From the NCBI RefSeq assembly GCF_003086695.1, contig NZ_CP025999.1, forward strand, positions 3,858,344-3,922,343: a DNA stretch of 64,000 nt, written 5' to 3'. This document shows positions 1 to 64,000 of the stretch, piece by piece. The DNA is from Stenotrophomonas sp. SAU14A_NAIMI4_8. GTDB lineage: Bacteria > Pseudomonadota > Gammaproteobacteria > Xanthomonadales > Xanthomonadaceae. The notes under the pieces were generated by a model. That model did not search any database. It was not told the origin of the DNA and worked only from the letters and a program-made list of their open reading frames with translations. Position numbers and translations under genes: made by a program. The first letter of the stretch is position 1. Every line of letters begins with the position of its first letter.

Positions 1-170
1 CCTACGCCATCAACCTGGCCCTGATGAACATGTACGAGCTGCCGCGCATGCCGCTGCTGTACCTGCCGCTGGGCGCCCTGCTGCTGTGGGTGCTGGGCCA
101 GATCGCAGTGTTCGGCCCAGCCCGGCGCGCCGCCGCGGTACCGCCGGCGGTGGCCACCCGCGGGGCCTGA
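1..170 (+). CDS. ABC transporter permease, FtsX/MacB type (C-terminal end)
   Basis: The window opens inside this gene; about 55 codons remain, read from base 3 to a TGA at 168-170. The visible part holds a hydrophobic segment (LLYLPLGALLLWVLGQIAVF) followed by PARRAAAVPPAVATRGA. A last membrane helix and then a 'GPARRAA..PP..A.R' tail is typical of the end of FtsX/MacB-like permeases, where the tail carries the cytoplasmic coupling residues. It is read in the same direction as the response regulator and sensor kinase that follow, and such permeases often sit beside NtrYX-like pairs in Xanthomonads (family knowledge). Substrate unknown. Confidence 0.6.
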   Translation, partial: YAINLALMNMYELPRMPLLYLPLGALLLWVLGQIAVFGPARRAAAVPPAVATRGA

Positions 171-274
171 GACGTACCCCCGGGCCCTGCGCGGCCACGG
201 GTTTGGCTATGCTTGATGGGTGGCGCCGGTCACGGCTCTCTTGGCGCCACCCATCCCTTCTCCAGAATGCGTCC

Positions 275-1621
275 ATGCCTGCGATCCTGATCATCGACGA
301 CAACGCCAGCGTAGCCACTGCGTTGGACGTGCTGTTTTCCCTGCATGACATCGACACCCTGCAGGCGCAGAGCCCGGCCGAAGGGCTGGCCCTGCTGGAA
401 TCGCAGCCGGTGGATCTGGTGATCCAGGACATGAACTTCACCGAAGACACCACCTCCGGTGAGGAAGGCGAAGCACTGTTCGCGCAGATCCGCGCGCGCC
501 ACCCCGATCTGCCGGTCATCCTGCTGACCGCCTGGACCCACCTGAGCAGTGCGGTGGACTTGGTCAAGGCCGGTGCCGCCGACTACCTGGCCAAGCCGTG
601 GGATGACCGCAAGCTGCTGACCACGGTGAACAACCTGCTGGAGCTTTCCGAGGCGCGCCGCGAGCTGGACCAGCGCCGCGCCCGCGAACAGCGCCAGCGC
701 ACCGCCCTGGAAACGAAGTACGAGCTGTGTGATGCAGTGTTCGCCGATCCGGCCAGCGAGCGCATCATCGCCCTGGCCTGCCAGGTCGCACGCTCGGAAC
801 TGCCGGTGCTGATCACCGGCCCCAATGGCGCCGGCAAGGAAAAGATCGCGCAGATCATCCAGGCCAATTCACTGGCCGCCAAGGGCCCGTTCGTGGCGGT
901 GAACTGCGGCGCGCTGCCCTCGGAACTGATCGAAGCCGAACTGTTCGGCGCCGAGGCCGGTGCCTATACCGGTGCCAACAAGGCACGCGAGGGCAAGTTC
1001 GAAGCGGCCGACGGCGGCACGCTGTTCCTGGATGAGATCGGCAACCTGTCCCTGGGCGGACAGATGAAACTGCTGCGCGTACTGGAAACTGGCCGCTTCG
1101 AGCGCCTGGGCTCCAACCGCGAGCGGCAGGTGAAGGTGCGCGTGGTCAGCGCGACCAATGCGGACCTGCCGGCGATGATCCGCGACGGCAGCTTCCGCGA
1201 AGATCTGTATTACCGCTTGAACACCGTGGAGCTGGCACTGCCGCCGCTGGCCGAGCGTCCCGGTGACATCCTGCCGCTGGCCGAGCGTTTCCTGGCCGCC
1301 GGCAAGCCGCTGTCCAGCGCCGCCGCGGCCGCGCTGCAGCGCCACCCGTGGCCGGGCAACGTGCGCGAACTGCGCAATGTGATCCAGCGCGCCGAACTGC
1401 TGGCCAGTGGCCCGCGCATCGAGGTGACCGATCTGAACCTGCCGCGTGCGCCGGCCGCAGCACGCCCCGCGCCGAGCGCCGGCAACGACCCGGACCGTGC
1501 GCGTATTGAAGAGGTGCTGGCACGCAACCACGGGGTGATCGCGCAGGCGGCCGCCGAACTGGGGCTGAGCCGGCAGGCGCTGTATCGCCGCATGGACCGC
1601 CACGGCATTCCGCGCGAATGA
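275..1621 (+). CDS. sigma-54-dependent response regulator (NtrX/NtrC-like)
   Basis: 448 aa transcription activator. The receiver domain (about 1-120) has the acidic pair D8-D9, phospho-acceptor D52 (VIQDMNF) and K107 (LAKPW). The AAA+ domain has a Walker A GPNGAGKE at about 182-189, the sigma-54 contact loop GAYTGA at about 229-234 (Tyr in place of the usual Phe), and Walker B TLFLDEI near 250. A Fis-type helix-turn-helix closes the protein ([20 protein letters not shown]). An upstream in-frame start exists, but the ATG at 275 begins directly at the receiver fold. It overlaps the sensor kinase gene by ATGA (1618-1621), so the two form a two-component pair with coupled translation. Expected role: activation of sigma-54 promoters, possibly including the upstream transporter; the targets are inferred. 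Confidence 0.93.
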
Positions 1622-2979
1622 AGCGGCGCTCGTTCACCTTCCGCCTGTTCCTGCGCCTGCTGCCGGTGCTGGCGCTGGCTGCGGCATTGCCGTGGTTGCT
1701 GGCCTACTGGCTGGACCACGGCTGGGCGGTCACCCTGGTGTCCACCGTACTGCTGCTGGCGCTGATGTGGTGGGCGCTGCGCCGTGCCACCGCACCGGTT
1801 CGATCGCTGATGCGGGCATTGGCCGGCACCACCAGCAGCTACCGCGACGGCGAATACAACTTCAGCGTGCATTGGCCGGGCAACGACGAGTTGGGTGACC
1901 TGGTACAGGCCCACCGCGAACTGGGCGATGTGCTGCGCGAACAGCGCCAGGGGCTGGTGCAGCGCGAGCTGCTGCTGGACACCATGGTGCAGAACACGCC
2001 GGTGGCCATGCTGCTGATCGCCGCCGGTGGCGATGGCATTGCGCGCGTGGTGTTTTCCAACCTGGCCGCACGCAAGCTGCTGCACGGCGGCTGGAAGCTG
2101 GAGGGCCAGCGGCTGCAGGATGTGCTGCAGCAGATGCCGGTGGAGCTGCGCGATGCCATCGAGCGCGGCGGCGACAGCCTGTTCGCGGTGCGCCCGGACG
2201 TGGACGACGGTACCGAACTGGACGAGGACGACGAACAGGTCTACCACCTGTCGCGGCGCGCGTTCCATCTGAACGGCCGCCCGCACGATCTGCTGCTGGT
2301 GCGGCTGCTGACCGCCGAACTGCGGCGGCAGGAAGTGCAGACCTGGAAGAAGGTGATCCGGGTGATCAGCCATGAGTTGAACAACTCGCTGGCGCCGATT
2401 GCCTCGCTGGCCCATTCCGGCGGCGAGCTGGTGAAGCGCGAGCGTTTCGACCGCCTGCCCGAGATCTTCAGCACCATCGAAGACCGCGCACGCCACCTGG
2501 AAGGCTTCATCCGCGGCTACGCGCGCTTTGCCAAGCTGCCGCAGCCGCAGCTGCAGACCGTGCACTGGGCGCCGTTCCTGGCCAGCCTGGGCCAGCAGAT
2601 TCCGTTCACCATGGACCACCCGCCCAGCGAAGACCTGAGCAGCCGCATCGACATCGCCCAGTTCGGCCAGGCGTTGTTGAACCTGCTGAAGAACGCGCAT
2701 GAAGCCTGCGCCGAAGCCGACCCGCCCAACGACGATGTGCAGGTGCAGCTGACCCGCCTGCCGCAGTGGCTGCGGCTGGATGTGCTGGACCGCGGCAAGG
2801 GCATGAACGAGCAGGTGCTGCAGAACGCACTGATGCCGTTCTATTCCACCAAGCGCAACGGCACCGGGCTGGGCCTGGCGCTGACCCGGGAAATCGTGGA
2901 AGCGCACGGCGGGCGGGTGTCATTGCAGAACCGCGGCGAGGGCGGGCTGTGCGTGTCGATCCTGTTGCCGGTGGGGTGA
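1618..2979 (+). CDS. membrane sensor histidine kinase (NtrY-like)
   Basis: 453 aa partner of the upstream regulator. Two hydrophobic helices (about residues 10-30 and 36-55) place it in the inner membrane with hardly any periplasmic loop. They are followed by a HAMP-like stretch and a PAS-like region. The dimerisation/phosphotransfer box is VISHELNNSLAPI (His near 250); the ATPase domain shows the N box LLNLLKNAHEA, a DRGKGM G1 box and GTGLGLALTREIV as the G2 box. The ELNN after the His is characteristic of NtrY-like kinases. It starts inside the regulator's stop (ATGA). With so small an external domain it probably senses a membrane or cytoplasmic cue; the signal cannot be read from the sequence. 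Confidence 0.92.
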   Translation: MKRRSFTFRLFLRLLPVLALAAALPWLLAYWLDHGWAVTLVSTVLLLALMWWALRRATAPVRSLMRALAGTTSSYRDGEYNFSVHWPGNDELGDLVQAHRELGDVLREQRQGLVQRELLLDTMVQNTPVAMLLIAAGGDGIARVVFSNLAARKLLHGGWKLEGQRLQDVLQQMPVELRDAIERGGDSLFAVRPDVDDGTELDEDDEQVYHLSRRAFHLNGRPHDLLLVRLLTAELRRQEVQTWKKVIRVISHELNNSLAPIASLAHSGGELVKRERFDRLPEIFSTIEDRARHLEGFIRGYARFAKLPQPQLQTVHWAPFLASLGQQIPFTMDHPPSEDLSSRIDIAQFGQALLNLLKNAHEACAEADPPNDDVQVQLTRLPQWLRLDVLDRGKGMNEQVLQNALMPFYSTKRNGTGLGLALTREIVEAHGGRVSLQNRGEGGLCVSILLPVG

Positions 2980-2992
2980 ACGGGGGGGGCGT

Positions 2993-3015
2993 ATCCACGC
3001 ATGGCGTGGATCTAC
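2993..3015 (-). repeat. GTAG-type REP (SMAG) element
   Basis: On the minus strand it reads GTAGATCCACGCC then ATGCGTGGAT: the GTAG tag followed by an ATCCACGC/GCGTGGAT stem. The same 23-mer recurs at 61807-61829 and 61969-61991. It lies between the kinase gene stop and the converging GNAT gene. Confidence 0.85.
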
Positions 3016-3051
3016 CGGGGATAGGACCATGGCGGGCGGCAGTAGATCCAT

Positions 3052-3075
3052 AGGCCGATCAAGGTCGGCCGCTAC
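3052..3075 (-). repeat. GTAG-type REP element overlapping a stop codon
   Basis: The minus strand reads GTAGCGGCCGACC, then TTGATCGGCCT: a GTAG tag and a GGCCGA/TCGGCC stem. Bases 3072-3074 of the tag are the TAG stop of the GNAT gene. Confidence 0.75.
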
Positions 3076-3605
3076 AGCACCCGACGCATCGCGACCCGCA
3101 GATGCATCGGAAACGCCAACGCAGCCTCTTCGGCCATCACGGCCTGAAGGCCGGCGCCCCATTCCGCTTCCGGCACCGTGACGAATCCTTCGCTGGCGTA
3201 AAAGGCCGCGTTCCACGGCACATCGCTCAACGTGGTCAGTACCGCTGCCGGATAGCCGTCTGCCCTGGCCATCGCCAATGCGTGGCGCAACAGCGCACGT
3301 CCATGGCCCCGGCGCGCGTGCGCGGGATCCACATCCATCTGCAGCACATGGAACTCACCTGCCAGTTCACCGGCCAGCAGGTAACCGGCGATTCCGCCGT
3401 CGGCCGCATCCACCACCCACACCTGCCGGCGCCGCAGACCTTCGTGCAGCGCAGGCAGATCCAGGCCATGCCCGGCAAACACCGGATAGGCATCATGGCC
3501 CTTCAGCAGCTCGCCGGCGCGCTGTTCGATGCCTGGCAGCACGCCGAGCTCATCGGCGTGCGGCACACGTGGCTCAGGACTTCTTGATCGGGCGCTTCCA
3601 GCCAT
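3072..3605 (-). CDS. GNAT family N-acetyltransferase
   Basis: 177 aa as drawn. The GNAT core is clear: strand-rich [17 protein letters not shown], then beta4 [10 protein letters not shown] and the acetyl-CoA pyrophosphate loop [14 protein letters not shown] (R/Q-x-x-G-x-G/A form), then the C-terminal [15 protein letters not shown] typical of small-molecule acetyltransferases. The substrate is unknown. The ATG at 3605 overlaps the end of glmU by 32 nt and has AGGA eight bases upstream; a GTG at 3566, just past the glmU stop, is the alternative start (164 aa). It follows glmU on the same strand and is probably co-transcribed. Its TAG stop is part of a GTAG repeat. Confidence 0.88.
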
Positions 3606-4941
3606 CGATGGTTTCCTGTCGTGCGCGCGCCAGGGTCAGCTTGCCATCGGGTGCGGTGCGGGTGATGACCGAGCCGGCCGCAATGGTGGCGCCCTCGCCG
3701 ATCAGCACCGGCGCCACCAGTGCACTGTTGGAACCGATGAAGGCGTTGTCGCCGATGGTCGTAGTCGACTTGTTCACCCCGTCGTAGTTGCAGGTGATGG
3801 TGCCGGCGCCGATGTTCACCTTGCTGCCGATCACCGCATCGCCCAGGTAGGTCAGGTGGTTGGCCTTGCTGCCCACGCCCAGGGTCACTTTCTTGGTTTC
3901 CACGAAGTTGCCCACGTGCACGCCATCGGCCAGCACCGTGCCCGGACGCAGCCGCGCGAACGGGCCGATCTGCGCGGCGCCTTCGCTCACCACGCCTTCC
4001 AGATCGCAGTGCGCGCGCACCTCGGTGCCCGGCCCCAGGGTCACGTCCTTCAAGCGGGTGAACGGCCCGATGCTTACGCCATCGCCCAGCACCACGGCGC
4101 CTTCCAGGATCACGTCCACGTCGATCTGCACGTCGCTGCCCACGGTCACCTGGCCGCGTACATCCACGCGGGCCGGGTCAAGCACGCGCGCGCCCTGGGT
4201 GCACAGGGCGCGCACCGCGCGGCGCTGCCACGCGCGTTCCAGCTGCGAAAGCTGCCACGGGTCGTTCGCGCCTTCGGCTTCCTGGGCGTCGGCCACCAGG
4301 GCCATCTCCGCCGGGGTGAACTCATGGGCGGCGAAGGCGAACACATCGGTCAGGTAGTACTCGCCCTGCGCGTTACGGTTGGACAGCTGCGACAGCCAGC
4401 GCCGCAGCGCGGTCGATTCGGCGGTAATGATGCCGGTGTTGATGATGCGGATGCGGCGCTGCTCGTCATCGGCATCCTTCTGTTCGACGATGGCGCCGAC
4501 CTTGCCCTCGGCATCGCGCAGGATGCGGCCATAGCCGGTCGGGTCGTCCATCTCGGCCACCAGCACCGCCAGGCGCCCCGGCTGCGCCAGCAGGTCACGC
4601 AGGGTCTGCGCGCGGATCAGTGGGACATCGCCGTACAGCACCAGCACCTGCGCGGCGTCGGGCACTTCGGGCATGGCCTGGGCCACGGCGTGGCCGGTCC
4701 CCAACTGCTGCGCCTGTTCGGCCCACAGCAGGTCCGGCTGGTCGGCGAAGCGCTGGCGGACTGCTTCGCCACCATGACCGTAGACCACGTGGATCGCCGC
4801 CGGCTGCAGTTCGCGCGCGGTGGCGATCACATGCGCCAGCATCGGCTGCCCGGCGATCGGCTGCAGCACCTTGGGCAGCACCGACTTCATGCGCTTGCCG
4901 GCGCCGGCGGCCAGGATGATCACGTGCAGGGGTTGGGTCAT
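3574..4941 (-). CDS. glmU: bifunctional GlmU: GlcNAc-1-P uridylyltransferase / GlcN-1-P acetyltransferase
   Basis: 455 aa, the standard length. The cytoplasmic enzyme makes UDP-GlcNAc for peptidoglycan and LPS: it acetylates glucosamine-1-P, then adds UMP. The N-terminal pyrophosphorylase domain carries the nucleotide loop [19 protein letters not shown] (about 11-29) and the YGDVPLI metal-site motif. The C-terminal half is a left-handed beta-helix of hexapeptide repeats, with FVETKK and [13 protein letters not shown] forming the acetyl-CoA/GlcN-1-P site. It is divergent from the GtrA gene and followed by the GNAT gene. In many proteobacteria glmU lies near the atp operon, as here. Confidence 0.98.
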
Positions 4942-5021
4942 GGGCGGCTATCCGTAGGTCGTTGCCGACGATTCTAGAACGCAGGCCGTTAACATGGGCA
5001 TCCCTGCAGACTCCATTGCCC

Positions 5022-5408
5022 ATGAGCCTGTTCCGCCAAGGCACCGCCTACCTCGTGATCGGCCTGGCCCAGCTGCTGCTGGACTGGCTGCTGTTCGTCG
5101 CCTGCACGGCGGCGGGCATGCCGGTGGTGCCGGCCAACGTGGCCGGGCGCGTGGGCGGCATGCTGCTGGGGTTCTGGCTCAACGGGCGCTACACCTTCGC
5201 CGATGCGCAGGGCGGCCAGCGCCTGGGCTGGCGCCGGTTCGCACGCTTCCTCCCGCTGTGGGCGCTGGTGACGATCGCCAGCACCCTGCTGGTGGCCGCC
5301 GCCGACCATGCGCTGGGCCTGCAGTACGCATGGCTGGCCAAGCCGCTGGTGGAAGGCGGGCTGGCGTGCGTGTCGTTCCTGCTGATGCGGTTTGTGGTCT
5401 ACCGCTGA
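5022..5408 (+). CDS. GtrA family membrane protein (putative polyprenyl-P-sugar flippase)
   Basis: 128 aa, almost wholly membrane-embedded, with four helices near residues 8-27, 34-53, 74-93 and 102-122. The motif N-V-A-G-R...G-F-W-L-N-G-R-Y-T-F between helices 2 and 3 is the GtrA/GtcA signature (known family: flipping of undecaprenyl-phosphate-linked sugars). The start at 5022 is chosen over an upstream in-frame ATG at 4962 because the first helix begins right after MSLFRQGTAYL. It is convergent with the YfhO-type gene that ends 73 bp away. The two fit a glycan-modification module, but no GtrB/CsbB-like GT2 partner is present here. Confidence 0.88.
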   Translation: MSLFRQGTAYLVIGLAQLLLDWLLFVACTAAGMPVVPANVAGRVGGMLLGFWLNGRYTFADAQGGQRLGWRRFARFLPLWALVTIASTLLVAAADHALGLQYAWLAKPLVEGGLACVSFLLMRFVVYR

Positions 5409-5481
5409 CGGCGGGGCTGGCGTATCGAGGTCCGCCAACGCGCGGCGCGCCATCGTCGACTGACCGTTGACCCTACCGGGT

Positions 5482-7698
5482 TCAGTGACCGCGACGATCT
5501 GCCAATCGTTGGCCGAGCCCCTCCCGCCAGAGCTGCAGCGGGCTGTAGCGCAGTCGCAACGTGTGCTGGCCCTGGGGCACGCAGATGGCACGGAACAGCC
5601 CGTTGCCACGCACGATCGGCAGGCCAAGGCCCGATTCCAGCGTCGCCACCCACCCCGGGGCATGCAGTTCATTGACCACCAGCCAGCCGGGTTCATCCGC
5701 AACCAGTTGCAGCGTCATCGCCCCTGCACGGTAGCGATGGCTCAGCACCTGCACGTTTCCGGCATCCGCATCCGGGCAGGCAGTGCTCACCGAAGCCGGC
5801 AGCCACACCACCTGCTGGAAGTCGGTGCGACCGTAATCATCGGCCGGGGGCAGATCGTCGGCATGACGACGAACGGTATGCGGATTGAGGGTGCGGGGGA
5901 GCACATCCGCGCGCCGTGCCACGTACAGCCCCTCGCCCTGCGCCTGCGCACCCGCGAACGCCTGCGCGGACAGCAGCCAACGCACGCCCAGCAGATGGAA
6001 CAGGGGCGCATCCATATCGGCCGCCCAAGGGGTAGCAGGCTTCTGCTGGAACGCGTCGACCGGCTCAGCCGGCATGCCGGCCATGGCCTGGTAGCGCACG
6101 TCGAGCAGTGGGTTATACCCATTGGCCAGCGGCAGACCGTGTGCCGCTGCGCCATTGGTCAGCGTGCCCAGCCCGAACACCACGGCCCGCTCCGGCAAGC
6201 CTTCGCCGCGCTCGCGGACGAGCAGTGCAAACGCGCGTTGCGACGGCGCGTCGCGCGTGGCGTCCAGCACAACATTCCTGCTGCTGCGTGTATTGAACGC
6301 AGTGCTGACGTTGAACAAGATCATGTCGAGCATCACCAGTGCGAACACCCAACGCAGGGGGTGGGCGTGGCGACGCAGCAGATACAGCGCGCCCCCGCCG
6401 ATGGCGCCACTGATGGCCATCCAGGCGAAGGACTGCATCTGCCCCGCGGCGACCACCAGCCAGCCGGTGTAGACCAGCAGCACGGCCAATGCCAGTACGG
6501 AAGGCAGGTGCGGCTGCAAGCGGGCGCGCTGCACGGCGGCCTGCAGGGCGTAAGCTGCCAGCCAGGCAGCGGCCGGAACGGTCAGGAACAGCGCATCGGA
6601 CGGGCGCCGGAACAGATCAAGGCCCGGCAGCACCGTAAACAGCCAGGGGAACAACGGCGTCGCACCGCCCAGTGCCACGAGCACGGCCAGCACCAGGGTG
6701 GCCAACGCAATGCGTGCCGCCGCCGGGTGCTGCTGCACCACGCGACCGCCCCAGGCCAGCCATAGCGCCAGCGGGACCGCCCCCATGTACAGATAGTCGG
6801 TGGTGACATCACCGAACGCCCAGTTGTCACCGCGCCCCTGCGCGAACACATTGCCGGACAGCAGCGTGGCCAGCGATTGCAGGTGCAGCGCGCCCGGCAG
6901 TGCGGCCTGCAACGAGAGACCGTCCCGGTTGGTTTCGCCCAGCCAGGCCAGGGTCGACAACCATTGCGGTGCGCTGATCAGCGCAGCGATGAAGGCGACG
7001 GCCGACAGGTGCAGGGCCAGACGTCCACGCGAGTCCCTGGCAACCAGCAGTGCAGCACACGCATAGATGGCACAGGCCAGGATGATGAAATAAGTGACCT
7101 GGGTGAGCTGCAGGGCGCACAGTCCACCTGCAATACCTGCCAGCAGCACATCACCGATGCGTCCCCGGCGACGCAGCTGATCCAGCCCCAGCCACAGCCA
7201 GGGCAGCACGCTGTAGCTGATGATCATCGGCGTATGCTGCAGCCGCGAGGCAGCCACCCCACCCACGGCCAGCACCAGCGCAAACAGCAGCTGCGGTGCC
7301 ACCGACAGCCCCCACGACCGCGCCAGGCGCAACGCACCCAGCCCGCCGGCCAGCACGTGCAGCAGCACCACCACGGTAAACAGATGCAGCGACGTGGGCG
7401 CCGGCATCATCGGCAGGATCATGCTGGGCTGGAACGTCATCATCTGCGGGTCGGCCAACTGGGGGTAACCCGAGTACAGGTAAGGGTTCCACCAAGGGGC
7501 CTGCAGATGGCGCAACTGCTCGGCCGTAAAGCTGACGGCCGGGAAGAACTGCTGGACGGCGTCGAAGGGAATCGTCTTCACCCCCGCCAGCCAGGGCAGG
7601 CACAGCACGCACCAGGCCAGCAACCATGCCGCCTCTGGCCGAGCGGCCAAACGGCGCGAAGCGCTTGCCAGAATGGGAGTGCGTCCGTGCTGCTGCAT
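5482..7698 (-). CDS. YfhO-like polytopic membrane protein (GT-C type glycosyltransferase)
   Basis: 738 aa. It begins with a short cytoplasmic tail and a helix (AWLLAWCVLCLPWLAGV), then a large periplasmic loop with FDAVQQFFPAVSF and WWNPYLYSGYPQLADPQ, followed by about ten more helices and a C-terminal periplasmic beta domain (QVLSHRYRAGAMTLQLVADEPGWLVVNELHAPGWVA). This is the layout of the YfhO/DUF6044-type GT-C proteins that use polyprenyl-phosphate sugars in Gram-positives. The ATG at 7698 has AAGGA six bases upstream; a TTG at 7716 is less likely. The C-terminal 'EPGWLVVNELHAPGW' is the family's best-conserved block. Acceptor polymer unknown. Confidence 0.8.
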   Translation of the reverse strand: MQQHGRTPILASASRRLAARPEAAWLLAWCVLCLPWLAGVKTIPFDAVQQFFPAVSFTAEQLRHLQAPWWNPYLYSGYPQLADPQMMTFQPSMILPMMPAPTSLHLFTVVVLLHVLAGGLGALRLARSWGLSVAPQLLFALVLAVGGVAASRLQHTPMIISYSVLPWLWLGLDQLRRRGRIGDVLLAGIAGGLCALQLTQVTYFIILACAIYACAALLVARDSRGRLALHLSAVAFIAALISAPQWLSTLAWLGETNRDGLSLQAALPGALHLQSLATLLSGNVFAQGRGDNWAFGDVTTDYLYMGAVPLALWLAWGGRVVQQHPAAARIALATLVLAVLVALGGATPLFPWLFTVLPGLDLFRRPSDALFLTVPAAAWLAAYALQAAVQRARLQPHLPSVLALAVLLVYTGWLVVAAGQMQSFAWMAISGAIGGGALYLLRRHAHPLRWVFALVMLDMILFNVSTAFNTRSSRNVVLDATRDAPSQRAFALLVRERGEGLPERAVVFGLGTLTNGAAAHGLPLANGYNPLLDVRYQAMAGMPAEPVDAFQQKPATPWAADMDAPLFHLLGVRWLLSAQAFAGAQAQGEGLYVARRADVLPRTLNPHTVRRHADDLPPADDYGRTDFQQVVWLPASVSTACPDADAGNVQVLSHRYRAGAMTLQLVADEPGWLVVNELHAPGWVATLESGLGLPIVRGNGLFRAICVPQGQHTLRLRYSPLQLWREGLGQRLADRRGH

Positions 7699-7712
7699 CT
7701 GCGTTCCTTCGT

Positions 7713-7745
7713 GCAAAAGAAAATCGCCGGCACGGGGCCGGCGAT
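7713..7745 (-). terminator. rho-independent terminator of the atp operon
   Basis: On the minus strand ATCGCCGGC pairs with GCCGGCGAT over a short loop and is followed by TTTTCTTTTG. It begins 48 bp after the atpC stop and 15 bp before the start of the downstream YfhO-like gene. Confidence 0.85.
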
Positions 7746-7793
7746 CTCTTCAACGCGTGCCCTGACCGTAATGGCAGGCGCCAGCGCCTGGCG

Positions 7794-8216
7794 TCAGTGC
7801 TTGAGGTTCTTGCGCAGACGTTCCAGGGCCTGCAGCTGGACCACGGCTTCGGCGAGCTTCTGCTGGGCTTCGGCCACTTCCATCGCTTCACCACGGTTGG
7901 CCAGGATGCGCTCGGCTTCTTCCTTGGCCTTGCGGACCGAGGCTTCGTCGATGTCCTGGGCGCGGATGGCGGTGTCGGCCAGCACGGTCACTACCTGCGG
8001 CTGCACTTCCAGGATGCCGCCGGAAATGGCGAAATCCAGCTGCTCGCCGTTCGGCGTGGTGACCACGACCTTGCCGGGCTTGAGTCGGGTGATCAGCGGG
8101 GCGTGCTTGGGCGCAATGCCCAGCTCGCCCAGCTCACCGGTCGCCACGACCAGGGTCGCTTCGCCACGGAAGATTTCCTGTTCAGCGCTGACGATGTCGC
8201 AACGAATGGTGCTCAT
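7794..8216 (-). CDS. atpC: F1F0 ATP synthase epsilon subunit
   Basis: 140 aa, usual size. Central-stalk subunit that couples c-ring rotation to F1 and inhibits ATP hydrolysis. The N-terminal beta-sandwich starts with [22 protein letters not shown] and contains [13 protein letters not shown], the hallmark of the family. The C-terminal half (from about residue 90) is a charged helical hairpin ending in [13 protein letters not shown]. It is the last gene of the operon, two bases after atpD, and followed by a strong terminator. Confidence 0.97.
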
Positions 8217-8218
8217 GA

Positions 8219-10526
<2,308 letters not shown>

Positions 10527-10542
10527 CTCTTGTTTCCCGTGG

Positions 10543-10562
10543 CGCGGGGCTGCTGCCCCGCG
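10543..10562 (-). other. intercistronic hairpin between atpA and atpG
   Basis: GCGGGGC and GCCCCGC pair over a short CTGCT-containing loop, with no T tract. This is more likely an mRNA-stabilising or translational element than a terminator, because atpG, atpD and atpC lie downstream. Confidence 0.5.
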
Positions 10563-10588
10563 TTGTTCAACCGTTTGTCATCTGGTCC

Positions 10589-10611
10589 AGCGGAGCATGG
10601 CTCCGCTCTAC
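10589..10611 (-). repeat. GTAG-type REP element inside the atp operon
   Basis: The minus strand reads GTAGAGCGGAGCC then ATGCTCCGCT: a GTAG tag and an AGCGGAG/CTCCGCT stem. It begins 11 bp after the atpA stop, between atpA and atpG. Confidence 0.8.
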
Positions 10612-10621
10612 AGGACCGCGA

Positions 10622-12169
<1,548 letters not shown>

Positions 12170-12213
12170 CGTCAAGTCCTAGTGCCGGCAGCGGGGCCGG
12201 ACGTTAAATGAAT

Positions 12214-12741
12214 TCAGTTAGCGAGCGCGGTCTGCAGACGGGCCAGCTTGCCCTTCAGCGAACCATCGATGACCACGTCGCCGGCATCGATCACGGCGCC
12301 GCCGATCAGCGAGGCATCCACCGCGGTGGTCACATCGACCTCGCGGTTGAAGCGCTTGCGCAGCGCGACCTTGATCGCGTCAAGCTCGCCGGCCGACAGT
12401 TCGGCGGCCGAGGTCACGGTGGCCTTGACCACGTGTTCGGCTTCGGCGCGCAGGGCGTCGTACATGCCGGCGATTTCCGGCAGCAGCGGCAGACGATGCG
12501 ATTCGGCCAGGATGGCCAGGAAACGCGAGTAGCTTTCGCCGTGGTTCACCGGCGCCAGCAGGGCGACGGCGTCGTCACGACCCAGCTCCGGGTTGGCGAG
12601 CAGGGCCGCCACGCGCGGGTCGGCGGCGACGTGGGCGGAAAACGCGAGGGCGTCCGACCACGGCGCGAACGTGCCTTCGTCGCGCGCGGTCGCGAAGGCG
12701 GCGCGGGCGTACGGGCGGGCAAGCGTGAGGGCCTGGCTCAT
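12214..12741 (-). CDS. atpH: F1F0 ATP synthase delta subunit
   Basis: 175 aa peripheral-stalk subunit that ties the top of F1 to subunit b. The N-terminal six-helix bundle begins with LTLARPYARAAFATARDEG, the classic start of the OSCP/delta family. The C-terminal domain has KRFNREVDVTTAVDASLIGGAVIDAGDVVIDGSLKGKL, also typical. It lies two bases from atpF and 44 bases from atpA. Confidence 0.97.
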   Translation of the reverse strand: MSQALTLARPYARAAFATARDEGTFAPWSDALAFSAHVAADPRVAALLANPELGRDDAVALLAPVNHGESYSRFLAILAESHRLPLLPEIAGMYDALRAEAEHVVKATVTSAAELSAGELDAIKVALRKRFNREVDVTTAVDASLIGGAVIDAGDVVIDGSLKGKLARLQTALAN

Positions 12742-12743
12742 CC

Positions 12744-13214
12744 TTAGATCTCCGAGGCCAGCTCGTCGAGCAGCGCCTTGTGGGCGTTGGCGTCGATTTC
12801 GCGCTTGAGCAGCTTTTCGGCACCGGTCACGGCCAGCGCGGACACCTGCTTGCGCAGATCTTCACGGGCACGGTTGGCGGCGGCGTCGATTTCAGCCTGG
12901 GCCAGTTCCTTCTGACGGGTGGCTTCGGTGATCGCTTCGGTACGGGCAGCGTCGACGATCTGGTTGGCGCGCGCGTGGGCCTGGTCGATGATCTCGTTGG
13001 CCTTGGTGCGTGCGTCCTTCAGTGCTTCGTTGACCTTTTCCTGCGCCTGGGCCAGATCTTTCTGGCTGCGGTCGGCAGCGGCGAGGCCTTCAGCAATCTT
13101 CTGCTGGCGCTCTTCGATCGCGTTCATCAGCGGCGGCCAGATCTTGGTCGCGATGATCCAGATCAGACCAGCGAAGGCGAGCGCCTGCGCAAGAAGGGTG
13201 AAATTGATATTCAT
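12744..13214 (-). CDS. atpF: F1F0 ATP synthase subunit b
   Basis: 156 aa, standard length. One N-terminal membrane helix ([20 protein letters not shown]) is followed by a long charged helix from [19 protein letters not shown] to the end; the b dimer forms the peripheral stalk. The start MNINFTLL at 13214 matches E. coli b (MNLNATIL). A longer in-frame opening up to 13277 would run through the hairpins that precede the gene and is rejected. Confidence 0.97.
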
Positions 13215-13244
13215 GGTTAGCTCGATCGCTGGTTTCGGGGTGGA

Positions 13245-13264
13245 TGCGCCGCCGGAGCGGCGCA
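13245..13264 (-). other. stem-loop in the atpE-atpF gap
   Basis: TGCGCCGC pairs exactly with GCGGCGCA over a four-base loop. It lies 31 bp before the atpF start codon in the transcribed leader between atpE and atpF. There is no U tract. Confidence 0.6.
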
Positions 13265-13282
13265 CCCGGACCTTCATCCGAA

Positions 13283-13304
13283 ACCGGGTGCATCAGCACC
13301 CGGT
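13283..13304 (-). other. second stem-loop in the atpE-atpF gap
   Basis: ACCGGGTGC pairs with GCACCCGGT (nine perfect pairs, four-base loop), 18 bp after the atpE stop. With the neighbouring hairpin it would protect the 3' side of the atpE message, which must be made in large excess because each complex needs many c subunits (inference). Confidence 0.6.
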
Positions 13305-13321
13305 CGTCTCAAACCGCTGTA

Positions 13322-13642
<321 letters not shown>

Positions 13643-13700
13643 CTAAGTTGCTAAGGGTGATGAAACGGATGAAGGTTGAAACGCGTTGAAGCTTGGAACT

Positions 13701-14501
13701 TTAGTGAGCGTCTTCCGACAGGCTCAGGTACACGATCGACAGCATCATGAAGATGAAGGCCTGCAGCGGGATCACCAGCAGGTGGAACAGCATCCAGCCA
13801 AGGCCGAACGCACCACCGGCAATGGCACCGAAGAAACCGGCACCACCCAGCACCCAGATCAGCAGGAACACGATTTCGCCGCCGAACATGTTGCCGAACA
13901 GTCGCATCGCCAGCGAGATCGGCTTGCTCAGCCACTCGACGATGTTGAGGATCAGGTTGAACGGCATCATCCACTTGCCGAACGGCGCCGTCAGGAATTC
14001 CTTGATGAAACCGCCCAGGCCCTTCGCACGCAGGGCGAAGAACAGCATCAGGAAGAACACGCTGAAGGCCATGCCCAGGGTGGCGTTGACGTCAGCGGTC
14101 GGCACCGGCTTCCAGTAGTGGATACCGGCCATTTCCAGCGGCTTGGCGATGAAATCGGCCGGGATCATCTTCAGCAGATTCATCAGCAGAATCCAGAAGA
14201 AGATGGTGATGGCGATCGGCGTGACCAGCTTGCTCTTGCCGTGGTAGGTGTCCTTGGCCTGGCGGTCGACGAACTCCAGGCAGATTTCCACGAAGGCCTG
14301 CCACTTGCCCGGCACGCCGGCGGTGGCCTTGCGGGTGCCCAGCCAGAACGCGACCACGATCACCAGGCCCATCAGGACCGCGGTGAGGAACGTATCGACG
14401 TGGATGTGCCAGAACATCCCTTCGCCGTTACCGACCGGGGCGGTCAGGTTCTGCAGGTGATGCTGGATGTAGCTGGTAGGGGTTAGAGCCTCGCCCGCCA
14501 T
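13701..14501 (-). CDS. atpB: F1F0 ATP synthase subunit a
   Basis: 266 aa polytopic proton-channel subunit. Conserved landmarks are the N-terminal HHLQNL region, the essential arginine in PISLAMRLFGNMFGGEIV, and the final helix FHLLVIPLQAFIFMMLSIVYLSLSEDAH, which closely matches E. coli (..QAFIFMVLTIVYLSMA). It follows atpI by 31 bp and precedes atpE by 73 bp. Confidence 0.97.
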   Translation of the reverse strand: MAGEALTPTSYIQHHLQNLTAPVGNGEGMFWHIHVDTFLTAVLMGLVIVVAFWLGTRKATAGVPGKWQAFVEICLEFVDRQAKDTYHGKSKLVTPIAITIFFWILLMNLLKMIPADFIAKPLEMAGIHYWKPVPTADVNATLGMAFSVFFLMLFFALRAKGLGGFIKEFLTAPFGKWMMPFNLILNIVEWLSKPISLAMRLFGNMFGGEIVFLLIWVLGGAGFFGAIAGGAFGLGWMLFHLLVIPLQAFIFMMLSIVYLSLSEDAH

Positions 14502-14532
14502 GTGTCCGGAACCTTCGTTAATTGAATTTTTG

Positions 14533-14910
14533 TCAACGCCTGGCCATGGCCAGGACCTGGAACATCAAACCGACGGCGATACCGGCCAGCAGCGCCAATG
14601 CAGGCAGCTTGAAGACCAGGAACCCCACCAGCAGGACGCCGAAAACCACGACCCACTTGGCGACAATCGCGACAATCAGCCGCGCCATCGCCGAACCCGC
14701 TGCCACCGCCCCACCACTGAGCGCCATCCGTGCCGCGACCCAGCCACCGGCCGAGATCGCCACCCCGGACGCCAGGGCGCCAAGGGCGTACTTCGGCCCT
14801 ACCAGGAGGAAGGCCAGAGCCAGCACAGCGACTGCAGCCAGCGGGTAGACCGCGGCGCGCAGCATCAGTCGCCGACCCGCTTCAACGGAGTTCAGCACAG
14901 GACGTCCCAC
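14533..14910 (-). CDS. atpI: ATP synthase protein I (AtpI-like)
   Basis: 125 aa small membrane protein with four helices (about 20-38, 42-60, 80-96, 100-118). It is the first gene of the operon, as expected for the accessory protein AtpI, which helps assemble the c ring. The start is GTG at 14910 (GTGGGACGTCCT). No strong ribosome-binding site precedes it, in keeping with the low expression known for atpI elsewhere. Sequence identity to AtpI families is weak, so the call rests on position, size and topology. Confidence 0.82.
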   Translation of the reverse strand: MGRPVLNSVEAGRRLMLRAAVYPLAAVAVLALAFLLVGPKYALGALASGVAISAGGWVAARMALSGGAVAAGSAMARLIVAIVAKWVVVFGVLLVGFLVFKLPALALLAGIAVGLMFQVLAMARR

Positions 14911-14969
14911 GTGGTTACAAGTGAATGGCTGAGGCCGCTAAAACAGGGGGTGCCTCATCGAGCCGCCAA

Positions 14970-14999
14970 ATTATAGCAATGGGACAATTTGCGAGACAA
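14970..14999 (-). promoter_or_regulatory. housekeeping promoter of the atp operon
   Basis: On the minus strand TTGTCT (14999-14994), an 18-base spacer and a perfect TATAAT (14975-14970). A start near 14963 would leave a leader of about 50 nt before atpI. Confidence 0.7.
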
Positions 15000-15124
15000 C
15001 CGCTGCCTGTTCATCCCGGAAGCCGCAAGTTGCGGGAACGGCAGGTTTTTTACGGCCCAGCAGGGGGACAATGGCGTCCGCCGCATGCTGCAGCGCAGCG
15101 TATTGAACTTTGGTCGCACGGCCG

Positions 15125-15152
15125 GGAACTTTCCCGCGCGCCTGCAGTCTGA
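15125..15152 (+). promoter_or_regulatory. sigma-E (RpoE)-type promoter
   Basis: GGAACTT (15125-15131), 16 bases, then TCTGA (15148-15152). This matches the classic gammaproteobacterial sigma-E promoter in both boxes and in spacing. It points right, with no coding gene until 15363. Confidence 0.65.
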
Positions 15153-15157
15153 CCTTT

Positions 15158-15243
15158 CGACCTGCCTGCTGCACTTCCTCGTCGATGCTCCGCCCTGCAG
15201 GTCCCAGGATGGCCCCGAAGCGCGCTCCGGGGCCATCTTCTTT
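15158..15243 (+). ncRNA. candidate RpoE-dependent small RNA (about 86 nt)
   Basis: The predicted transcript starts about six bases after the sigma-E -10 box and ends at a rho-independent terminator (15209-15243). Its 5' part can fold by pairing GACCTGC (15159-15165) with GCAGGTC (15197-15203). The loop between them is C/U rich, with CTTCCTCG and GCTCCGCCC, i.e. complementary to purine-rich ribosome-binding sites. The 3' part is the terminator hairpin followed by CTTCTTT, the usual Hfq-binding form. No convincing reading frame or ribosome site is present. In enterobacteria sigma-E drives MicA and RybB, sRNAs that repress porin mRNAs; a like role here is inference. The exact 5' end is unproven. 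Confidence 0.55.
15209..15243 (+). terminator. orphan plus-strand rho-independent terminator
   Basis: ATGGCCCCG pairs exactly with CGGGGCCAT around a self-complementary AGCGCGCT core, then CTTCTTT. No plus-strand gene lies upstream (the atp genes are on the other strand), so it implies an unannotated transcript. Confidence 0.65.
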
Positions 15244-15362
15244 GCAACGTCATGACCGCGCTGAACCGTCCACGCAACGTGGACCATACGTTCACGTAGG
15301 GTGGACGCGCGCGTCCGGCACAGTGGCCTTCATCCCGAATGAACCACCGCAAGGACTTTCTG

Positions 15363-16181
15363 ATGCGCTCCGTACCCACCCTGCTCGCCCTCTCGCTGCT
15401 CGCCGCCGGCGCCTCCTTCGCTTCGTCCGCCCATGCTGCGGAAGGCGATGACCGCTTCGCCCTGCGCCTGGGTGCGATGAACATCGATTCGGACAACACG
15501 CTGCGTGGCCAGACCAACGTGGCCGGCCAGGACATCGGCTTCTCCGAGGACTTCAAGCTGGGCGGCAAGGAATGGGAACCGCGCATCGACGGCATGTTCC
15601 GCATCAGCGACCGCCAGCGCCTGCTGTTCAACTACTTCAAATACGACAAGGACCGCCGCGAGACGCTGGGCCAAGACATCACGTTCGGTGACGTCAACGT
15701 GCCGGCCGACAGCTTCGTCAAGGCCGAACTGAAGTACCAGGTGGCCAGCCTGGTGTACGACTACTCGGTGGTGGACACCGAAAAGTTCGACCTGGGCCTG
15801 CAGCTGGGTGCCGAGTACGCCAAGGTGAGCACCAAGGGCTATGCCGATCTGGGCACCGTGTACGAAGGCCAGTTCCTGGATGAGAAGGCTGACGGCGTGG
15901 CGCCGGTGGTCGGTGCGCGGCTGAGCTTCACCCCCTCTGAAAAGTGGATGATCACCCTGCAGGGCCAGTACCTGAACACCCGCTGGGGCAGCTTCGATGA
16001 CTACAAGGGCGACCTGAGCCGCGCCAATGCCATCGTTGATTACCGCTTCACCGACAACTTCGGCGTGTTCGCCGGCTACGACTGGTTCAAGCTGGACGTG
16101 GACCAGAAGGGCAGCGACGGCACCATCGGCCTGAAGCAGGAATTCAAGGGCCCGGTGGCCGGTATCAGCGTCAGCTTCTAA
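15363..16181 (+). CDS. outer-membrane beta-barrel protein
   Basis: 272 aa. The signal peptide is MRSVPTLLALSLLAAGASFASSAHA, cleaved before AEGDDRFALRLG. The mature part alternates polar and apolar residues with periodic aromatic strands (RISDRQRLLFNYFKYDKD, FDLGLQLGAEYAKV, WMITLQGQYLNTRW, FGVFAGYDWFKLDV) and ends in VAGISVSF: a C-terminal Phe, the BAM-recognition signal of outer-membrane barrels. About ten to twelve strands are likely. The ATG at 15363 has AAGGA seven bases upstream and is preferred to one at 15339. Function unknown. Two perfect hairpins (15269-15285, and GGACGCGCGCGTCC near 15312) precede it, and a strong terminator follows. Confidence 0.85.
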   Translation: MRSVPTLLALSLLAAGASFASSAHAAEGDDRFALRLGAMNIDSDNTLRGQTNVAGQDIGFSEDFKLGGKEWEPRIDGMFRISDRQRLLFNYFKYDKDRRETLGQDITFGDVNVPADSFVKAELKYQVASLVYDYSVVDTEKFDLGLQLGAEYAKVSTKGYADLGTVYEGQFLDEKADGVAPVVGARLSFTPSEKWMITLQGQYLNTRWGSFDDYKGDLSRANAIVDYRFTDNFGVFAGYDWFKLDVDQKGSDGTIGLKQEFKGPVAGISVSF

Positions 16182-16206
16182 GCGTTACCGCTCTCTCTCT
16201 CACTCC

Positions 16207-16243
16207 AACGCGGCGCCCGGGCAACCAGGCGCCGCGTTTTTTG
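16207..16243 (+). terminator. rho-independent terminator
   Basis: ACGCGGCGCC pairs with GGCGCCGCGT over a ten-base loop and is followed by TTTTTT. It ends the barrel-protein gene. Confidence 0.92.
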
Positions 16244-16324
16244 TGTTCCCGTGCAGAACGCGTGGCTGATGGTGTGTCGGGCGCGGGCTGTGGAGGGCGC
16301 GGCTTTCTGTCCGCCGAAAGCCGA

Positions 16325-16431
16325 GCCGCGTCGCGGGTGGCAGGCATTCGGGCAAATTCAAGGAGGAGGCTGGCGCCGCCAGGCGGCGGCCGGGGGACAT
16401 TTGCCGGAATGCCTGCCACCCGCGGCGCGGC
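16325..16431. repeat. long imperfect inverted repeat (33-nt arms)
   Basis: The arms at 16325-16357 and 16399-16431 pair with only two mismatches around a 41-nt G/C-rich loop. The core of the left arm reads GCGGGTGGCAGGCATTCG. It is not of the GTAG type and lies in the 348-bp gap between the barrel gene and lpd, between two terminators. No reading frame with coding character was seen. Confidence 0.75.
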
Positions 16432-16480
16432 CCCGACCCTCGCCGCAGCGGCAAACGAAGCCCCACGCATGATTCAGGCA

Positions 16481-16510
16481 ACAAAAAACCCGGCTTTCGC
16501 CGGGCTTTTG
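16481..16510 (-). terminator. rho-independent terminator of lpd
   Basis: On the minus strand CCCGGC-GAAA-GCCGGG is followed by TTTTTTG, 20 bp after the lpd stop. The reverse side also carries a T tract (GCTTTTGTTT), so it can act both ways. Confidence 0.9.
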
Positions 16511-16529
16511 TTTACAGCGCGCGAGCGCG

Positions 16530-18338
16530 TTACTTCTTCTTCGGCATGTACAGATCGGTGATGGTGCCGTCGTAGATTTCCGAGGCCATCGCCACCGATT
16601 CACTCAGCGTCGGGTGCGCGTGGATGGTGTGGCCGATGTCTTCGGCTTCGGCACCCATTTCGATGGCCAGGCCGATTTCGGCCAGCAGGTCACCGGCATG
16701 CACGCCAACGATGGCACCACCGATGATGCGGTGGGTCTCTTCGTCGAAGATCAGCTTGGTGAAGCCTTCGGTACGGCCGATGCCGATCGCGCGGCCGCTG
16801 GCGGCCCACGGGAACTTGGCCACGCCGACCTTCAGGCCCTTGGCCTTGGCTTCGGTTTCGGTCACGCCCACCCAGGCGATTTCCGGGTTGGTGTAGGCCA
16901 CCGACGGAATCACGCGGGCGACCCATTCCTTCTTGTGGCCGGCAGCCACTTCGGCGGCCAGCTTGCCTTCGTGCGTGGCCTTGTGGGCCAGCATCGGGTT
17001 GCCGACGATATCGCCGATGGCAAAGATGTGCGGCACGTTGGTGCGCATCTGCCGATCGACCGGAATGAAACCGCGATCGGTGACCTGCACGCCGGCCTTT
17101 TCAGCATCGATCTTCTTGCCGTTCGGCGAGCGGCCCACGGCCACCAGCACGCGATCGAAGGTGCCCTGCGCCAATGCCGGCGCCTGGCCTTCCTCGGCCG
17201 CTTCGAAGGTGACGGTGATGCCCTTGGCATCGGCGGTGACGCCGGACGCCTTGGTCTTCAGGTGCACTTCAATGCCCTGCTTCTTCAGGCGGTCGGCCAG
17301 CGGCTTGACCAGGTCCTTGTCGGCGCCCGGCATCAGCTGGTCCATGAACTCGACCACGGTGACCTTGCTGCCCAACGCGCCATACACGGTGGCCATTTCC
17401 AGGCCGATGATGCCGCCGCCGACGACCAGCAGCGAGCCCGGCACTTCGGCCAGCTCCAGCGCGTCGGTGGAATCCATCACGCGCTTGTCGTCCCACGGGA
17501 AGTTCGGCAGCTTCACCGCCTGCGAACCGGCGGCGATGATGCACTTCTGGAAGCGCAGCAGCTGGGTGCTGCCGTCAGCGGCAGTGATTTCCAGCTCGTT
17601 GGCGGAAACGAACTTGCCCACGCCCTGCACGCTGCGGACCTTGCGCTGCTTGGCCATGCCGGCCAGGCCCTTGGTCAGCTGGTTGACCACCTTTTCCTTG
17701 TACTGGCGCAGCTTGTCCAGGGTGATGGTCGGCTTGCCGAACTCGACGCCGAAATCGCCGGCATGGGCCACTTCGTCGATGACCGCCGCAGCGTGCAGCA
17801 GCGCCTTGGACGGAATGCAGCCCACGTTGAGGCAGACGCCGCCGAGGCTGGCGTAACGCTCCACCAGCACCGTGTCCAGGCCGACGTCGGCGGCGCGGAA
17901 GGCGGCGGTGTAGCCGCCCGGGCCCGAGCCCAGCACGACCATTTCGCATTCGATGTCGGCCGGCTTGCCGCTGGACAGCGCCGGCTTCGGCGCCGCCGGC
18001 TCGGCCGGAGCGCGGTGCGACGGGGTCACCGGCGGCTTGCTGGCCGGGGCGGCCGCAGCCGGGGCCGGCGCGGCGGCCTTGGCCGGGGCTTCGGCGGCGC
18101 CTTCAGCGTCCAGCAGCACGACCACGGCGCCTTCGGACAGCGTGTCGCCCAGCTTGACCTTGATTTCCTTGACCACACCGGCGGCCGACGACGGCACTTC
18201 CAGGGTGGCCTTGTCCGATTCCAGGGTCACCAGGCCCTGGTCCTTCTTCACCGTGTCGCCGACGGCGACCAACACTTCGATCACCGGCACATCGCTGTAA
18301 TCGCCGATGTCGGGAACCTTGACTTCAATCGTGGCCAT
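16530..18338 (-). CDS. lpdA: dihydrolipoamide dehydrogenase (E3) with N-terminal lipoyl domain
   Basis: 602 aa. Residues 1-80 form a biotinyl/lipoyl domain (EVKVPDIGDYSDVPVIEVLV) with the lipoylation Lys in ESDKATLEVPS. An Ala/Pro linker (about 85-135) follows, then the flavin disulphide reductase: FAD loop VVLGSGPGGYTAAFRAAD, redox pair GGVCLNVGCIPSKAL, NAD loop VVGGGIIGLEMATVYGALG, and the dimer-interface His-Glu in HAHPTLSE. It reoxidises dihydrolipoamide in the pyruvate dehydrogenase complex. E3 with its own lipoyl domain is known in Neisseria, Xanthomonads and a few others. The ATG at 18338 has AGGA eight bases upstream. It lies 106 bp after aceF and is co-directional. Confidence 0.97.
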   Translation of the reverse strand: MATIEVKVPDIGDYSDVPVIEVLVAVGDTVKKDQGLVTLESDKATLEVPSSAAGVVKEIKVKLGDTLSEGAVVVLLDAEGAAEAPAKAAAPAPAAAAPASKPPVTPSHRAPAEPAAPKPALSSGKPADIECEMVVLGSGPGGYTAAFRAADVGLDTVLVERYASLGGVCLNVGCIPSKALLHAAAVIDEVAHAGDFGVEFGKPTITLDKLRQYKEKVVNQLTKGLAGMAKQRKVRSVQGVGKFVSANELEITAADGSTQLLRFQKCIIAAGSQAVKLPNFPWDDKRVMDSTDALELAEVPGSLLVVGGGIIGLEMATVYGALGSKVTVVEFMDQLMPGADKDLVKPLADRLKKQGIEVHLKTKASGVTADAKGITVTFEAAEEGQAPALAQGTFDRVLVAVGRSPNGKKIDAEKAGVQVTDRGFIPVDRQMRTNVPHIFAIGDIVGNPMLAHKATHEGKLAAEVAAGHKKEWVARVIPSVAYTNPEIAWVGVTETEAKAKGLKVGVAKFPWAASGRAIGIGRTEGFTKLIFDEETHRIIGGAIVGVHAGDLLAEIGLAIEMGAEAEDIGHTIHAHPTLSESVAMASEIYDGTITDLYMPKKK

Positions 18339-18444
18339 GGTGGTTTTCCTCGTGCCCGGCCGGGCGGGCCGGCGGGCTGTCACTGCATCTGTTCACGCGG
18401 CCGCGCCAGGGGCAGCGGCCGCACGGTGGGGGCGAAGCGCGGCC

Positions 18445-20151
18445 TTACAGCAGCACGCGGCGCATGTCGGCCAGTACCTGCGACAGGTACGTGGTGAAGC
18501 GTGCGGCCAGGGCGCCATCGATGACGCGGTGGTCGTAGCTCAGCGACAACGGCAGCATCAGCTTCGGCGCGAATTCCTTGCCATTCCAGACCGGCTGGAT
18601 GGAGGACTTGGACACGCCCAGGATGGCCACTTCCGGTGCATTGACGATCGGGGTGAACGCGGTGCCACCGATGCCGCCCAGCGAACTGATCGAGAAGCAG
18701 CCGCCGCTCATGTCGGCCGGGCCCAGCTTGCCGTCGCGCGCCTTCTTGGCCAGTTCGCCGGTTTCCTGCGCGATCTGCACCACGCCCTTCTTGTCCACGT
18801 CGCGGATGACCGGCACGACCAGGCCGTTCGGCGTATCGGCGGCAAAGCCGATGTGGAAGTACTTCTTCAGGGTCAGGTTTTCACCGCTGGCATCGAGCGA
18901 GGCGTTGAATTCCGGGAACTTCTTCAGTGCCGCGGCGCTGGCCTTGATCAGGAAGGCGAGCATGGTCAGCTTGATGCCGGCCTTCTCGTTCTCCTTGTTC
19001 AGCGCCACGCGCAGGCCTTCCAGGTCGGTGATGTCGGCCTGTTCGAACTGGGTGACGTGCGGAATCATGGCCCAGTTGCGGGCCAGGTTCGCGCCGGAGA
19101 TCTTCTTGATGCGCGACAGCGGCTGCACTTCGGTTTCGCCGAACTTGCTGAAGTCGACCTTCGGCCACGGCAGCAGGTTCAGGCCACCACCGGCGGGCAC
19201 GGCGGCACCGCCGGCAGCCGGCACGCCACCGCTGAGCGCGGCCTTGACGAACTTCTGCACGTCACCCTTGGTGATGCGGCCGCCCTTCTCGGTGCCGCTG
19301 ATCTGCAGCAGGTCCACGCCCAGTTCGCGGGCGAACACGCGCACGGCCGGGGTGGCATAGGGCACCTTGGCCGGCAGCACGCCATCGGCGTTGAACTGCA
19401 CCGGCGGGCTGGACGGCGCGCCTGCGGACGGGGTGGCGGCCTGGGCCGGCGCCGGGGCGCTGACCTGGGCCGGAGCCGGGGCAGCGGCCGGCGCGGCAGC
19501 CACCGGGGCCGGGGCAGCAGCGGCCGGAGCGGCGGCACCTTCGGCTTCGATGATGGCGACCACGGCACCCTGCGACAGGGTGTCGCCGACCTTGACCTTC
19601 AGTTCCTTGACCACGCCCGCCACCGAGGACGGCACTTCCATGGTGGCCTTGTCGCTTTCCAGCGTGACCAAACCCTGGTCCTTCTTCACCGTGTCGCCCA
19701 CGGCGACCAGCACTTCAATGACCGGGATGTCGGTGTAATCGCCGATGTCCGGCACCAGGGCTTCCACCGCACCGCCACTGGCGGCCGGGGCGGCCGGGGC
19801 AGCAGCGGCCGGGGCCGGCGCGCTCTGGGTGGCGGCGGCCGGGGCAGCGGCTTTGGCCGGGGCCGGGGCCGGGGCCGGGGCGGCAGCGGCGGGCTTGGCG
19901 GCTTCGCCTTCGGCCACTTCGATCAGCGCCACGACCTTGCCCTCGGACAGGTTGTCGCCGACCTTGACCTTGATTTCCTTGACCACACCGGCGACCGAGG
20001 ACGGGACTTCCATCGTGGCCTTGTCGCTTTCCAGCGTGACCAGGCCCTGGTCCTTCTTGACCGTATCGCCGACGGCGACAAGCACCTCGATTACCGGGAT
20101 ATCGCTGTAGTCACCGATATCGGGGACAAGTGCTTCCTTGATTTCGGCCAT
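18445..20151 (-). CDS. aceF: dihydrolipoamide acetyltransferase (E2 of pyruvate dehydrogenase)
   Basis: 568 aa. Two tandem lipoyl domains (about 1-80 and 122-200), each with ESDKATMEVPSSVAGVVKE, are joined by Ala/Pro-rich swivels. The E3/E1-binding domain follows (VPYATPAVRVFARELGVDLLQISGTEKGGRITKGDVQKFV, about 270-310). The acetyltransferase core ends with the catalytic SYDHRVIDGALAARF. It transfers the acetyl group to CoA. The start at 20151 gives MAEIKEALVPDIGDY; a longer reading frame to 20217 has no support. Upstream on this strand is an unrelated glycosylase gene, and aceE (E1) is not in the window, so the complex is split between loci. Confidence 0.97.
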   Translation of the reverse strand: MAEIKEALVPDIGDYSDIPVIEVLVAVGDTVKKDQGLVTLESDKATMEVPSSVAGVVKEIKVKVGDNLSEGKVVALIEVAEGEAAKPAAAAPAPAPAPAKAAAPAAATQSAPAPAAAAPAAPAASGGAVEALVPDIGDYTDIPVIEVLVAVGDTVKKDQGLVTLESDKATMEVPSSVAGVVKELKVKVGDTLSQGAVVAIIEAEGAAAPAAAAPAPVAAAPAAAPAPAQVSAPAPAQAATPSAGAPSSPPVQFNADGVLPAKVPYATPAVRVFARELGVDLLQISGTEKGGRITKGDVQKFVKAALSGGVPAAGGAAVPAGGGLNLLPWPKVDFSKFGETEVQPLSRIKKISGANLARNWAMIPHVTQFEQADITDLEGLRVALNKENEKAGIKLTMLAFLIKASAAALKKFPEFNASLDASGENLTLKKYFHIGFAADTPNGLVVPVIRDVDKKGVVQIAQETGELAKKARDGKLGPADMSGGCFSISSLGGIGGTAFTPIVNAPEVAILGVSKSSIQPVWNGKEFAPKLMLPLSLSYDHRVIDGALAARFTTYLSQVLADMRRVLL

Positions 20152-20318
20152 GGGGATAACTCCGGCAATCTGGTGTAGGGAAACGTCTATTGTGCGGCCA
20201 GCGGGGGCCAGCGCCAACCGTTACAGGTGTTTTCAGTACGCACGCCACCGGGACACGCTGTTGCCACGGGCCTGCGCGGGCTTCCAGTGGGTAGCGTATT
20301 GTCCCGTCGATGTCCGCT

Positions 20319-20867
20319 TCATGTCGCCAGTGCGTCGGCCACCGGCTGCCAGGCCTGGCGCAGGCGGGGCAAGGACCAGGCGGCATTGGCCGGGCTGGTG
20401 GAGGGCAAGGCCAGCACCGGCGGCGGCGCCACCAGCTGCGGCAGCACCCAGCGCCGGAAGGCCTGCGCCGCGGCGGCACCATTGCAGCCGATCAGCACCA
20501 GCGAAGGCAGGCCGGCGATCAACGCAGGCAGCGCATTGGGCACTTCGCTGCCACGCACGATGTCCGCATCCAGGCTGCCGCGCCGCTGGCATTGGCCGAT
20601 CACATCCCACAGCCCCACCCGCGCAGCGGCCAGCGCGTGCAGGCGCTGCGCGTAGGGCAGGTCCGCATCGAAACCGCACAGCGCGCCCAGCAGCGGCCAG
20701 AAACGATTGCGCGGGTGCGCGTAGTACTGCCGTTCCTGCAGCGATGCCACGCCCGGCATCGACCCCAGCAACAACACGCGACAGTCGTCGTTCACCTGCG
20801 CAGGAAAGCCGATGCACAGGTGTTCGACACTCACATCATCTACAACAGCATGAACATCACGCCGCAT
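20319..20867 (-). CDS. DNA-deoxyinosine glycosylase (uracil-DNA glycosylase superfamily)
   Basis: 182 aa from the ATG at 20867, which has AGGGG six bases upstream; a GTG at 20834 (172 codons) is an alternative. The fold signature is RVLLLGSMPGVASLQERQYYAHPRNRFWPLLGAL near the N terminus (a GxxPG substrate loop, then YYAHPRNRFW) and LIGCNGAAAAQAFRRW plus LPSTSPANAAW at the C-terminal side. This pattern is that of the hypoxanthine-DNA glycosylase branch of the UDG superfamily, which removes deaminated adenine from DNA. It is transcribed toward aceF but separated from it by 167 bp. Confidence 0.87.
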   Translation of the reverse strand: MRRDVHAVVDDVSVEHLCIGFPAQVNDDCRVLLLGSMPGVASLQERQYYAHPRNRFWPLLGALCGFDADLPYAQRLHALAAARVGLWDVIGQCQRRGSLDADIVRGSEVPNALPALIAGLPSLVLIGCNGAAAAQAFRRWVLPQLVAPPPVLALPSTSPANAAWSLPRLRQAWQPVADALAT

Positions 20868-21021
20868 CAAAAACCCCTTTGAAACAGCGCTTTCGCGCTG
20901 TTCGCTGAACAAGGACAACCATTTTTTAACGCGCGTCGGATTCGATTCATGTTGGGGCGACTACGGTGTGCTCGCCCCGCAACCGGGGGCCCAAAAACAA
21001 GAAACATCAGGAGATTCCCCC

Positions 21022-21657
21022 ATGCGCTCCATCCGTATTCTGAGCCTCGCCCTGCTGACTTCCGCCGCCTTTGCGCCGGCCGCTTTCGCCCAGGACAGCA
21101 GCAGCACCGACACCGCCTCGGGCAAGCATTTTGCCGTGGTTGGCGGGGTGACGCTGCTGCAGCCGAAGAACGATCCGATCGAAGGCGTGAAGAAGGTCGA
21201 TGGTGGCCCGGCGCCGACCGTCAGCTTCAGCTACTACGTCAACGACAACTGGGCCGTTGAACTGTGGGGCGCCGCCGACAAGTTCGACCACCGCGTGAAG
21301 GGTCCGGGCAATGCCCGCCTGGGCAGCGTCGAGCAGCAGCCGGTCGCACTGAGCGGCCAGTACCACTTCGGCCAGGCCGACAACGTGTTCCGTCCGTTCG
21401 TGGGCGTGGGCTACTTCCAGTCGGCCTTCAGCAATGAATCGCTGTCCGATGGCAGCACCTCGGACATCCGCCTGAAGGATGCCAAGGGCGTGATCGGCAC
21501 CGTCGGCGTGGACATGAACATCAATTCCACCTGGTTCGCTCGTGCCGACGCGCGCTACATGCGCTCGCGCCCGGACGTGAAGATCGATGGCGTGAAGGTG
21601 GGTGAAGCCAAGATCGACCCGTGGACCGTGGGCTTCGGTATCGGTGCCCGCTTCTAA
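21022..21657 (+). CDS. ompW: OmpW family outer-membrane protein
   Basis: 211 aa. The signal peptide is MRSIRILSLALLTSAAFAPAAFA with cleavage before QDSSS. The mature protein shows the eight-strand OmpW pattern: GKHFAVVGGVTLLQPK, PTVSFSYYVNDNWAVELWGA, PVALSGQYHFG, FRPFVGVGYFQSAFSNES, GVIGTVGVDMNINSTWFARADARYMRS and the C-terminal DPWTVGFGIGARF ending in Phe. OmpW forms a narrow hydrophobic channel and is often stress-regulated. CAGGAGA precedes the ATG at 21022. A terminator follows at 21686. Confidence 0.93.
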   Translation: MRSIRILSLALLTSAAFAPAAFAQDSSSTDTASGKHFAVVGGVTLLQPKNDPIEGVKKVDGGPAPTVSFSYYVNDNWAVELWGAADKFDHRVKGPGNARLGSVEQQPVALSGQYHFGQADNVFRPFVGVGYFQSAFSNESLSDGSTSDIRLKDAKGVIGTVGVDMNINSTWFARADARYMRSRPDVKIDGVKVGEAKIDPWTVGFGIGARF

Positions 21658-21685
21658 GCACGTACCCGCTTCACTGCAATAACGC

Positions 21686-21714
21686 GACGGGCCCTGCGGG
21701 GCCCGTCGTCGTTT
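21686..21714 (+). terminator. rho-independent terminator of ompW
   Basis: GACGGGCCC pairs with GGGCCCGTC over a four-base loop, followed by GTCGTTTCC. The T tract is modest. Confidence 0.75.
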
Positions 21715-21730
21715 CCGTCGCCCGCATTCT

Positions 21731-21912
21731 GTAGAGTCGAGCTTGCTCGACTGCCGTTTTCTGTAGAGTCGAGCTTGCTCGACTGCCGTTTTCTGTAGAG
21801 TCGAGCTTGCTCGACTGCCGTTTTCTGTAGAGTCGAGCTTGCTCGACTGTTTCTCCAGCAGTCGAGCAAGCTCGACTCTACGCGGGAGGCAGTCGAGCAA
21901 GCTCGACTCTAC
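21731..21912. repeat. array of six GTAG-type REP elements upstream of glpD
   Basis: Four direct copies start at 21731, 21763, 21795 and 21827 with an exact 32-bp period, spacers included (GTAGAGTCGAGC, then TTGCTCGACTGCCGTTTTCT). Two inverted copies follow at 21860-21881 and 21891-21912. Each unit is a GTAG tag plus an AGTCGAGC/GCTCGACT hairpin. The array ends only 20 bp before the glpD start codon, so it lies in the glpD leader or promoter. Confidence 0.95.
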
Positions 21913-21932
21913 CTGGCCACACGGGAACGCCC

Positions 21933-23410
21933 ATGCACGAGGTAGACCTGCTGGTGATCGGCGGCGGCATCAACGGTGCCGGCATCGCCCGTGATGCCAG
22001 CGGCCGTGGCCTGCGCGTGCTGCTGTGCGAACAGCACGATCTGGCCGCGCACACCTCCAGCGCCAGCAGCAAGTTGATCCACGGTGGCCTGCGCTACCTG
22101 GAACAGGGCGAATTCGCGCTGGTGCGCAAAGCCTTGAGCGAACGCGAGATCGTCCGCCGGCAGGCGCCCTTCCTGGTGCAGCCACTGCGCTTCGTGCTGC
22201 CGTGGGAACCGCACCTGCGGCCGCGCTGGATGCTGCGGCTGGGCCTGTGGCTGTACGACCACCTGGGCCAACGCAGCCCGTCCTTTCCCGCCGCCACCGC
22301 AGTGGACCTGCAGGCCGACCCGATCGGCGCCCTGCTGCTACCGCATCTGCACCACGGTTTCAGCTACGCCGACGCACAGGTGGATGATGCGCGCCTGGTG
22401 CTGCTCAACGCGCTCGATGCCGCTGGCCGCGGCGCACGCATCCTGACCGGCACCCGCTGCCTGCAGGTGCAGCGGCATGGCACGCACTGGCAGGCGCAGC
22501 TGCAGACCGCCGCCGAACCTCCCTTCGCCGTGCACGCCCGGGCGGTGGTGAACGCCGCCGGCCCGTGGGCGGGCAGTCTGCTGCAGCAGATGCACGCGGA
22601 CAGTGGCGCCCCTGCCCTGCGTCTGGTGCAGGGCAGCCACATCGTGCTGCGCCGGCCCTGGCCCGCGCACAGCGCCTGCCTGCTGCAGCAGCCCGATGGC
22701 CGCGTGGTGTTCCTGCTGCCCTTTGCCAGCGACCATCTGCTGGTCGGCACCACCGATACCGACTATCGCGGCGACCCGGCACGCTGCACGGTGCTGCCTG
22801 AAGAGATCGACTACCTGTGCGCCGCAGCCAGCCGCTATCTGCGCGATCCGGTCACGCCATCGCAGGTGGTCTGGCAGTTCGCCGGCGTGCGCCCCCTGCT
22901 GGCTGATCCGGACCCGCGCGCAGCACGCCTGAGCCGCGATTACCGGCTGCAGCTGCAGGACGACGGGGCGCCCGCGCTGCACGTGCTGGGCGGCAAGCTG
23001 ACCACCTACCGCGTGCTGGCCGAACAGGCGCTGGAGCTGCTGCGCGGCGCGCTGGCGCAGATGGGTCCGGCCTGGACCGCGCACGGCCCCGCCCTGCCCG
23101 GCAGCGACTGGGGTGACGCCGCAGATGCGACCGCGCAGCTGCAGCAGCGCGCGCCATGGTTGCCTGCCGGTCTGGCGCACCGTTGGGCCCATGCCTACGG
23201 CAGCCGCAGCGCCGAACTACTGGAGGACGCGCGTGACCTGCCTGCGCTGGGCGAAGACTTCGGTGCCGGCCTGCATGCACGCGAAGTGGCGTTCCTGCGC
23301 GAACACGAATGGGCACGCACTGCGGATGATGTGCTGTGGCGCCGGAGCAAGCTCGGCCTGCGCCTGGATGCAGCGCAGGTAGCGCACCTGCAGACCTGGA
23401 TGCAGGACCG

Positions 23411-23414
<4 letters not shown>
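21933..23414 (+). CDS. glpD: aerobic glycerol-3-phosphate dehydrogenase
   Basis: 493 aa FAD enzyme on the inner face of the membrane that oxidises glycerol-3-P to dihydroxyacetone-P and feeds electrons to quinone. The FAD loop is DLLVIGGGINGAGIARDASGRG (residues 4-25), followed by SSKLIHGGLRYLEQGEFALV; FAGVRPL and LHVLGGKLTTYRVLAE are other GlpD landmarks. It is co-directional with glpK 349 bp downstream, but the gap is filled with repeats. No ribosome site is evident before the ATG (GGGAACGCCC). The TAG stop (23412-23414) belongs to the first GTAG element of the downstream array. No glpF facilitator is seen here. Confidence 0.96.
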
Positions 23415-25263
<1,849 letters not shown>

Positions 25264-25268
25264 GATGG

Positions 25269-25295
25269 GTAGCGCCGGGCATGGCCCGGCGCTAC
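25269..25295. repeat. GTAG-type REP, symmetric copy
   Basis: GTAGCGCCGGGC, AT, GGCCCGGCGCTAC: a GTAG tag at both ends. It sits in the 39-bp gap between the convergent glpK and metQ stops and could help terminate both. Confidence 0.9.
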
Positions 25296-25302
25296 CCCAA
25301 CA

Positions 25303-26097
25303 TCAGAACGCCGGCAGCACCGCGCCCTTGTACTTGGTTTCGATGAAGGTCTTCACCTGCGGGCTGGTCAGCGCCTTGGCCAGCTTCTGCACGCGCGCAT
25401 CGTCCTTGTTGTCCGGGCGCGCCACCAGGAAGTTCACGTACGGCGAATCCTTGCTCTCGATCGCCAGTGCATCCTGGGTCGGGTTCAGGCCGGCATCCAG
25501 CGCGTAGTTGGTGTTGATCAGGGCCAGGTCCACCTGGTCCAGCACGCGCGGCAGCATGGCCGAATCCAGCTCGCGGAACTTCAACTTCTTCGGGTTGGAC
25601 ACGATGTCGCGCTGGGTGGAAAGCGCGTTGGTCGGGTCCTTCAGCTCGATCACCCCGGCCTTGTGCAGCAGGATCAGCGCGCGGCTGTTGTTGCTGGGAT
25701 CGTTGGGGATGACCACGTCGGCACCTTCGCGCAGCTCGGCCAGCGACTTCACCTTGCGCGAGTACGCACCGAAAGGCTCGATGTGCACGCCGATCACCTT
25801 GGTCAGGTCGGTCTTGCGATCGCGGTTGTAGGCATCCAGGTACGGTTCGGTCTGGAAGTAATTGGCGTCCACCTGCTTCTGCACCAGCTGGTCGTTGGGC
25901 TGCACGTAGTCATTGAACACGCGCACGTCAAGTTCCACGCCTTCCTGCTTCAGGATCGGCTTGACCACCTCCAGGATCTCCGCGTGCGGCACCGCCGTGG
26001 CGGCCACCACCAGTTTCTGCGAGGGCTCACCGGACTTGCCGCAGGCGGTCAGGGCCAGCGCAGCGGCGAACAGGGGCAGCAACAGGGTCTTCTTCAT
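25303..26097 (-). CDS. metQ: methionine ABC transporter substrate-binding lipoprotein (MetQ/NLPA family)
   Basis: 264 aa. The lipoprotein signal MKKTLLLPLFAAALALTACGK has its lipobox LTAC, so Cys19 is acylated. The periplasmic-binding fold matches the NLPA/MetQ family: KLVVAATAVPHAEILEVVKPIL, VFNDYVQPNDQLVQKQVDANYFQTEPYLDAYN, IPNDPSNNSRALILLHKAGVI, LINTNYALDAGL and SPYVNFLVAR. It delivers D/L-methionine to MetNI. metN and metI are not adjacent; the gene upstream is a WYL regulator only 28 bp away, so the two may share a transcript. The neighbouring GTAG repeat probably ends it. Confidence 0.93.
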   Translation of the reverse strand: MKKTLLLPLFAAALALTACGKSGEPSQKLVVAATAVPHAEILEVVKPILKQEGVELDVRVFNDYVQPNDQLVQKQVDANYFQTEPYLDAYNRDRKTDLTKVIGVHIEPFGAYSRKVKSLAELREGADVVIPNDPSNNSRALILLHKAGVIELKDPTNALSTQRDIVSNPKKLKFRELDSAMLPRVLDQVDLALINTNYALDAGLNPTQDALAIESKDSPYVNFLVARPDNKDDARVQKLAKALTSPQVKTFIETKYKGAVLPAF

Positions 26098-26125
26098 GGG
26101 TGCAGGGGGTCTCTCGGGGGGAGGG

Positions 26126-27097
26126 TCAGGATTTTTCGTAGTTGCTCAGGGCCAGGTCAAGCAGCGCCTTGGCCTGCTCGCGCAGCATCACCGGTTCGAC
26201 GATCTCGGCGTCGGAGCCATAGTGCAGCACGTCCATCAGCAGCTCGCGCGAGACACTGTAGGGCACTTTCAGTTCATAGCGGCCATCGGGCAGGAAACGC
26301 CCCTGCTGCTTGGAATGCCAGTGCTCGTCGGCCACCCAGCGCGCCGCCTTGGCGCTGAACAGGATGGTCGCCCAGCCCTTGGGCGCGCCGGAGAAGATGC
26401 CGTAGCTGGCGCCCAGCTGCTCGTCCAGTTCGGTGTCGGCCACGTCCCTGGCGCCTTCGTCCACCACCCGCGCCTTGTACACGCGATCGACGGCGAAACT
26501 GCGCAGGGCTTCGCGGTCATGGTCCCAGGCATCCAGGTACCAGTTGTCGCGGTAGTGGGTCAGGCGCTGCGGTGACACCGTGCGCCGGGTCGGCTCGTCG
26601 GTGGAGCGGGCGCGGTATTCAAATGCCAGCTGCTTGCGCTCCAGCACCGCCGAAGCCACGGTGCGGAAGCTGGCTTCGTCGAACTTGCGGCCGCGGTGCG
26701 GAATGACCCGCACCCGGTCCACCGGCCAGCTGGACACGCCGGCCTGGGCCGCCAGCAGACCCTCGATACGCTGCTGCAGCGGCGCCAGCACCGACGACAG
26801 CACGCCACCGCCGGTGCGCGCCAGCAGGTGCTGCGAGGCCAGCAGGGCATGCAGTTCTTCCGAGCTGAGCCACAGGCCCGGCAGCTCGAAACGATCGCTT
26901 TCATCGGCCTGGTAGCGGAAGCCGGCCTCGCCATCGCCCTCGATCGGCGCCATCAGCGCATCGCGCAGGAAGGCCAGGTCGCGGTAGACGGTGGCGCGGG
27001 AACAGGCAAGCTTGTCCTGCAGCGTCGCCACCGTCACCGGGTAGCGAGCGGACTTGAGCAGACGATGCAGGGCGGTGATGCGTTCGTATCGGTCCAT
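26126..27097 (-). CDS. YafY-like transcriptional regulator (HTH_11 + WYL domain)
   Basis: 323 aa from ATG 27097 (MDRYERITALHRLLKSARYPVT); a much longer open frame upstream lacks coding character. An N-terminal winged helix (about 8-62: TVATLQDKLACSRATVYRDLAFLRDAL) is followed by the WYL ligand-sensing domain (about 140-220: LAFEYRARST, PQRLTHYRDNWYLDAWDHDREALRSFAVDRV) and a C-terminal WCX dimerisation part. These proteins sense small ligands or nucleic acids. It is followed by metQ 28 bp downstream; regulation of metQ is possible but unproven. Confidence 0.92.
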   Translation of the reverse strand: MDRYERITALHRLLKSARYPVTVATLQDKLACSRATVYRDLAFLRDALMAPIEGDGEAGFRYQADESDRFELPGLWLSSEELHALLASQHLLARTGGGVLSSVLAPLQQRIEGLLAAQAGVSSWPVDRVRVIPHRGRKFDEASFRTVASAVLERKQLAFEYRARSTDEPTRRTVSPQRLTHYRDNWYLDAWDHDREALRSFAVDRVYKARVVDEGARDVADTELDEQLGASYGIFSGAPKGWATILFSAKAARWVADEHWHSKQQGRFLPDGRYELKVPYSVSRELLMDVLHYGSDAEIVEPVMLREQAKALLDLALSNYEKS

Positions 27098-27179
27098 ACC
27101 CCCGATTATGTCCGAGTCGCGGGCGTTGTGTGGGGGCTTTGGGCTATCGTGGGCGCCCCCCGCCCCATGGACATGCCCG

Positions 27180-27779
27180 ATGCGCCGGTTGCCCGCCCTG
27201 CCCCTGCTGGCCTGCCTGCTGCTGGCCAGCTGCGATCGCGCCCCCGCGCCGGCCACGGCCACCACGCCGGTGCCCGCTGCCGATGCGGCCCAGACGGTGC
27301 TGGCGGCCAGCCAGCGCTTTGCCGCCCTGCGCAGCTTCCACGCCGAGCTGGACGTGCGCGGCGGCCCGCGCCCGGTGCGCAGCGCGATGGACTTCGTGGC
27401 ACCGGACCGCTTCCGGGTGGACACCCCGGCCGGGGCGCAGATCATCATCGGCGACACGCTGTTCCTGCAGGCCGAAGGCGCGATCCGCCAGGTGCCGCTG
27501 CCGGCGGGCGCGCTGGAACAATGGCGCAGCCCGCTGCCGGCCGACGCCGACCCGGCAGCCCTGCAGGTGGAAGACCTGGGCAGCCAATCGCTGGACGGCG
27601 TGGCCACGCGCCACTACCGGCTGCGCAGCGGCCCCGGCGAACACCTGGACTACTGGGTGGACGACCAGGGCCTGCCGCGGCAGATCATGCGCAGCGGCAC
27701 CGCCCAGGACGGCCCCTACCAGCTGCGGCTGCGCTATTCGCGCTTCAACGACCCTGCCCTGCGCGTCGATCTGCCCTGA
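27180..27779 (+). CDS. outer-membrane lipoprotein of unknown function (LolA-like fold?)
   Basis: 199 aa. The signal MRRLPALPLLACLLLASC ends in the lipobox LASC, with Cys18 and then Asp19. Asp at +2 is an inner-membrane retention signal in E. coli, though that rule is not reliable in other groups. The mature part is beta-rich: FAALRSFHAELDVRG, MDFVAPDRFRVDTPAGAQIIIGDTLFLQ, VATRHYRLRSGP, LDYWVDDQGLPRQIMRSG, YQLRLRYSRFNDPALRVDLP. This strand order recalls LolA/LolB/DUF2092-type half-barrels, which is inference. It is divergent from the YafY-like gene, with 82 bp between the starts. Confidence 0.82.
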   Translation: MRRLPALPLLACLLLASCDRAPAPATATTPVPAADAAQTVLAASQRFAALRSFHAELDVRGGPRPVRSAMDFVAPDRFRVDTPAGAQIIIGDTLFLQAEGAIRQVPLPAGALEQWRSPLPADADPAALQVEDLGSQSLDGVATRHYRLRSGPGEHLDYWVDDQGLPRQIMRSGTAQDGPYQLRLRYSRFNDPALRVDLP

Positions 27780-27886
27780 ATGGGGGAGCGGCGGCAACGT
27801 CTGCTGAAGCATGGGCCGCGATGGGTCGGCCTGTCATCGACCATCCAGTATCATCACCGGTTGTTAACCGCTTCGGAGAAGCCTTG

Positions 27887-28663
27887 ATGTCCCTGCGTTT
27901 GTCCCTGCTGGTCCCCCTGCTGCTGTGCGCGCCGCTAGCCTACGCGCAGGACGCATCCGAGCTGGCGGCGATGACCTCGCCATGGAGTGGCAGCGGCGGC
28001 GAGCTGGGCTTCGCGTCGGCACGCGGCAACAGCAGCACCGAAAGCTTCAACGGCAGCCTGCGCCTGCGCTACACCGACGATGACTGGGTGCACACCATGG
28101 ATCTGTTCGGCCTGCGCTCCAGTTCCAAGGTGACCGAAACCAACGACGACGGCACCACCACGCGCCGCACCAACACCACGGCCAACCGTTACACCGGCAG
28201 CGCCGGCAGCGCATTGCAGCTGGGCGAACACCGCCAGCTGTCGGCCAAGGTGCGTTTCGAGCGCGATGACTTCGCCACCTATGACCGCCGCAGCTCGTTC
28301 GGCTTGGGCTACGGTACCCGCCTGTGGAACACCGACCGCTTCTACTTCGACGCGCTGATCGGCCCGGGTGTCAGCCGTACCCACAGCACCGAAGACGACC
28401 GCACCCGTACCGGCCTGATCGGCCAGGGCCAGTTCGAGCTGAAGTATTCGCTGACCGACAACACCGACCTGATCAACAACCTGCTGGTGGAATCGGGCTC
28501 GTACAACACCTTCGGCCAGAACGACTTCGGCGTGTCGGTGAGCATGAACGAACACCTGGCACTGAAGGCCGGCTGGCAGGCGCGTTACAACAGCGACGTA
28601 GCCGACGACAAGCGCAAGACCGATACCCTGACCACGATGAACGTGGTCTACAAGTTCAAATAA
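27887..28663 (+). CDS. DUF481 (YdiY-like) outer-membrane protein
   Basis: 258 aa. The signal peptide is MSLRLSLLVPLLLCAPLAYA, cleaved before QDASE. The mature protein starts with WSGSGGELGFASARGNSSTESFNGSLRLRY, the DUF481 signature (x-GxxxxxGN...), and carries paired amphipathic strands ending with TTMNVVYKFK. GGAG lies eight bases before the ATG. Family members such as E. coli YdiY are acid-inducible; the function is unknown. A pair of inverted GTAG elements follows, in the convergent gap with hemC. Confidence 0.92.
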   Translation: MSLRLSLLVPLLLCAPLAYAQDASELAAMTSPWSGSGGELGFASARGNSSTESFNGSLRLRYTDDDWVHTMDLFGLRSSSKVTETNDDGTTTRRTNTTANRYTGSAGSALQLGEHRQLSAKVRFERDDFATYDRRSSFGLGYGTRLWNTDRFYFDALIGPGVSRTHSTEDDRTRTGLIGQGQFELKYSLTDNTDLINNLLVESGSYNTFGQNDFGVSVSMNEHLALKAGWQARYNSDVADDKRKTDTLTTMNVVYKFK

Positions 28664-28674
28664 GGTCTGCTTTC

Positions 28675-28733
28675 GTAGAGTCGAGCTTGCTCGACTGCTT
28701 TCCTGCAGAGCAGTCGAGCAAGCTCGACTCTAC
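28675..28733. repeat. inverted pair of GTAG-type REP elements
   Basis: A direct copy (28675-28696) and an inverted copy (28712-28733) of the AGTCGAGC/GCTCGACT type face each other across 15 bp, in the 85-bp gap between two convergent genes. Besides two small hairpins, the whole can fold into one long hairpin, so it is a likely bidirectional terminator or 3'-end stabiliser. Confidence 0.92.
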
Positions 28734-28748
28734 GGAAATCGGGTTCGG

Positions 28749-29660
28749 TCAGACGTTCAGCAGTTCGCCGGCGCCGGCATCGAGCAGCATCTTCGCTACC
28801 TGCTGGCCCAGCGTATCCGGATCGCTGCCCGGCCCGACCGCTTCGGCGCGCACCGCGCGGCCATCGCTGGCACTGCCCACCAGGCCCTGCAGGTGCAGAG
28901 CATCGCCCTGCCATTGGGCGATGGCCGCCACCGGCACATGGCAGCTACCATGCAGCGCGCGGTTCATCGCCCGCTCGGCTTCCACGCAGGCACGCGTGCC
29001 CGCGTCATCCAGGCCCGCAAACAAAGCCATCAGGCGCGCATTGCCACCATCGCACTCCACCGCCACCGCGCCCTGCGCCGGCGCCGGCAGCCACTGCGGC
29101 GGCTGCAGGCGCGCCACGATGCGGTTGCCCAGCCCCAGGCGCTCCAGCCCGGCCACCGCCAGCACGATGGCGTCGTAGCCGCCGTTGTCCAGCTTGGCCA
29201 GGCGTGTGTTCACGTTGCCGCGCAGATCCAGCAGCTGCAGGTCGGGGCGCAGTGCGCGCAACTGGGCCTGGCGGCGCAGCGAGGACGTGCCCACGCGGGC
29301 ACCGATGGGCAGCGCATCCAGCGAGGCATAGAGGTTGGAGACGAAGCCATCGGCCGGGTCGTGCCGGGTCAGCATGGCCGGCAGCGCGAAGGGCGCATCC
29401 AGTTCCATCGGCACATCCTTCAGCGAATGCACCGCGCAATCGGCCTCACCGCGCAGCATGGCCAGCTCCAGTTCCTTCAGGAACAGGCCCTTGCCGCCGA
29501 TGGCGGCCAGCGAGCGGTCCAGCACCTCATCGCCGCGGGTGCTCATCGGTACCAGTTCCACGTGCAGGCCCGGGTGGGCCTGGCGCAGGCGGTCGGCGAC
29601 GTGTTCGCTCTGCCAGAGGGCGAGCGGGCTCTTGCGGGTGGCGATGCGGACGGTTTCCAT
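28749..29660 (-). CDS. hemC: porphobilinogen deaminase (hydroxymethylbilane synthase)
   Basis: 303 aa. It joins four porphobilinogen units to hydroxymethylbilane in heme synthesis. It starts [67 protein letters not shown] and [14 protein letters not shown] are the substrate- and cofactor-binding blocks. The dipyrromethane-linked Cys is in [13 protein letters not shown]. The reading frame stays open upstream, but ATG 29660 is the natural start. A 555-bp repeat-filled region separates it from the LytTR regulator gene; no hemD lies beside it. Confidence 0.97.
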
Positions 29661-29747
29661 CAGCACATTATCGCGCCTACGGCGCGGATACGGCCAACGG
29701 CGGAGCTCCTCGTGGCGGGTGCGGCCGGATGGATCGTTGCACTGGGC

Positions 29748-29845
29748 CGGGTGGGTGGGCTGCGCAGGGGACGCTGCAAGTACGTCCTTGTAAGCTCGTA
29801 GGCGCCATCCATGGCGCCTGCGCCCCTGCGCAACCCACCCACCCG
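29748..29845. repeat. composite inverted repeat A, with a GTAG REP in its loop
   Basis: The 23-nt arms 29748-29770 and 29823-29845 pair with one mismatch (left arm begins CGGGTGGGTGGGCTGCGC). The loop holds a GTAG element at 29798-29821 (GTAGGCGCCATCC, ATGGCGCCTGC). The design is the same as repeat B at 30023-30128, but with different arms. Confidence 0.85.
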
Positions 29846-29924
29846 TCCCCTGACAGTTTCCGTGCGCCGCCGCCACGGAAGATCAAAAGAAAAAGCAGAG
29901 CAACAGCAACAGCCGGTGACCTCC

Positions 29925-29965
29925 GGGGTCAGATCCCTTTTCCGCAGGAAAAGGGATCTGACCCC
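29925..29965. repeat. 41-bp perfect palindrome
   Basis: GGGGTCAGATCCCTTTTCC (29925-29943), loop GCA, then its exact complement (29947-29965). A variant with 18-nt arms and two mismatches is at 61919-61957. It is the centre of the 555-bp gene-free region and a dispersed repeat in its own right. Confidence 0.92.
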
Positions 29966-30022
29966 TCTTTCCCCACCCGATAACAACTCTGCTTTTGCTG
30001 TCCGACGCAGGGAAAACGAGAG

Positions 30023-30128
30023 GGGTGAGGCGGGATGGGCGGGCGGGACCGCAGGCGCCATGGATGGCGCCTACGAGCCCCCATGGATGGGTTAACGGCG
30101 TGTCCCGCCCGCCCATCCCGCCTCACCC
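30023..30128. repeat. composite inverted repeat B, with a GTAG REP in its loop
   Basis: The arms 30023-30049 and 30102-30128 are perfect 27-nt complements (left arm begins GGGTGAGGCGGGATGGGCGG). The 52-nt loop contains the inverted GTAG element 30051-30074, which is the same GTAGGCGCCATCC element as in repeat A. In the 29661-30215 gap I see only these repeats and no coding sequence. Confidence 0.9.
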
Positions 30129-30190
30129 AACACGCAGCAACCACGAGCCGACAAACCCGCTGTTGCTGTTGACGTTGATCTCGAAGCGGT

Positions 30191-30219
30191 CGCGGCCGCA
30201 GGCCGCGCGGCACCCCTAC
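30191..30219 (-). repeat. GTAG-type REP overlapping a stop codon
   Basis: The minus strand reads GTAGGGGTGCCGC, then GCGGCC-TGC-GGCCGC. Bases 30216-30218 of the tag are the TAG stop of the LytTR regulator. Confidence 0.75.
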
Positions 30220-30944
30220 AGATGCCGTACTTCCTGCTTCAGCGTGGCCACGCAGCGGCGGCTGACTTCCAGCGGCTGCTTGCCATGCCGAAGCACCGCC
30301 TGCACCTGCCCGCCCGTGCCACGCCGCAGTTCCACCAGCTCGTGGCGCGCCACCAGGCAGTTGCGATGAATGCGTACGAAGCGGCTGGCAAACTCCTCCT
30401 CCAGCGACTTCAGCGATTCCTCGATCAGGTCTTCGCCGCGTGCGTGGTGCACCACCACGTACTTCTCTTCGGCCTGCAGGTAGTGGATATCGTCCAGCGG
30501 AATCAGGCGCAGGCTGCCGCGCAGGCGCGCGCACAGCATGCTGCGGGCCTGGCCACCGTTGTGCTGCGGCTGGCCATCACGACCGGCCAGGAACGTCCGT
30601 GCGCGGGCGATCGCCGCGGCCAGCCGCTCGGCGCGTACCGGCTTCATCAGGTAGTCGATGGCCGCCGCTTCGAACGCCGACAGCGCGTGTGCATCGTAGG
30701 CCGTGCAGAACACCACCGCCGGGCGCGGCTCGAAACTGGCCAGGTGGCGGGCCGCTTCCAGGCCGTCCAGCCCCGGCATGGCGATGTCCAGCAGCACCAG
30801 GTCCGGCTGCAGTTCCGCACAGGCGTGCAGCGCCTGCTCACCGTTGCCGGCTTCGGCCACTACCTCGATGCCCTCCTGCGCGGCCAGCAGGCTGCGCAGG
30901 CGTTCACGGGCCAGCGGTTCGTCATCGGCGATGACCACCCTCAC
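30216..30944 (-). CDS. LytTR-family response regulator (AlgR-like)
   Basis: 242 aa. The receiver domain (1-120) has D8-D9-E10, phospho-acceptor Asp in LVLLDIAMPGLDG (about 54) and Lys in DYLMKPV (about 104). The LytTR DNA-binding domain (about 140-240) has LIPLDDIHYLQAEEKYVVVHHARGEDLIEESLKSLEEEF and FVRIHRNCLVARHELVEL. The start is GTG at 30944, with AAGGAG five bases upstream. It lies 10 bp after the LytS/AlgZ-like kinase gene, so they form one operon. In Pseudomonas the homologous pair controls alginate and twitching; targets here are unknown. Confidence 0.95.
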   Translation of the reverse strand: MRVVIADDEPLARERLRSLLAAQEGIEVVAEAGNGEQALHACAELQPDLVLLDIAMPGLDGLEAARHLASFEPRPAVVFCTAYDAHALSAFEAAAIDYLMKPVRAERLAAAIARARTFLAGRDGQPQHNGGQARSMLCARLRGSLRLIPLDDIHYLQAEEKYVVVHHARGEDLIEESLKSLEEEFASRFVRIHRNCLVARHELVELRRGTGGQVQAVLRHGKQPLEVSRRCVATLKQEVRHL

Positions 30945-30954
30945 GGTCGCTCCT

Positions 30955-31998
30955 TCATTGGATCGGCACTGTCACCTGGCAGGCATAGTAGCCTTCGCTC
31001 CAGCCTGCCGTCATCCGCGCACCGCGGCCGAAGCGCCAGGCCAGGCGATGGCCAATGCTGTGCTGGGCATGGCCGGCGCCACGTGCCAGGGCCAGCCCCG
31101 GCGCCTGCGGGTCAGGTGCGGGATTGCGCACGGTGATCTGCAGTTCATCACCCTGCCGGGCCAGGTGCAGTTCAATCGTGCCACCTTCCGGCAACCGTGA
31201 AATGCCATGCAGCACCGCGTTTTCCACCAATGGCTGCAGCACCAGGCGTGGCATCGGCAGCTCCCACGGCAGCGGTTCGTCGCGTTGCCAGCGCACCTGC
31301 AGGCGATCGCCCAGTCGCAGCGACTCAATGGACAGGTAGCGCTCGGCCAGTTCACATTCTTCGCGCAGGGTGGCATCGCCCTCGCCCGCGCCCAGCGCCG
31401 CACGGAACAGATCGGACAAATCCAGCACCGCGCGCTCGGCCACGGCCGGGTCACGGTGCAGCAGGCTGGCGATCAGGTTCATGCTGTTGAACAGGAAGTG
31501 CGGGCGGATGCGCGCCTGCAGCGCATCGGCCTGTGCGCGTGCATTGGCCTGCAGCTGCGCGGCCCAGCGATCACTCACATAGAAATAGCGCAGCGCCAGC
31601 GCGGTGATCAGCGCGGTGGTGGCGGCACTGCCCAGGGTGAAGCGCAGGAAGCTGATGCCGCGGGTGAAGTTGTCACCCAGGACCGCATACAACGCATGGA
31701 TGATGGCCGCACAGGCCACGGCGATCAGCGCCGCCAGGGCCACGGCGGCGACGGCACCCAGCGATTCGGGCAGGCGTGACAACGGCCGCCGCAGCGCGCA
31801 CAGGCTGATGCTGACAGCCAGCGCCAGCCACAGCGCGAAGCCGCTGGCCGAAGCCAGCTCGCCCAGCGTCCAGTGCCGGCTGCCATCGGGCGCCAGCGCC
31901 AGCACCACCACGACCAGCTCGGCCAGGCCCAGCATGGCGGCCAGCCGCGGCAGGCGGCACAGTTCCGGCATCCATGGGGCGGCGCTGGCAGCGGCCAT
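30955..31998 (-). CDS. LytS/AlgZ-type sensor histidine kinase
   Basis: 347 aa. Four hydrophobic helices in the first ~140 residues (LAAMLGLAELVVVVLAL; ASASGFALWLALAVSISLC; LGAVAAVALAALIAVACAAII; a fourth near 125) are followed by the His_kinase domain (PF06580 type): ALQARIRPHFLFNSMNLIASLLHRDP, with the phospho-His in IRPHFLFNS. The ATPase part is RLVLQPLVENAVLHGI and a short GxG box (ALARGAGHAQHSIGHRLAWRFG). Partner of the downstream LytTR regulator. Confidence 0.92.
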   Translation of the reverse strand: MAAASAAPWMPELCRLPRLAAMLGLAELVVVVLALAPDGSRHWTLGELASASGFALWLALAVSISLCALRRPLSRLPESLGAVAAVALAALIAVACAAIIHALYAVLGDNFTRGISFLRFTLGSAATTALITALALRYFYVSDRWAAQLQANARAQADALQARIRPHFLFNSMNLIASLLHRDPAVAERAVLDLSDLFRAALGAGEGDATLREECELAERYLSIESLRLGDRLQVRWQRDEPLPWELPMPRLVLQPLVENAVLHGISRLPEGGTIELHLARQGDELQITVRNPAPDPQAPGLALARGAGHAQHSIGHRLAWRFGRGARMTAGWSEGYYACQVTVPIQ

Positions 31999-32001
31999 GG
32001 C

Positions 32002-32661
32002 TCAGGCCACGCCCAGCCGTTGCTGCAGCCAATCGCCCAGCGCGTCGATTTCCTCGGCGCAGACCTGGTGGGCCATCGGATAGCTGTGCCACTGCGGCTG
32101 CAGCCCCAGGTCGCGCAGCACCTGCGCGCTGTGCTCGGCCACCGGCAGCGGAATGACCGGATCGCCGGTGCCGTGGGCCATGAACACCGGCACGTCCACG
32201 GCGCCTTCCACACGGGTGGCGCTCTGCGCGTCGGGCAGGTAGGTGGACAGCGCGATCAGGCCGGCCAGCGGTGCGGTGCGCGCCAGCGCGGCGCTCAGGA
32301 TCACCGCGCCCCCCTGCGAGAAGCCCGCCAGGAAGATGTGGTCGGCGGCGATGCCGCGCTCGATCTCGCGGGCGATCAGCGCGTCCAGCTGCGCCATCGA
32401 TTCACGCACGCCGGCCATGTCGGCGCGCGAACGGAAGTCCATGCCGACGATGTCGTACCAACCGCGCATCGGCACACCATTGTTGATGGTGATCGGCCGC
32501 ACCGGCGCATGCGGGAACACGAAGCGCAGCGCCGGCCAGTGCGGGCGTACCAGTTCCGGCACGATGGGTGCGAAGTCATGGCCGTCGGCGCCCAGGCCGT
32601 GCAGCCAGATGACCGACCACTGCGGCGAAGCGCCGGTTTCCTGTTCCACCGTTTGCAGCAT
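32002..32661 (-). CDS. carboxylesterase/phospholipase family alpha/beta hydrolase
   Basis: 219 aa from ATG 32661 (MLQTVEQETG); the long open frame upstream overlaps mdoH and is not used. Signature blocks: SVIWLHGLGADGHDF oxyanion region, FPHAPVRPITINNGVPMRGWYDI, nucleophile GFSQGGAVIL, acid HGTGDPVIP and catalytic His SYPMAHQVC. This is the cytoplasmic EstB/acyl-protein-thioesterase-like group that cleaves short-chain esters. Its stop lies 3 bp from the AlgZ-like kinase start, on the same strand. Confidence 0.93.
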   Translation of the reverse strand: MLQTVEQETGASPQWSVIWLHGLGADGHDFAPIVPELVRPHWPALRFVFPHAPVRPITINNGVPMRGWYDIVGMDFRSRADMAGVRESMAQLDALIAREIERGIAADHIFLAGFSQGGAVILSAALARTAPLAGLIALSTYLPDAQSATRVEGAVDVPVFMAHGTGDPVIPLPVAEHSAQVLRDLGLQPQWHSYPMAHQVCAEEIDALGDWLQQRLGVA

Positions 32662-32711
32662 GTTGCGGCTCCTGTACGTTCGAGCCGCATTATGCCGGTG
32701 CCGCGCGGGGA

Positions 32712-34637
32712 TCAGTACAGCGGCGGCTGCTCGGCGGCCTCGCGGCGCAGCTGCGCAGCGCGCACCAGCACCGGCGGCGGCAGGTTCTCTTCGGGAATGT
32801 CCAGCAGGCCCAGGCGGTGCAGGAAGGCACCGGGCGCACGCGAGGAGGTCAGCGCCACCACCGGAATGGCCAGCACCATGCCGATCACCACCGGCGCCAT
32901 CCAGGCCGCCAGTGACGGCGACACGGCCCACGCCAGCAGGCCCATGAACGCGCCGAACAGGCCCAGCCCACCGTAGCCGCGTACCAGCGCCCACCAGGAA
33001 ATGCCGCCGTCGTCGCGCTGCTGCGCATCCCAGCCCGAATCGCGCCCGGACAGCACTTCGGCCACCCCGCGCGACTGCACGTACATCACCACCGGCGCCA
33101 TCAGCGCCGCCAGCACGGTTTCCACCAACATCGACACGAACGCACGGATCGCGCCGCCGCAGCCACGACGGTCCACCGGGTCCAGCAGCATGGCCAGGTA
33201 GCCCAGCACCTTGGGCATCAGCAGCACGGCCATGGTGGCGCCGAACAACCGCACCACCTGCACTTCATCCTGCGCACGCCAGTAGACGCTGGGCGACAGA
33301 TGCAGCACCGCATTGAAATCGATGCCTTCCTGGAACAGCGGGATGGCGATGCCGATCAGCATCAACATGCCCCACATCGGCGCGGTGAAGTAATGGCCGA
33401 TGCCGATCAGCATGTGTACCCGGCTGATCCAGTGCAGGCCACGGCTTCCCACCACCTTGCCGTGCTGCAGGTTGCCCTGGCACCAGCGGCGGTCGCGCAC
33501 CAGCAGATCGGTCAGGGTGGGCGGGCCTTCCTCATAGCTGCCGCCCAGGTACGGCACCATGTGCGCGGCCCAGCCACCGCGGCGCATCAGCGCCGCTTCC
33601 ACGAAATCGTGGCTGAGCACGTGGCCGCCGAAGGGCTTGCGCCCCGGCAGCGCCGGCAACCCGGCGTGGTCGGCGAAGGCGCGGGTGCGGATGATTGCGT
33701 TGTGACCCCAGTAATTGCTCTCGGCACCGTGCCACCAGGCCACGCCGCGGGCGATGACCGGGCCGTACACGCGCCCGCCGAACTGCTGCATGCGGGCGAA
33801 CAACGTACGACCGCCGATCACCGACGGCAGGGTCTGGATCAGGCCGACGTCGGCGTTGTGTTCCATGCCGGCCACCAGGCGCACGATGCTGTCGCCGGTC
33901 ATCAGGCTGTCGGCGTCCAGGATCAGCATCTGCGGGTAGGCACCGCCGAAGCGGCGCACCCAATCGGCGATGTTGCCGGCCTTGCGGCCGCTGTTGTCGC
34001 TGCGGCGGCGGTAGAACAAACGCACCTGGCCGTCAGGCACGAGCTCGCGCAGTTCGTTGAACACCTGCTCTTCGGCGCGGGCGATGTCCTCGCGGCGGGT
34101 GTCACTGAGCACGAAGAAATCGAAGCGCTGCAACTGGCCGGTGGCCGCCACCGATTCATAGATGGCACGCAGGCCGGCCAGCAGGCGGCGCGGATCTTCG
34201 TTGTAGGTGGGCATCAGCAGCGCGGTACGGCTGTGCACCACCGGCAGCGGCTTGTCCGGGTCGATGCCCAGGCGGTAGCCGCGGTCGAACACCGCGGTCA
34301 GGAAGCCGGCCACGGCACTGGCAAAGGACAGCGCGATCCAGGCGAACAGGCCGACGAACAGCACCAGCAGGCAGGCTTCCAGCACGCTGATGCCATTGCC
34401 CGACAGCACCCGCCACATCATGCGGGTGGCGGCGGCGGTCATCACGGCGGTGCCGCCCAGGATGTACAGGCGGCGCAGGCCGATCAGGCGCGGCGAAGTG
34501 CGATGGCGGCGCACCTTCAGCGCGCCCTCACCCAGGCTCTGCTCGGGCATGACCAGCGGCGATTCGGCAGGCAGCAGGGCCCAGCCGGCATCCAGCTCCG
34601 GGTTGCCCGTGCTCGGAATGTGGGTTTGAACTTCCAT
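32712..34637 (-). CDS. mdoH: glucans biosynthesis glucosyltransferase H (osmoregulated periplasmic glucans)
   Basis: 641 aa inner-membrane GT2 enzyme, the short form found in Xanthomonads (HrpM); E. coli MdoH is near 850 aa. The N-terminal helices (about 56-75 and 88-112) precede the glycosyltransferase domain: [40 protein letters not shown] and the product-binding [12 protein letters not shown]. Several further helices follow from about residue 400 to 580. It polymerises glucose from UDP-glucose into periplasmic glucans. mdoG is not adjacent. The start [19 protein letters not shown] at 34637 is well placed. Confidence 0.96.
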
Positions 34638-35003
34638 GCAGGCCTATTCCGCCCAGGCGCCGCGCCCTGCCATCCCGGCCAGGCTGCATGCACCAAGGTT
34701 CCCGGCGCGCCTTCCCGGCGCCCGCACTTGTCCACTCTGCGGGGGCTTCACGCCGCGCAGTCGATGTCTGTCACTACCGGAACCCACACGATCTCCAACG
34801 GGGCGGAATCGAAAAAATGCGGCCCAGTCTAGGCGGGTAAATGTAAGCCCAGTGCGAAGGTTTGCGCCGGGAAATGTCCCCATTCAGCGATCAGCAGGCG
34901 AGCGCCGGGCTGGATCGTGACAAATGAGAACAACTCTCATGAACAGGCGCTGGGGTGGGCCGGTCGCGCTGCTCAGCCAACGCGATCCCGGCCCCGGCGG
35001 GTA
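34638..35003. other. gene-free leader region upstream of mdoH
   Basis: No frame here shows coding character. It contains the likely mdoH leader and, at 34924-34940, the palindrome ATGAGA-ACAAC-TCTCAT, which resembles a Fur-type operator but lies almost 290 bp from the mdoH start. Confidence 0.5.
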
Positions 35004-35174
35004 TCACTCGTCGGCCAGTGCCGGTGTGTGGGCGGCACCACTGGCCGCCGCGCGCGCGCGCTCCATCGCCACCGCCAGTTGCTGGCGGGCGAGCAGTTGT
35101 TGTGCCTGCACCACTTCAGGTGTCGGCAGAAGCACCGGTCCCGGTGCGTTTTCCGGTGTAGCAGCTGTGGTCAT
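35004..35174 (-). CDS. small conserved-looking hypothetical protein (56 aa)
   Basis: ATG at 35174 is preceded by GGAGG at four bases, one of the better ribosome sites in the window. The 56-aa product (MTTAATPENAPGPVLLPTPE, then VVQAQQLLARQQLAVAMERA, then a short acidic tail) has a central amphipathic helix rich in Gln, Leu and Ala. No signal peptide and no known domain. Its codons are G/C at third positions, as in its neighbours. A longer frame to 35237 exists but lacks a ribosome site. Function not recognised. Confidence 0.55.
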   Translation of the reverse strand: MTTAATPENAPGPVLLPTPEVVQAQQLLARQQLAVAMERARAAASGAAHTPALADE

Positions 35175-35390
35175 GCAACCTCCATGGACATTCCGCCAAC
35201 GCCTGGATGAAGCCGGGGCGCCAGCGGAACTGCGCACCCTATCCTAAAAACAAGGCGGGTGGGTGACGGTGCGACCGCCCGACGCGGCGAATTCCTGAGC
35301 AAGGCGTCACATTTTTGACGCGACCCTGTACCACCTGAATGCGCTGCCATTTATCATGAAAACGTTTTCTTACAGGGATGTCCCTACTCA

Positions 35391-35777
35391 ATGAATGCCG
35401 TAGACCTCTCCCGCTTCAGTCCGAAGTGGCAGTTCCGCTTTGCCTTCTACCAGCAGCACGGCGCCCCCAAGGAGCCGGGCTTCAAGCAGGCCTGGAAGGC
35501 CCTGTCCTTCGGCGACCGGCTGAAGATCAACCTGAACTTCTTCGCCTTCTTCTTCGGCGCCATCTACCTGTTCATCCTGGGCATGTGGCGCAAGGCGATC
35601 GTGGTGATCGGCATCAACATCGTGCTGATGGCGCTGGCCTTCGTACTGCCGGAAATCGTCGCCCGCGCCCTGTTCATCGCCACCAATTTCCTGGTGGCCT
35701 CCAGCACCAACTACGCCTACTACCTGGAACAGGTGAAGGGCAGCACCAGCTGGAACCCGTTTGAAGGAATGTTCTGA
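35391..35777 (+). CDS. DUF2628 domain membrane protein
   Basis: 128 aa. A soluble N-terminal part (FSPKWQFRFAFYQQHGAPKEPGFKQAWKAL) is followed by three membrane segments (INLNFFAFFFGAIYLFILGMW, AIVVIGINIVLMALAFVLP, ALFIATNFLVASSTNYAYY). The F-F-x-F-F-F-G-x-x-Y pattern is typical of DUF2628 proteins, small inner-membrane proteins of unknown role. It is preceded by an AT-rich stretch that suits a promoter and by a GCGTCA/TGACGC inverted repeat at 35304-35321. Confidence 0.88.
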   Translation: MNAVDLSRFSPKWQFRFAFYQQHGAPKEPGFKQAWKALSFGDRLKINLNFFAFFFGAIYLFILGMWRKAIVVIGINIVLMALAFVLPEIVARALFIATNFLVASSTNYAYYLEQVKGSTSWNPFEGMF

Positions 35778-35816
35778 GCGAATCAGACCTGCGCACGGAC
35801 GCGCGGCAAGGATGCA

Positions 35817-35851
35817 AACGACGCCCGGCCCCCGCCGGGCGTCTTCGTTTC
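35817..35851. terminator. bidirectional rho-independent terminator
   Basis: GACGCCCGGC pairs with the complementary GCCGGGCGTC over a short C-rich loop, then TTCGTTT, between the convergent DUF2628 and chemoreceptor genes. Confidence 0.85.
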
Positions 35852-35857
35852 CAGCCC

Positions 35858-38392
35858 TCAGGCTGCGCGCAGCACCTTCGCCGCCGTGGCATCGGCCTGC
35901 AGGCGGAAGCGCGACACCGCCACCGCCAGCTGTTCGGCCTGCTCTTCCATGGCCCGCGCGGCGGCCGTGGCTTCTTCCACCAGCGCGGCGTTCTGCTGGG
36001 TGGTTTCGTCCATCTGCACCACGGTCTGGTTCACCTGCTCGATGCCGGCGGACTGCTCGCGCGAGGCGGCCGAGATCTCGGCCATGATCTCGTTCACCCG
36101 GCCCACCTGGCCCACGATGTCCTGCATGGTGCGGCCGGCGCCGTGCACCAGCTGCGCACCGGCACCGACATGGGCCACCGAGGCATCGATCAGCTCCTTG
36201 ATCTCCTTGGCCGCGCCCGCCGAGCGCTGTGCCAGCGCGCGCACTTCGCTGGCAACCACGGCGAAACCGCGGCCCTGCTCGCCGGCACGCGCCGCTTCCA
36301 CCGCGGCGTTCAGCGCCAGGATATTGGTCTGGAAGGCGATGCCATCGATGACCGAAATGATTTCGGCAATACGCTGCGACGAGCTTTCGATCTGTTCCAT
36401 GGTCTGCACCACCTGGCCGACCACCTGCCCGCCTTCGCTGGCCACGCCAGCCGCCGACGCCGCCAGGCTGTTGGCCTGCTGGGCGTGTTCGGCGTTCTGG
36501 CGCACGGTGGAGGTCAGCTCTTCCATCGACGCGGCGGTTTCTTCCAGGTTGGCCGCCTGCGTTTCGGTACGGCGCGACAGATCGTTGTTGCCCGATGCAA
36601 TCTCGCCGGCGGCCAGGCGGATGCTGGCGGCCGACTGCTGGATCTGGCCGACGATCTGGGTCAGCTGCTGCACGGTGCTGTTGGCATCGTCGCGCATCAC
36701 CGCGAACACACCGTGGAAATCACCCTGCATGCGCGTGCTGAGGTCGCCGGCGGCGATCGCGCGCAGCAGCGTGGACAGCGCGGCCAGGTTGTGGTCGCTC
36801 ACCTGCATCATGGTGTTCAGGGTTTCCACCATGCGGCGGAAATCATGCTCGAAGCGCTGGGCATCGCCGCGCACGGCGAAATCACCGGCGGCGGCAGCGG
36901 CGGCCAGCTGCTGGATCTGATCGTTGATCGCGCCCAGGTTGTCCTTGGTGGTGGCCATGGCCGCGGTGAACACCGCCTTTTCGCCCGGCAGCGCTTCCAT
37001 GTCCACGCTCAGGTCGCCCACGGCGTAGCGCTGCATCACTTCCACCAGGCGCTGGGTGACCGCATTGCTGGACGCCACCAGCTGGTTGCTGTCGGCCACC
37101 ATGCGGCCGTACTCGCCCGGGAATGCCGACGCATCCATGCGGTAGCTGATCTGCCCGGCATCGTGGCGCTGCGCCATCTCGGCCTGGGCGGCCATGACCG
37201 CCTGCAGCTGGCCACGCATGGCCTGCATCGCCTCCAGCAACCGGCCCACTTCATCGTTGCTGCGCGCGGGCATGGCCGAATCCAGCTTGCCGGCGGCCAC
37301 ATCGCCAGCGATGCGCACGGCTTCGGCCAGCGGACGGATCGCCAGGCGGCGCAGCAGCACGTACACGCCGGCACTCAGGGTCAGCGCGGCAACCACGCCC
37401 ACCAGCAGGGTCAGCCACAGCAGCTGGCGCGCTTCGGCCACGATCACTGCATGCGGCACCACCACGCCCAGGGCAAATCGCTGCGGTGCGTTGCCGATCT
37501 TCAGCGGCACGTACAGGCGCACATTGCCGGCATCGTCCGGCTCGAAGGCTTCCACGGTCTTGTCGGCGGCAATCTGCTGCAGCATGGCGCGGGTGCCGGC
37601 ATCGCTGCGCGGCTTGCCGATCTCCGCCGGGTTGGCCGCGGCCAGCACCACGCCCTTGGGCGACAGCAGCTCGACCCGGCCGGCGCCCATCGGTGCCAGC
37701 GTGGCCAGGTGCTTCTGCAGGGCCGCCAGCGAGAAATCAACGGTGAACACACCCAGGAACGTGCCGTTTTCCACGATCGGCGTGCTCAGCGTGCTCATCA
37801 GCACCTGCTGGCCGCCGATGTCGTAGGCGTAGGGTTCGCTGACCTTGGGCAGCTTGTCGCGGCTGGGGCCCACGTACCAGTCGGCAGAGCCACTGGCGCT
37901 GTCGGTGTAGTCGGTCATGGGCGACTGGGTCGGCTTGCCGTCCTGCCAGGCCCAGTAGCTCATGTAGCGACCGGTGGCGTCGTGCGCCTCGGTGTTCACG
38001 AATTCGGCGTCCTTGCCATCGAAGGCATCGGCTTCCCACATGGTGCTCTTGCCCAGCCATTCCGGGTGCGCGTGCAGCTGCTCGCCGATGATGGCGGCCA
38101 GGCTGGCGCGGTCGGGCACATCGCCGCGCGCGCGCTGGGCCAGGACGGCCTCGGCCATGGCGTCGTTGCTGGCAAAGGCCGTGCCCAGGTCGGCGGCGAC
38201 CTTGCGTGCCTCGGCATTGGCCTCGCTGGCCATGGTCTGGCGCGAGGCGTTGATCAGGCTGCTGCTGGCCTGGCGGTAGATCAGGAAGGCGGTCAGGCCG
38301 AAGCACAGCAGTGCGATCAGCGCGGTGCCCAGCATCAGCTTGTGGGCAATGCTGCCGGGGCGACGGGCAGCCGTAGAACGGGAAGGCGACAT
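35858..38392 (-). CDS. methyl-accepting chemotaxis protein (dCACHE chemoreceptor)
   Basis: 844 aa. Membrane helix 1 (about 19-40, [21 protein letters not shown]), then a ~290-residue periplasmic sensor of the double-CACHE type ([36 protein letters not shown]), helix 2 ([24 protein letters not shown], about 330), a HAMP domain and a further HAMP-like repeat, then the cytoplasmic hairpin whose tip is [50 protein letters not shown]. Sites such as QTNILAL and [17 protein letters not shown] would be methylated by CheR. No C-terminal CheR/B-tethering pentapeptide (it ends KVLRAA). The ligand is unknown. Only the ATG at 38392 gives a proper membrane anchor; longer frames are spurious. Confidence 0.95.
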
Positions 38393-38601
38393 GGAAGGAT
38401 CCGCAGGTGATTCAGGACAACCGGCACCGGTGGGGGCACCGCGCAGATGCGCGATCCCTCGCGCGGGCCACCTTCCAGAAGAAGGCGCGCACCGGGTTAA
38501 CGGCCGCGCGCCGCACAGGTTGAGCCGGACCGGGCGCCGAAGCTGAACGCGCTCAGTCTCGTGGTCTGGCCAGGTGCCCGGCGCGCGCTGGGCTTCATGG
38601 C

Positions 38602-38623
38602 CGTCGAGCAAGCTCGACGCTAC
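38602..38623 (-). repeat. GTAG-type REP element
   Basis: Minus strand: GTAGCGTCGAGC, TTGCTCGACG. First of three copies in the gap between the chemoreceptor and epimerase genes. Confidence 0.9.
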
Positions 38624-38648
38624 GGGGGACGCCGGAGCGCGCCCATTC

Positions 38649-38670
38649 GTAGAGTCGAGCTTGCTCGACT
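38649..38670 (+). repeat. GTAG-type REP element
   Basis: GTAGAGTCGAGC, TTGCTCGACT, in opposite orientation to its two neighbours at 38602 and 38697. Confidence 0.9.
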
Positions 38671-38696
38671 GACGCGGTGGCGCCGGCGTTCACGGC

Positions 38697-38718
38697 CGTC
38701 GAGCAAGCTCGACGCTAC
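38697..38718 (-). repeat. GTAG-type REP element
   Basis: Minus strand: GTAGCGTCGAGC, TTGCTCGACG. It begins three bases after the stop of the epimerase gene and probably protects its 3' end. Confidence 0.9.
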
Positions 38719-38721
38719 GGG

Positions 38722-39609
38722 TTACGGCCGGGCCATCGCGCGCGGCAACACTTCAATGCTGCCGGCGGCGTACTGCTGCAGCACTTCTTCCGGCCCGTGG
38801 CGCGGCTGCCAGCCCAGCTGCTGCTGCAGCCGGCGGCTGTCGTACACCCGGTCGATCGACGGCGGTACCGACCAGCCACGGCGGTCGAACTCAGCCAGCA
38901 GCTGCGGCGCGCGGCGCGCCAGCACCTGGCGAGTATCAACGGCCAGCTGCAGGCAATCCTCGCGCTGGAACGGGCTGGCACCGCAGGCGATGTAGCGCTG
39001 GAACACGCCACCTTCGTCCAGCAGCAGTGCGGCATGCGCGCTGGCCACATCGCGTGCGTCGATGCCCCGGTGCAGGCGGAACAGCGCCATGCGTTCGGGC
39101 GGCTCCGGGAAACAACGTCCCATGCGCAGTACCCGCACGCTGAAGCTGTCCGATGCGGCCTGCTCGACCAGTCCCTCGGCCTGCAGCTTGCTGCGGTGGT
39201 AGATGGTGCGCGGCTGCGGCTGGGTGTCTTCGTCGATCCAGCGGCAGCCGCCAGGCACCACCGCGTGGCCGTACAGCGCCGTCGTGCTGGTCAATACGAA
39301 CCGCCGCACACCCGCCTGCCGCGCCAGCTGCAGCAGCTGCGCGGTCGCGTCCACGTTCACCGTCTGGAACACCGCTTCGTCCACCAGGCCCACATGCGGC
39401 GCGTGCAGGGCGGCGGTATGGATCACCGCATCCACGCCGTCCAGGGCGCGCTGCAGTGCCGTGCGGTCAGTCACGTCGGCCACGATGCGCGTGGTGGCGA
39501 ACGGGCTGCGGTCCAGCCCGATCACCTCGTGCTGCGCCGCCAGCGCACCAAAGATCGCGCGGCCGATGCGGCCGGAGCTTCCGGTCAGCAGAATCTTCAT
39601 GGAATCCAT
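38722..39609 (-). CDS. NAD(P)-dependent epimerase/dehydratase (extended SDR)
   Basis: 295 aa Rossmann protein. The dinucleotide loop is MKILLTGSSGRIGRAIFGAL (TGxxGxxG), followed by VIGLDRS and DVTDRTAL for the nucleotide ribose. The catalytic set is STTALYG (Ser/Thr) and YHRSK (YxxxK). The C-terminal half (VFQRYIACGASPFQREDCLQ) should set the substrate, which is unknown though probably a nucleotide sugar or a small carbonyl. The start may be 39609 or the internal ATG at 39600 directly before KILLTG. It stands alone. Confidence 0.9.
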   Translation of the reverse strand: MDSMKILLTGSSGRIGRAIFGALAAQHEVIGLDRSPFATTRIVADVTDRTALQRALDGVDAVIHTAALHAPHVGLVDEAVFQTVNVDATAQLLQLARQAGVRRFVLTSTTALYGHAVVPGGCRWIDEDTQPQPRTIYHRSKLQAEGLVEQAASDSFSVRVLRMGRCFPEPPERMALFRLHRGIDARDVASAHAALLLDEGGVFQRYIACGASPFQREDCLQLAVDTRQVLARRAPQLLAEFDRRGWSVPPSIDRVYDSRRLQQQLGWQPRHGPEEVLQQYAAGSIEVLPRAMARP

Positions 39610-39708
39610 TCACTCGACAGCGCCCGGAACGTACCGGGATGAAGCGATTCTAGGCAGGCCGTGCGACCACGGCGAGAGCAGCGCATTCCAGTTGTGCGCG
39701 CACGCACA

Positions 39709-39737
39709 GAAAGGCCCCGCCATGTGGCGGGGCCCGG
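39709..39737 (-). terminator. rho-independent terminator
   Basis: On the minus strand GGCCCCGCCA-CA-TGGCGGGGCC is followed by TTTCTG. It ends the PA2169-like gene. Confidence 0.85.
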
Positions 39738-39774
39738 GTTGGCTGGTGGGGGTCAGCCAGAAACGTTCAGGCGA

Positions 39775-40227
39775 TCAAGCGGCCTTCATTGCGTGCTTGC
39801 GGGTGCGCATCACGGCGTGGCATTCCTGCACGTCCGGCAGCCACTGGGTCACTTCCTGGCGCACGGCCGGCGGCAGGTCGTTTTCCTTCAGCACGTCCTT
39901 GAACGCGGCCAGCAGGCGGTCTTCCGACTCTTCCAGCTCGGCTACGTAGCCGTAGTTGGTATCGCCGAAGGCGGCGCGCACCTTGCCGTAGAACTGCTGC
40001 ATGGAACCGACCAGGGTGCCGTGCTCGGCCGGCTTGCCGCCGGTGGCCGCCACCGCGCCGCTCAGCGAGGTCACGATGCGCGCCTTGACGCCGGCAATGC
40101 GGGTGAACAGTGCCGACAGCTCGGCATCCTTCACCTTGGTGGCCGCTTCTTCATAGAAGGATTTGCCGTCGCGAGCGATTTCGATCAGGTCGTTCAGACG
40201 GCTTTCGATGGTGGACTGGGTGCTCAT
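39775..40227 (-). CDS. PA2169-family four-helix-bundle protein (DUF2383)
   Basis: 150 aa, all helical, ferritin-like. It starts MSTQSTIESRLNDLIEIARDGKSFYEEAATKVKDAELSALFTRIA and ends LPDVQECHAVMRTRKHAMKAA. D-G-x-x-F/Y-Y-E-E-A and LF..IA are typical of the DUF2383/PA2169 family, which is related to ferritin-like bundles; whether metal is bound is not known. The earlier in-frame opening to 40461 has no ribosome site. Confidence 0.9.
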   Translation of the reverse strand: MSTQSTIESRLNDLIEIARDGKSFYEEAATKVKDAELSALFTRIAGVKARIVTSLSGAVAATGGKPAEHGTLVGSMQQFYGKVRAAFGDTNYGYVAELEESEDRLLAAFKDVLKENDLPPAVRQEVTQWLPDVQECHAVMRTRKHAMKAA

Positions 40228-40435
40228 GGCGTGGCTCCGTTTCGGATCTGCGGGAAGGGGCAGCGGTGCATGACCGTTGCCGTGCGCAGCCACAGTGATC
40301 GAACGCGTGTGCGGTGCAGGTGAGCAGCGATTGATGCGGGAATCACGCTGTAGAACCGGCGCTGACTGCTTCACGCGGCGTTGCAGCGGCTTCACGTGAT
40401 TGCAGCAATTGCAGTGTTCCAGCACGGGAAAACGC

Positions 40436-40807
40436 CTACTTCGGCGCGTCTTCATTCGCACGCGCGCTTAACAGCGCCTGCGCACGCGGTGACAACACGC
40501 ATCCCTGCGCCTGCAATCGCGCAATGGCCCCCCGCGTGCGGCCCAGAACTCCGGTATTGGCAATGAAGGTGAATGCGCTTCCTTCAAATGCCAGCACGAT
40601 GTTCTGCGTACTGCGCCAGTTCCGGTAGTCCACTTCGGCAATCGCGCTGTAGGGCCGCTCATGGCGGCGCAGCACGCGGTATTCCACACGGTCCGCGTGC
40701 AGGATCAGGCGCGGGTTCAGGCTGTTGTGCGCCAGCGCAAACCATGGCAGCGCGCGCAGTCCCAGGAACGCAGCTTCCAAGGTGACGGTAAGGGACGCAG
40801 TGTGCAT
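40436..40807 (-). CDS. hypothetical protein
   Basis: 123 aa, not recognised. The N-terminal half has a short hydrophobic stretch (LTVTLEAAFLGLRALPWFALA), then beta-strand-like segments: LILHADRVEYRVLRRHERPYSAIAEVDYRNWRSTQNIVLAFEGSAFTFIAN, a pattern seen in PH-like domains (a strand pair, Ser-x-Ile at a turn, W in the core). The C-terminal part is helical and charged. It starts at ATG 40807. It is close to the Ohr gene (57 bp) and on the same strand. A PH-like fold is inference only. Confidence 0.75.
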   Translation of the reverse strand: MHTASLTVTLEAAFLGLRALPWFALAHNSLNPRLILHADRVEYRVLRRHERPYSAIAEVDYRNWRSTQNIVLAFEGSAFTFIANTGVLGRTRGAIARLQAQGCVLSPRAQALLSARANEDAPK

Positions 40808-40864
40808 GGCCCATTATCGCAGCCGCGAGCCTGATCACCAGGCAACCATGGCAGGGCGCAGCGT

Positions 40865-41362
40865 TCATCCCACGCTGACCCGCACCACGTGACTGATGCC
40901 GCGATGGAACATCTTGGCGTACGGACACACGCGTTCGGTATTGCGCACCAGTTCCGCCGCCAGCGTGGCGTCCATGCCCGGCAGGCACACCACGATCTCG
41001 GCGGACAGCAGATACAGGCCATCCACCGGGTCACGGGCAAAGGTCACCCCCACCTCGACGCTGGGCTGGTCCAGCACCAGGCCGGCCCGCGCGGCAACCA
41101 GCACCATGGCGCCGTGGAAGCAGCCGGCGTAACCGGCCGCCAGCAGCTGTTCGGGATTGGTGCCACCGCCGGGACCGCCCAGTTCAGGGGGCAGGCGCAG
41201 ATCGACGGCCAGCGCACCATCATCGGAACGCACCACGCCCGAGGCGCGACCGTGCCCGGCCTGGCCGCCCTGAACCCGCACGCGGCCGGTGTAGAGGGGG
41301 CGCACCTCATCGCCGTGATAGCGATCGAGCACACTGGACGGCGGCGGCTTCAGGCCATTCAT
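40865..41362 (-). CDS. Ohr/OsmC-family organic hydroperoxide reductase
   Basis: 165 aa, about 20 longer than classic Ohr because of an N-terminal extension (MNGLKPPPSSVLDRYHGDEV). Both redox cysteines are present: GTNPEQLLAAGYAGCFHGAM (peroxidatic Cys) and ERVCPYAKMFHRGI (resolving Cys). The strand VRVQGGQAGHGRASGVVRSDDGALAVDLRLPPELGG carries the family's R-x-G...D...L-P-x-x-L-G-G. It detoxifies lipid and organic peroxides using lipoyl thiols, which would tie it to Lpd (known for Ohr in Xylella). It follows the SDR gene by 37 bp in the same direction, so they probably form one operon. Confidence 0.92.
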   Translation of the reverse strand: MNGLKPPPSSVLDRYHGDEVRPLYTGRVRVQGGQAGHGRASGVVRSDDGALAVDLRLPPELGGPGGGTNPEQLLAAGYAGCFHGAMVLVAARAGLVLDQPSVEVGVTFARDPVDGLYLLSAEIVVCLPGMDATLAAELVRNTERVCPYAKMFHRGISHVVRVSVG

Positions 41363-41399
41363 CGGCAGACCTGGACGTCCAGCAGCACTGACGGCAGGG

Positions 41400-42167
41400 T
41401 CATGCCCGCGGCCCCGCTGCCGGCGTGGACTGCTGCAGCCACTGGGCGAAGTCGATGCGGCCCGTCCACGCCTCGCCCTGCGGCACCAGCGTGCCCTGCT
41501 GCAGTACCGCGCCAAAATAAGGCGCGTCCGGGTCGGCCACCACCTCGCGCGTATCCCCGTTGGCCTGCAGGAAGCGCTGTGCCAGCGCCGCCATCGATTC
41601 GCGCTGCGGCCCGGCAATGTCCACCACGCCGTTCACCGGCGGCTGCAGTGCGATGCGCGCCACCGCGTCGGCCACATCGTCGGCGGCAATCGGCTGCACA
41701 TCGGCACTGGGCAGGCGCAGGGTCGGGCCCTGCCCGGCCGACTGCACGATGCCCGGCAGGAATTCGAAAAACTGGGTGGAATGAATGATGGTGAACGGCA
41801 GGCCCGAATCACGGATCAACTGCTCCTGCGCGATCTTGCCGCGGAAGTAGCCGCTGGCGGCCAGCTGATCGGTGCCCACCACCGACAGCGCCACATGGTG
41901 GCGTACGCCCGCGCGCGCGGCCGCAGCCAGGATCGTGTGCCCGGCCGTAACGAAGAACGACAGCACGGCGGCATCTTCGAACGAAGGCGAGTTGGCCAGA
42001 TCCAGCACCACCTCGGTGCCGGCCATGGCCGCGTCCAGGCCCTGTCCGGTCAACACATCGATGCCCGTGGACGGTGCTGCAACCACGGCCTCATGCCCGG
42101 CGGCCCGCAAGCGGTCCACCACCTTGCTGCCGATGCGGCCGGTGCCGCCGATGACGAGAATCTTCAT
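41400..42167 (-). CDS. NAD(P)-binding atypical SDR (NmrA-like)
   Basis: 255 aa. The dinucleotide loop is MKILVIGGTGRIGSKVVDRLRAAGHE. Atypical-SDR features: VVLDLANSP, then HHVALSVVGTDQLAASGYFRGKIAQEQLIRDSGLPFTIIHSTQFFEF, with no classic YxxxK. These proteins are redox sensors or quinone/aldehyde-type reductases. A downstream Ohr and an upstream 36-bp motif shared with the MBL/GST promoter region link it to oxidative-stress defence (inference). Confidence 0.9.
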   Translation of the reverse strand: MKILVIGGTGRIGSKVVDRLRAAGHEAVVAAPSTGIDVLTGQGLDAAMAGTEVVLDLANSPSFEDAAVLSFFVTAGHTILAAAARAGVRHHVALSVVGTDQLAASGYFRGKIAQEQLIRDSGLPFTIIHSTQFFEFLPGIVQSAGQGPTLRLPSADVQPIAADDVADAVARIALQPPVNGVVDIAGPQRESMAALAQRFLQANGDTREVVADPDAPYFGAVLQQGTLVPQGEAWTGRIDFAQWLQQSTPAAGPRA

Positions 42168-42236
42168 GTGCTGTCTCCAGGAATGCGGAAGGGGAATAGC
42201 CGGTTCGCTGCCATGCTAGGAACACCGCTGGGCCGG

Positions 42237-42272
42237 CAGTAGATCCGGCGGCGGCCCCACGTTGTTGCCTGC
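42237..42272. promoter_or_regulatory. shared 36-bp motif, copy A (candidate LysR site)
   Basis: It begins CAGTAGATCCGGCGGCGG and ends GTTGTTGCCTGC, and matches copy B at 47771-47806 at 28 of 36 positions without gaps. It lies 70-105 bp before the SDR start, between that gene and the end of the LysR gene. Confidence 0.5.
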
Positions 42273-42286
42273 CATGCACCAATCGC

Positions 42287-43321
42287 TCAGGCCCATGCCG
42301 GCGCATCAGCGGTCGCGGCCACGGCGGCCTGCTGGCGTGCTTCCCAGTGCGAAATGGCGTCCAGGTCCAGCGCGCGCACCCGCTGGGTGCTGAAGTCGAT
42401 GAACGCGCGGATACGCTTGGGCAGTTGCCGCCGGCTGAGGTAGCACAGGTAGTGGCCGCGGTCGTGCGGCGCATAGCGGTCCAGGCAGGTCACCACACTG
42501 CCGGCGCGCAGCGCATCGCGCACCTGGTAGCTGGGCAGTTGCGCGATGCCCAGGCCATCGACCACGGCCTGCAGCACGAGTTCGGCATCGTTGAACACCA
42601 GCGCCGCGGTGGGCTGCGGGTGCAGCTCCTGGCCGTCCACCCGGAACTCCCAGCGTTGCATGCGCCCGGCGGGCAGCCGGCGACCAATGCAGGCATGGGT
42701 GGCCAGCGCGTCCACACTCTGCGGCGCACCATGGGCCTGCACATACGCCGGCGACACGCAGGCCACCAGTTGCATCGGCACCAGCTGCTTGGCGATGACC
42801 TGGCTGTCTTCCAGCACGCCTTCGCGGAAGGCGATGTCGATGCGATCGCCGGCCAGATCCGGCGCCTGTTCGTCCAGCAGCAGCTCCACGGTCACCTGCG
42901 GATGTTCCCTGCGGAAGGCCGCAAGCAACGGCGCGATCACGCGGCGGCCAAAACCGTGCGTGGCGCTGATGCGCAGATGACCGCGCGGCGGTCCTTCGCG
43001 CAGGTCCTGCATTTCATCCAGCGCCTGCAGGATGCACTCCACGCCAGGGCTGCAGCCTTCAAGGAACAGTTCCCCCTCGCGGGTGAGCGAGGTGGATCGC
43101 GTGGTGCGCAGGAACAGGCGCACGCCCAGCTGGGTTTCCAGCTTCTGCACGCTGCGGCTGACCGCCGACCTGCCGATGCCCAGGCGGTCACCGGCGCGGG
43201 CGAAGCTGCCCTCGCTGGCCACGGCGATGAACGCGAGCACGCCCGCGTAGCTGGTGGAAAACGAGGCATTGAGCGGATCGCGCGCGGCCGTGGCGGCGGT
43301 CGCAGGGGACGATGCATTCAT
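42287..43321 (-). CDS. LysR-family transcriptional regulator
   Basis: 344 aa from ATG 43321. The winged helix (about 30-90: VLAFIAVASEGSFARAGDRLGIGRSAVSRSVQKLETQLGVRLFLRTTRSTSLTREGELF) is textbook LysR; the effector domain begins GHLRISATHGFGRRVIAPLLAAFRREHPQVTVELLLDEQ. It belongs to the group that acts on nearby oxidoreductase genes. Its start overlaps the stop of the sigma-fragment gene by ATGA, so it shares that gene's ECF41-type promoter. Likely targets: the SDR-Ohr genes and MBL/GST genes (shared motif). Confidence 0.95.
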   Translation of the reverse strand: MNASSPATAATAARDPLNASFSTSYAGVLAFIAVASEGSFARAGDRLGIGRSAVSRSVQKLETQLGVRLFLRTTRSTSLTREGELFLEGCSPGVECILQALDEMQDLREGPPRGHLRISATHGFGRRVIAPLLAAFRREHPQVTVELLLDEQAPDLAGDRIDIAFREGVLEDSQVIAKQLVPMQLVACVSPAYVQAHGAPQSVDALATHACIGRRLPAGRMQRWEFRVDGQELHPQPTAALVFNDAELVLQAVVDGLGIAQLPSYQVRDALRAGSVVTCLDRYAPHDRGHYLCYLSRRQLPKRIRAFIDFSTQRVRALDLDAISHWEARQQAAVAATADAPAWA

Positions 43322-43566
43322 GGGGTCGGGGGCTCCACAGCGTTGGGGGGCTGGTGCAGGTGGGCACGCGCCTGCAGCAGGCGCTGGTGGCACGCTGCGG
43401 CGCTCAGGCCCAGCAGCGGCACGATGTCGTCCACGTCGGCACCCAGCACGTCATGCAGCAACAGCACGGCGCGGGCGTCGGCAGGAAGCTGCGCCAGCGC
43501 GGCAAGGAAGGACTGCCAGATACGTTCGCTGGCAGGGCGCAAGGCATGGGCGTTCGGGGTGTCCAT
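43318..43566 (-). CDS. sigma-70 region 4-only protein (truncated ECF41 paralogue)
   Basis: 82 aa. It has only a sigma region 4 helix-turn-helix: FLAALAQLPADARAVLLLHDVLGADVDDIVPLLGLSAAACHQRLLQARAHL. This aligns with LNVLERLAPDARAAFLLHDVFEQDYAVVARTLDKTEAACRQIVHRARLQL of the full ECF41 factor at 44743. Region 2, the linker and the SnoaL-like tail are missing. ATG 43566 lies eight bases after an exact ECF41 promoter, which rules out the longer frame to 43656. It is coupled by ATGA to the LysR gene. It could be a decaying duplicate, or a small DNA-binding or anti-sigma-like modulator. Confidence 0.75.
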   Translation of the reverse strand: MDTPNAHALRPASERIWQSFLAALAQLPADARAVLLLHDVLGADVDDIVPLLGLSAAACHQRLLQARAHLHQPPNAVEPPTP

Positions 43567-43574
43567 GCCCGGCA

Positions 43575-43601
43575 GACGTGCGGGCGCCTGCCGCTGTGAC
43601 A
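43575..43601 (-). promoter_or_regulatory. ECF41-type promoter of the sigma fragment-LysR genes
   Basis: On the minus strand TGTCACA (43601-43595), 16 bases, CGTC (43578-43575), then eight bases to the ATG. It equals the published ECF41 target consensus in both boxes and in spacing. The transcript would be almost leaderless. Confidence 0.75.
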
Positions 43602-43711
43602 GGCCATTGGTGTTTTTCGTGCAACGCGATGCATCCCCGGCGCGGCCTACCGCCACCGCCGCCGCGTTCGTAGCCTGCGCAGCACGTTCCCCTGCCTACA
43701 GGCCCCCTGCC

Positions 43712-44191
43712 ATGACCCATCGTCTGGACTATGCCGCACTGTCCCCCGAGCTGTTCAAGAAGCTCGGCACGTTCTCGCATGCCGCCCATCACGCCAGCAT
43801 CGAACCGGCCATCATCGACCTGGTCAACATCCGCGCATCGCAGCTCAATGGCTGCGGGTTCTGCCTGGACATGCATGTGAAGGAAGCCACGATCCGTGGC
43901 GAGCGTCCGCTGCGGCTGCACCATGTTGCGGCATGGCGCGAATCGAACCTGTTCAGCCCGCGCGAGCGCGCCTGCCTGGCATGGACCGATGCCCTGACCC
44001 ATCTGCCTGCCCAGGGCGTGGCCGATGCGCTGTACGACCAGGTTCGCGCGCAGCTGTCCGAACAGGAGCTGGTGGACCTGACCTACGCGGTGATGGCGAT
44101 CAATGCCTGGAACCGCGCCAACGTGGCATTCGGCACCGTGCCGGGTGTCCTCGACCAGGCCTTCGGCCTGTCCCGGGCCGGACTGGCCTGA
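43712..44191 (+). CDS. carboxymuconolactone decarboxylase family protein (AhpD-like)
   Basis: 159 aa, all helical. The AhpD-like active site is LVNIRASQLNGCGFCLDMHVKEA, with the redox CxxC pair C-G-F-C and the following His. LFSPRERACLAWTDALTHL and DLTYAVMAINAWNRANVAFGTVPG complete the family pattern. Known members are alkyl-hydroperoxide reductase-type reductants or act with ECF41 sigma factors; carboxymuconolactone decarboxylases are among the most frequent neighbours of ECF41 genes. It is divergent from the sigma-fragment gene, 145 bp between the starts. Confidence 0.92.
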   Translation: MTHRLDYAALSPELFKKLGTFSHAAHHASIEPAIIDLVNIRASQLNGCGFCLDMHVKEATIRGERPLRLHHVAAWRESNLFSPRERACLAWTDALTHLPAQGVADALYDQVRAQLSEQELVDLTYAVMAINAWNRANVAFGTVPGVLDQAFGLSRAGLA

Positions 44192-44244
44192 TCCGGCTGC
44201 GCCGCGCTCCGGCACGGCGCCACTTCCTTCCCAGGAGACACCCC

Positions 44245-44667
44245 ATGCGAACCCCTATTGTCCTGGCACTGTGCGGCCTGCTGTCGATGGCCTCGGCGCA
44301 GGCGGCCCCCGCCACGCCGGCCGCCCAAGCGGCAGCGCCGGAACCTGTCGTGCGCGAGGTCATGACCCAGCCCCTGCCCGACTACCCCGGCAAGGAAGCG
44401 CTGATCCTGACCGTGGAATACCCGCCCGGCGGCGCCGACCCGGTGCACCGGCACGATGCCCACGGCTTCGTCTACGTGCTGCAGGGACGCATCGTGATGG
44501 GCGTTGCCGGCGGCCGCGAAGTCACCCTCGGCCCCGGCGAGGCCTTCCATGAAGGTCCGCAGGACCTGCACACCGTGGGCCGCAACGCCAGCAAGACCGA
44601 GCCGGCCAGGTTCGTGGTCTTCCTGCTGAAGGACATCGGCACCCCGGCTGTGCTGCCGCCGCACTGA
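44245..44667 (+). CDS. periplasmic cupin-domain protein
   Basis: 140 aa. The signal peptide is MRTPIVLALCGLLSMASAQAAP. A single cupin barrel has motif 1 GGADPVHRHDAHGFVYVLQG (H-x-H...E replaced by a later residue) and motif 2 GEAFHEGPQDLHTVGRN. The metal ligands would be the His of HRH and the His of DLH. Substrate unknown; such proteins often act on oxidised small molecules. CAGGAGA precedes the ATG. It is co-directional with the AhpD-like gene 53 bp upstream and with the ECF41 gene 75 bp downstream. Confidence 0.9.
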   Translation: MRTPIVLALCGLLSMASAQAAPATPAAQAAAPEPVVREVMTQPLPDYPGKEALILTVEYPPGGADPVHRHDAHGFVYVLQGRIVMGVAGGREVTLGPGEAFHEGPQDLHTVGRNASKTEPARFVVFLLKDIGTPAVLPPH

Positions 44668-44706
44668 GCGCGCCCGTTCAACCAGCCCCCTCCACAGCTC
44701 CCCGGG

Positions 44707-44733
44707 TGTCACAATCCGGGGAACTGTCCCGTC
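44707..44733 (+). promoter_or_regulatory. ECF41-type promoter of the ECF41 sigma gene
   Basis: TGTCACA (44707-44713), 16 bases, CGTC (44730-44733), then nine bases to the ATG. This is an exact match to the ECF41 consensus and implies autoregulation. Confidence 0.8.
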
Positions 44734-44742
44734 TGCGCTGGC

Positions 44743-45624
44743 ATGGACGACTCGACCGCCCTTTTCACCCAGCTTCGCCCGCGCCTGTTCGGCGTGGCCT
44801 ACCGCATGCTCGGCTCGGCGCATGAAGCCGAGGACGTGGTGCAGGATGTCTGGCTGCGCTGGCATGGTGCCGACAGAGCGCAGATCGACAATGCCGAGGC
44901 CTGGCTGGTGGCCACTACCACCCGCCGCGCCATCGATGGCCTGCGCCTGGCCCGGCACCGTCGCGAACACTACGTGGGCATGTGGCTGCCCGAGCCACTG
45001 CTGACCGACGAATCGACCACCCCGGAACACGTGCTGGAAACCGCCAGCGATCTGTCGGTGGCCTTCCTTAACGTGCTTGAGCGACTGGCACCGGACGCGC
45101 GCGCCGCGTTCCTGCTGCACGATGTGTTCGAGCAGGACTACGCCGTGGTCGCCCGCACTCTGGACAAGACCGAAGCGGCGTGCCGGCAGATCGTGCACCG
45201 TGCACGCCTGCAGCTGCGCCAGGCGCGACCCCGCTACAACGTGCCGCAGCATGTCCACCAGAAGCTGATGCAGCGCTTTGCCGATGCAGTTTCCAGCGGT
45301 GATTTCGCCAGCATGAAAGCACTGATGGCCGAGTCGGCCGAACTGATCGGCGACGGCGGCGGCATCGTCACCAGTTTCCCCAAGCCGATGGTGGGTGGCG
45401 CGCGGATCGCCCAGCTGCTGTACGCGCCGCACCTGCGCCGCAAGGACCAGCTGCGCATGGTGCCGACCATGATCAATGGCCGGCTGGGCCTGCTGCGCTA
45501 CTTCGACGGCGTGCTGGAATCGGCCATGGCCTTCGATACCGATGGCGAGCAGATCATCCAGATCCTGGTGCAGCGCAATCCGCACAAACTGCAGCATCTG
45601 GACCGCCAGCTGGCCATCCAGTAG
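44743..45624 (+). CDS. ECF41-group sigma factor (SigJ-like) with SnoaL-like C-terminal domain
   Basis: 293 aa. Sigma region 2 (about 8-70: FTQLRPRLFGVAYRMLGSAHEAEDVVQDVWLRWHG), the linker with WLPEPL (about 86-91), region 4 (about 107-160), and a C-terminal ~110-residue extension. The extension carries DGGGIV and NPHKL, matching the DGGGR and NPDKL motifs that define ECF41; in this group it controls activity in place of an anti-sigma factor. An exact ECF41 promoter precedes the gene, so it is autoregulated. Its neighbours, an AhpD-like protein and a cupin, fit the usual ECF41 context of carboxymuconolactone decarboxylases, oxidoreductases and epimerases. The inducing signal is unknown. Confidence 0.95.
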   Translation: MDDSTALFTQLRPRLFGVAYRMLGSAHEAEDVVQDVWLRWHGADRAQIDNAEAWLVATTTRRAIDGLRLARHRREHYVGMWLPEPLLTDESTTPEHVLETASDLSVAFLNVLERLAPDARAAFLLHDVFEQDYAVVARTLDKTEAACRQIVHRARLQLRQARPRYNVPQHVHQKLMQRFADAVSSGDFASMKALMAESAELIGDGGGIVTSFPKPMVGGARIAQLLYAPHLRRKDQLRMVPTMINGRLGLLRYFDGVLESAMAFDTDGEQIIQILVQRNPHKLQHLDRQLAIQ

Positions 45625-45634
45625 CCGCAACGCA

Positions 45635-45668
45635 GAAGGCCCCGGCATTGCCGGGGCCTTCGTCTTCG
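45635..45668. terminator. bidirectional rho-independent terminator
   Basis: GAAGGCCCCGGC-ATT-GCCGGGGCCTTC followed by GTCTTC, between the convergent ECF41 and hydrolase genes. Confidence 0.88.
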
Positions 45669-45671
45669 CAC

Positions 45672-46625
45672 TTACTTCTGCTGCAGGAAGGCCAACAGGT
45701 CCTGGTTGACCTTGTCCTTGTGGGTGTCGGTCAGGCCGTGCGGCGCACCCGGGTACACGATGAGCTTGGCGCCCTTGATCAGCTTGGCCGACTGGCGACC
45801 GGAGATGTCGATCGGCACGATCTGGTCGTCATCACCATGGATGACCAGGGTCGGCACATCGAACTTCTTCAGGTCGGCGCGGAAGTCGGTGGCCGAGAAC
45901 GCAGCGATCGAATCGTAGGTGTTCTTGTGGCCACCCTGCATGCCCTGCGCCCACCAGGCGTCGATCAGGCCCTGGGAAACCTTCGCACCCGGGCGGTTGA
46001 AGCCGTAGAACGGGCCCGACGGAATGTCCTTGTACAGCTGCGCGCGGTTTTCCATCTGCGCCTTGCGGATACCGTCGAACACTTCGATCGGCAGACCGTT
46101 GGGGTTGTCGGCGGTCTTCAGCATGAACGGCGGCACCGAGCTGATCAGCACGGCCTTCTTCACCCGGCCGGTGCCATGGCGGCCGATGTAGCGCGCCACT
46201 TCGCCGCCGCCAGTGGAGAAGCCCACCAGGGTCACGTCGTGCAGGTCCAGGGTGTTGATCACCGTGGCCAGGTCATCGGCGTAATGATCCATGTCGTTGC
46301 CATCCCAGGGCTGGCTGGAACGGCCGTGGCCACGACGGTCGTGCGCGATCACGCGGTAACCGTGGTTGGCCAGGAAGATCATCTGCGATTCCCAGCTGTC
46401 CGAGTTCAGCGGCCAGCCGTGGCTGAAGGTGACGACCGGGCCGTCCTTGGGGCCCCAATCCTTGTAGTACAGCTGCACGCCGTCGGCGGTGGTGATGTAG
46501 CTGGCGGTGCGGGCAATGCTGGTGACCGCGGCCGGCTTGACCGGCTCGGCCGCCTGGGCGGACACGCCGGCCTGCACGGACAGGGCCAGCACGGCGGCGG
46601 CCAGGGTACGGGTAGCAAATTTCAT
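45672..46625 (-). CDS. exported alpha/beta hydrolase (non-heme chloroperoxidase-like)
   Basis: 317 aa. The signal peptide is [25 protein letters not shown], which is unusual: most members of this group are cytoplasmic and about 275 aa. The fold is clear: [60 protein letters not shown], nucleophile [16 protein letters not shown], acid [11 protein letters not shown] and His [10 protein letters not shown]. These are the marks of cofactor-free haloperoxidase/perhydrolase-like esterases. An ATCGA/TCGAT inverted repeat lies upstream at about 46711-46730. Confidence 0.92.
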
Positions 46626-46747
46626 GGGGGAACCTCGTCTTGGGTGGTTGGACAGGCGCTACTGTGCGCCCGGATCCGGGCGCATCGGTGACGAATGGTC
46701 CGTAAAACTTGATCGACCGTATTGGATCGATGTGCTGCGGTGGCCGC

Positions 46748-47668
46748 TCAGAAATCCCAGAACACCGGCACCCAGCGGTAGGCCTGGCCATCGCGTGAAA
46801 CCCGGCCCACCGACGGGAACGGCAGGTGGGTGGCTACCAGCATTTCGCCACTGCCGGCCAGCTGGTCCAACAGGGCAATGCGCACGCGCGCCGATTCTTC
46901 CGGATCGTGCTCGAAGCCGTTGTGCCAGTTCGGCTGATCGAAGCCCACTGCAAACACCGCATCGCCGGCGAAGGTCAGCGCCTGGCCAGCCGATGCCACG
47001 CGCACCACGCAATGCCCCGGCGTGTGCCCACCGGTACGGCGCGCCACCACACCCGGCGCGATCTGCTGCTCGTCCTGGAAGGTGTGCACCAGGCCGCTGT
47101 ACTCGGCCCAGAACTGCTTGGCCGTGGCCCGCAGTGCATCGGGGAAGCCCTGCGGCATGTTGGTGCGGGCAAAGTCCGGCGACTTCCAGAATTCCACTTC
47201 GGCCGCCGCAATGTGGATCTTCAGGTCCGGGCGAAGCTGTTCTTTCACTCCGTCCACCAGCAGGCCGCCGATGTGGTCCATGTGCATGTGGGTGATCACC
47301 ACATCGGTAATCCCGCCCAGATCGATACCCGCCGCACCCAGGCGGCGGATCAACTGGCCGGCTCGCGGCAACTGCAGGTCCGGGTCCATGCCCAGGCCGG
47401 CGTCGATCAGGATGGTGCGATCACCACTGTGCACCACCATCACGTTCAACGCCCAATCGAAGGCATCGTGCGGCAGGTACATCTCGTCGAACCATTCGTC
47501 GCGGTCCGCTGCAGGCACGTTGTGGCCCAGCATCTGCGTGGGCAGCGGCAGGACGCCATCGCTGATCACCAGCACTTCAACATCGCCCACGTTCAGGGCG
47601 TAGCGCGAGGGCACCAGTTCATCGAGTGCAGGGGCGATGGGGGCGGCAGTATTTTCCAGACTGAACAT
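46748..47668 (-). CDS. MBL-fold metallohydrolase
   Basis: 306 aa from ATG 47668, with GGAGA seven bases upstream. Metallo-beta-lactamase motifs: THMHMDHIGGLLVDG (HxHxDH), GHTPGHCVVRVAS (second His), FAGDAVFAVG (Asp) and ATHLPFPSVGRV (last His). The layout resembles quorum-quenching or detoxifying hydrolases that lack a signal peptide; the substrate is not known. It is divergent from the GST gene, with the shared motif copy B roughly midway between the two starts. Confidence 0.93.
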   Translation of the reverse strand: MFSLENTAAPIAPALDELVPSRYALNVGDVEVLVISDGVLPLPTQMLGHNVPAADRDEWFDEMYLPHDAFDWALNVMVVHSGDRTILIDAGLGMDPDLQLPRAGQLIRRLGAAGIDLGGITDVVITHMHMDHIGGLLVDGVKEQLRPDLKIHIAAAEVEFWKSPDFARTNMPQGFPDALRATAKQFWAEYSGLVHTFQDEQQIAPGVVARRTGGHTPGHCVVRVASAGQALTFAGDAVFAVGFDQPNWHNGFEHDPEESARVRIALLDQLAGSGEMLVATHLPFPSVGRVSRDGQAYRWVPVFWDF

Positions 47669-47770
47669 GAGCGGATCTCCACAGAGTTGGCGGGCGGGCA
47701 ACAGCAGCGAGCTGGCGCGCAACACGGCAGGTAGCCGTGCGAAACCAGCGTAGAAAACCCATGGATGCGC

Positions 47771-47806
47771 CAGTAGACCCGTCGGCGGGGACGCCATGTT
47801 GCCTGC
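47771..47806. promoter_or_regulatory. shared 36-bp motif, copy B (candidate LysR site)
   Basis: It begins CAGTAGACCCGTCGGCGG and ends CATGTTGCCTGC, and is 28/36 identical to copy A at 42237-42272. It lies 103 bp before the MBL start and 115 bp before the GST start, suited to control of a divergent promoter pair. Confidence 0.5.
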
Positions 47807-47920
47807 GCGGAAGCAGTTGCTGCCGAATCACATCCAGCCGATGGGGTTGGCCTGTCGATTGCCGGCCCCGTCGTTCGTCGGAACAGGTAACGCAGGCCAT
47901 TTCCCTGCAGGAGCAGCAGC

Positions 47921-48562
47921 ATGCAACCGACCATCACCGCCTTTGCCACCTCCCCCGACCGTGGCCAGGGCCTGGCACGCGACATGCGCGTGCGCTGGGC
48001 ACTGGAAGAACTGGGCCTGGCCTACGACGTGCGACTGCTGAGCTTCGCTGAAATGAAGGAACCGGCGCACCGCGCGCTTCATCCGTTCGGGCAGATTCCC
48101 ACTTACGAAGAAGACGACCTGGTGCTGTTCGAATCCGGCGCGATCATCCTGCACCTGGCCGAGCAGCATGCCGGCCTGCTGCCGCCCGATGGCAACGCAC
48201 GCATGCGCGCGATCATGTGGATGTTCGCCGCGTTGAACACGGTGGAGCCGCCGATTGTCGAGCGCTCGCTGGCCTGGGTGCTGGAACGCGAACAACCCTG
48301 GTATGCGCAGCGGCTGGTGATGCTGGATGAGCGCGTGCGGCGTCGGCTGGGCGAACTGTCCGCACGGTTGGGCGATGGCCCCTGGCTGGAGGGCGGCTTC
48401 AGCGCCGCCGATCTATTGATGGTGTCGGTGCTGCTGCGCTTGAAGAGCAGCGGCATCGTCGATGAATTCCCGTTGCTGGCGGCCTACGTGGCGCGTGCGA
48501 CGGCACGACCGGCCTACCAGCGCGCGTTCGCCGCGCAGCTGGCAGTGTTCCAGAACGCCTGA
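47921..48562 (+). CDS. glutathione S-transferase family protein
   Basis: 213 aa. The N-terminal thioredoxin-like domain (1-80) has RGQGLARDMRVRWALEELGLAYDVRLLSF, then HPFGQIPTYEEDDLVLFESGAIILHLAEQ, with the cis-Pro (QIP) and the E-S pair that bind glutathione. The C-terminal helical domain has LEGGFSAADLLMVSVLLRL, the conserved N-capping Asp motif. The start codon ATG 47921 follows a CAGGAGCAGCAGC stretch. It conjugates or reduces electrophiles and suits the adjacent peroxide-defence genes. Confidence 0.93.
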   Translation: MQPTITAFATSPDRGQGLARDMRVRWALEELGLAYDVRLLSFAEMKEPAHRALHPFGQIPTYEEDDLVLFESGAIILHLAEQHAGLLPPDGNARMRAIMWMFAALNTVEPPIVERSLAWVLEREQPWYAQRLVMLDERVRRRLGELSARLGDGPWLEGGFSAADLLMVSVLLRLKSSGIVDEFPLLAAYVARATARPAYQRAFAAQLAVFQNA

Positions 48563-48583
48563 TGGCCTGCCGCTCGGCCGACC

Positions 48584-49570
48584 TCAGCGCAGCGGATCGG
48601 CCGCCACGCCCTCATGGGTGATCTTCACCGGCAGGATGTGGCCCTGCGCATCGAATTGCATGCGCTCGATGGCGGTCACCCGATGGTCGCGGGCGCTGTC
48701 ACCGTGGGGGCGACGGTGGTAGACGATGTACCAGCGGTCGGTGCCCGGCACCTGGATCACCGAGTTGTGGCCGGCGCTGGTGGCGATGGCTTCATCCTGC
48801 TGCAGGATCTTGCCGACGCGCTTGAACGGCCCGGTGGGCGCATCGGCAATTGCATAGGCCACCGAATAATCCGGGCTGCCCCAGCCGCCTTCGGACCACA
48901 TGAAGTAATAGCGTCCGCCGCGCTTGAACATCAACGGGCCTTCCACGTATTCCGGGGCCGGGGTGATTTCCTTGAACAGCGTGCCATCGGCCAGCGGCAG
49001 CACGCCGGTGAAATCGTCCTTCAGGCGCACGATGTTGGCGTGCTTCCAGCCGCCGTAGATCATGTACCAGGCGCCATCGTCATCCTTGAACACGAACTGG
49101 TCGATGGGCTGGGCGCCATTATGGAACGCGCCCACCAGCGGCTTGCCCAGCAGATCCTTGTACGGCCCTTGCGGGTGGTCGGCCACGGCCACGCCAATGC
49201 CACCCAGCTCGCTATCGTTCTTGATGTCGTTGGCGGCGAAGAAGAAGTAGTACTTGCCATTGTTTTCCACCACCGACGGCGCCCACATCGCGCGCTTGGC
49301 CCATGGCACCGCCTTGGCGTTCAGGACGTCGGCATGCTTGGTCCAGTGCAGCAGATCGGGCGACGAGAACGCATCGAAGGTGGTCTGCGCTTCGTACACG
49401 GCCGAGGTGGTCGGGAAGATCCAGTAGCGGCTGCCGAACACGGCCGCTTCCGGGTCGGCATACCAGCCCTGCAGGATCGGATTACCCGAGGTGGCCGGCG
49501 GCGCGGCCTGCGCGCCCGACGCCAGTGCCACCGCCATGCAGGCGGCCATCATCCACTTCCCCAACGCCAT
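48584..49570 (-). CDS. glycoside hydrolase family 43-type arabinan/xylan hydrolase
   Basis: 328 aa. The signal peptide is MALGKWMMAACMAVALASGAQA, so it is exported. A five-bladed propeller with the GH43 acidic triad: GWYADPEAAVFGSRYW (general base Asp), QPIDQFVFKDDDGAWYMIYGG (pKa-tuning Asp) and YVEGPLMFKRGGRYYFMWSEG (general acid Glu). Substrate probably an arabinose- or xylose-containing glycan, which cannot be told from sequence. The frame stays open upstream to 49651, but ATG 49570 begins the signal peptide. It is a single gene with no visible sugar transporter nearby. Confidence 0.93.
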   Translation of the reverse strand: MALGKWMMAACMAVALASGAQAAPPATSGNPILQGWYADPEAAVFGSRYWIFPTTSAVYEAQTTFDAFSSPDLLHWTKHADVLNAKAVPWAKRAMWAPSVVENNGKYYFFFAANDIKNDSELGGIGVAVADHPQGPYKDLLGKPLVGAFHNGAQPIDQFVFKDDDGAWYMIYGGWKHANIVRLKDDFTGVLPLADGTLFKEITPAPEYVEGPLMFKRGGRYYFMWSEGGWGSPDYSVAYAIADAPTGPFKRVGKILQQDEAIATSAGHNSVIQVPGTDRWYIVYHRRPHGDSARDHRVTAIERMQFDAQGHILPVKITHEGVAADPLR

Positions 49571-49671
49571 GCCGTGCGCTCCCGTGCTGGATAGATGGGA
49601 GCATATTAGATCGATCCAGATAAGGAATGCGAAGGCGGTCCCACTCCGCATGCGGGAGTGGAACGCGGGCC

Positions 49672-50091
49672 TCAGGCCTTCTTGATGACGGTGCGCTTGC
49701 CGATGGTGCTGGTCTTGCCCGCCGTCGGCTTGGCCAGGCCGGGAATCAGGAAATCGGTGACCTTGTGGCCCTTGGACACCTTGGCCGCCAGCCAGCGCGG
49801 CATGCGCCCGCGGCCGGTCCAGGTCAGGCGCTTGTATTCGGGGTCGCGGTATTTGGGCGCCACTTTGCCGGACTTGCGGCGGGTGGTCTTGCGGGCCGGC
49901 GCGGGCGCGGTGTCGGCATCGTCACCGAACAATTCTTCGATGGTGTAACCGGCTTCGGCGGCGGCGGCCTTCAGCAGGCGGCGCACGGCGGCGGCCGGGC
50001 GACGGGAGGTGATCAGCGCCTTGCGCTGTTCAGCGGCGGCCACCAGGGCGCCCAGCTCGCGCAGGCTGAGCGATTCGATATCGATAGTCAT
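49672..50091 (-). CDS. H-NS family nucleoid-associated protein
   Basis: 139 aa. An N-terminal helical dimerisation region (MTIDIESLSLRELGALVAAAEQRKAL, about 1-70), a basic linker (APARKTTRRKSGKVAPK) and the DNA-binding motif YRDPEYKRLTWTGRGRMPRWLAAKV (the TWTGRGRxPxW form of H-NS), then a lysine-rich tail. It is the Xanthomonas XrvA/H-NS type. It silences AT-rich, often acquired, DNA; the low-G+C patch at about 50.7-52.6 kb next door is such DNA. Confidence 0.93.
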   Translation of the reverse strand: MTIDIESLSLRELGALVAAAEQRKALITSRRPAAAVRRLLKAAAAEAGYTIEELFGDDADTAPAPARKTTRRKSGKVAPKYRDPEYKRLTWTGRGRMPRWLAAKVSKGHKVTDFLIPGLAKPTAGKTSTIGKRTVIKKA

Positions 50092-50163
50092 GGGGGGGAA
50101 AGGTCCATGTTGGCGGGCGGGGTGTCAAGCTGGGTTTACAGGACACCCGACGCCCGGCGCGGC

Positions 50164-50613
50164 CTATGGGTGAATGGCGTAGACGAAGAAGGCGTCGTCG
50201 CGCTCCCATCCCAGGCCTTCGTACAGCCGCTGCGCAGGCAGGTTGCTGCGGCCGGTTTGCAGTTCCAGGCGCCCCGCGCCACGCCGACGTGCCTCGTCGG
50301 TTGCCGCGATCATCAGCGCACGGGCGAGGCCCTGGCGACGTGCCGATTGCGAGATATACAGGTCGTACAGAATGAAACTGCGCTGCGCGCTTACTGAATC
50401 GAACAGTGGGTACAACTGGGTAAACCCGACGATTCCGTGTTCTTCGGATTCGATTACCAGCACCAGTGAATCGCCGGCCTGTAACCGATCGCGCATGAAG
50501 GTCGTGGCCAGTTCAAGGTCGGCAGGCTGTTCGTAGAACTGCCGGTAATCGTTGAAGAGCGCAGCGACCTGCGGGAGGTCGGAAGAGGACGCGATGCGGA
50601 TGGTGGGTGCCAT
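50164..50613 (-). CDS. GNAT family N-acetyltransferase
   Basis: 149 aa from ATG 50613, preceded by AAGGAGG at six bases, a very strong site. The GNAT fold: IRIASSSDLPQVAALFNDYRQFY, the central strands LVLVIESEEHGIVGFTQLYPLF and RSFILYDLYISQSARRQGLARALMIAA, with acetyl-CoA loop RRQGLA, and AGRLELQTGRSNLPAQRLYEGLGWERD. Substrate unknown. The open frame continues to 50724 but that start is rejected. Confidence 0.93.
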   Translation of the reverse strand: MAPTIRIASSSDLPQVAALFNDYRQFYEQPADLELATTFMRDRLQAGDSLVLVIESEEHGIVGFTQLYPLFDSVSAQRSFILYDLYISQSARRQGLARALMIAATDEARRRGAGRLELQTGRSNLPAQRLYEGLGWERDDAFFVYAIHP

Positions 50614-50801
50614 GGGGAGCCTCCTTGCAGAGGCCTGAGCGTGGCGCTGGGGGTGTGAGCGTGTTGTTGAAGGCTGGCTGGCGGGGGGCATGGCAGGCCG
50701 CCACGCCCCATACATACACTCCAAAACCAGAGTCCCCGGAGCGAGTTATTGCACAGTGGCGGGCAAAGCATCACTATCCGCAGACGACAACTGGAAGGAG
50801 C

Positions 50802-51605
50802 ATGGACGTGCTGAAGATTCCAAAGAAGGTCTCGGACAGGTGGCCGACAACAGTAAAGTCTCTTGTTTCTGTCGCCGTTTCCCATAAGACCAAGGATGTG
50901 TCTGAAGCGGACACAGTGACCCTCGTCAAGGACATGCTTGCCGACATTTTCGGTTATGACAAATACAACGAACTGACGAGCGAACAGCAGATCAGAGGAA
51001 CCTTCTGCGACTTGGCGGTGAGGATCGACGGCAAGATCAGGGTCCTGATTGAAGTGAAAGCTGCCGCCATCTCGTTGAACGAGACCCACCTGCGTCAGGC
51101 CATCAACTACGGTGCCCACGAGGGAATCGAATGGATCGTGCTGACGAACGCACTCGAGTGGCGGCTGTACAGGATCAAGTTCGGTCAGCCTATCGAGTAC
51201 GAACTCGTTTCATCGTTCTGCATTGCAGATATCAACTTGAAGAACGACGAGGACCAGCGCAAATTGTTCCTGCTCTGTCGAGAAGGGATCACCTCCGATG
51301 CGATGGGCCTGTATCACCAGCACATCTCGGTTCTCAATAAGTTTACGGTTGCCCAGGTTGTTCTCGGAGAGCCCGTTGTTACTGTGATCCGCCGCGAGTT
51401 GCGCCGCCTCTTCCCCGAGTTGAAGATCGAGCCAGAGGCCGTAGTTGAGCTTCTAAACAACGAGATTCTGAAGCGCGAAGTGCTGGACGGGGAAAAAGTA
51501 AAGGACGCACAGCAGCGTATCCGACGGGCGGTCTCCAAGAATTCGAAGGCGCAGGCGAAGAAATCCAGCCTGGCTGATTCTGAGCAAGAGCCTGCAATGA
51601 GCTAG
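50802..51605 (+). CDS. HsdR N-terminal-like PD-(D/E)XK nuclease protein
   Basis: 267 aa. Residues ~40-120 form the restriction-endonuclease-like core seen at the N terminus of type I R subunits: GTFCDLAVRIDGKIRVLIEVKAAAISLNETHLRQAINYGAHEGIEWIVLTNALEWRLYRI, with catalytic D..ExK (CDLAV...LIEVKA) and the Q of RQAINY. There is no helicase motor, so this is a stand-alone nuclease-type protein. The C-terminal 80 residues are helical and charged (RELRRLFPELKIEPEAVVELL). Base composition is clearly lower in G+C than its neighbours, and the codons differ, which suggests acquisition. AAGGAG lies one base before the ATG, so GTG 50808 may be the real start. An anti-phage role is possible but unproven. 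Confidence 0.8.
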   Translation: MDVLKIPKKVSDRWPTTVKSLVSVAVSHKTKDVSEADTVTLVKDMLADIFGYDKYNELTSEQQIRGTFCDLAVRIDGKIRVLIEVKAAAISLNETHLRQAINYGAHEGIEWIVLTNALEWRLYRIKFGQPIEYELVSSFCIADINLKNDEDQRKLFLLCREGITSDAMGLYHQHISVLNKFTVAQVVLGEPVVTVIRRELRRLFPELKIEPEAVVELLNNEILKREVLDGEKVKDAQQRIRRAVSKNSKAQAKKSSLADSEQEPAMS

Positions 51606-51632
51606 GCCCTGGGGACGCGCAGCGTCCCCAGG
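51604..51632. terminator. hairpin between convergent genes
   Basis: CCTGGGGACGC-GCA-GCGTCCCCAGG, directly after the nuclease gene stop. There is no strong T tract on either side. Confidence 0.65.
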
Positions 51633-51684
51633 CTTCAAGCCAATGCGCGATCAAATCTAGGTGAGACCGTTCGACCCATGCACC

Positions 51685-52575
51685 TCATCCGAATCGCGCT
51701 TCCTGAGCTTCCAATCCTGCCTCATACCGCTTCAGGAGCTCTTGGAGCACGTAAGCAGAGCCGACGGCGTTCATATAGCGCCCCGTCAATCGAAAATTCC
51801 TGAACAGATGCAATGGATCGGCGACCATCGTTCCCTTCACGATCGAGCCCGCAAACGCATGCGTCTCTTGGGCAATGAACCTCGCCAACTGCGCAGTTGC
51901 GTAGGTCAGTGCACCTATCGAGAGGAAGTGCAATTCATCCTTATCAGTAAGCGACGGTGCAAAAGCACTCATCAGCGAGGAATTTCGCCCACCGTGAGTG
52001 CTCTCAGAGAAGACGTTCTTTGCATGGCGGTGCCTGTCGACGAGCGATTTGGAGAGATCTGCTTCGGTTCCACATGCCAAGAGATACTGATGCACTTTGT
52101 CGTATACCTTCCCGTACCCGATGTGTTTGTTCCAGAACTCGTTGGTATCGCGGGTTGCGGCAAACGCTTCGCATGTTTCAGCACTGAGCGCCAGCGCCAT
52201 TGCAATCTCAATGTCCTCAATGAACGTGCGCGCCAAGACTCGCGCTGTCATGTCCTGCCCAATGGCCAGGAGATCGCGTATCGAGATGACATCGCGCTTG
52301 AGCTTGGAGACCGTTACCGCGAAACCGGCAAGGTTGCTGCTTAGCGGAGCCTCGTAGAGGTAGCGCTCAAACTGCACGAAAAACTGGATGCTCTCGTCTA
52401 ACAGGACAAACCACGGCTGCAGGTAGTCATCGATACGCTTTGCCAAGCGCTCTCTCGTTTCCTGCATGGCAACCGAGACATTGATGCGCCCGCAATCCGC
52501 AGGTACGACAGCAGCCGACTGCAATCGACTGGCTTGATCAACCAGCGTCTTTACGACAGATTCCTCTATTTTCAT
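51685..52575 (-). CDS. hypothetical protein (orphan, low G+C)
   Basis: 296 aa, not recognised. It appears mostly alpha-helical: an N-terminal helix (KIEESVVKTLVDQASRLQSAA), a long central bundle (LKRDVISIRDLLAIGQDMTARVLARTFIEDIEIAMALALSAETCEAFAA) and an E/H/R-containing segment WNKHIGYGKVYDKVHQYLL. The RTFIEDIEIAMAL block recalls helical DUF5677-like proteins, which is weak inference. Base composition is distinctly lower in G+C than the core genes around it. It is convergent with the HsdR-N protein and ends near the tRNA-Ile2 locus; the pair looks like one acquired unit. Confidence 0.72.
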   Translation of the reverse strand: MKIEESVVKTLVDQASRLQSAAVVPADCGRINVSVAMQETRERLAKRIDDYLQPWFVLLDESIQFFVQFERYLYEAPLSSNLAGFAVTVSKLKRDVISIRDLLAIGQDMTARVLARTFIEDIEIAMALALSAETCEAFAATRDTNEFWNKHIGYGKVYDKVHQYLLACGTEADLSKSLVDRHRHAKNVFSESTHGGRNSSLMSAFAPSLTDKDELHFLSIGALTYATAQLARFIAQETHAFAGSIVKGTMVADPLHLFRNFRLTGRYMNAVGSAYVLQELLKRYEAGLEAQEARFG

Positions 52576-52802
52576 GCCAGGTACGATTCCGCTCTCCGGG
52601 TGTGAAGGACGTTCTTCGCTTCTTCTCGCATTTGATCATATAGCCGACTTGCGCACGCGTCTTCTTGCGCGCGGCCAGAATCTGAGCCCAGATCGGGTTC
52701 AACCGGGAAGTATTGGAAATGCGAGCGAGAAAAAAGCCAGCACAGCCGGACGCAGCGTTGTGCCGGTCGTTGGACCGACTTCAACAACGCTGGGCAGATG
52801 TT

Positions 52803-52878
<76 letters not shown>

Positions 52879-52922
52879 TGCGCAGCGCCACAGTGTAGTG
52901 GAGCCCGCCCTTACCTCGCTAC

Positions 52923-53234
52923 TCAGTCTTCAGCTGCGAGCACCGTCGCGACCTGCCGCAACCGATCTTCAGCAGCCTCTGCGTACACCTGCATCTCCAG
53001 CAGATGCTCACGAAACAGGATCACTGCGCTCCTAACGCCCTCCAACCCCGACCGGTTCTCCCCACCAAACCCCTCAACCAAACCCGCGCCAGACTGTGTC
53101 AGCAACGCGAACGTCGCTCGCCGGGCAAAGCCCCAGCGATCCTCAAGCTCGTCCCGCATCACATCATTCCAGTCCAGCAGCGGCAGGAAATCGGGAACGT
53201 CTCGATCCGCCTCAACAGGCTCAACATCATTCAT
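52923..53234 (-). CDS. hypothetical protein
   Basis: 103 aa, not recognised. An acidic N-terminal tail (MNDVEPVEADRDVPDFLPLLDW) is followed by two amphipathic helices (VMRDELEDRWGFARRATFALLTQ and SAVILFREHLLEMQVYAEAAEDRLRQVATVLAAED). No signal peptide, no membrane segment and no known motif. It lies between tRNA-Ile2 and the YjjJ gene, on the same strand as both. Its G+C content is nearer the core than the patch to the left. Confidence 0.7.
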   Translation of the reverse strand: MNDVEPVEADRDVPDFLPLLDWNDVMRDELEDRWGFARRATFALLTQSGAGLVEGFGGENRSGLEGVRSAVILFREHLLEMQVYAEAAEDRLRQVATVLAAED

Positions 53235-53416
53235 GGCTGTACTCCAGATGCAGGGTCAATCGAAGCAACAGCCCGCCCCGGGAAGGGTGCGACGTGTTGC
53301 GCGTCTGCATCGGTACCGGGGTGTCCGGTCCGCCTACGAGGTGTGTTGAGCACCTGCCAAACCAGCGTGCGGCAGCCAGAGAGAGAGTTCAAACGGCAAA
53401 CGCGACACCGGAACAA

Positions 53417-53439
53417 TCCGCCGGGCATGGCCCGGCGCT
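53417..53439 (-). repeat. GTAG-type REP element
   Basis: Minus strand: GTAGCGCCGGGCC, ATGCCCGGCG. It ends 12 bp before the yjjJ-like stop. Confidence 0.85.
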
Positions 53440-53450
53440 ACCAGACCGGA

Positions 53451-54851
53451 TCACCCAAACCGCGCGCCCATCGCCAGCACCCGCTCAGCATTCATCGCCG
53501 CCAAGGCACGCAGCCCGGCCGAGCCCACGCGCGCCTCCCCCGCCGCGCGCTCCCAGAACTCCGCCGCCAGCGGCACCGCCCAGCGCAGGTGTTCCAGCTC
53601 GCCGCTGCCACGCGGTGCCACGGCGTCCAGCGGCGCATCCTGCCTCAGCACGCCCAGCCGCGACGGTGCCAGCGACATCGGAAGCATGTCGTACGCCGGC
53701 GCCAAGGGCAGCGCGCCGCGGTCCACGAAGTGGAAACCCACGTTGCCCTGGTGCATGTCGGTGTTGCCGATCAGGCGACCAAACGCATGCAGCCGCGCCA
53801 TGGCCTGCACGGTGCGCGCCGACAACCAGCCCATCGCCTGCAGTTGCGCACCGGCAGAGGGCCAGTCCAGCGTGGCTTCGCCGGTGAAGGCGGCCGACAG
53901 CGCCAGCAGCGAGACGAAGCCACGCCGCCCCAGCAGATCGGCGGTGCGGTCGAACCTCTCCACTTCCAGGAACGTATGCGTGGGTGTCTGCAGCAGCTCG
54001 CTGTGGGCGGCATTCATGCCGGCGCCGCGCAGGGTCTGCAGGGCCAGGTGTTCGCAGACCAGCAGGTCGGCCCAGCGCTGTGCAGCGTCGCCTCCCTCGG
54101 GTTGGGCGAACTTCACCAGTACCGCGCGTCGCCCGCCTGCGCTTTCCACGGTGGCGGTGAACTTGGGCTGCTCGCCGCCCGGTGATGAGCCCACGTCTTC
54201 GCCGGCCAACGCAGCACGCGCGCGCTCGGGGTACTGGCGCGCGCGGTCGGTCGCGTCCACGCGGTCCGGGGGTGCGTCCAGTGCAGCCAGAGCCGCCTGC
54301 ACTGCGTCCCCGCCCAGCAGCAGATCGCCGATTTCGGTGCCCCCGCCCTGCACCAGCGCCGTCAGCACGTCATCGCGCTGCCATCGGTTGAGGTCAGTCG
54401 GCAGGCCAAGCGCGCGGCCGCGCCCATGGGCGAAGCTGCGGCCCAGGAAGCCCTGCGGACGCAGGTCGTCCAGGTACCAGGGCAGACCGGGGAAGAATCC
54501 GGCCAAGTCGCCCTCGGGCGCACGCAGCAGGTTTGATCGCGCGCGGCTGGCGTCCACATGGAAGGTGTCGCCACTGAGCGCGACCAGCCGACCCAGCTCT
54601 TCCAGCGTGGCGTCTTCGCGCAGCCGGTACAGCGGCCATTCGCTGCCCACGCGCGAGGGTTGCCGCAGCGCGTAAGCGGTGGCGCGGGTCTGGCCCAGGC
54701 GCACCACCTGGTCGCCACTGGCGGCTACCAGACGGCTCAAGGTCATGCGGTTCACGCCCAGCCGTTCGGCCAGGACCGCCGCCGACATTGGCTGGCCCGG
54801 GGGAAGCTGGGCGATCAGGTCCTGGGGCTGAAGCAGTGGCGGGCGGGCCAT
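53451..54851 (-). CDS. HipA-family kinase toxin of the YjjJ type
   Basis: 466 aa. An N-terminal winged helix (about 15-60: MSAAVLAERLGVNRMTLSRLVAASGDQVVRLGQ) is fused to a HipA-like Ser/Thr kinase: GGEQPKFTATVESAGGRRAVLVKFAQP (ATP and Lys), LLVCEHLALQTLRGAGMNAAHSELLQT, HTFLEVERFDR, and the catalytic loop LIGNTDMHQGNVGFHF (HxDxHxxN form altered to NTDMHQGN) with APAYDMLPM (DFD-like metal Asp). In E. coli YjjJ is a HipA-like toxin whose HTH is fused in place of a separate HipB. No antitoxin gene is adjacent. Two 15-bp direct repeats flank its AT-rich promoter. Confidence 0.93.
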   Translation of the reverse strand: MARPPLLQPQDLIAQLPPGQPMSAAVLAERLGVNRMTLSRLVAASGDQVVRLGQTRATAYALRQPSRVGSEWPLYRLREDATLEELGRLVALSGDTFHVDASRARSNLLRAPEGDLAGFFPGLPWYLDDLRPQGFLGRSFAHGRGRALGLPTDLNRWQRDDVLTALVQGGGTEIGDLLLGGDAVQAALAALDAPPDRVDATDRARQYPERARAALAGEDVGSSPGGEQPKFTATVESAGGRRAVLVKFAQPEGGDAAQRWADLLVCEHLALQTLRGAGMNAAHSELLQTPTHTFLEVERFDRTADLLGRRGFVSLLALSAAFTGEATLDWPSAGAQLQAMGWLSARTVQAMARLHAFGRLIGNTDMHQGNVGFHFVDRGALPLAPAYDMLPMSLAPSRLGVLRQDAPLDAVAPRGSGELEHLRWAVPLAAEFWERAAGEARVGSAGLRALAAMNAERVLAMGARFG

Positions 54852-54868
54852 GGCAGTGTTTGCTGACG

Positions 54869-54883
54869 GAATAGTGTTACGTA
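54869..54883. promoter_or_regulatory. direct repeat 1, candidate YjjJ operator
   Basis: GAATAGTGTTACGTA, identical to 54978-54992 and lying 18 bp before the yjjJ-like ATG. The 94-bp segment between the two copies is AT-rich and holds candidate promoter boxes. Confidence 0.5.
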
Positions 54884-54977
54884 TTTAGCGCAAATGATCA
54901 GGCGCCGCAAGCATCCAATTATTCACAATTCTTTGTTTTAAAATGAATTACTCGAAAGCCACGGCAGGCAGATGCTC

Positions 54978-54992
54978 GAATAGTGTTACGTA
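54978..54992. promoter_or_regulatory. direct repeat 2, candidate YjjJ operator
   Basis: GAATAGTGTTACGTA, followed by AACA so that TGTTACGTAAACA is nearly palindromic. It is 109 bp from copy 1 (start to start). Confidence 0.5.
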
Positions 54993-55017
54993 AACAGTAC
55001 GAATATCGATACAAATC

Positions 55018-55040
55018 CGCCGGGCATGGCCCGGCGCTAC
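55018..55040 (-). repeat. GTAG-type REP element
   Basis: Minus strand: GTAGCGCCGGGCC, ATGCCCGGCG; the same sequence as 53417-53439. It adjoins the rpoD terminator. Confidence 0.85.
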
Positions 55041-55045
55041 CCCCC

Positions 55046-55074
55046 AAAAAAACCCCGCCGAAGCGGGGTTTTTT
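55046..55074 (-). terminator. rho-independent terminator of rpoD
   Basis: On the minus strand AACCCCGC-TTCG-GCGGGGTT is followed by TTTTT; the other strand also carries TTTTTT after the stem. Confidence 0.95.
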
Positions 55075-55098
55075 CAACACATCAGCCCAACCCGGAAA

Positions 55099-56955
<1,857 letters not shown>

Positions 56956-56998
56956 GTAGTGCTCGCGCCACCGGCTAGGGAGAAATAGGGAACGTAGC

Positions 56999-57007
56999 AT
57001 TATACCA
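56999..57007 (-). promoter_or_regulatory. extended -10 promoter of rpoD
   Basis: On the minus strand TGGTATAAT, 44 bp before the rpoD ATG. The -35 position is all G/C with no consensus, so the TGn extension would do the work. Confidence 0.65.
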
Positions 57008-57045
57008 GCCCGGGGCCCGGCCTGCCGGGCGGTGGTCCCGGCGGC

Positions 57046-57486
57046 CTAGGGCCTGAGGAGGAAGGTCACGGGACCGTCATTGACCAGGCTGACGACCATA
57101 TGGGCACCAAATCGGCCCGTTTCCACCCCCGCAGCATGATTTTCACGGCAGATATCGACAAATCGATTGAACCCGCGTTCAGCCTCGTCCGGCGGAGCGG
57201 CACTGGTGAAGCTGGGCCGCATGCCCGAACGGGTGTCCGCAGCCAGGGTGAACTGGCTGACCAGCAGCAGGCCGCCGCCGGTGTCGCGCAGCGAGCGGTT
57301 CATGCGCCCGGCCTCATCTGCGAATACACGGTAGCCAAGTAGGCGTTCGGCCATGCGCTGCAGCTGCGCCTCGGTGTCGCCCGGTTCCATGCCCACCAGG
57401 GCCAGCAGGCCCGGGCCGATCTGCCCCACCGCTTCGCCCTCTACGTGGACGGCGGCCTGGCTGACGCGCTGGATCAGGACGAGCAT
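57046..57486 (-). CDS. dtd: D-aminoacyl-tRNA deacylase
   Basis: 146 aa from ATG 57486 ([17 protein letters not shown]), with AAGGA nine bases upstream. The signature is [24 protein letters not shown] (SQFTL plus G-x-RPSF) and [13 protein letters not shown] (NxGPVT), the cross-subunit Gly-cisPro pair. It frees tRNA from D-amino acids and glycine. Divergent from the acyltransferase gene. Confidence 0.97.
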
Positions 57487-57548
57487 GCGGGGGCTTCCTT
57501 TGAACACGGCCGGCCACGATAGCAGCGCCCTTGGCTAAACTGGGGGCG

Positions 57549-58469
57549 ATGAATCCGCAACGCAAAGCCCGGCTGGTCTACCGCGCCACCACCCTGTTCG
57601 CCCGCCTGCCCTGGCCGCTGCTGCGGGGGTTCGCGCACGCCCTGGCCTGGGCGTGGATCCGCCTGGACGCCCGCGAAAGCCGGGTGACCCGCCGCAACCT
57701 GGAACTGGCCTACCCGGAACTGGACGCGACCACCCGCACCGCCCTGCACCGCCAGGTGCTGCGCTCGACCGCGCTGCAGGCCATCGAAACCCTGCGCTTG
57801 TGGAGCCAGAGCCCGGCCGACAACCTGCGGCTGCACCTGAAGGAGCGCCACGGCCAGGCCCTGTACGACGCCGCCCTGGCCAGCGGCAAGGGCGTGATCG
57901 TCGCCGCCCCGCACTTCGGCAACTGGGAGCTGTTGAACCAGTGGCTGGCCTCGCGCGGGCAGATCGCCATCGTCTACAAGCCACCGGAAGACGAGGCCGG
58001 CGATGCCTTCCTGCAGCTGGTGCGCGGCGGCCAGAACGTGCAGCAGGTGCGCGCCGAAGGCCCGGCGGTGCGCCAGCTGTTCAAGGTACTGAAGGACGGC
58101 GGTGCCACCGGCATCCTGCCCGACCAGCAGCCCAAGGCCGGCGACGGCGTGTTCGTGCCGTTCTTCGGCGTGCAGGCGCTGACCATGACCCTGGTCAACC
58201 GGCTGGCCGAGCGCACCGGCGCGACCGTGCTGTACGGCTGGTGCGAACGCATTGGTCCGGACATGGAATTCGCCCTGCACATCGAACCAACCGACCCGGC
58301 CGTGGCCGACCCGGACCCGCAGGTGGCCGTGGCCGCCCTCAATGCGGGCATTGAACGCATTGCCCGGCGCGACCCTTCGCAGTACCAGTGGACCTACAAG
58401 CGCTATACGCTGCGGCCGCCGGGCAGCGGCGAAGACGACCCCTACGCCACCGAAAAGCACCCGCACTGA
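57549..58469 (+). CDS. LpxL/HtrB-family lipid A acyltransferase-like protein
   Basis: 306 aa. It starts MNPQRKARLVYRATTLFARLPWPLLRGFAHALAWAW, with a membrane-anchoring helix. The HX4(D/E) catalytic motif is VAAPHFGNWELLNQWLA; the second block is GGATGILPDQQPKAGDGVFVPFFG. This is the late-acyltransferase family that adds secondary acyl chains to lipid A using acyl-ACP. TAAACT, a plausible -10, lies before the ATG. Which chain it adds cannot be told. Confidence 0.9.
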   Translation: MNPQRKARLVYRATTLFARLPWPLLRGFAHALAWAWIRLDARESRVTRRNLELAYPELDATTRTALHRQVLRSTALQAIETLRLWSQSPADNLRLHLKERHGQALYDAALASGKGVIVAAPHFGNWELLNQWLASRGQIAIVYKPPEDEAGDAFLQLVRGGQNVQQVRAEGPAVRQLFKVLKDGGATGILPDQQPKAGDGVFVPFFGVQALTMTLVNRLAERTGATVLYGWCERIGPDMEFALHIEPTDPAVADPDPQVAVAALNAGIERIARRDPSQYQWTYKRYTLRPPGSGEDDPYATEKHPH

Positions 58470-58531
58470 CGGCCGGACGCCGGCGATCGCGCTATGTTGA
58501 ATACGACGCCGGCGCCCCCATAGAGACTGCG

Positions 58532-59665
58532 ATGTCCGCCTCCCCCGGTCCTGCCATGCCTGCTTCTTCCCTGTTCGGCGACCCTGCCGCGATCCGCTGC
58601 GAACGCGCGGTGGCCGAACTGCGTGCCGGTCGCCCGGTCCTGCTGCACGACGGCCAGGGCCAGCGCCTGGCGGTGATCGCGCTGGACAGCGCCACCGCCA
58701 GCAGCTTCGCCGCCTTCGCCAAGGCCGCGCAGCAACGCCATTACCTGTTCCTGACCGCCACCCGCGCCCGCGTGCTGGGCGTGGAGGCCGCGCACGGCGC
58801 GCGCCTGCCGCTGGCCGGCATCGCCTTCGATGCGCTGCCGTCGCTGGGCTACCTGCGCGAGCCGGGCCCGATGCCGGACGGCTGGAGCGCGGGCGATGCC
58901 TTCGACGCCGGTGCGGTGGAACTGGCCCGCCTGGGCCTGCTGCTGCCGGCCATGGTGGCGGTGCGCCTGGCCGCCGACGACCGCACCTTCGATGGCGCCG
59001 CCGACGTGGCCCTGTGCGATCTGGCCGAAGGCGCTGCCCATGCCGCCCACGATTACGAACTGGTGGCGCGTTCGCCGGTGCCGCTGCGCGATGTGGGCAT
59101 GACCACCTTCGCCGTGTTCCGCGGCGGCGTGGCCCAGCGCGACCAGGTGGCGATCATCGTCGGCGAACCCGACCTGTCGGCCGTGGTGCCGGTGCGCGTG
59201 CATTCCTCGTGCCTGACCGGCGACCTGTTCGGTTCGCTCAAGTGCGACTGTGGCGACCAGCTGCGGCGCGGCCTGCGCAAGCTGAAGGAACTGGGCGGCG
59301 GCGTGCTGCTGTACCTGGACCAGGAAGGCCGCGGCACCGGCATTGCCGCCAAGATGCGCGCCTACGGCTACCAGCACGACGGCCTGGACACCATCGATGC
59401 CGACGCGCAGCTGGGCTTCGGTGCCGACGAGCGCCGCTACGGCAGCGCGGTGGCCATGCTGCACGGCCTGGGCATCACCCGCGTGGCCCTGCTCAGCAAC
59501 AACCCGACCAAGGCGCAGCGCCTGCGCAATGCCGGCATTGAAGTGCTGGACTGCATTCCGGTCACCGGCGAGATCACCGCCGAGAACGAGCAGTACCTGC
59601 GCACCAAGGCCGACCGCGCCGGCCACCTGCTGGATGTGGATGCGTTGATCCAGGCCGCCCAGTAA
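58532..59665 (+). CDS. ribA: GTP cyclohydrolase II fused to a degenerate RibB-like N-terminal domain
   Basis: 377 aa. The C-terminal ~200 residues are a normal GTP cyclohydrolase II: VPVRVHSSCLTGDLFGSLKCDCGDQL (three Zn-binding Cys), LLYLDQEGRGTGIAAKMRAY, DTIDADAQLGFGADERRYG and LLSNNPTKAQRLRNAG. The N-terminal ~150 residues align in layout with DHBP synthase (AIRCERAVAELRAGRPVLLHDGQGQRLAVIAL), but the acidic active-site loop of RibB (DDEDRENEGD) is replaced by HDGQGQRL, so it should be inactive. It makes the pyrimidine precursor of riboflavin. The start may be 58532 or 58556. Confidence 0.93.
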   Translation: MSASPGPAMPASSLFGDPAAIRCERAVAELRAGRPVLLHDGQGQRLAVIALDSATASSFAAFAKAAQQRHYLFLTATRARVLGVEAAHGARLPLAGIAFDALPSLGYLREPGPMPDGWSAGDAFDAGAVELARLGLLLPAMVAVRLAADDRTFDGAADVALCDLAEGAAHAAHDYELVARSPVPLRDVGMTTFAVFRGGVAQRDQVAIIVGEPDLSAVVPVRVHSSCLTGDLFGSLKCDCGDQLRRGLRKLKELGGGVLLYLDQEGRGTGIAAKMRAYGYQHDGLDTIDADAQLGFGADERRYGSAVAMLHGLGITRVALLSNNPTKAQRLRNAGIEVLDCIPVTGEITAENEQYLRTKADRAGHLLDVDALIQAAQ

Positions 59666-59741
59666 CGCGGCCGATTTGCTACCGTCAGCGCGGTGCGGCT
59701 GCGGCCGCCACCGCCCGCCCTGCTGCCCGACGGATGCCTGC

Positions 59742-60248
59742 GTGACCGACCTGCCGATTGCCGACCCTGCGCCGCCCCTGGACCACTGGCAGCCGCTGCC
59801 CGCACGTGCGGCAGTACTGGCCGCATTGGAAGGCGCGTTCGGCGGTGTGTTCATTCCCGGCGCCCCGCTGGCCGCGGCCTGCTGGTTCTTCGATGCCCCC
59901 GGTGGCCTGTGGAGTGCCGGTGCCGCCCTGCTGGCCGGCGTGCTGTTCGGCGCATGGATCGGCCACCGCCGCACCCGGCGCACACGCTGGCGCCTGGACG
60001 CACAGGGCCTGGGCCTGCGCCGCGACCTGATGTGGCAGCTGGAAACGCGGGTGCCGGTGTCGCGCGTGCAGCACCTGGACCTGCGCCGTGGCCCGCTGGA
60101 GCGCCGCGCCGGGTTGGCCACGCTGATCGTGCACACCGCCGGCACCCGCATGAGCGCGGTCACCGTAAACGGCCTGGACCAGGCCGATGCCGAACGCCTG
60201 CGCGACACCCTGGCCCACCAGCTGGACCAGGACGCCGACGCCCTGTGA
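59742..60248 (+). CDS. bacterial PH-domain membrane protein (YdbS-like)
   Basis: 168 aa, starting at GTG 59742. Two membrane helices (about 27-70: LEGAFGGVFIPGAPLAAACWFFD, WSAGAALLAGVLFGAWIG) are followed by a bPH_2 domain: WRLDAQGLGLRRDLMWQLETRVPVSRVQHLDLRRGPLERRAGLATLIVHTAGT, with the family core 'VP.SRVQH.D...GPLER..GLA.L...TAG'. Its stop overlaps the GTG of the next gene (GTGA), so the pair is co-translated. In Bacillus, YdbS/YdbT pairs protect against antimicrobial attack. Confidence 0.9.
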   Translation: MTDLPIADPAPPLDHWQPLPARAAVLAALEGAFGGVFIPGAPLAAACWFFDAPGGLWSAGAALLAGVLFGAWIGHRRTRRTRWRLDAQGLGLRRDLMWQLETRVPVSRVQHLDLRRGPLERRAGLATLIVHTAGTRMSAVTVNGLDQADAERLRDTLAHQLDQDADAL

Positions 60249-61786
60249 GCCAGCCACCGCCCCTGCCTGCCGCGCTGCCCACCGGCGGCCAGGACCAGCG
60301 CCTGCACCCCTGGTCGTGGCTGTTCGTGCTGCTGATGCAGCTGCGCCATTACTTCCTGCCGTTGGTGGCGCTGCTGGTGTTCGGCCAGCGCGGCGACCGC
60401 GACCCGATGTGGGCGCAGCTGATTCCACTGGGCGCCATCGTCGCGCTGGTACTGGTGTCGGTGCTGCAGTACCTCAGCTACCGCTACCAGATCGGCGCCG
60501 ATGCGATCACCGTGCGCAGCGGCCTGCTCGCGCGCAACCGGCGCGAAATCCCCTTCGCCCGCATCCACAACGTGGAAGTGCGGCAGAACCCGCTGCACCG
60601 TCTGTTCGGGGTAGCCGAACTGCGCCTGGAATCGGCCGGCGGCGTACGTCCGGAGGCGGAAATGCGCGTGCTGCGGCTGGACCAGGCGCTGGCGCTGGAA
60701 CAACTGGTGCGCCAGCGCGGCCAGGCGCCACAGGCCGTGGCCGACGATCAACCGCAGGCGGTCGCGCCGGACGATGCGCAGGACCACGTGCTGCTGCGCC
60801 TGTCCAGCTGGGACGTGCTGCGCATGGGGCTGTTGTCCAACCGCGGCTGGGCGCTGGCGGTGGCCGCCTTCGGCCTGCTGTTCCAGACCGTGCCACGGCC
60901 GGTGATGGACGATGCGATCCAGCGCGGTGGCCGCCAGGCGTTCGGCTTCGTCAGCCACCTGCACCCGGGCACCACCGGTGCGCTGCTGCTGGCGGCCAGC
61001 GTGCTGCTGCTGGGCTGGCTGGCGCTGCGCGTGCTGTCGGTCGCGCTGACCCTGCTGCGTTACCACGGCTTCACCCTGAGCGAGCGCGAGCGCCGCCTGA
61101 CCGTGGCCACCGGCCTGCTCAGCCGCACCCGCAGCAGTGTGGCGCGGCGCCGCATCCAGGCCTGGACCCTGCGCGAAAGCACCCTGCACCGCTGGTTCGG
61201 GCTGCGCCAACTGCGCATCGACAGCGCCGCCGGCGGGCCCTCGCGCGGCGACGACCGCGCCCTGCGCGAACTGGCGCCGCTGGCGCCGGCGGCCACCTGC
61301 GACGGCCTGGTGCAGCACCTGTTGCCGCAGCTGCAGTGGCCACCGCCACAGTGGCAGCCGGTGCGCCAGCGCGGCTGGTGGCGGCTGGCGCTGGGCAGCC
61401 TGTTGCTGGTGCCGCTGCTGGCGGCCGCGGCGTACTGGCGCTGGGGCACGTTCGGGCTGGCCGTGCTGGCGTGGCTGCCGATCGCCCTGTTGGCCGCGCA
61501 CCGGCAGATGGCGCGCATGGGCTGGTACCTGGACGACCACTTCGTGGCCGTGCGCGGCGGCTGGTGGAAGCGCTGGTGGCGCTGGGCCGAACTGGACAAA
61601 GTGCAGGCGCTGCGCCTGCGCCGCACGCCGTTGGACAAGCTGCTGGGCACCGCCAGCCTGCAACTGGATACGGCCGGCGCACACGGCGATGTGGCGCTGA
61701 CCCTGAACTACCTGCCGCAGGCGCAAGCGCAGCAACTGATGGAACAACTGGCCCACGCCCTGGCCCGGCGCAAGCTGCGCTGGTGA
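60245..61786 (+). CDS. bacterial PH-domain membrane protein (YdbT-like)
   Basis: 513 aa, GTG start inside the previous stop (GTGA). Three bPH_2 units each follow a pair of helices: about 60-150 (AITVRSGLLARNRREIPFARIHNVEVRQNPLHRLFGVAELRLESAGG), about 270-340 (VATGLLSRTRSSVARRRIQAWTLRESTLHRWFGLRQLRIDSAAGG) and about 420-510 (FVAVRGGWWKRWWRWAELDKVQALRLRRTPLDKLLGTASLQLDTAGA). This three-domain layout is that of YdbT. Together with the small partner it likely forms an inner-membrane complex of unknown substrate. Confidence 0.92.
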   Translation: MSQPPPLPAALPTGGQDQRLHPWSWLFVLLMQLRHYFLPLVALLVFGQRGDRDPMWAQLIPLGAIVALVLVSVLQYLSYRYQIGADAITVRSGLLARNRREIPFARIHNVEVRQNPLHRLFGVAELRLESAGGVRPEAEMRVLRLDQALALEQLVRQRGQAPQAVADDQPQAVAPDDAQDHVLLRLSSWDVLRMGLLSNRGWALAVAAFGLLFQTVPRPVMDDAIQRGGRQAFGFVSHLHPGTTGALLLAASVLLLGWLALRVLSVALTLLRYHGFTLSERERRLTVATGLLSRTRSSVARRRIQAWTLRESTLHRWFGLRQLRIDSAAGGPSRGDDRALRELAPLAPAATCDGLVQHLLPQLQWPPPQWQPVRQRGWWRLALGSLLLVPLLAAAAYWRWGTFGLAVLAWLPIALLAAHRQMARMGWYLDDHFVAVRGGWWKRWWRWAELDKVQALRLRRTPLDKLLGTASLQLDTAGAHGDVALTLNYLPQAQAQQLMEQLAHALARRKLRW

Positions 61787-61806
61787 CGGCCGCCCCCGGA
61801 AGCGCC

Positions 61807-61829
61807 ATCCACGCATGGCGTGGATCTAC
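61807..61829 (-). repeat. GTAG-type REP element
   Basis: Minus strand: GTAGATCCACGCC, ATGCGTGGAT, the same as 2993-3015 and 61969-61991. Confidence 0.88.
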
Positions 61830-61842
61830 TGGAAACGCGACG

Positions 61843-61865
61843 GTAGAGTCGACCGTTGGTCGACT
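61843..61865 (+). repeat. GTAG-type REP element
   Basis: GTAGAGTCGACCG, TTGGTCGACT: an AGTCGACC/GGTCGACT stem. It faces the copy at 61807. Confidence 0.85.
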
Positions 61866-61918
61866 ATCGCGCGCAGCGCGGGGTTTTCGCGCAATTCATG
61901 AAGAGCAGTCGACCCGGC

Positions 61919-61957
61919 GGGGTCGGATCCCTTTCCGCAGGAAAGGGCTCTGACCCC
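61919..61957. repeat. 39-bp palindrome, second copy of the 29925-29965 family
   Basis: GGGGTCGGATCCCTTTCC, loop GCA, GGAAAGGGCTCTGACCCC; two mismatches between the arms. It has the same loop and the same G4TC/GAC4 ends as the copy at 29925. Confidence 0.85.
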
Positions 61958-61968
61958 AGACACACACC

Positions 61969-61991
61969 ATCCACGCATGGCGTGGATCTAC
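61969..61991 (-). repeat. GTAG-type REP element
   Basis: Identical to 61807-61829. With that copy it brackets the palindrome and the 61843 element in the convergent gap before the transferase gene. Confidence 0.88.
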
Positions 61992-62041
61992 TGACGGGCG
62001 CGTGGCAACCCAACGATCGACGCTACCCGATCACCCCCCCG

Positions 62042-63100
62042 TCAGCGCTGCGCCGGGCCCCAATAGCCCAGGTCCTTGCGGATCTGCAGATCGCGCAGCC
62101 AGGTGCCGAACGGCTTGCGCCGCAGCGCGCCCATCTCGCCGGCCAGGAAATCCTCGGTGGCGGCGATCACCCGCTCGCTGGAACGGCCATCGCGATAAGG
62201 GTGGATGGCATCGGCATAGCGCACGATCTCCGCCGTCAGCGCCGCATCGGGATGCAGCGCGCGCTGCAGCATGGCCGGCAGCAGTTCGGGTGCATCGAAG
62301 TCGATCATGTGCGGCTTCGGCACCCGGTTGCGGAAGGTCACCACCGGCTTGTGCTGCACGATGAACTCCGAAACGATCGACGAGGTGTCCGACACCAGCA
62401 CGTCGGCGGCACGCTGCGCGGCCATCACCTGCTCGGGCTCGATGAAGCGCGCATTGGCACCGGCCAGCGCGCGGTACTGCTCGAACAGCTCCGGTGGGCA
62501 CTTGGGGTGCAGGGTCAGCAGCCAGTAGCGATCACCGGCGGCGATGTCGGCGGCAATCTGCGCATGCAGGTGCGGGGCCGCGCTCAGGCGCTCGGTGAAG
62601 GTGGAACCAAACAGCACCACCGGGCGTCCGTCCGCCGGCGCGCGCAGCGCCGCGCTTTCACCGCCATCGTCGCGGAACAACGGGTCCAGCTTCGGCCAGC
62701 CGGTCTCGGCCACCGCGAAATGCCCCTGCTGGTCGGCAATCTGCCGGAACGGTGCGGTGGTGGCCGGGCCCTGGGTGCAGTACAGATCGAACATGCCGCG
62801 CACCCGGAAGTGGCCGCGCGCACTGTCGCGCTTTTCCACGTTGAAGCCATGGAACAGCTGCACCTTGGCCCCGGACAGGAAGGTCGGCACCCAGTTGGCC
62901 GCGCTGAACACCGCGCGCGGGCGCAGCGCCAGGGCCTGCTTCAGGCCCACCGTGGGCACCCCGGGAAGCTGGCTGCCAGCGGCGCCCCCCTCGAACCAGG
63001 CACTGACCTGCTGGCCCGAGGCGTGCAACGCCTGCGCCAACGGGGCGAGAATAGGCAGCGCATAGCGCTCCGTCGCAAACAACAGGTACCCGGCCATCAT
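62042..63100 (-). CDS. CDP-glycerol glycerophosphotransferase-family protein
   Basis: 352 aa; ATG 63100 or the adjacent ATG 63097 (GGAGG just upstream). The GT-B-like fold has the poly-glycerophosphate transferase blocks: VQLFHGFNVEKRDSARGHFRVRGMFDLYCTQGPATTAPFRQIA, LFGSTFTERLSAAP, WLLTLHPKCPPELFEQYRAL and VLVSDTSSIVSEFIVQHKPVVTFRN. The HGF and HP.C residues match the catalytic His and phosphate sites of the TagB/F family. In Gram-negatives these enzymes modify surface polysaccharides; its acceptor is unknown. It is head-to-head with the GT2 gene; their start codons overlap. Confidence 0.9.
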   Translation of the reverse strand: MMAGYLLFATERYALPILAPLAQALHASGQQVSAWFEGGAAGSQLPGVPTVGLKQALALRPRAVFSAANWVPTFLSGAKVQLFHGFNVEKRDSARGHFRVRGMFDLYCTQGPATTAPFRQIADQQGHFAVAETGWPKLDPLFRDDGGESAALRAPADGRPVVLFGSTFTERLSAAPHLHAQIAADIAAGDRYWLLTLHPKCPPELFEQYRALAGANARFIEPEQVMAAQRAADVLVSDTSSIVSEFIVQHKPVVTFRNRVPKPHMIDFDAPELLPAMLQRALHPDAALTAEIVRYADAIHPYRDGRSSERVIAATEDFLAGEMGALRRKPFGTWLRDLQIRKDLGYWGPAQR

Positions 63101-63905
63101 GTCCTCCACGACCGCTCCCATCGAACGGCCTCGCATCTCGGCGTGCATTATCGCGTTCAACGAGGCCGGCCGCATCGGCGACTGCCTGGCCTCGCTGGCC
63201 TTCTGCGATGAGATCGTGGTGGTGGACTCGTATTCGACCGATGCCACCGTGGCCATCGCCGAAGCCGCCGGGGCCCGCGTGCTGCAGCGGCGGTTCGACG
63301 GCTTCCGCAGCCAGAAGGCCTTCTGCGTGGCGCAGGCGCAGCACGACTGGGTGCTGTGCCTGGACGCCGACGAGCGCATCAGCCCGGAACTGCGCGCGGC
63401 CATCGAGGCCGCCCGAGACGGCGGCTTCAGTGGCCACGCGGGTTACCGCTTCGCGCGGCTTTCCGAGTATTTCGGGAAGTTCCTGCGCCATGGCAATGCC
63501 TACCCCGACCGCGTGCTGCGCCTGTTCGACCGCCGCCACGGTGGCTGGCGCGGCAAGCGCGAGATCCATGAGGCGGCCAGCGTGGACGGCAGCGTCGGCA
63601 CCCTGCGTGGCGACCTGATCCACTACCCGTACCGGTCCCTGCAGCAGCAGCTGGCCAAGACCGAAAAGTACGCGCGGATGATGGCCGAGCACGAGTTCGC
63701 GCGCGGCAAGCGGGCCACGCTAGGCAAGCTGGTGCTGGCACCGGCCTGGCGGTTCTGGCGGGGCTTCGTGTTCCGCGGCGGCTTCCGCGATGGCTGGCAT
63801 GGCCTGGTCTACGCCTACGTGCGCGCCAACTACGTGCGGCAGAAGACCATCATGCTGTGGATGCTGGGCAACGGCCAGGCCGTGGCCGACCCGCCGACCG
63901 ATTGA
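63099..63905 (+). CDS. glycosyltransferase family 2 (WaaE/KdtX-like)
   Basis: 268 aa. It starts RPRISACIIAFNEAGRIGDCLASLAFCDEIVVVDSYSTDATVAIAEAAGARV, the GT2 nucleotide-sugar fold, then WVLCLDADERISPELRAAI (DxD-like) and NAYPDRVLRLFDRRHGGWRGKREIHEAASVDG. The C-terminal helical part (RFWRGFVFRGGFRDGWHGLVYAYVRANY) is typical of the WaaE/KdtX group that adds glucose to the LPS inner core. Donor and acceptor are inferred from family only. Its ATG overlaps that of the opposite-strand transferase by two bases. Confidence 0.92.
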   Translation: MSSTTAPIERPRISACIIAFNEAGRIGDCLASLAFCDEIVVVDSYSTDATVAIAEAAGARVLQRRFDGFRSQKAFCVAQAQHDWVLCLDADERISPELRAAIEAARDGGFSGHAGYRFARLSEYFGKFLRHGNAYPDRVLRLFDRRHGGWRGKREIHEAASVDGSVGTLRGDLIHYPYRSLQQQLAKTEKYARMMAEHEFARGKRATLGKLVLAPAWRFWRGFVFRGGFRDGWHGLVYAYVRANYVRQKTIMLWMLGNGQAVADPPTD

Positions 63906-63907
63906 CC

Positions 63908-63930
63908 CGCCGGGCGTGGCCCGGCGCTAC
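63908..63930 (-). repeat. GTAG-type REP overlapping a stop codon
   Basis: Minus strand: GTAGCGCCGGGCC, ACGCCCGGCG. It lies two bases after the GT2 stop, and its tag contains the TAG stop (63927-63929) of the partial gene to the right. Confidence 0.85.
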
Positions 63931-64000
63931 CGTCCGATGGCCGCCCGGTGCCGCGCGCCTTCCACCATGGAAAGACCGGCCAGCAGGCCGACGATGGTCA
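63927..64000 (-). CDS. C-terminal end of an unidentified (membrane?) protein
   Basis: The last 23 codons of a minus-strand gene that continues beyond the window: TIVGLLAGLSMVEGARHRAAIGR then TAG. The hydrophobic stretch followed by a basic tail suggests the end of a membrane protein. It would be convergent with the GT2 gene. Too short to identify; it could also be a chance open frame, but the stop codon lies in a GTAG element as for three other genes here. Confidence 0.45.
   Translation of the reverse strand, partial: TIVGLLAGLSMVEGARHRAAIGR

Follow-up and report, generated by a model that had tools for sequence, protein, structure and literature searches.

The region between the atp operon and an outer-membrane β-barrel gene of Stenotrophomonas sp. 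SAU14A_NAIMI4_8 raises three questions: whether it encodes a small RNA, what would switch such an RNA on, and which mRNA it would act on. In the whole stretch of DNA that was analysed (the window; 64,000 nucleotides), the atp genes to the left of this region, named by eye, are on the minus strand, including an atpI-like gene beside atpB (14533..14910, also named by eye, with no Pfam match), and the β-barrel gene downstream (15363..16181; PF13505 at 26.8 bits, just below the cut-off of 28.7) is on the plus strand; an RNA read from the plus strand is therefore divergent from the atp operon. Because the atp genes are on the minus strand, no plus-strand gene lies upstream of the terminator described below, as the initial annotation had stated. 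Re-reading of the letters gives a sigma-E-type promoter on the plus strand, with the −35 box GGAACTT at 15125..15131 and, after 15 bases, the −10 box GTCTGA (GTCNNA) at 15147..15152. The annotated form GGAACTT-N16-TCTGA is the same promoter, the spacer count differing because TCTGA occupies 15148-15152. Over the 4.48-Mb genome, the pattern GGAACTT-N15-17-TCNGA has three occurrences, against one in the reversed control. An RNA of about 85 nucleotides agrees with the annotated length, and its expected 5' end, the seventh base after the −10 box, is 15159 instead of the annotated 15158, which places it at 15159..15243 on the plus strand. Most probably, the product of this locus is a short regulatory RNA that is divergently related to sX12, an RNA of plant pathogens.

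The predicted RNA contains two hairpins, both of which read as annotated. In stem 1, the 5' arm GACCTGC (15159..15165, plus strand) pairs with the 3' arm GCAGGTC (15197..15203, plus strand), and four of the seven pairs are changed on both sides among relatives. The loop carries the seed TCCTCGTCG (15176..15184, plus strand), which is complementary to CGACGAGGA. Within it, CTCGTCG (15178-15184) is invariant across the 49 rows of alignment A1, and 15178-15183 are predicted to be unpaired with p of at least 0.94 (0.40 for 15176, 0.36 for 15177 and 0.17 for 15184). The terminator-like hairpin with its T-rich tail spans 15206..15243 (plus strand; the hairpin itself 15206-15239), and its nine-pair stem is formed by GATGGCCCC (15208-15216) and GGGGCCATC (15229-15237) and is followed by TTCTTT (15238-15243). 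A simple terminator scan did not list the 15206-15239 hairpin, the T-run of which is poor. The segment 15158-15243 folds at −38.7 kcal/mol (z = −2.82), and 3 of 200 shuffled sequences folded equally well.

The structure was tested on A1 as a consensus fold extended by hand; the alignment omits the L079/L080/L084 group (L numbers denote loci) and keeps L113 and L116 although they are visibly misaligned in stem 1. This structure pairs 93.0% of cells, and both sides are changed in 12 of its 18 pairs. Its covariation score of 0.364 compares with 0.190 in shuffles, none of 500 being as high; on the weakest covariation measure, further pair types, 15 of the 500 shuffles did as well. Structures shifted by 1 to 3 columns leave only 35.6-50.9% of cells paired. 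In the terminator-like hairpin, 8 of the 11 modelled pairs have changes on both sides. The loop CCTCGTC stays while the stems covary, and loop lengths vary by one or two bases between relatives. That the promoter and the hairpins arose by chance, or that the region holds a short protein gene, to which the open reading frames crossing it might point, is extremely unlikely in view of the conservation, the covariation, these loop-length differences and the sX12 matches in Xanthomonas described below.

Within the genus, the locus DNA has matches in 59 of 91 genomes (E ≤ 0.001), and in 41 of the 59 (own genome included) the match spans most of the query; of 149 genomes sampled from the family, 10 match. 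The barrel protein was used as bait to retrieve 80 loci from named genomes, chiefly of Stenotrophomonas and Xanthomonas. In 78 of them, the −35 box, the −10 box and CTCGTC stand upstream of the barrel gene in this order, and the combination occurs nowhere else in the loci. One exception, L081, has the RNA according to the model (53.9 bits) with a −35 box of GGAACTC, and the other, L089, has no RNA above chance by the model. The promoter together with CCTCGTCG is present in 74 of the 80 loci, the exceptions being L079, L080, L081, L084, L089 and L104. In 85 rows chosen by.GAACTT, at least four of which are duplicate contigs, the −35 box is GGAACTT in 65 and TGAACTT in 20, and a G precedes the required TC in every one. 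Twelve of the 15 spacer positions are only 36-66% identical (76 sequences aligned gap-free, with the boxes fixed by selection). Thus, in the comparison of relatives that the initial annotation had proposed, the boxes and the loop are kept while the spacer and the flanks drift. Seven loci (L078, L079, L080, L082, L084, L085 and L092) have a second hairpin of the GGTGAGGTGG/CCACCTCACC type with no clear T-run, and their promoter and loop stay; L079, L080 and L084 carry ACTCGTCG in place of CCTCGTCG. A contig labelled Bacillus subtilis SK7B5 (L061) has a Stenotrophomonas-type barrel gene and small RNA locus, and this assembly is probably contaminated or mislabelled.

The relationship to sX12 (Rfam RF02231; gathering cut-off 106 bits) is visible through intermediates. 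At gathering thresholds, Rfam reports tRNA alone over the whole window, and the window RNA matches sX12 at 27.8 bits (E = 0.0025, model positions 1-78), below the cut-off, with the loop and the terminator aligned and stem 1 out of register. Among 12 relatives compared with Rfam, six match sX12 at E ≤ 1 and the remaining six do not. Two Xanthomonas RNAs at the same locus exceed the cut-off (L097, 108.2 bits; L087, 106.8 bits), followed by L112 (95.6), L091 (52.0), L101 (39.0) and L116 (36.1). Matches of L091 to ncS54 (36.9 bits, cut-off 43) and BjrC68 (22.7 bits, cut-off 39) were also obtained and rejected; both are below cut-off, and the displayed parts are the two stems, with part of each loop absent from the display. 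In L097, the first base of the sX12 model is the seventh base after the −10 box, the expected start site for such a promoter. A single alignment and a single model span the window RNA and sX12, with intermediates, and the atp operon lies beside both. The sX12 of X. campestris pv. vesicatoria (Xcv) has the same atp-side locus, two hairpins, promoter boxes and loop core (TCCTCGTCGA). By position and covariation, the window RNA is an orthologue of sX12; it is not a curated member because it reaches 27.8 bits versus a cut-off of 106, a cut-off that passes over most relatives. Stenotrophomonas relatives may already be included in the 2012 sX12 paper or in a Stenotrophomonas RNA survey.

The distribution of the RNA was determined with a model, R1, that covers the RNA and leaves out the promoter (match threshold E ≤ 0.01, the model E-values being rough). 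R1 matches 142 of 297 genomes of the family, in 34 of 54 genera. Its matches in the class sample (2 of 185 genomes, both of the own genus) and in the order sample (15 of 151, all of the own family) include no relative outside the family, and in the samples searched the RNA occurs in a single bacterial family. Of the matches, 40 were fetched, covering 32 genera; three of these 40 are contigs also present as rows of A1. The strict promoter pattern (GAACTT) lies upstream of 14 of the 40. The wider pattern [GT]GAAC-N16-18-GTC, which was adopted only after the sequences had been read, lies upstream of 37, versus 37 of 15406 random 51-mers from the same loci (0.24%), a control that used the wider form. 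The −35 box reads GGAACCT in many genera, and CTCGTC is present in 37 of the 40. One match, L219, looks like a false match of R1; L209 and L212 have variant promoter boxes by eye, and the loop is altered in each of the two members of genus g14 that were fetched.

These matches also bear on the possibility that the promoter drives the downstream barrel gene, the hairpins forming a leader or attenuator that governs read-through. The RNA is on the same strand as that gene and ends approximately 100-120 bases before it. However, of the 40 matches, 16 have a relative of the barrel gene downstream within the flank that was fetched, compared with 37 that have relatives of atpB and/or atpI upstream; promoter and protein match are separated by distances that vary between 209 and 551 bases in the rows displayed; the barrel gene has its own preceding inverted repeat in at least 38 of the 80 loci; and the Xanthomonas counterpart is a separate small RNA. 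A leader is thus very unlikely, and the barrel gene at 15363..16181 is a neighbour and no demonstrated part of the system. The inverted repeat, GGACCATACGTTCACGTAGGGTGGAC, is located at 15281-15306 in the window, ahead of the barrel gene; the count of loci with related forms was made with a strict pattern, and the repeat may be an operator of the barrel gene or an element of its promoter.

An sRNA with this promoter would be expected to respond to RpoE, and the own genome contains one gene above the RpoE family cut-off, followed by frames resembling rseA and mucD by eye. Upstream of this rpoE is TGAACTT-N15-GTCTCA, with which the RNA promoter shares the −35 core and the N15 spacing, the −10 boxes being GTCTGA and GTCTCA, respectively. 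The sigma-E consensus reported for X. campestris is GAACTT/TCTCA; the same report finds this form also before the rpoE of S. maltophilia, describes a reporter of the S. maltophilia rpoE promoter for use in mutants of rseA and of rseA/rpoE, and names a GAACCT variant upstream of smeIJK (PMC4229105), which is the variant in many genera of the R1 matches. TCTGA in the window is one base apart from TCTCA, at a position that varies among relatives. The annotation of a sigma-E-type promoter is upheld by the boxes kept in relatives and by the wider form before 37 of the 40 R1 matches; we infer from the promoter that the RNA depends on sigma-E, and it looks as if it is switched on by cell-envelope stress. 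A second exact promoter of this type, GGAACTT-N15-GTCTGA, is found elsewhere in the own genome (L149 1501-1540; C1:3282828-3282867). Its −10 box ends nine bases before an ATG, and the start of the encoded protein is signal-peptide-like; this gene is a candidate member of the sigma-E regulon with an almost absent leader.

In the literature, sX12 is described as a virulence sRNA in Xanthomonas, reportedly under HrpG/HrpX control in Xcv (PMC3771888) and not hrpG-dependent in X. campestris pv. raphani (PMC4652430), and it is assumed to be Hfq-independent (PMC6530196). One review states that sX12 could regulate HrpX expression (PMC10346379); others say so of sX13. The accessible portions of this literature on sX12 and Xanthomonas contain no tie to sigma-E or to a lipoprotein, and rpoE4 in a table is the sole mention of RpoE in them; the 2012 source paper may say more. 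Sigma-E does not explain the HrpG/HrpX control of sX12 as reported in the accessible part of that study (PMC3771888).

The loop was annotated as complementary to GAGG-type ribosome sites, and the sequences agree. In the own genome, CGACGAGG-N4-11-ATG occurs 33 times and ACGAGGA-N3-10-ATG occurs 28 times, versus 7 in each reversed control; by eye, many of these matches appear to be internal or out of frame (30 of the 33 of the CGACGAGG set were readable). The clearest start with a loop complement belongs to a 113-residue alanine-rich lipoprotein, AACGACGAGGATTCACACAATG. This protein has no Pfam match and only two meaningless NCBIfam rows, and naming it by protein search was spoiled by low complexity. 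Other starts with a loop complement in the own genome include those of L231, L246, lpdA at window position 18336, L121 and L139 (names by eye). L121 (minus strand) and L139, both near position 1501, are paralogous genes starting with MWWND, each with CCGACGAGGTA close before the ATG, and are a possible further pair of targets; other mRNAs with a loop complement at the start codon may be under control as well.

Relatives of the lipoprotein are present in 86 of 119 family genomes, and the start regions were read in 56 genomes, that of G023 being truncated where its contig ends. All 50 readable genomes with an R1 match have the ribosome site GACGAGGA of the lipoprotein gene, which is found likewise in 21 of 25 without one (5 from the first set and 20 fetched in addition). 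The one-sided Fisher p of 0.010 is uncorrected for relatedness and may reflect relatedness alone, because genomes without an R1 match are likely more divergent. In the four genomes lacking GACGAGGA, GAGGA (G004, G046 and G106) or AAAGGA (G018) is kept and the preceding GAC is absent. Where the RNA loop and the site were both read, CCTCGTC and GACGAGG occur together in 47 of 48 genomes, seven genomes being left out since the loop was unread by the pattern or there was no R1 match; G013 (genus g14) has an extra base in the loop and retains the target site. Contiguous pairing in the 47 genomes extends over 8 to 13 bases, 7 of which are given by selection. The flanks of the loop/target core show no clear co-variation across 25 genera (9.33 bases versus 9.09 when permuted; fraction 0.072). 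In the own genome, 14% of shuffled loops form a duplex with the lipoprotein site as strong as that of the actual loop, and in seven other genomes the value is 0.1-3.4%.

A sigma-E sRNA whose main activity lies elsewhere, as a broad anti-Shine-Dalgarno RNA acting weakly on many targets or as a protein sponge, would account for part of these data: CCUC is complementary to GAGG sites generally, both loop complements exceed their reversed controls before ATG, and the lipoprotein site is kept in 21 of the 25 genomes without a detected RNA. The conserved block, however, exceeds CCTC and reaches CCTCGTC, and the lipoprotein site extends likewise, so that we regard this alternative as unlikely.

The initial annotation had proposed porin mRNAs as targets, after the manner of MicA and RybB, and this proposal is not borne out by the barrel genes. 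None of GACGAGG, ACGAGG, CGAGG and GAGGA occurs within the 35 bases preceding the start of the seven strong barrel genes of this genome that have a readable start, or of the barrel gene at 15363; the start of an eighth strong match, L331, is ambiguous, and ten weaker matches were left out. In S. maltophilia, ompO (Smlt0387) is reported to fall approximately 200-fold in an ompA mutant and to recover on removal of rpoE, for which the authors suggested a sigma-factor switch (PMC10433810). This rpoE-dependent fall, together with the mode of action of E. coli sigma-E sRNAs (PMC8103513), would favour a MicA/RybB-like porin repressor with barrel mRNAs, either the neighbours or ompO, as its main targets. 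The readable barrel starts nevertheless have no complement to the conserved loop, and a porin repressor is improbable. L330 is likely the counterpart of ompO, by map position and length only, and has no complement to the loop before its start; another sigma-E-linked repressor may therefore exist. If L330 is the counterpart of ompO, the fall as described in the accessible part of that report (PMC10433810) is not explained by the RNA loop.

We consider it probable, on present sequence evidence, that the locus encodes an approximately 85-nt trans-acting sigma-E sRNA made under envelope stress, the loop of which blocks the ribosome site of the lipoprotein mRNA. A sigma-E sRNA with a loop complementary to a ribosome site is supported because the promoter, the covarying stems, the constant loop and the conserved lipoprotein site coincide with it. 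The comparison of relatives establishes the promoter architecture, the two hairpins with compensatory changes, the near-constant loop CCTCGTC(G) and the sX12 locus. In the proposed mechanism, envelope stress would free RpoE, and RNA polymerase with RpoE would start the RNA at 15159. The loop would then pair over approximately 8 or more bases with the ribosome-binding site of the lipoprotein mRNA (CGACGAGGA) and may thereby block synthesis of this small outer-membrane lipoprotein at translation, and the lipoprotein load would drop under stress, as it does for Lpp under MicL in E. coli. The first steps are suggested by promoter resemblance, and the last by complementarity and conservation.

Among known systems, MicL (SlrA) of E. 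coli parallels the proposed mechanism as a sigma-E-dependent sRNA that is reported to repress an outer-membrane lipoprotein, Lpp (PMC8103513, PMC6737893), and differs in that it is born within cutC and processed, whereas the window RNA has its own predicted promoter beside atp. The enterobacterial MicA and RybB are likewise reported to be short, to have a strong sigma-E promoter and to reduce the levels of envelope proteins (PMC8103513, PMC6737893); unlike them, the window RNA lacks support for porin targets, and a lipoprotein target of the MicL/Lpp kind fits better. MicL, MicA and RybB are absent from the Rfam matches, both over the window at gathering and over 15100-15300 at E up to 5. Within the Xanthomonadaceae, sX13 resembles the window RNA in being restricted to the family, in having a fixed locus and in its loops, which contain C, and it differs in lying downstream of polA, being constitutive and having targets with 4G motifs, as reported (PMC3771888).

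It is an even question whether sX12 and its relatives serve the whole Xanthomonas-Stenotrophomonas-Lysobacter family as a general sigma-E sRNA, one that evolved independently as the counterpart of MicL and whose fixed loop shuts off a conserved lipoprotein; the role of sX12 in Xanthomonas virulence would then follow from envelope homeostasis. If the reading proposed here is right, the promoter before matches of 32 genera, variants and one doubtful match counted, and the pairing site in 25 genera would give sX12 a regulator, a mechanism and a candidate target, all open to testing in harmless members of the family. There would be a MicL/Lpp parallel outside the enterobacteria, and a testable mechanism for an RNA that has been studied mainly in connection with plant disease.
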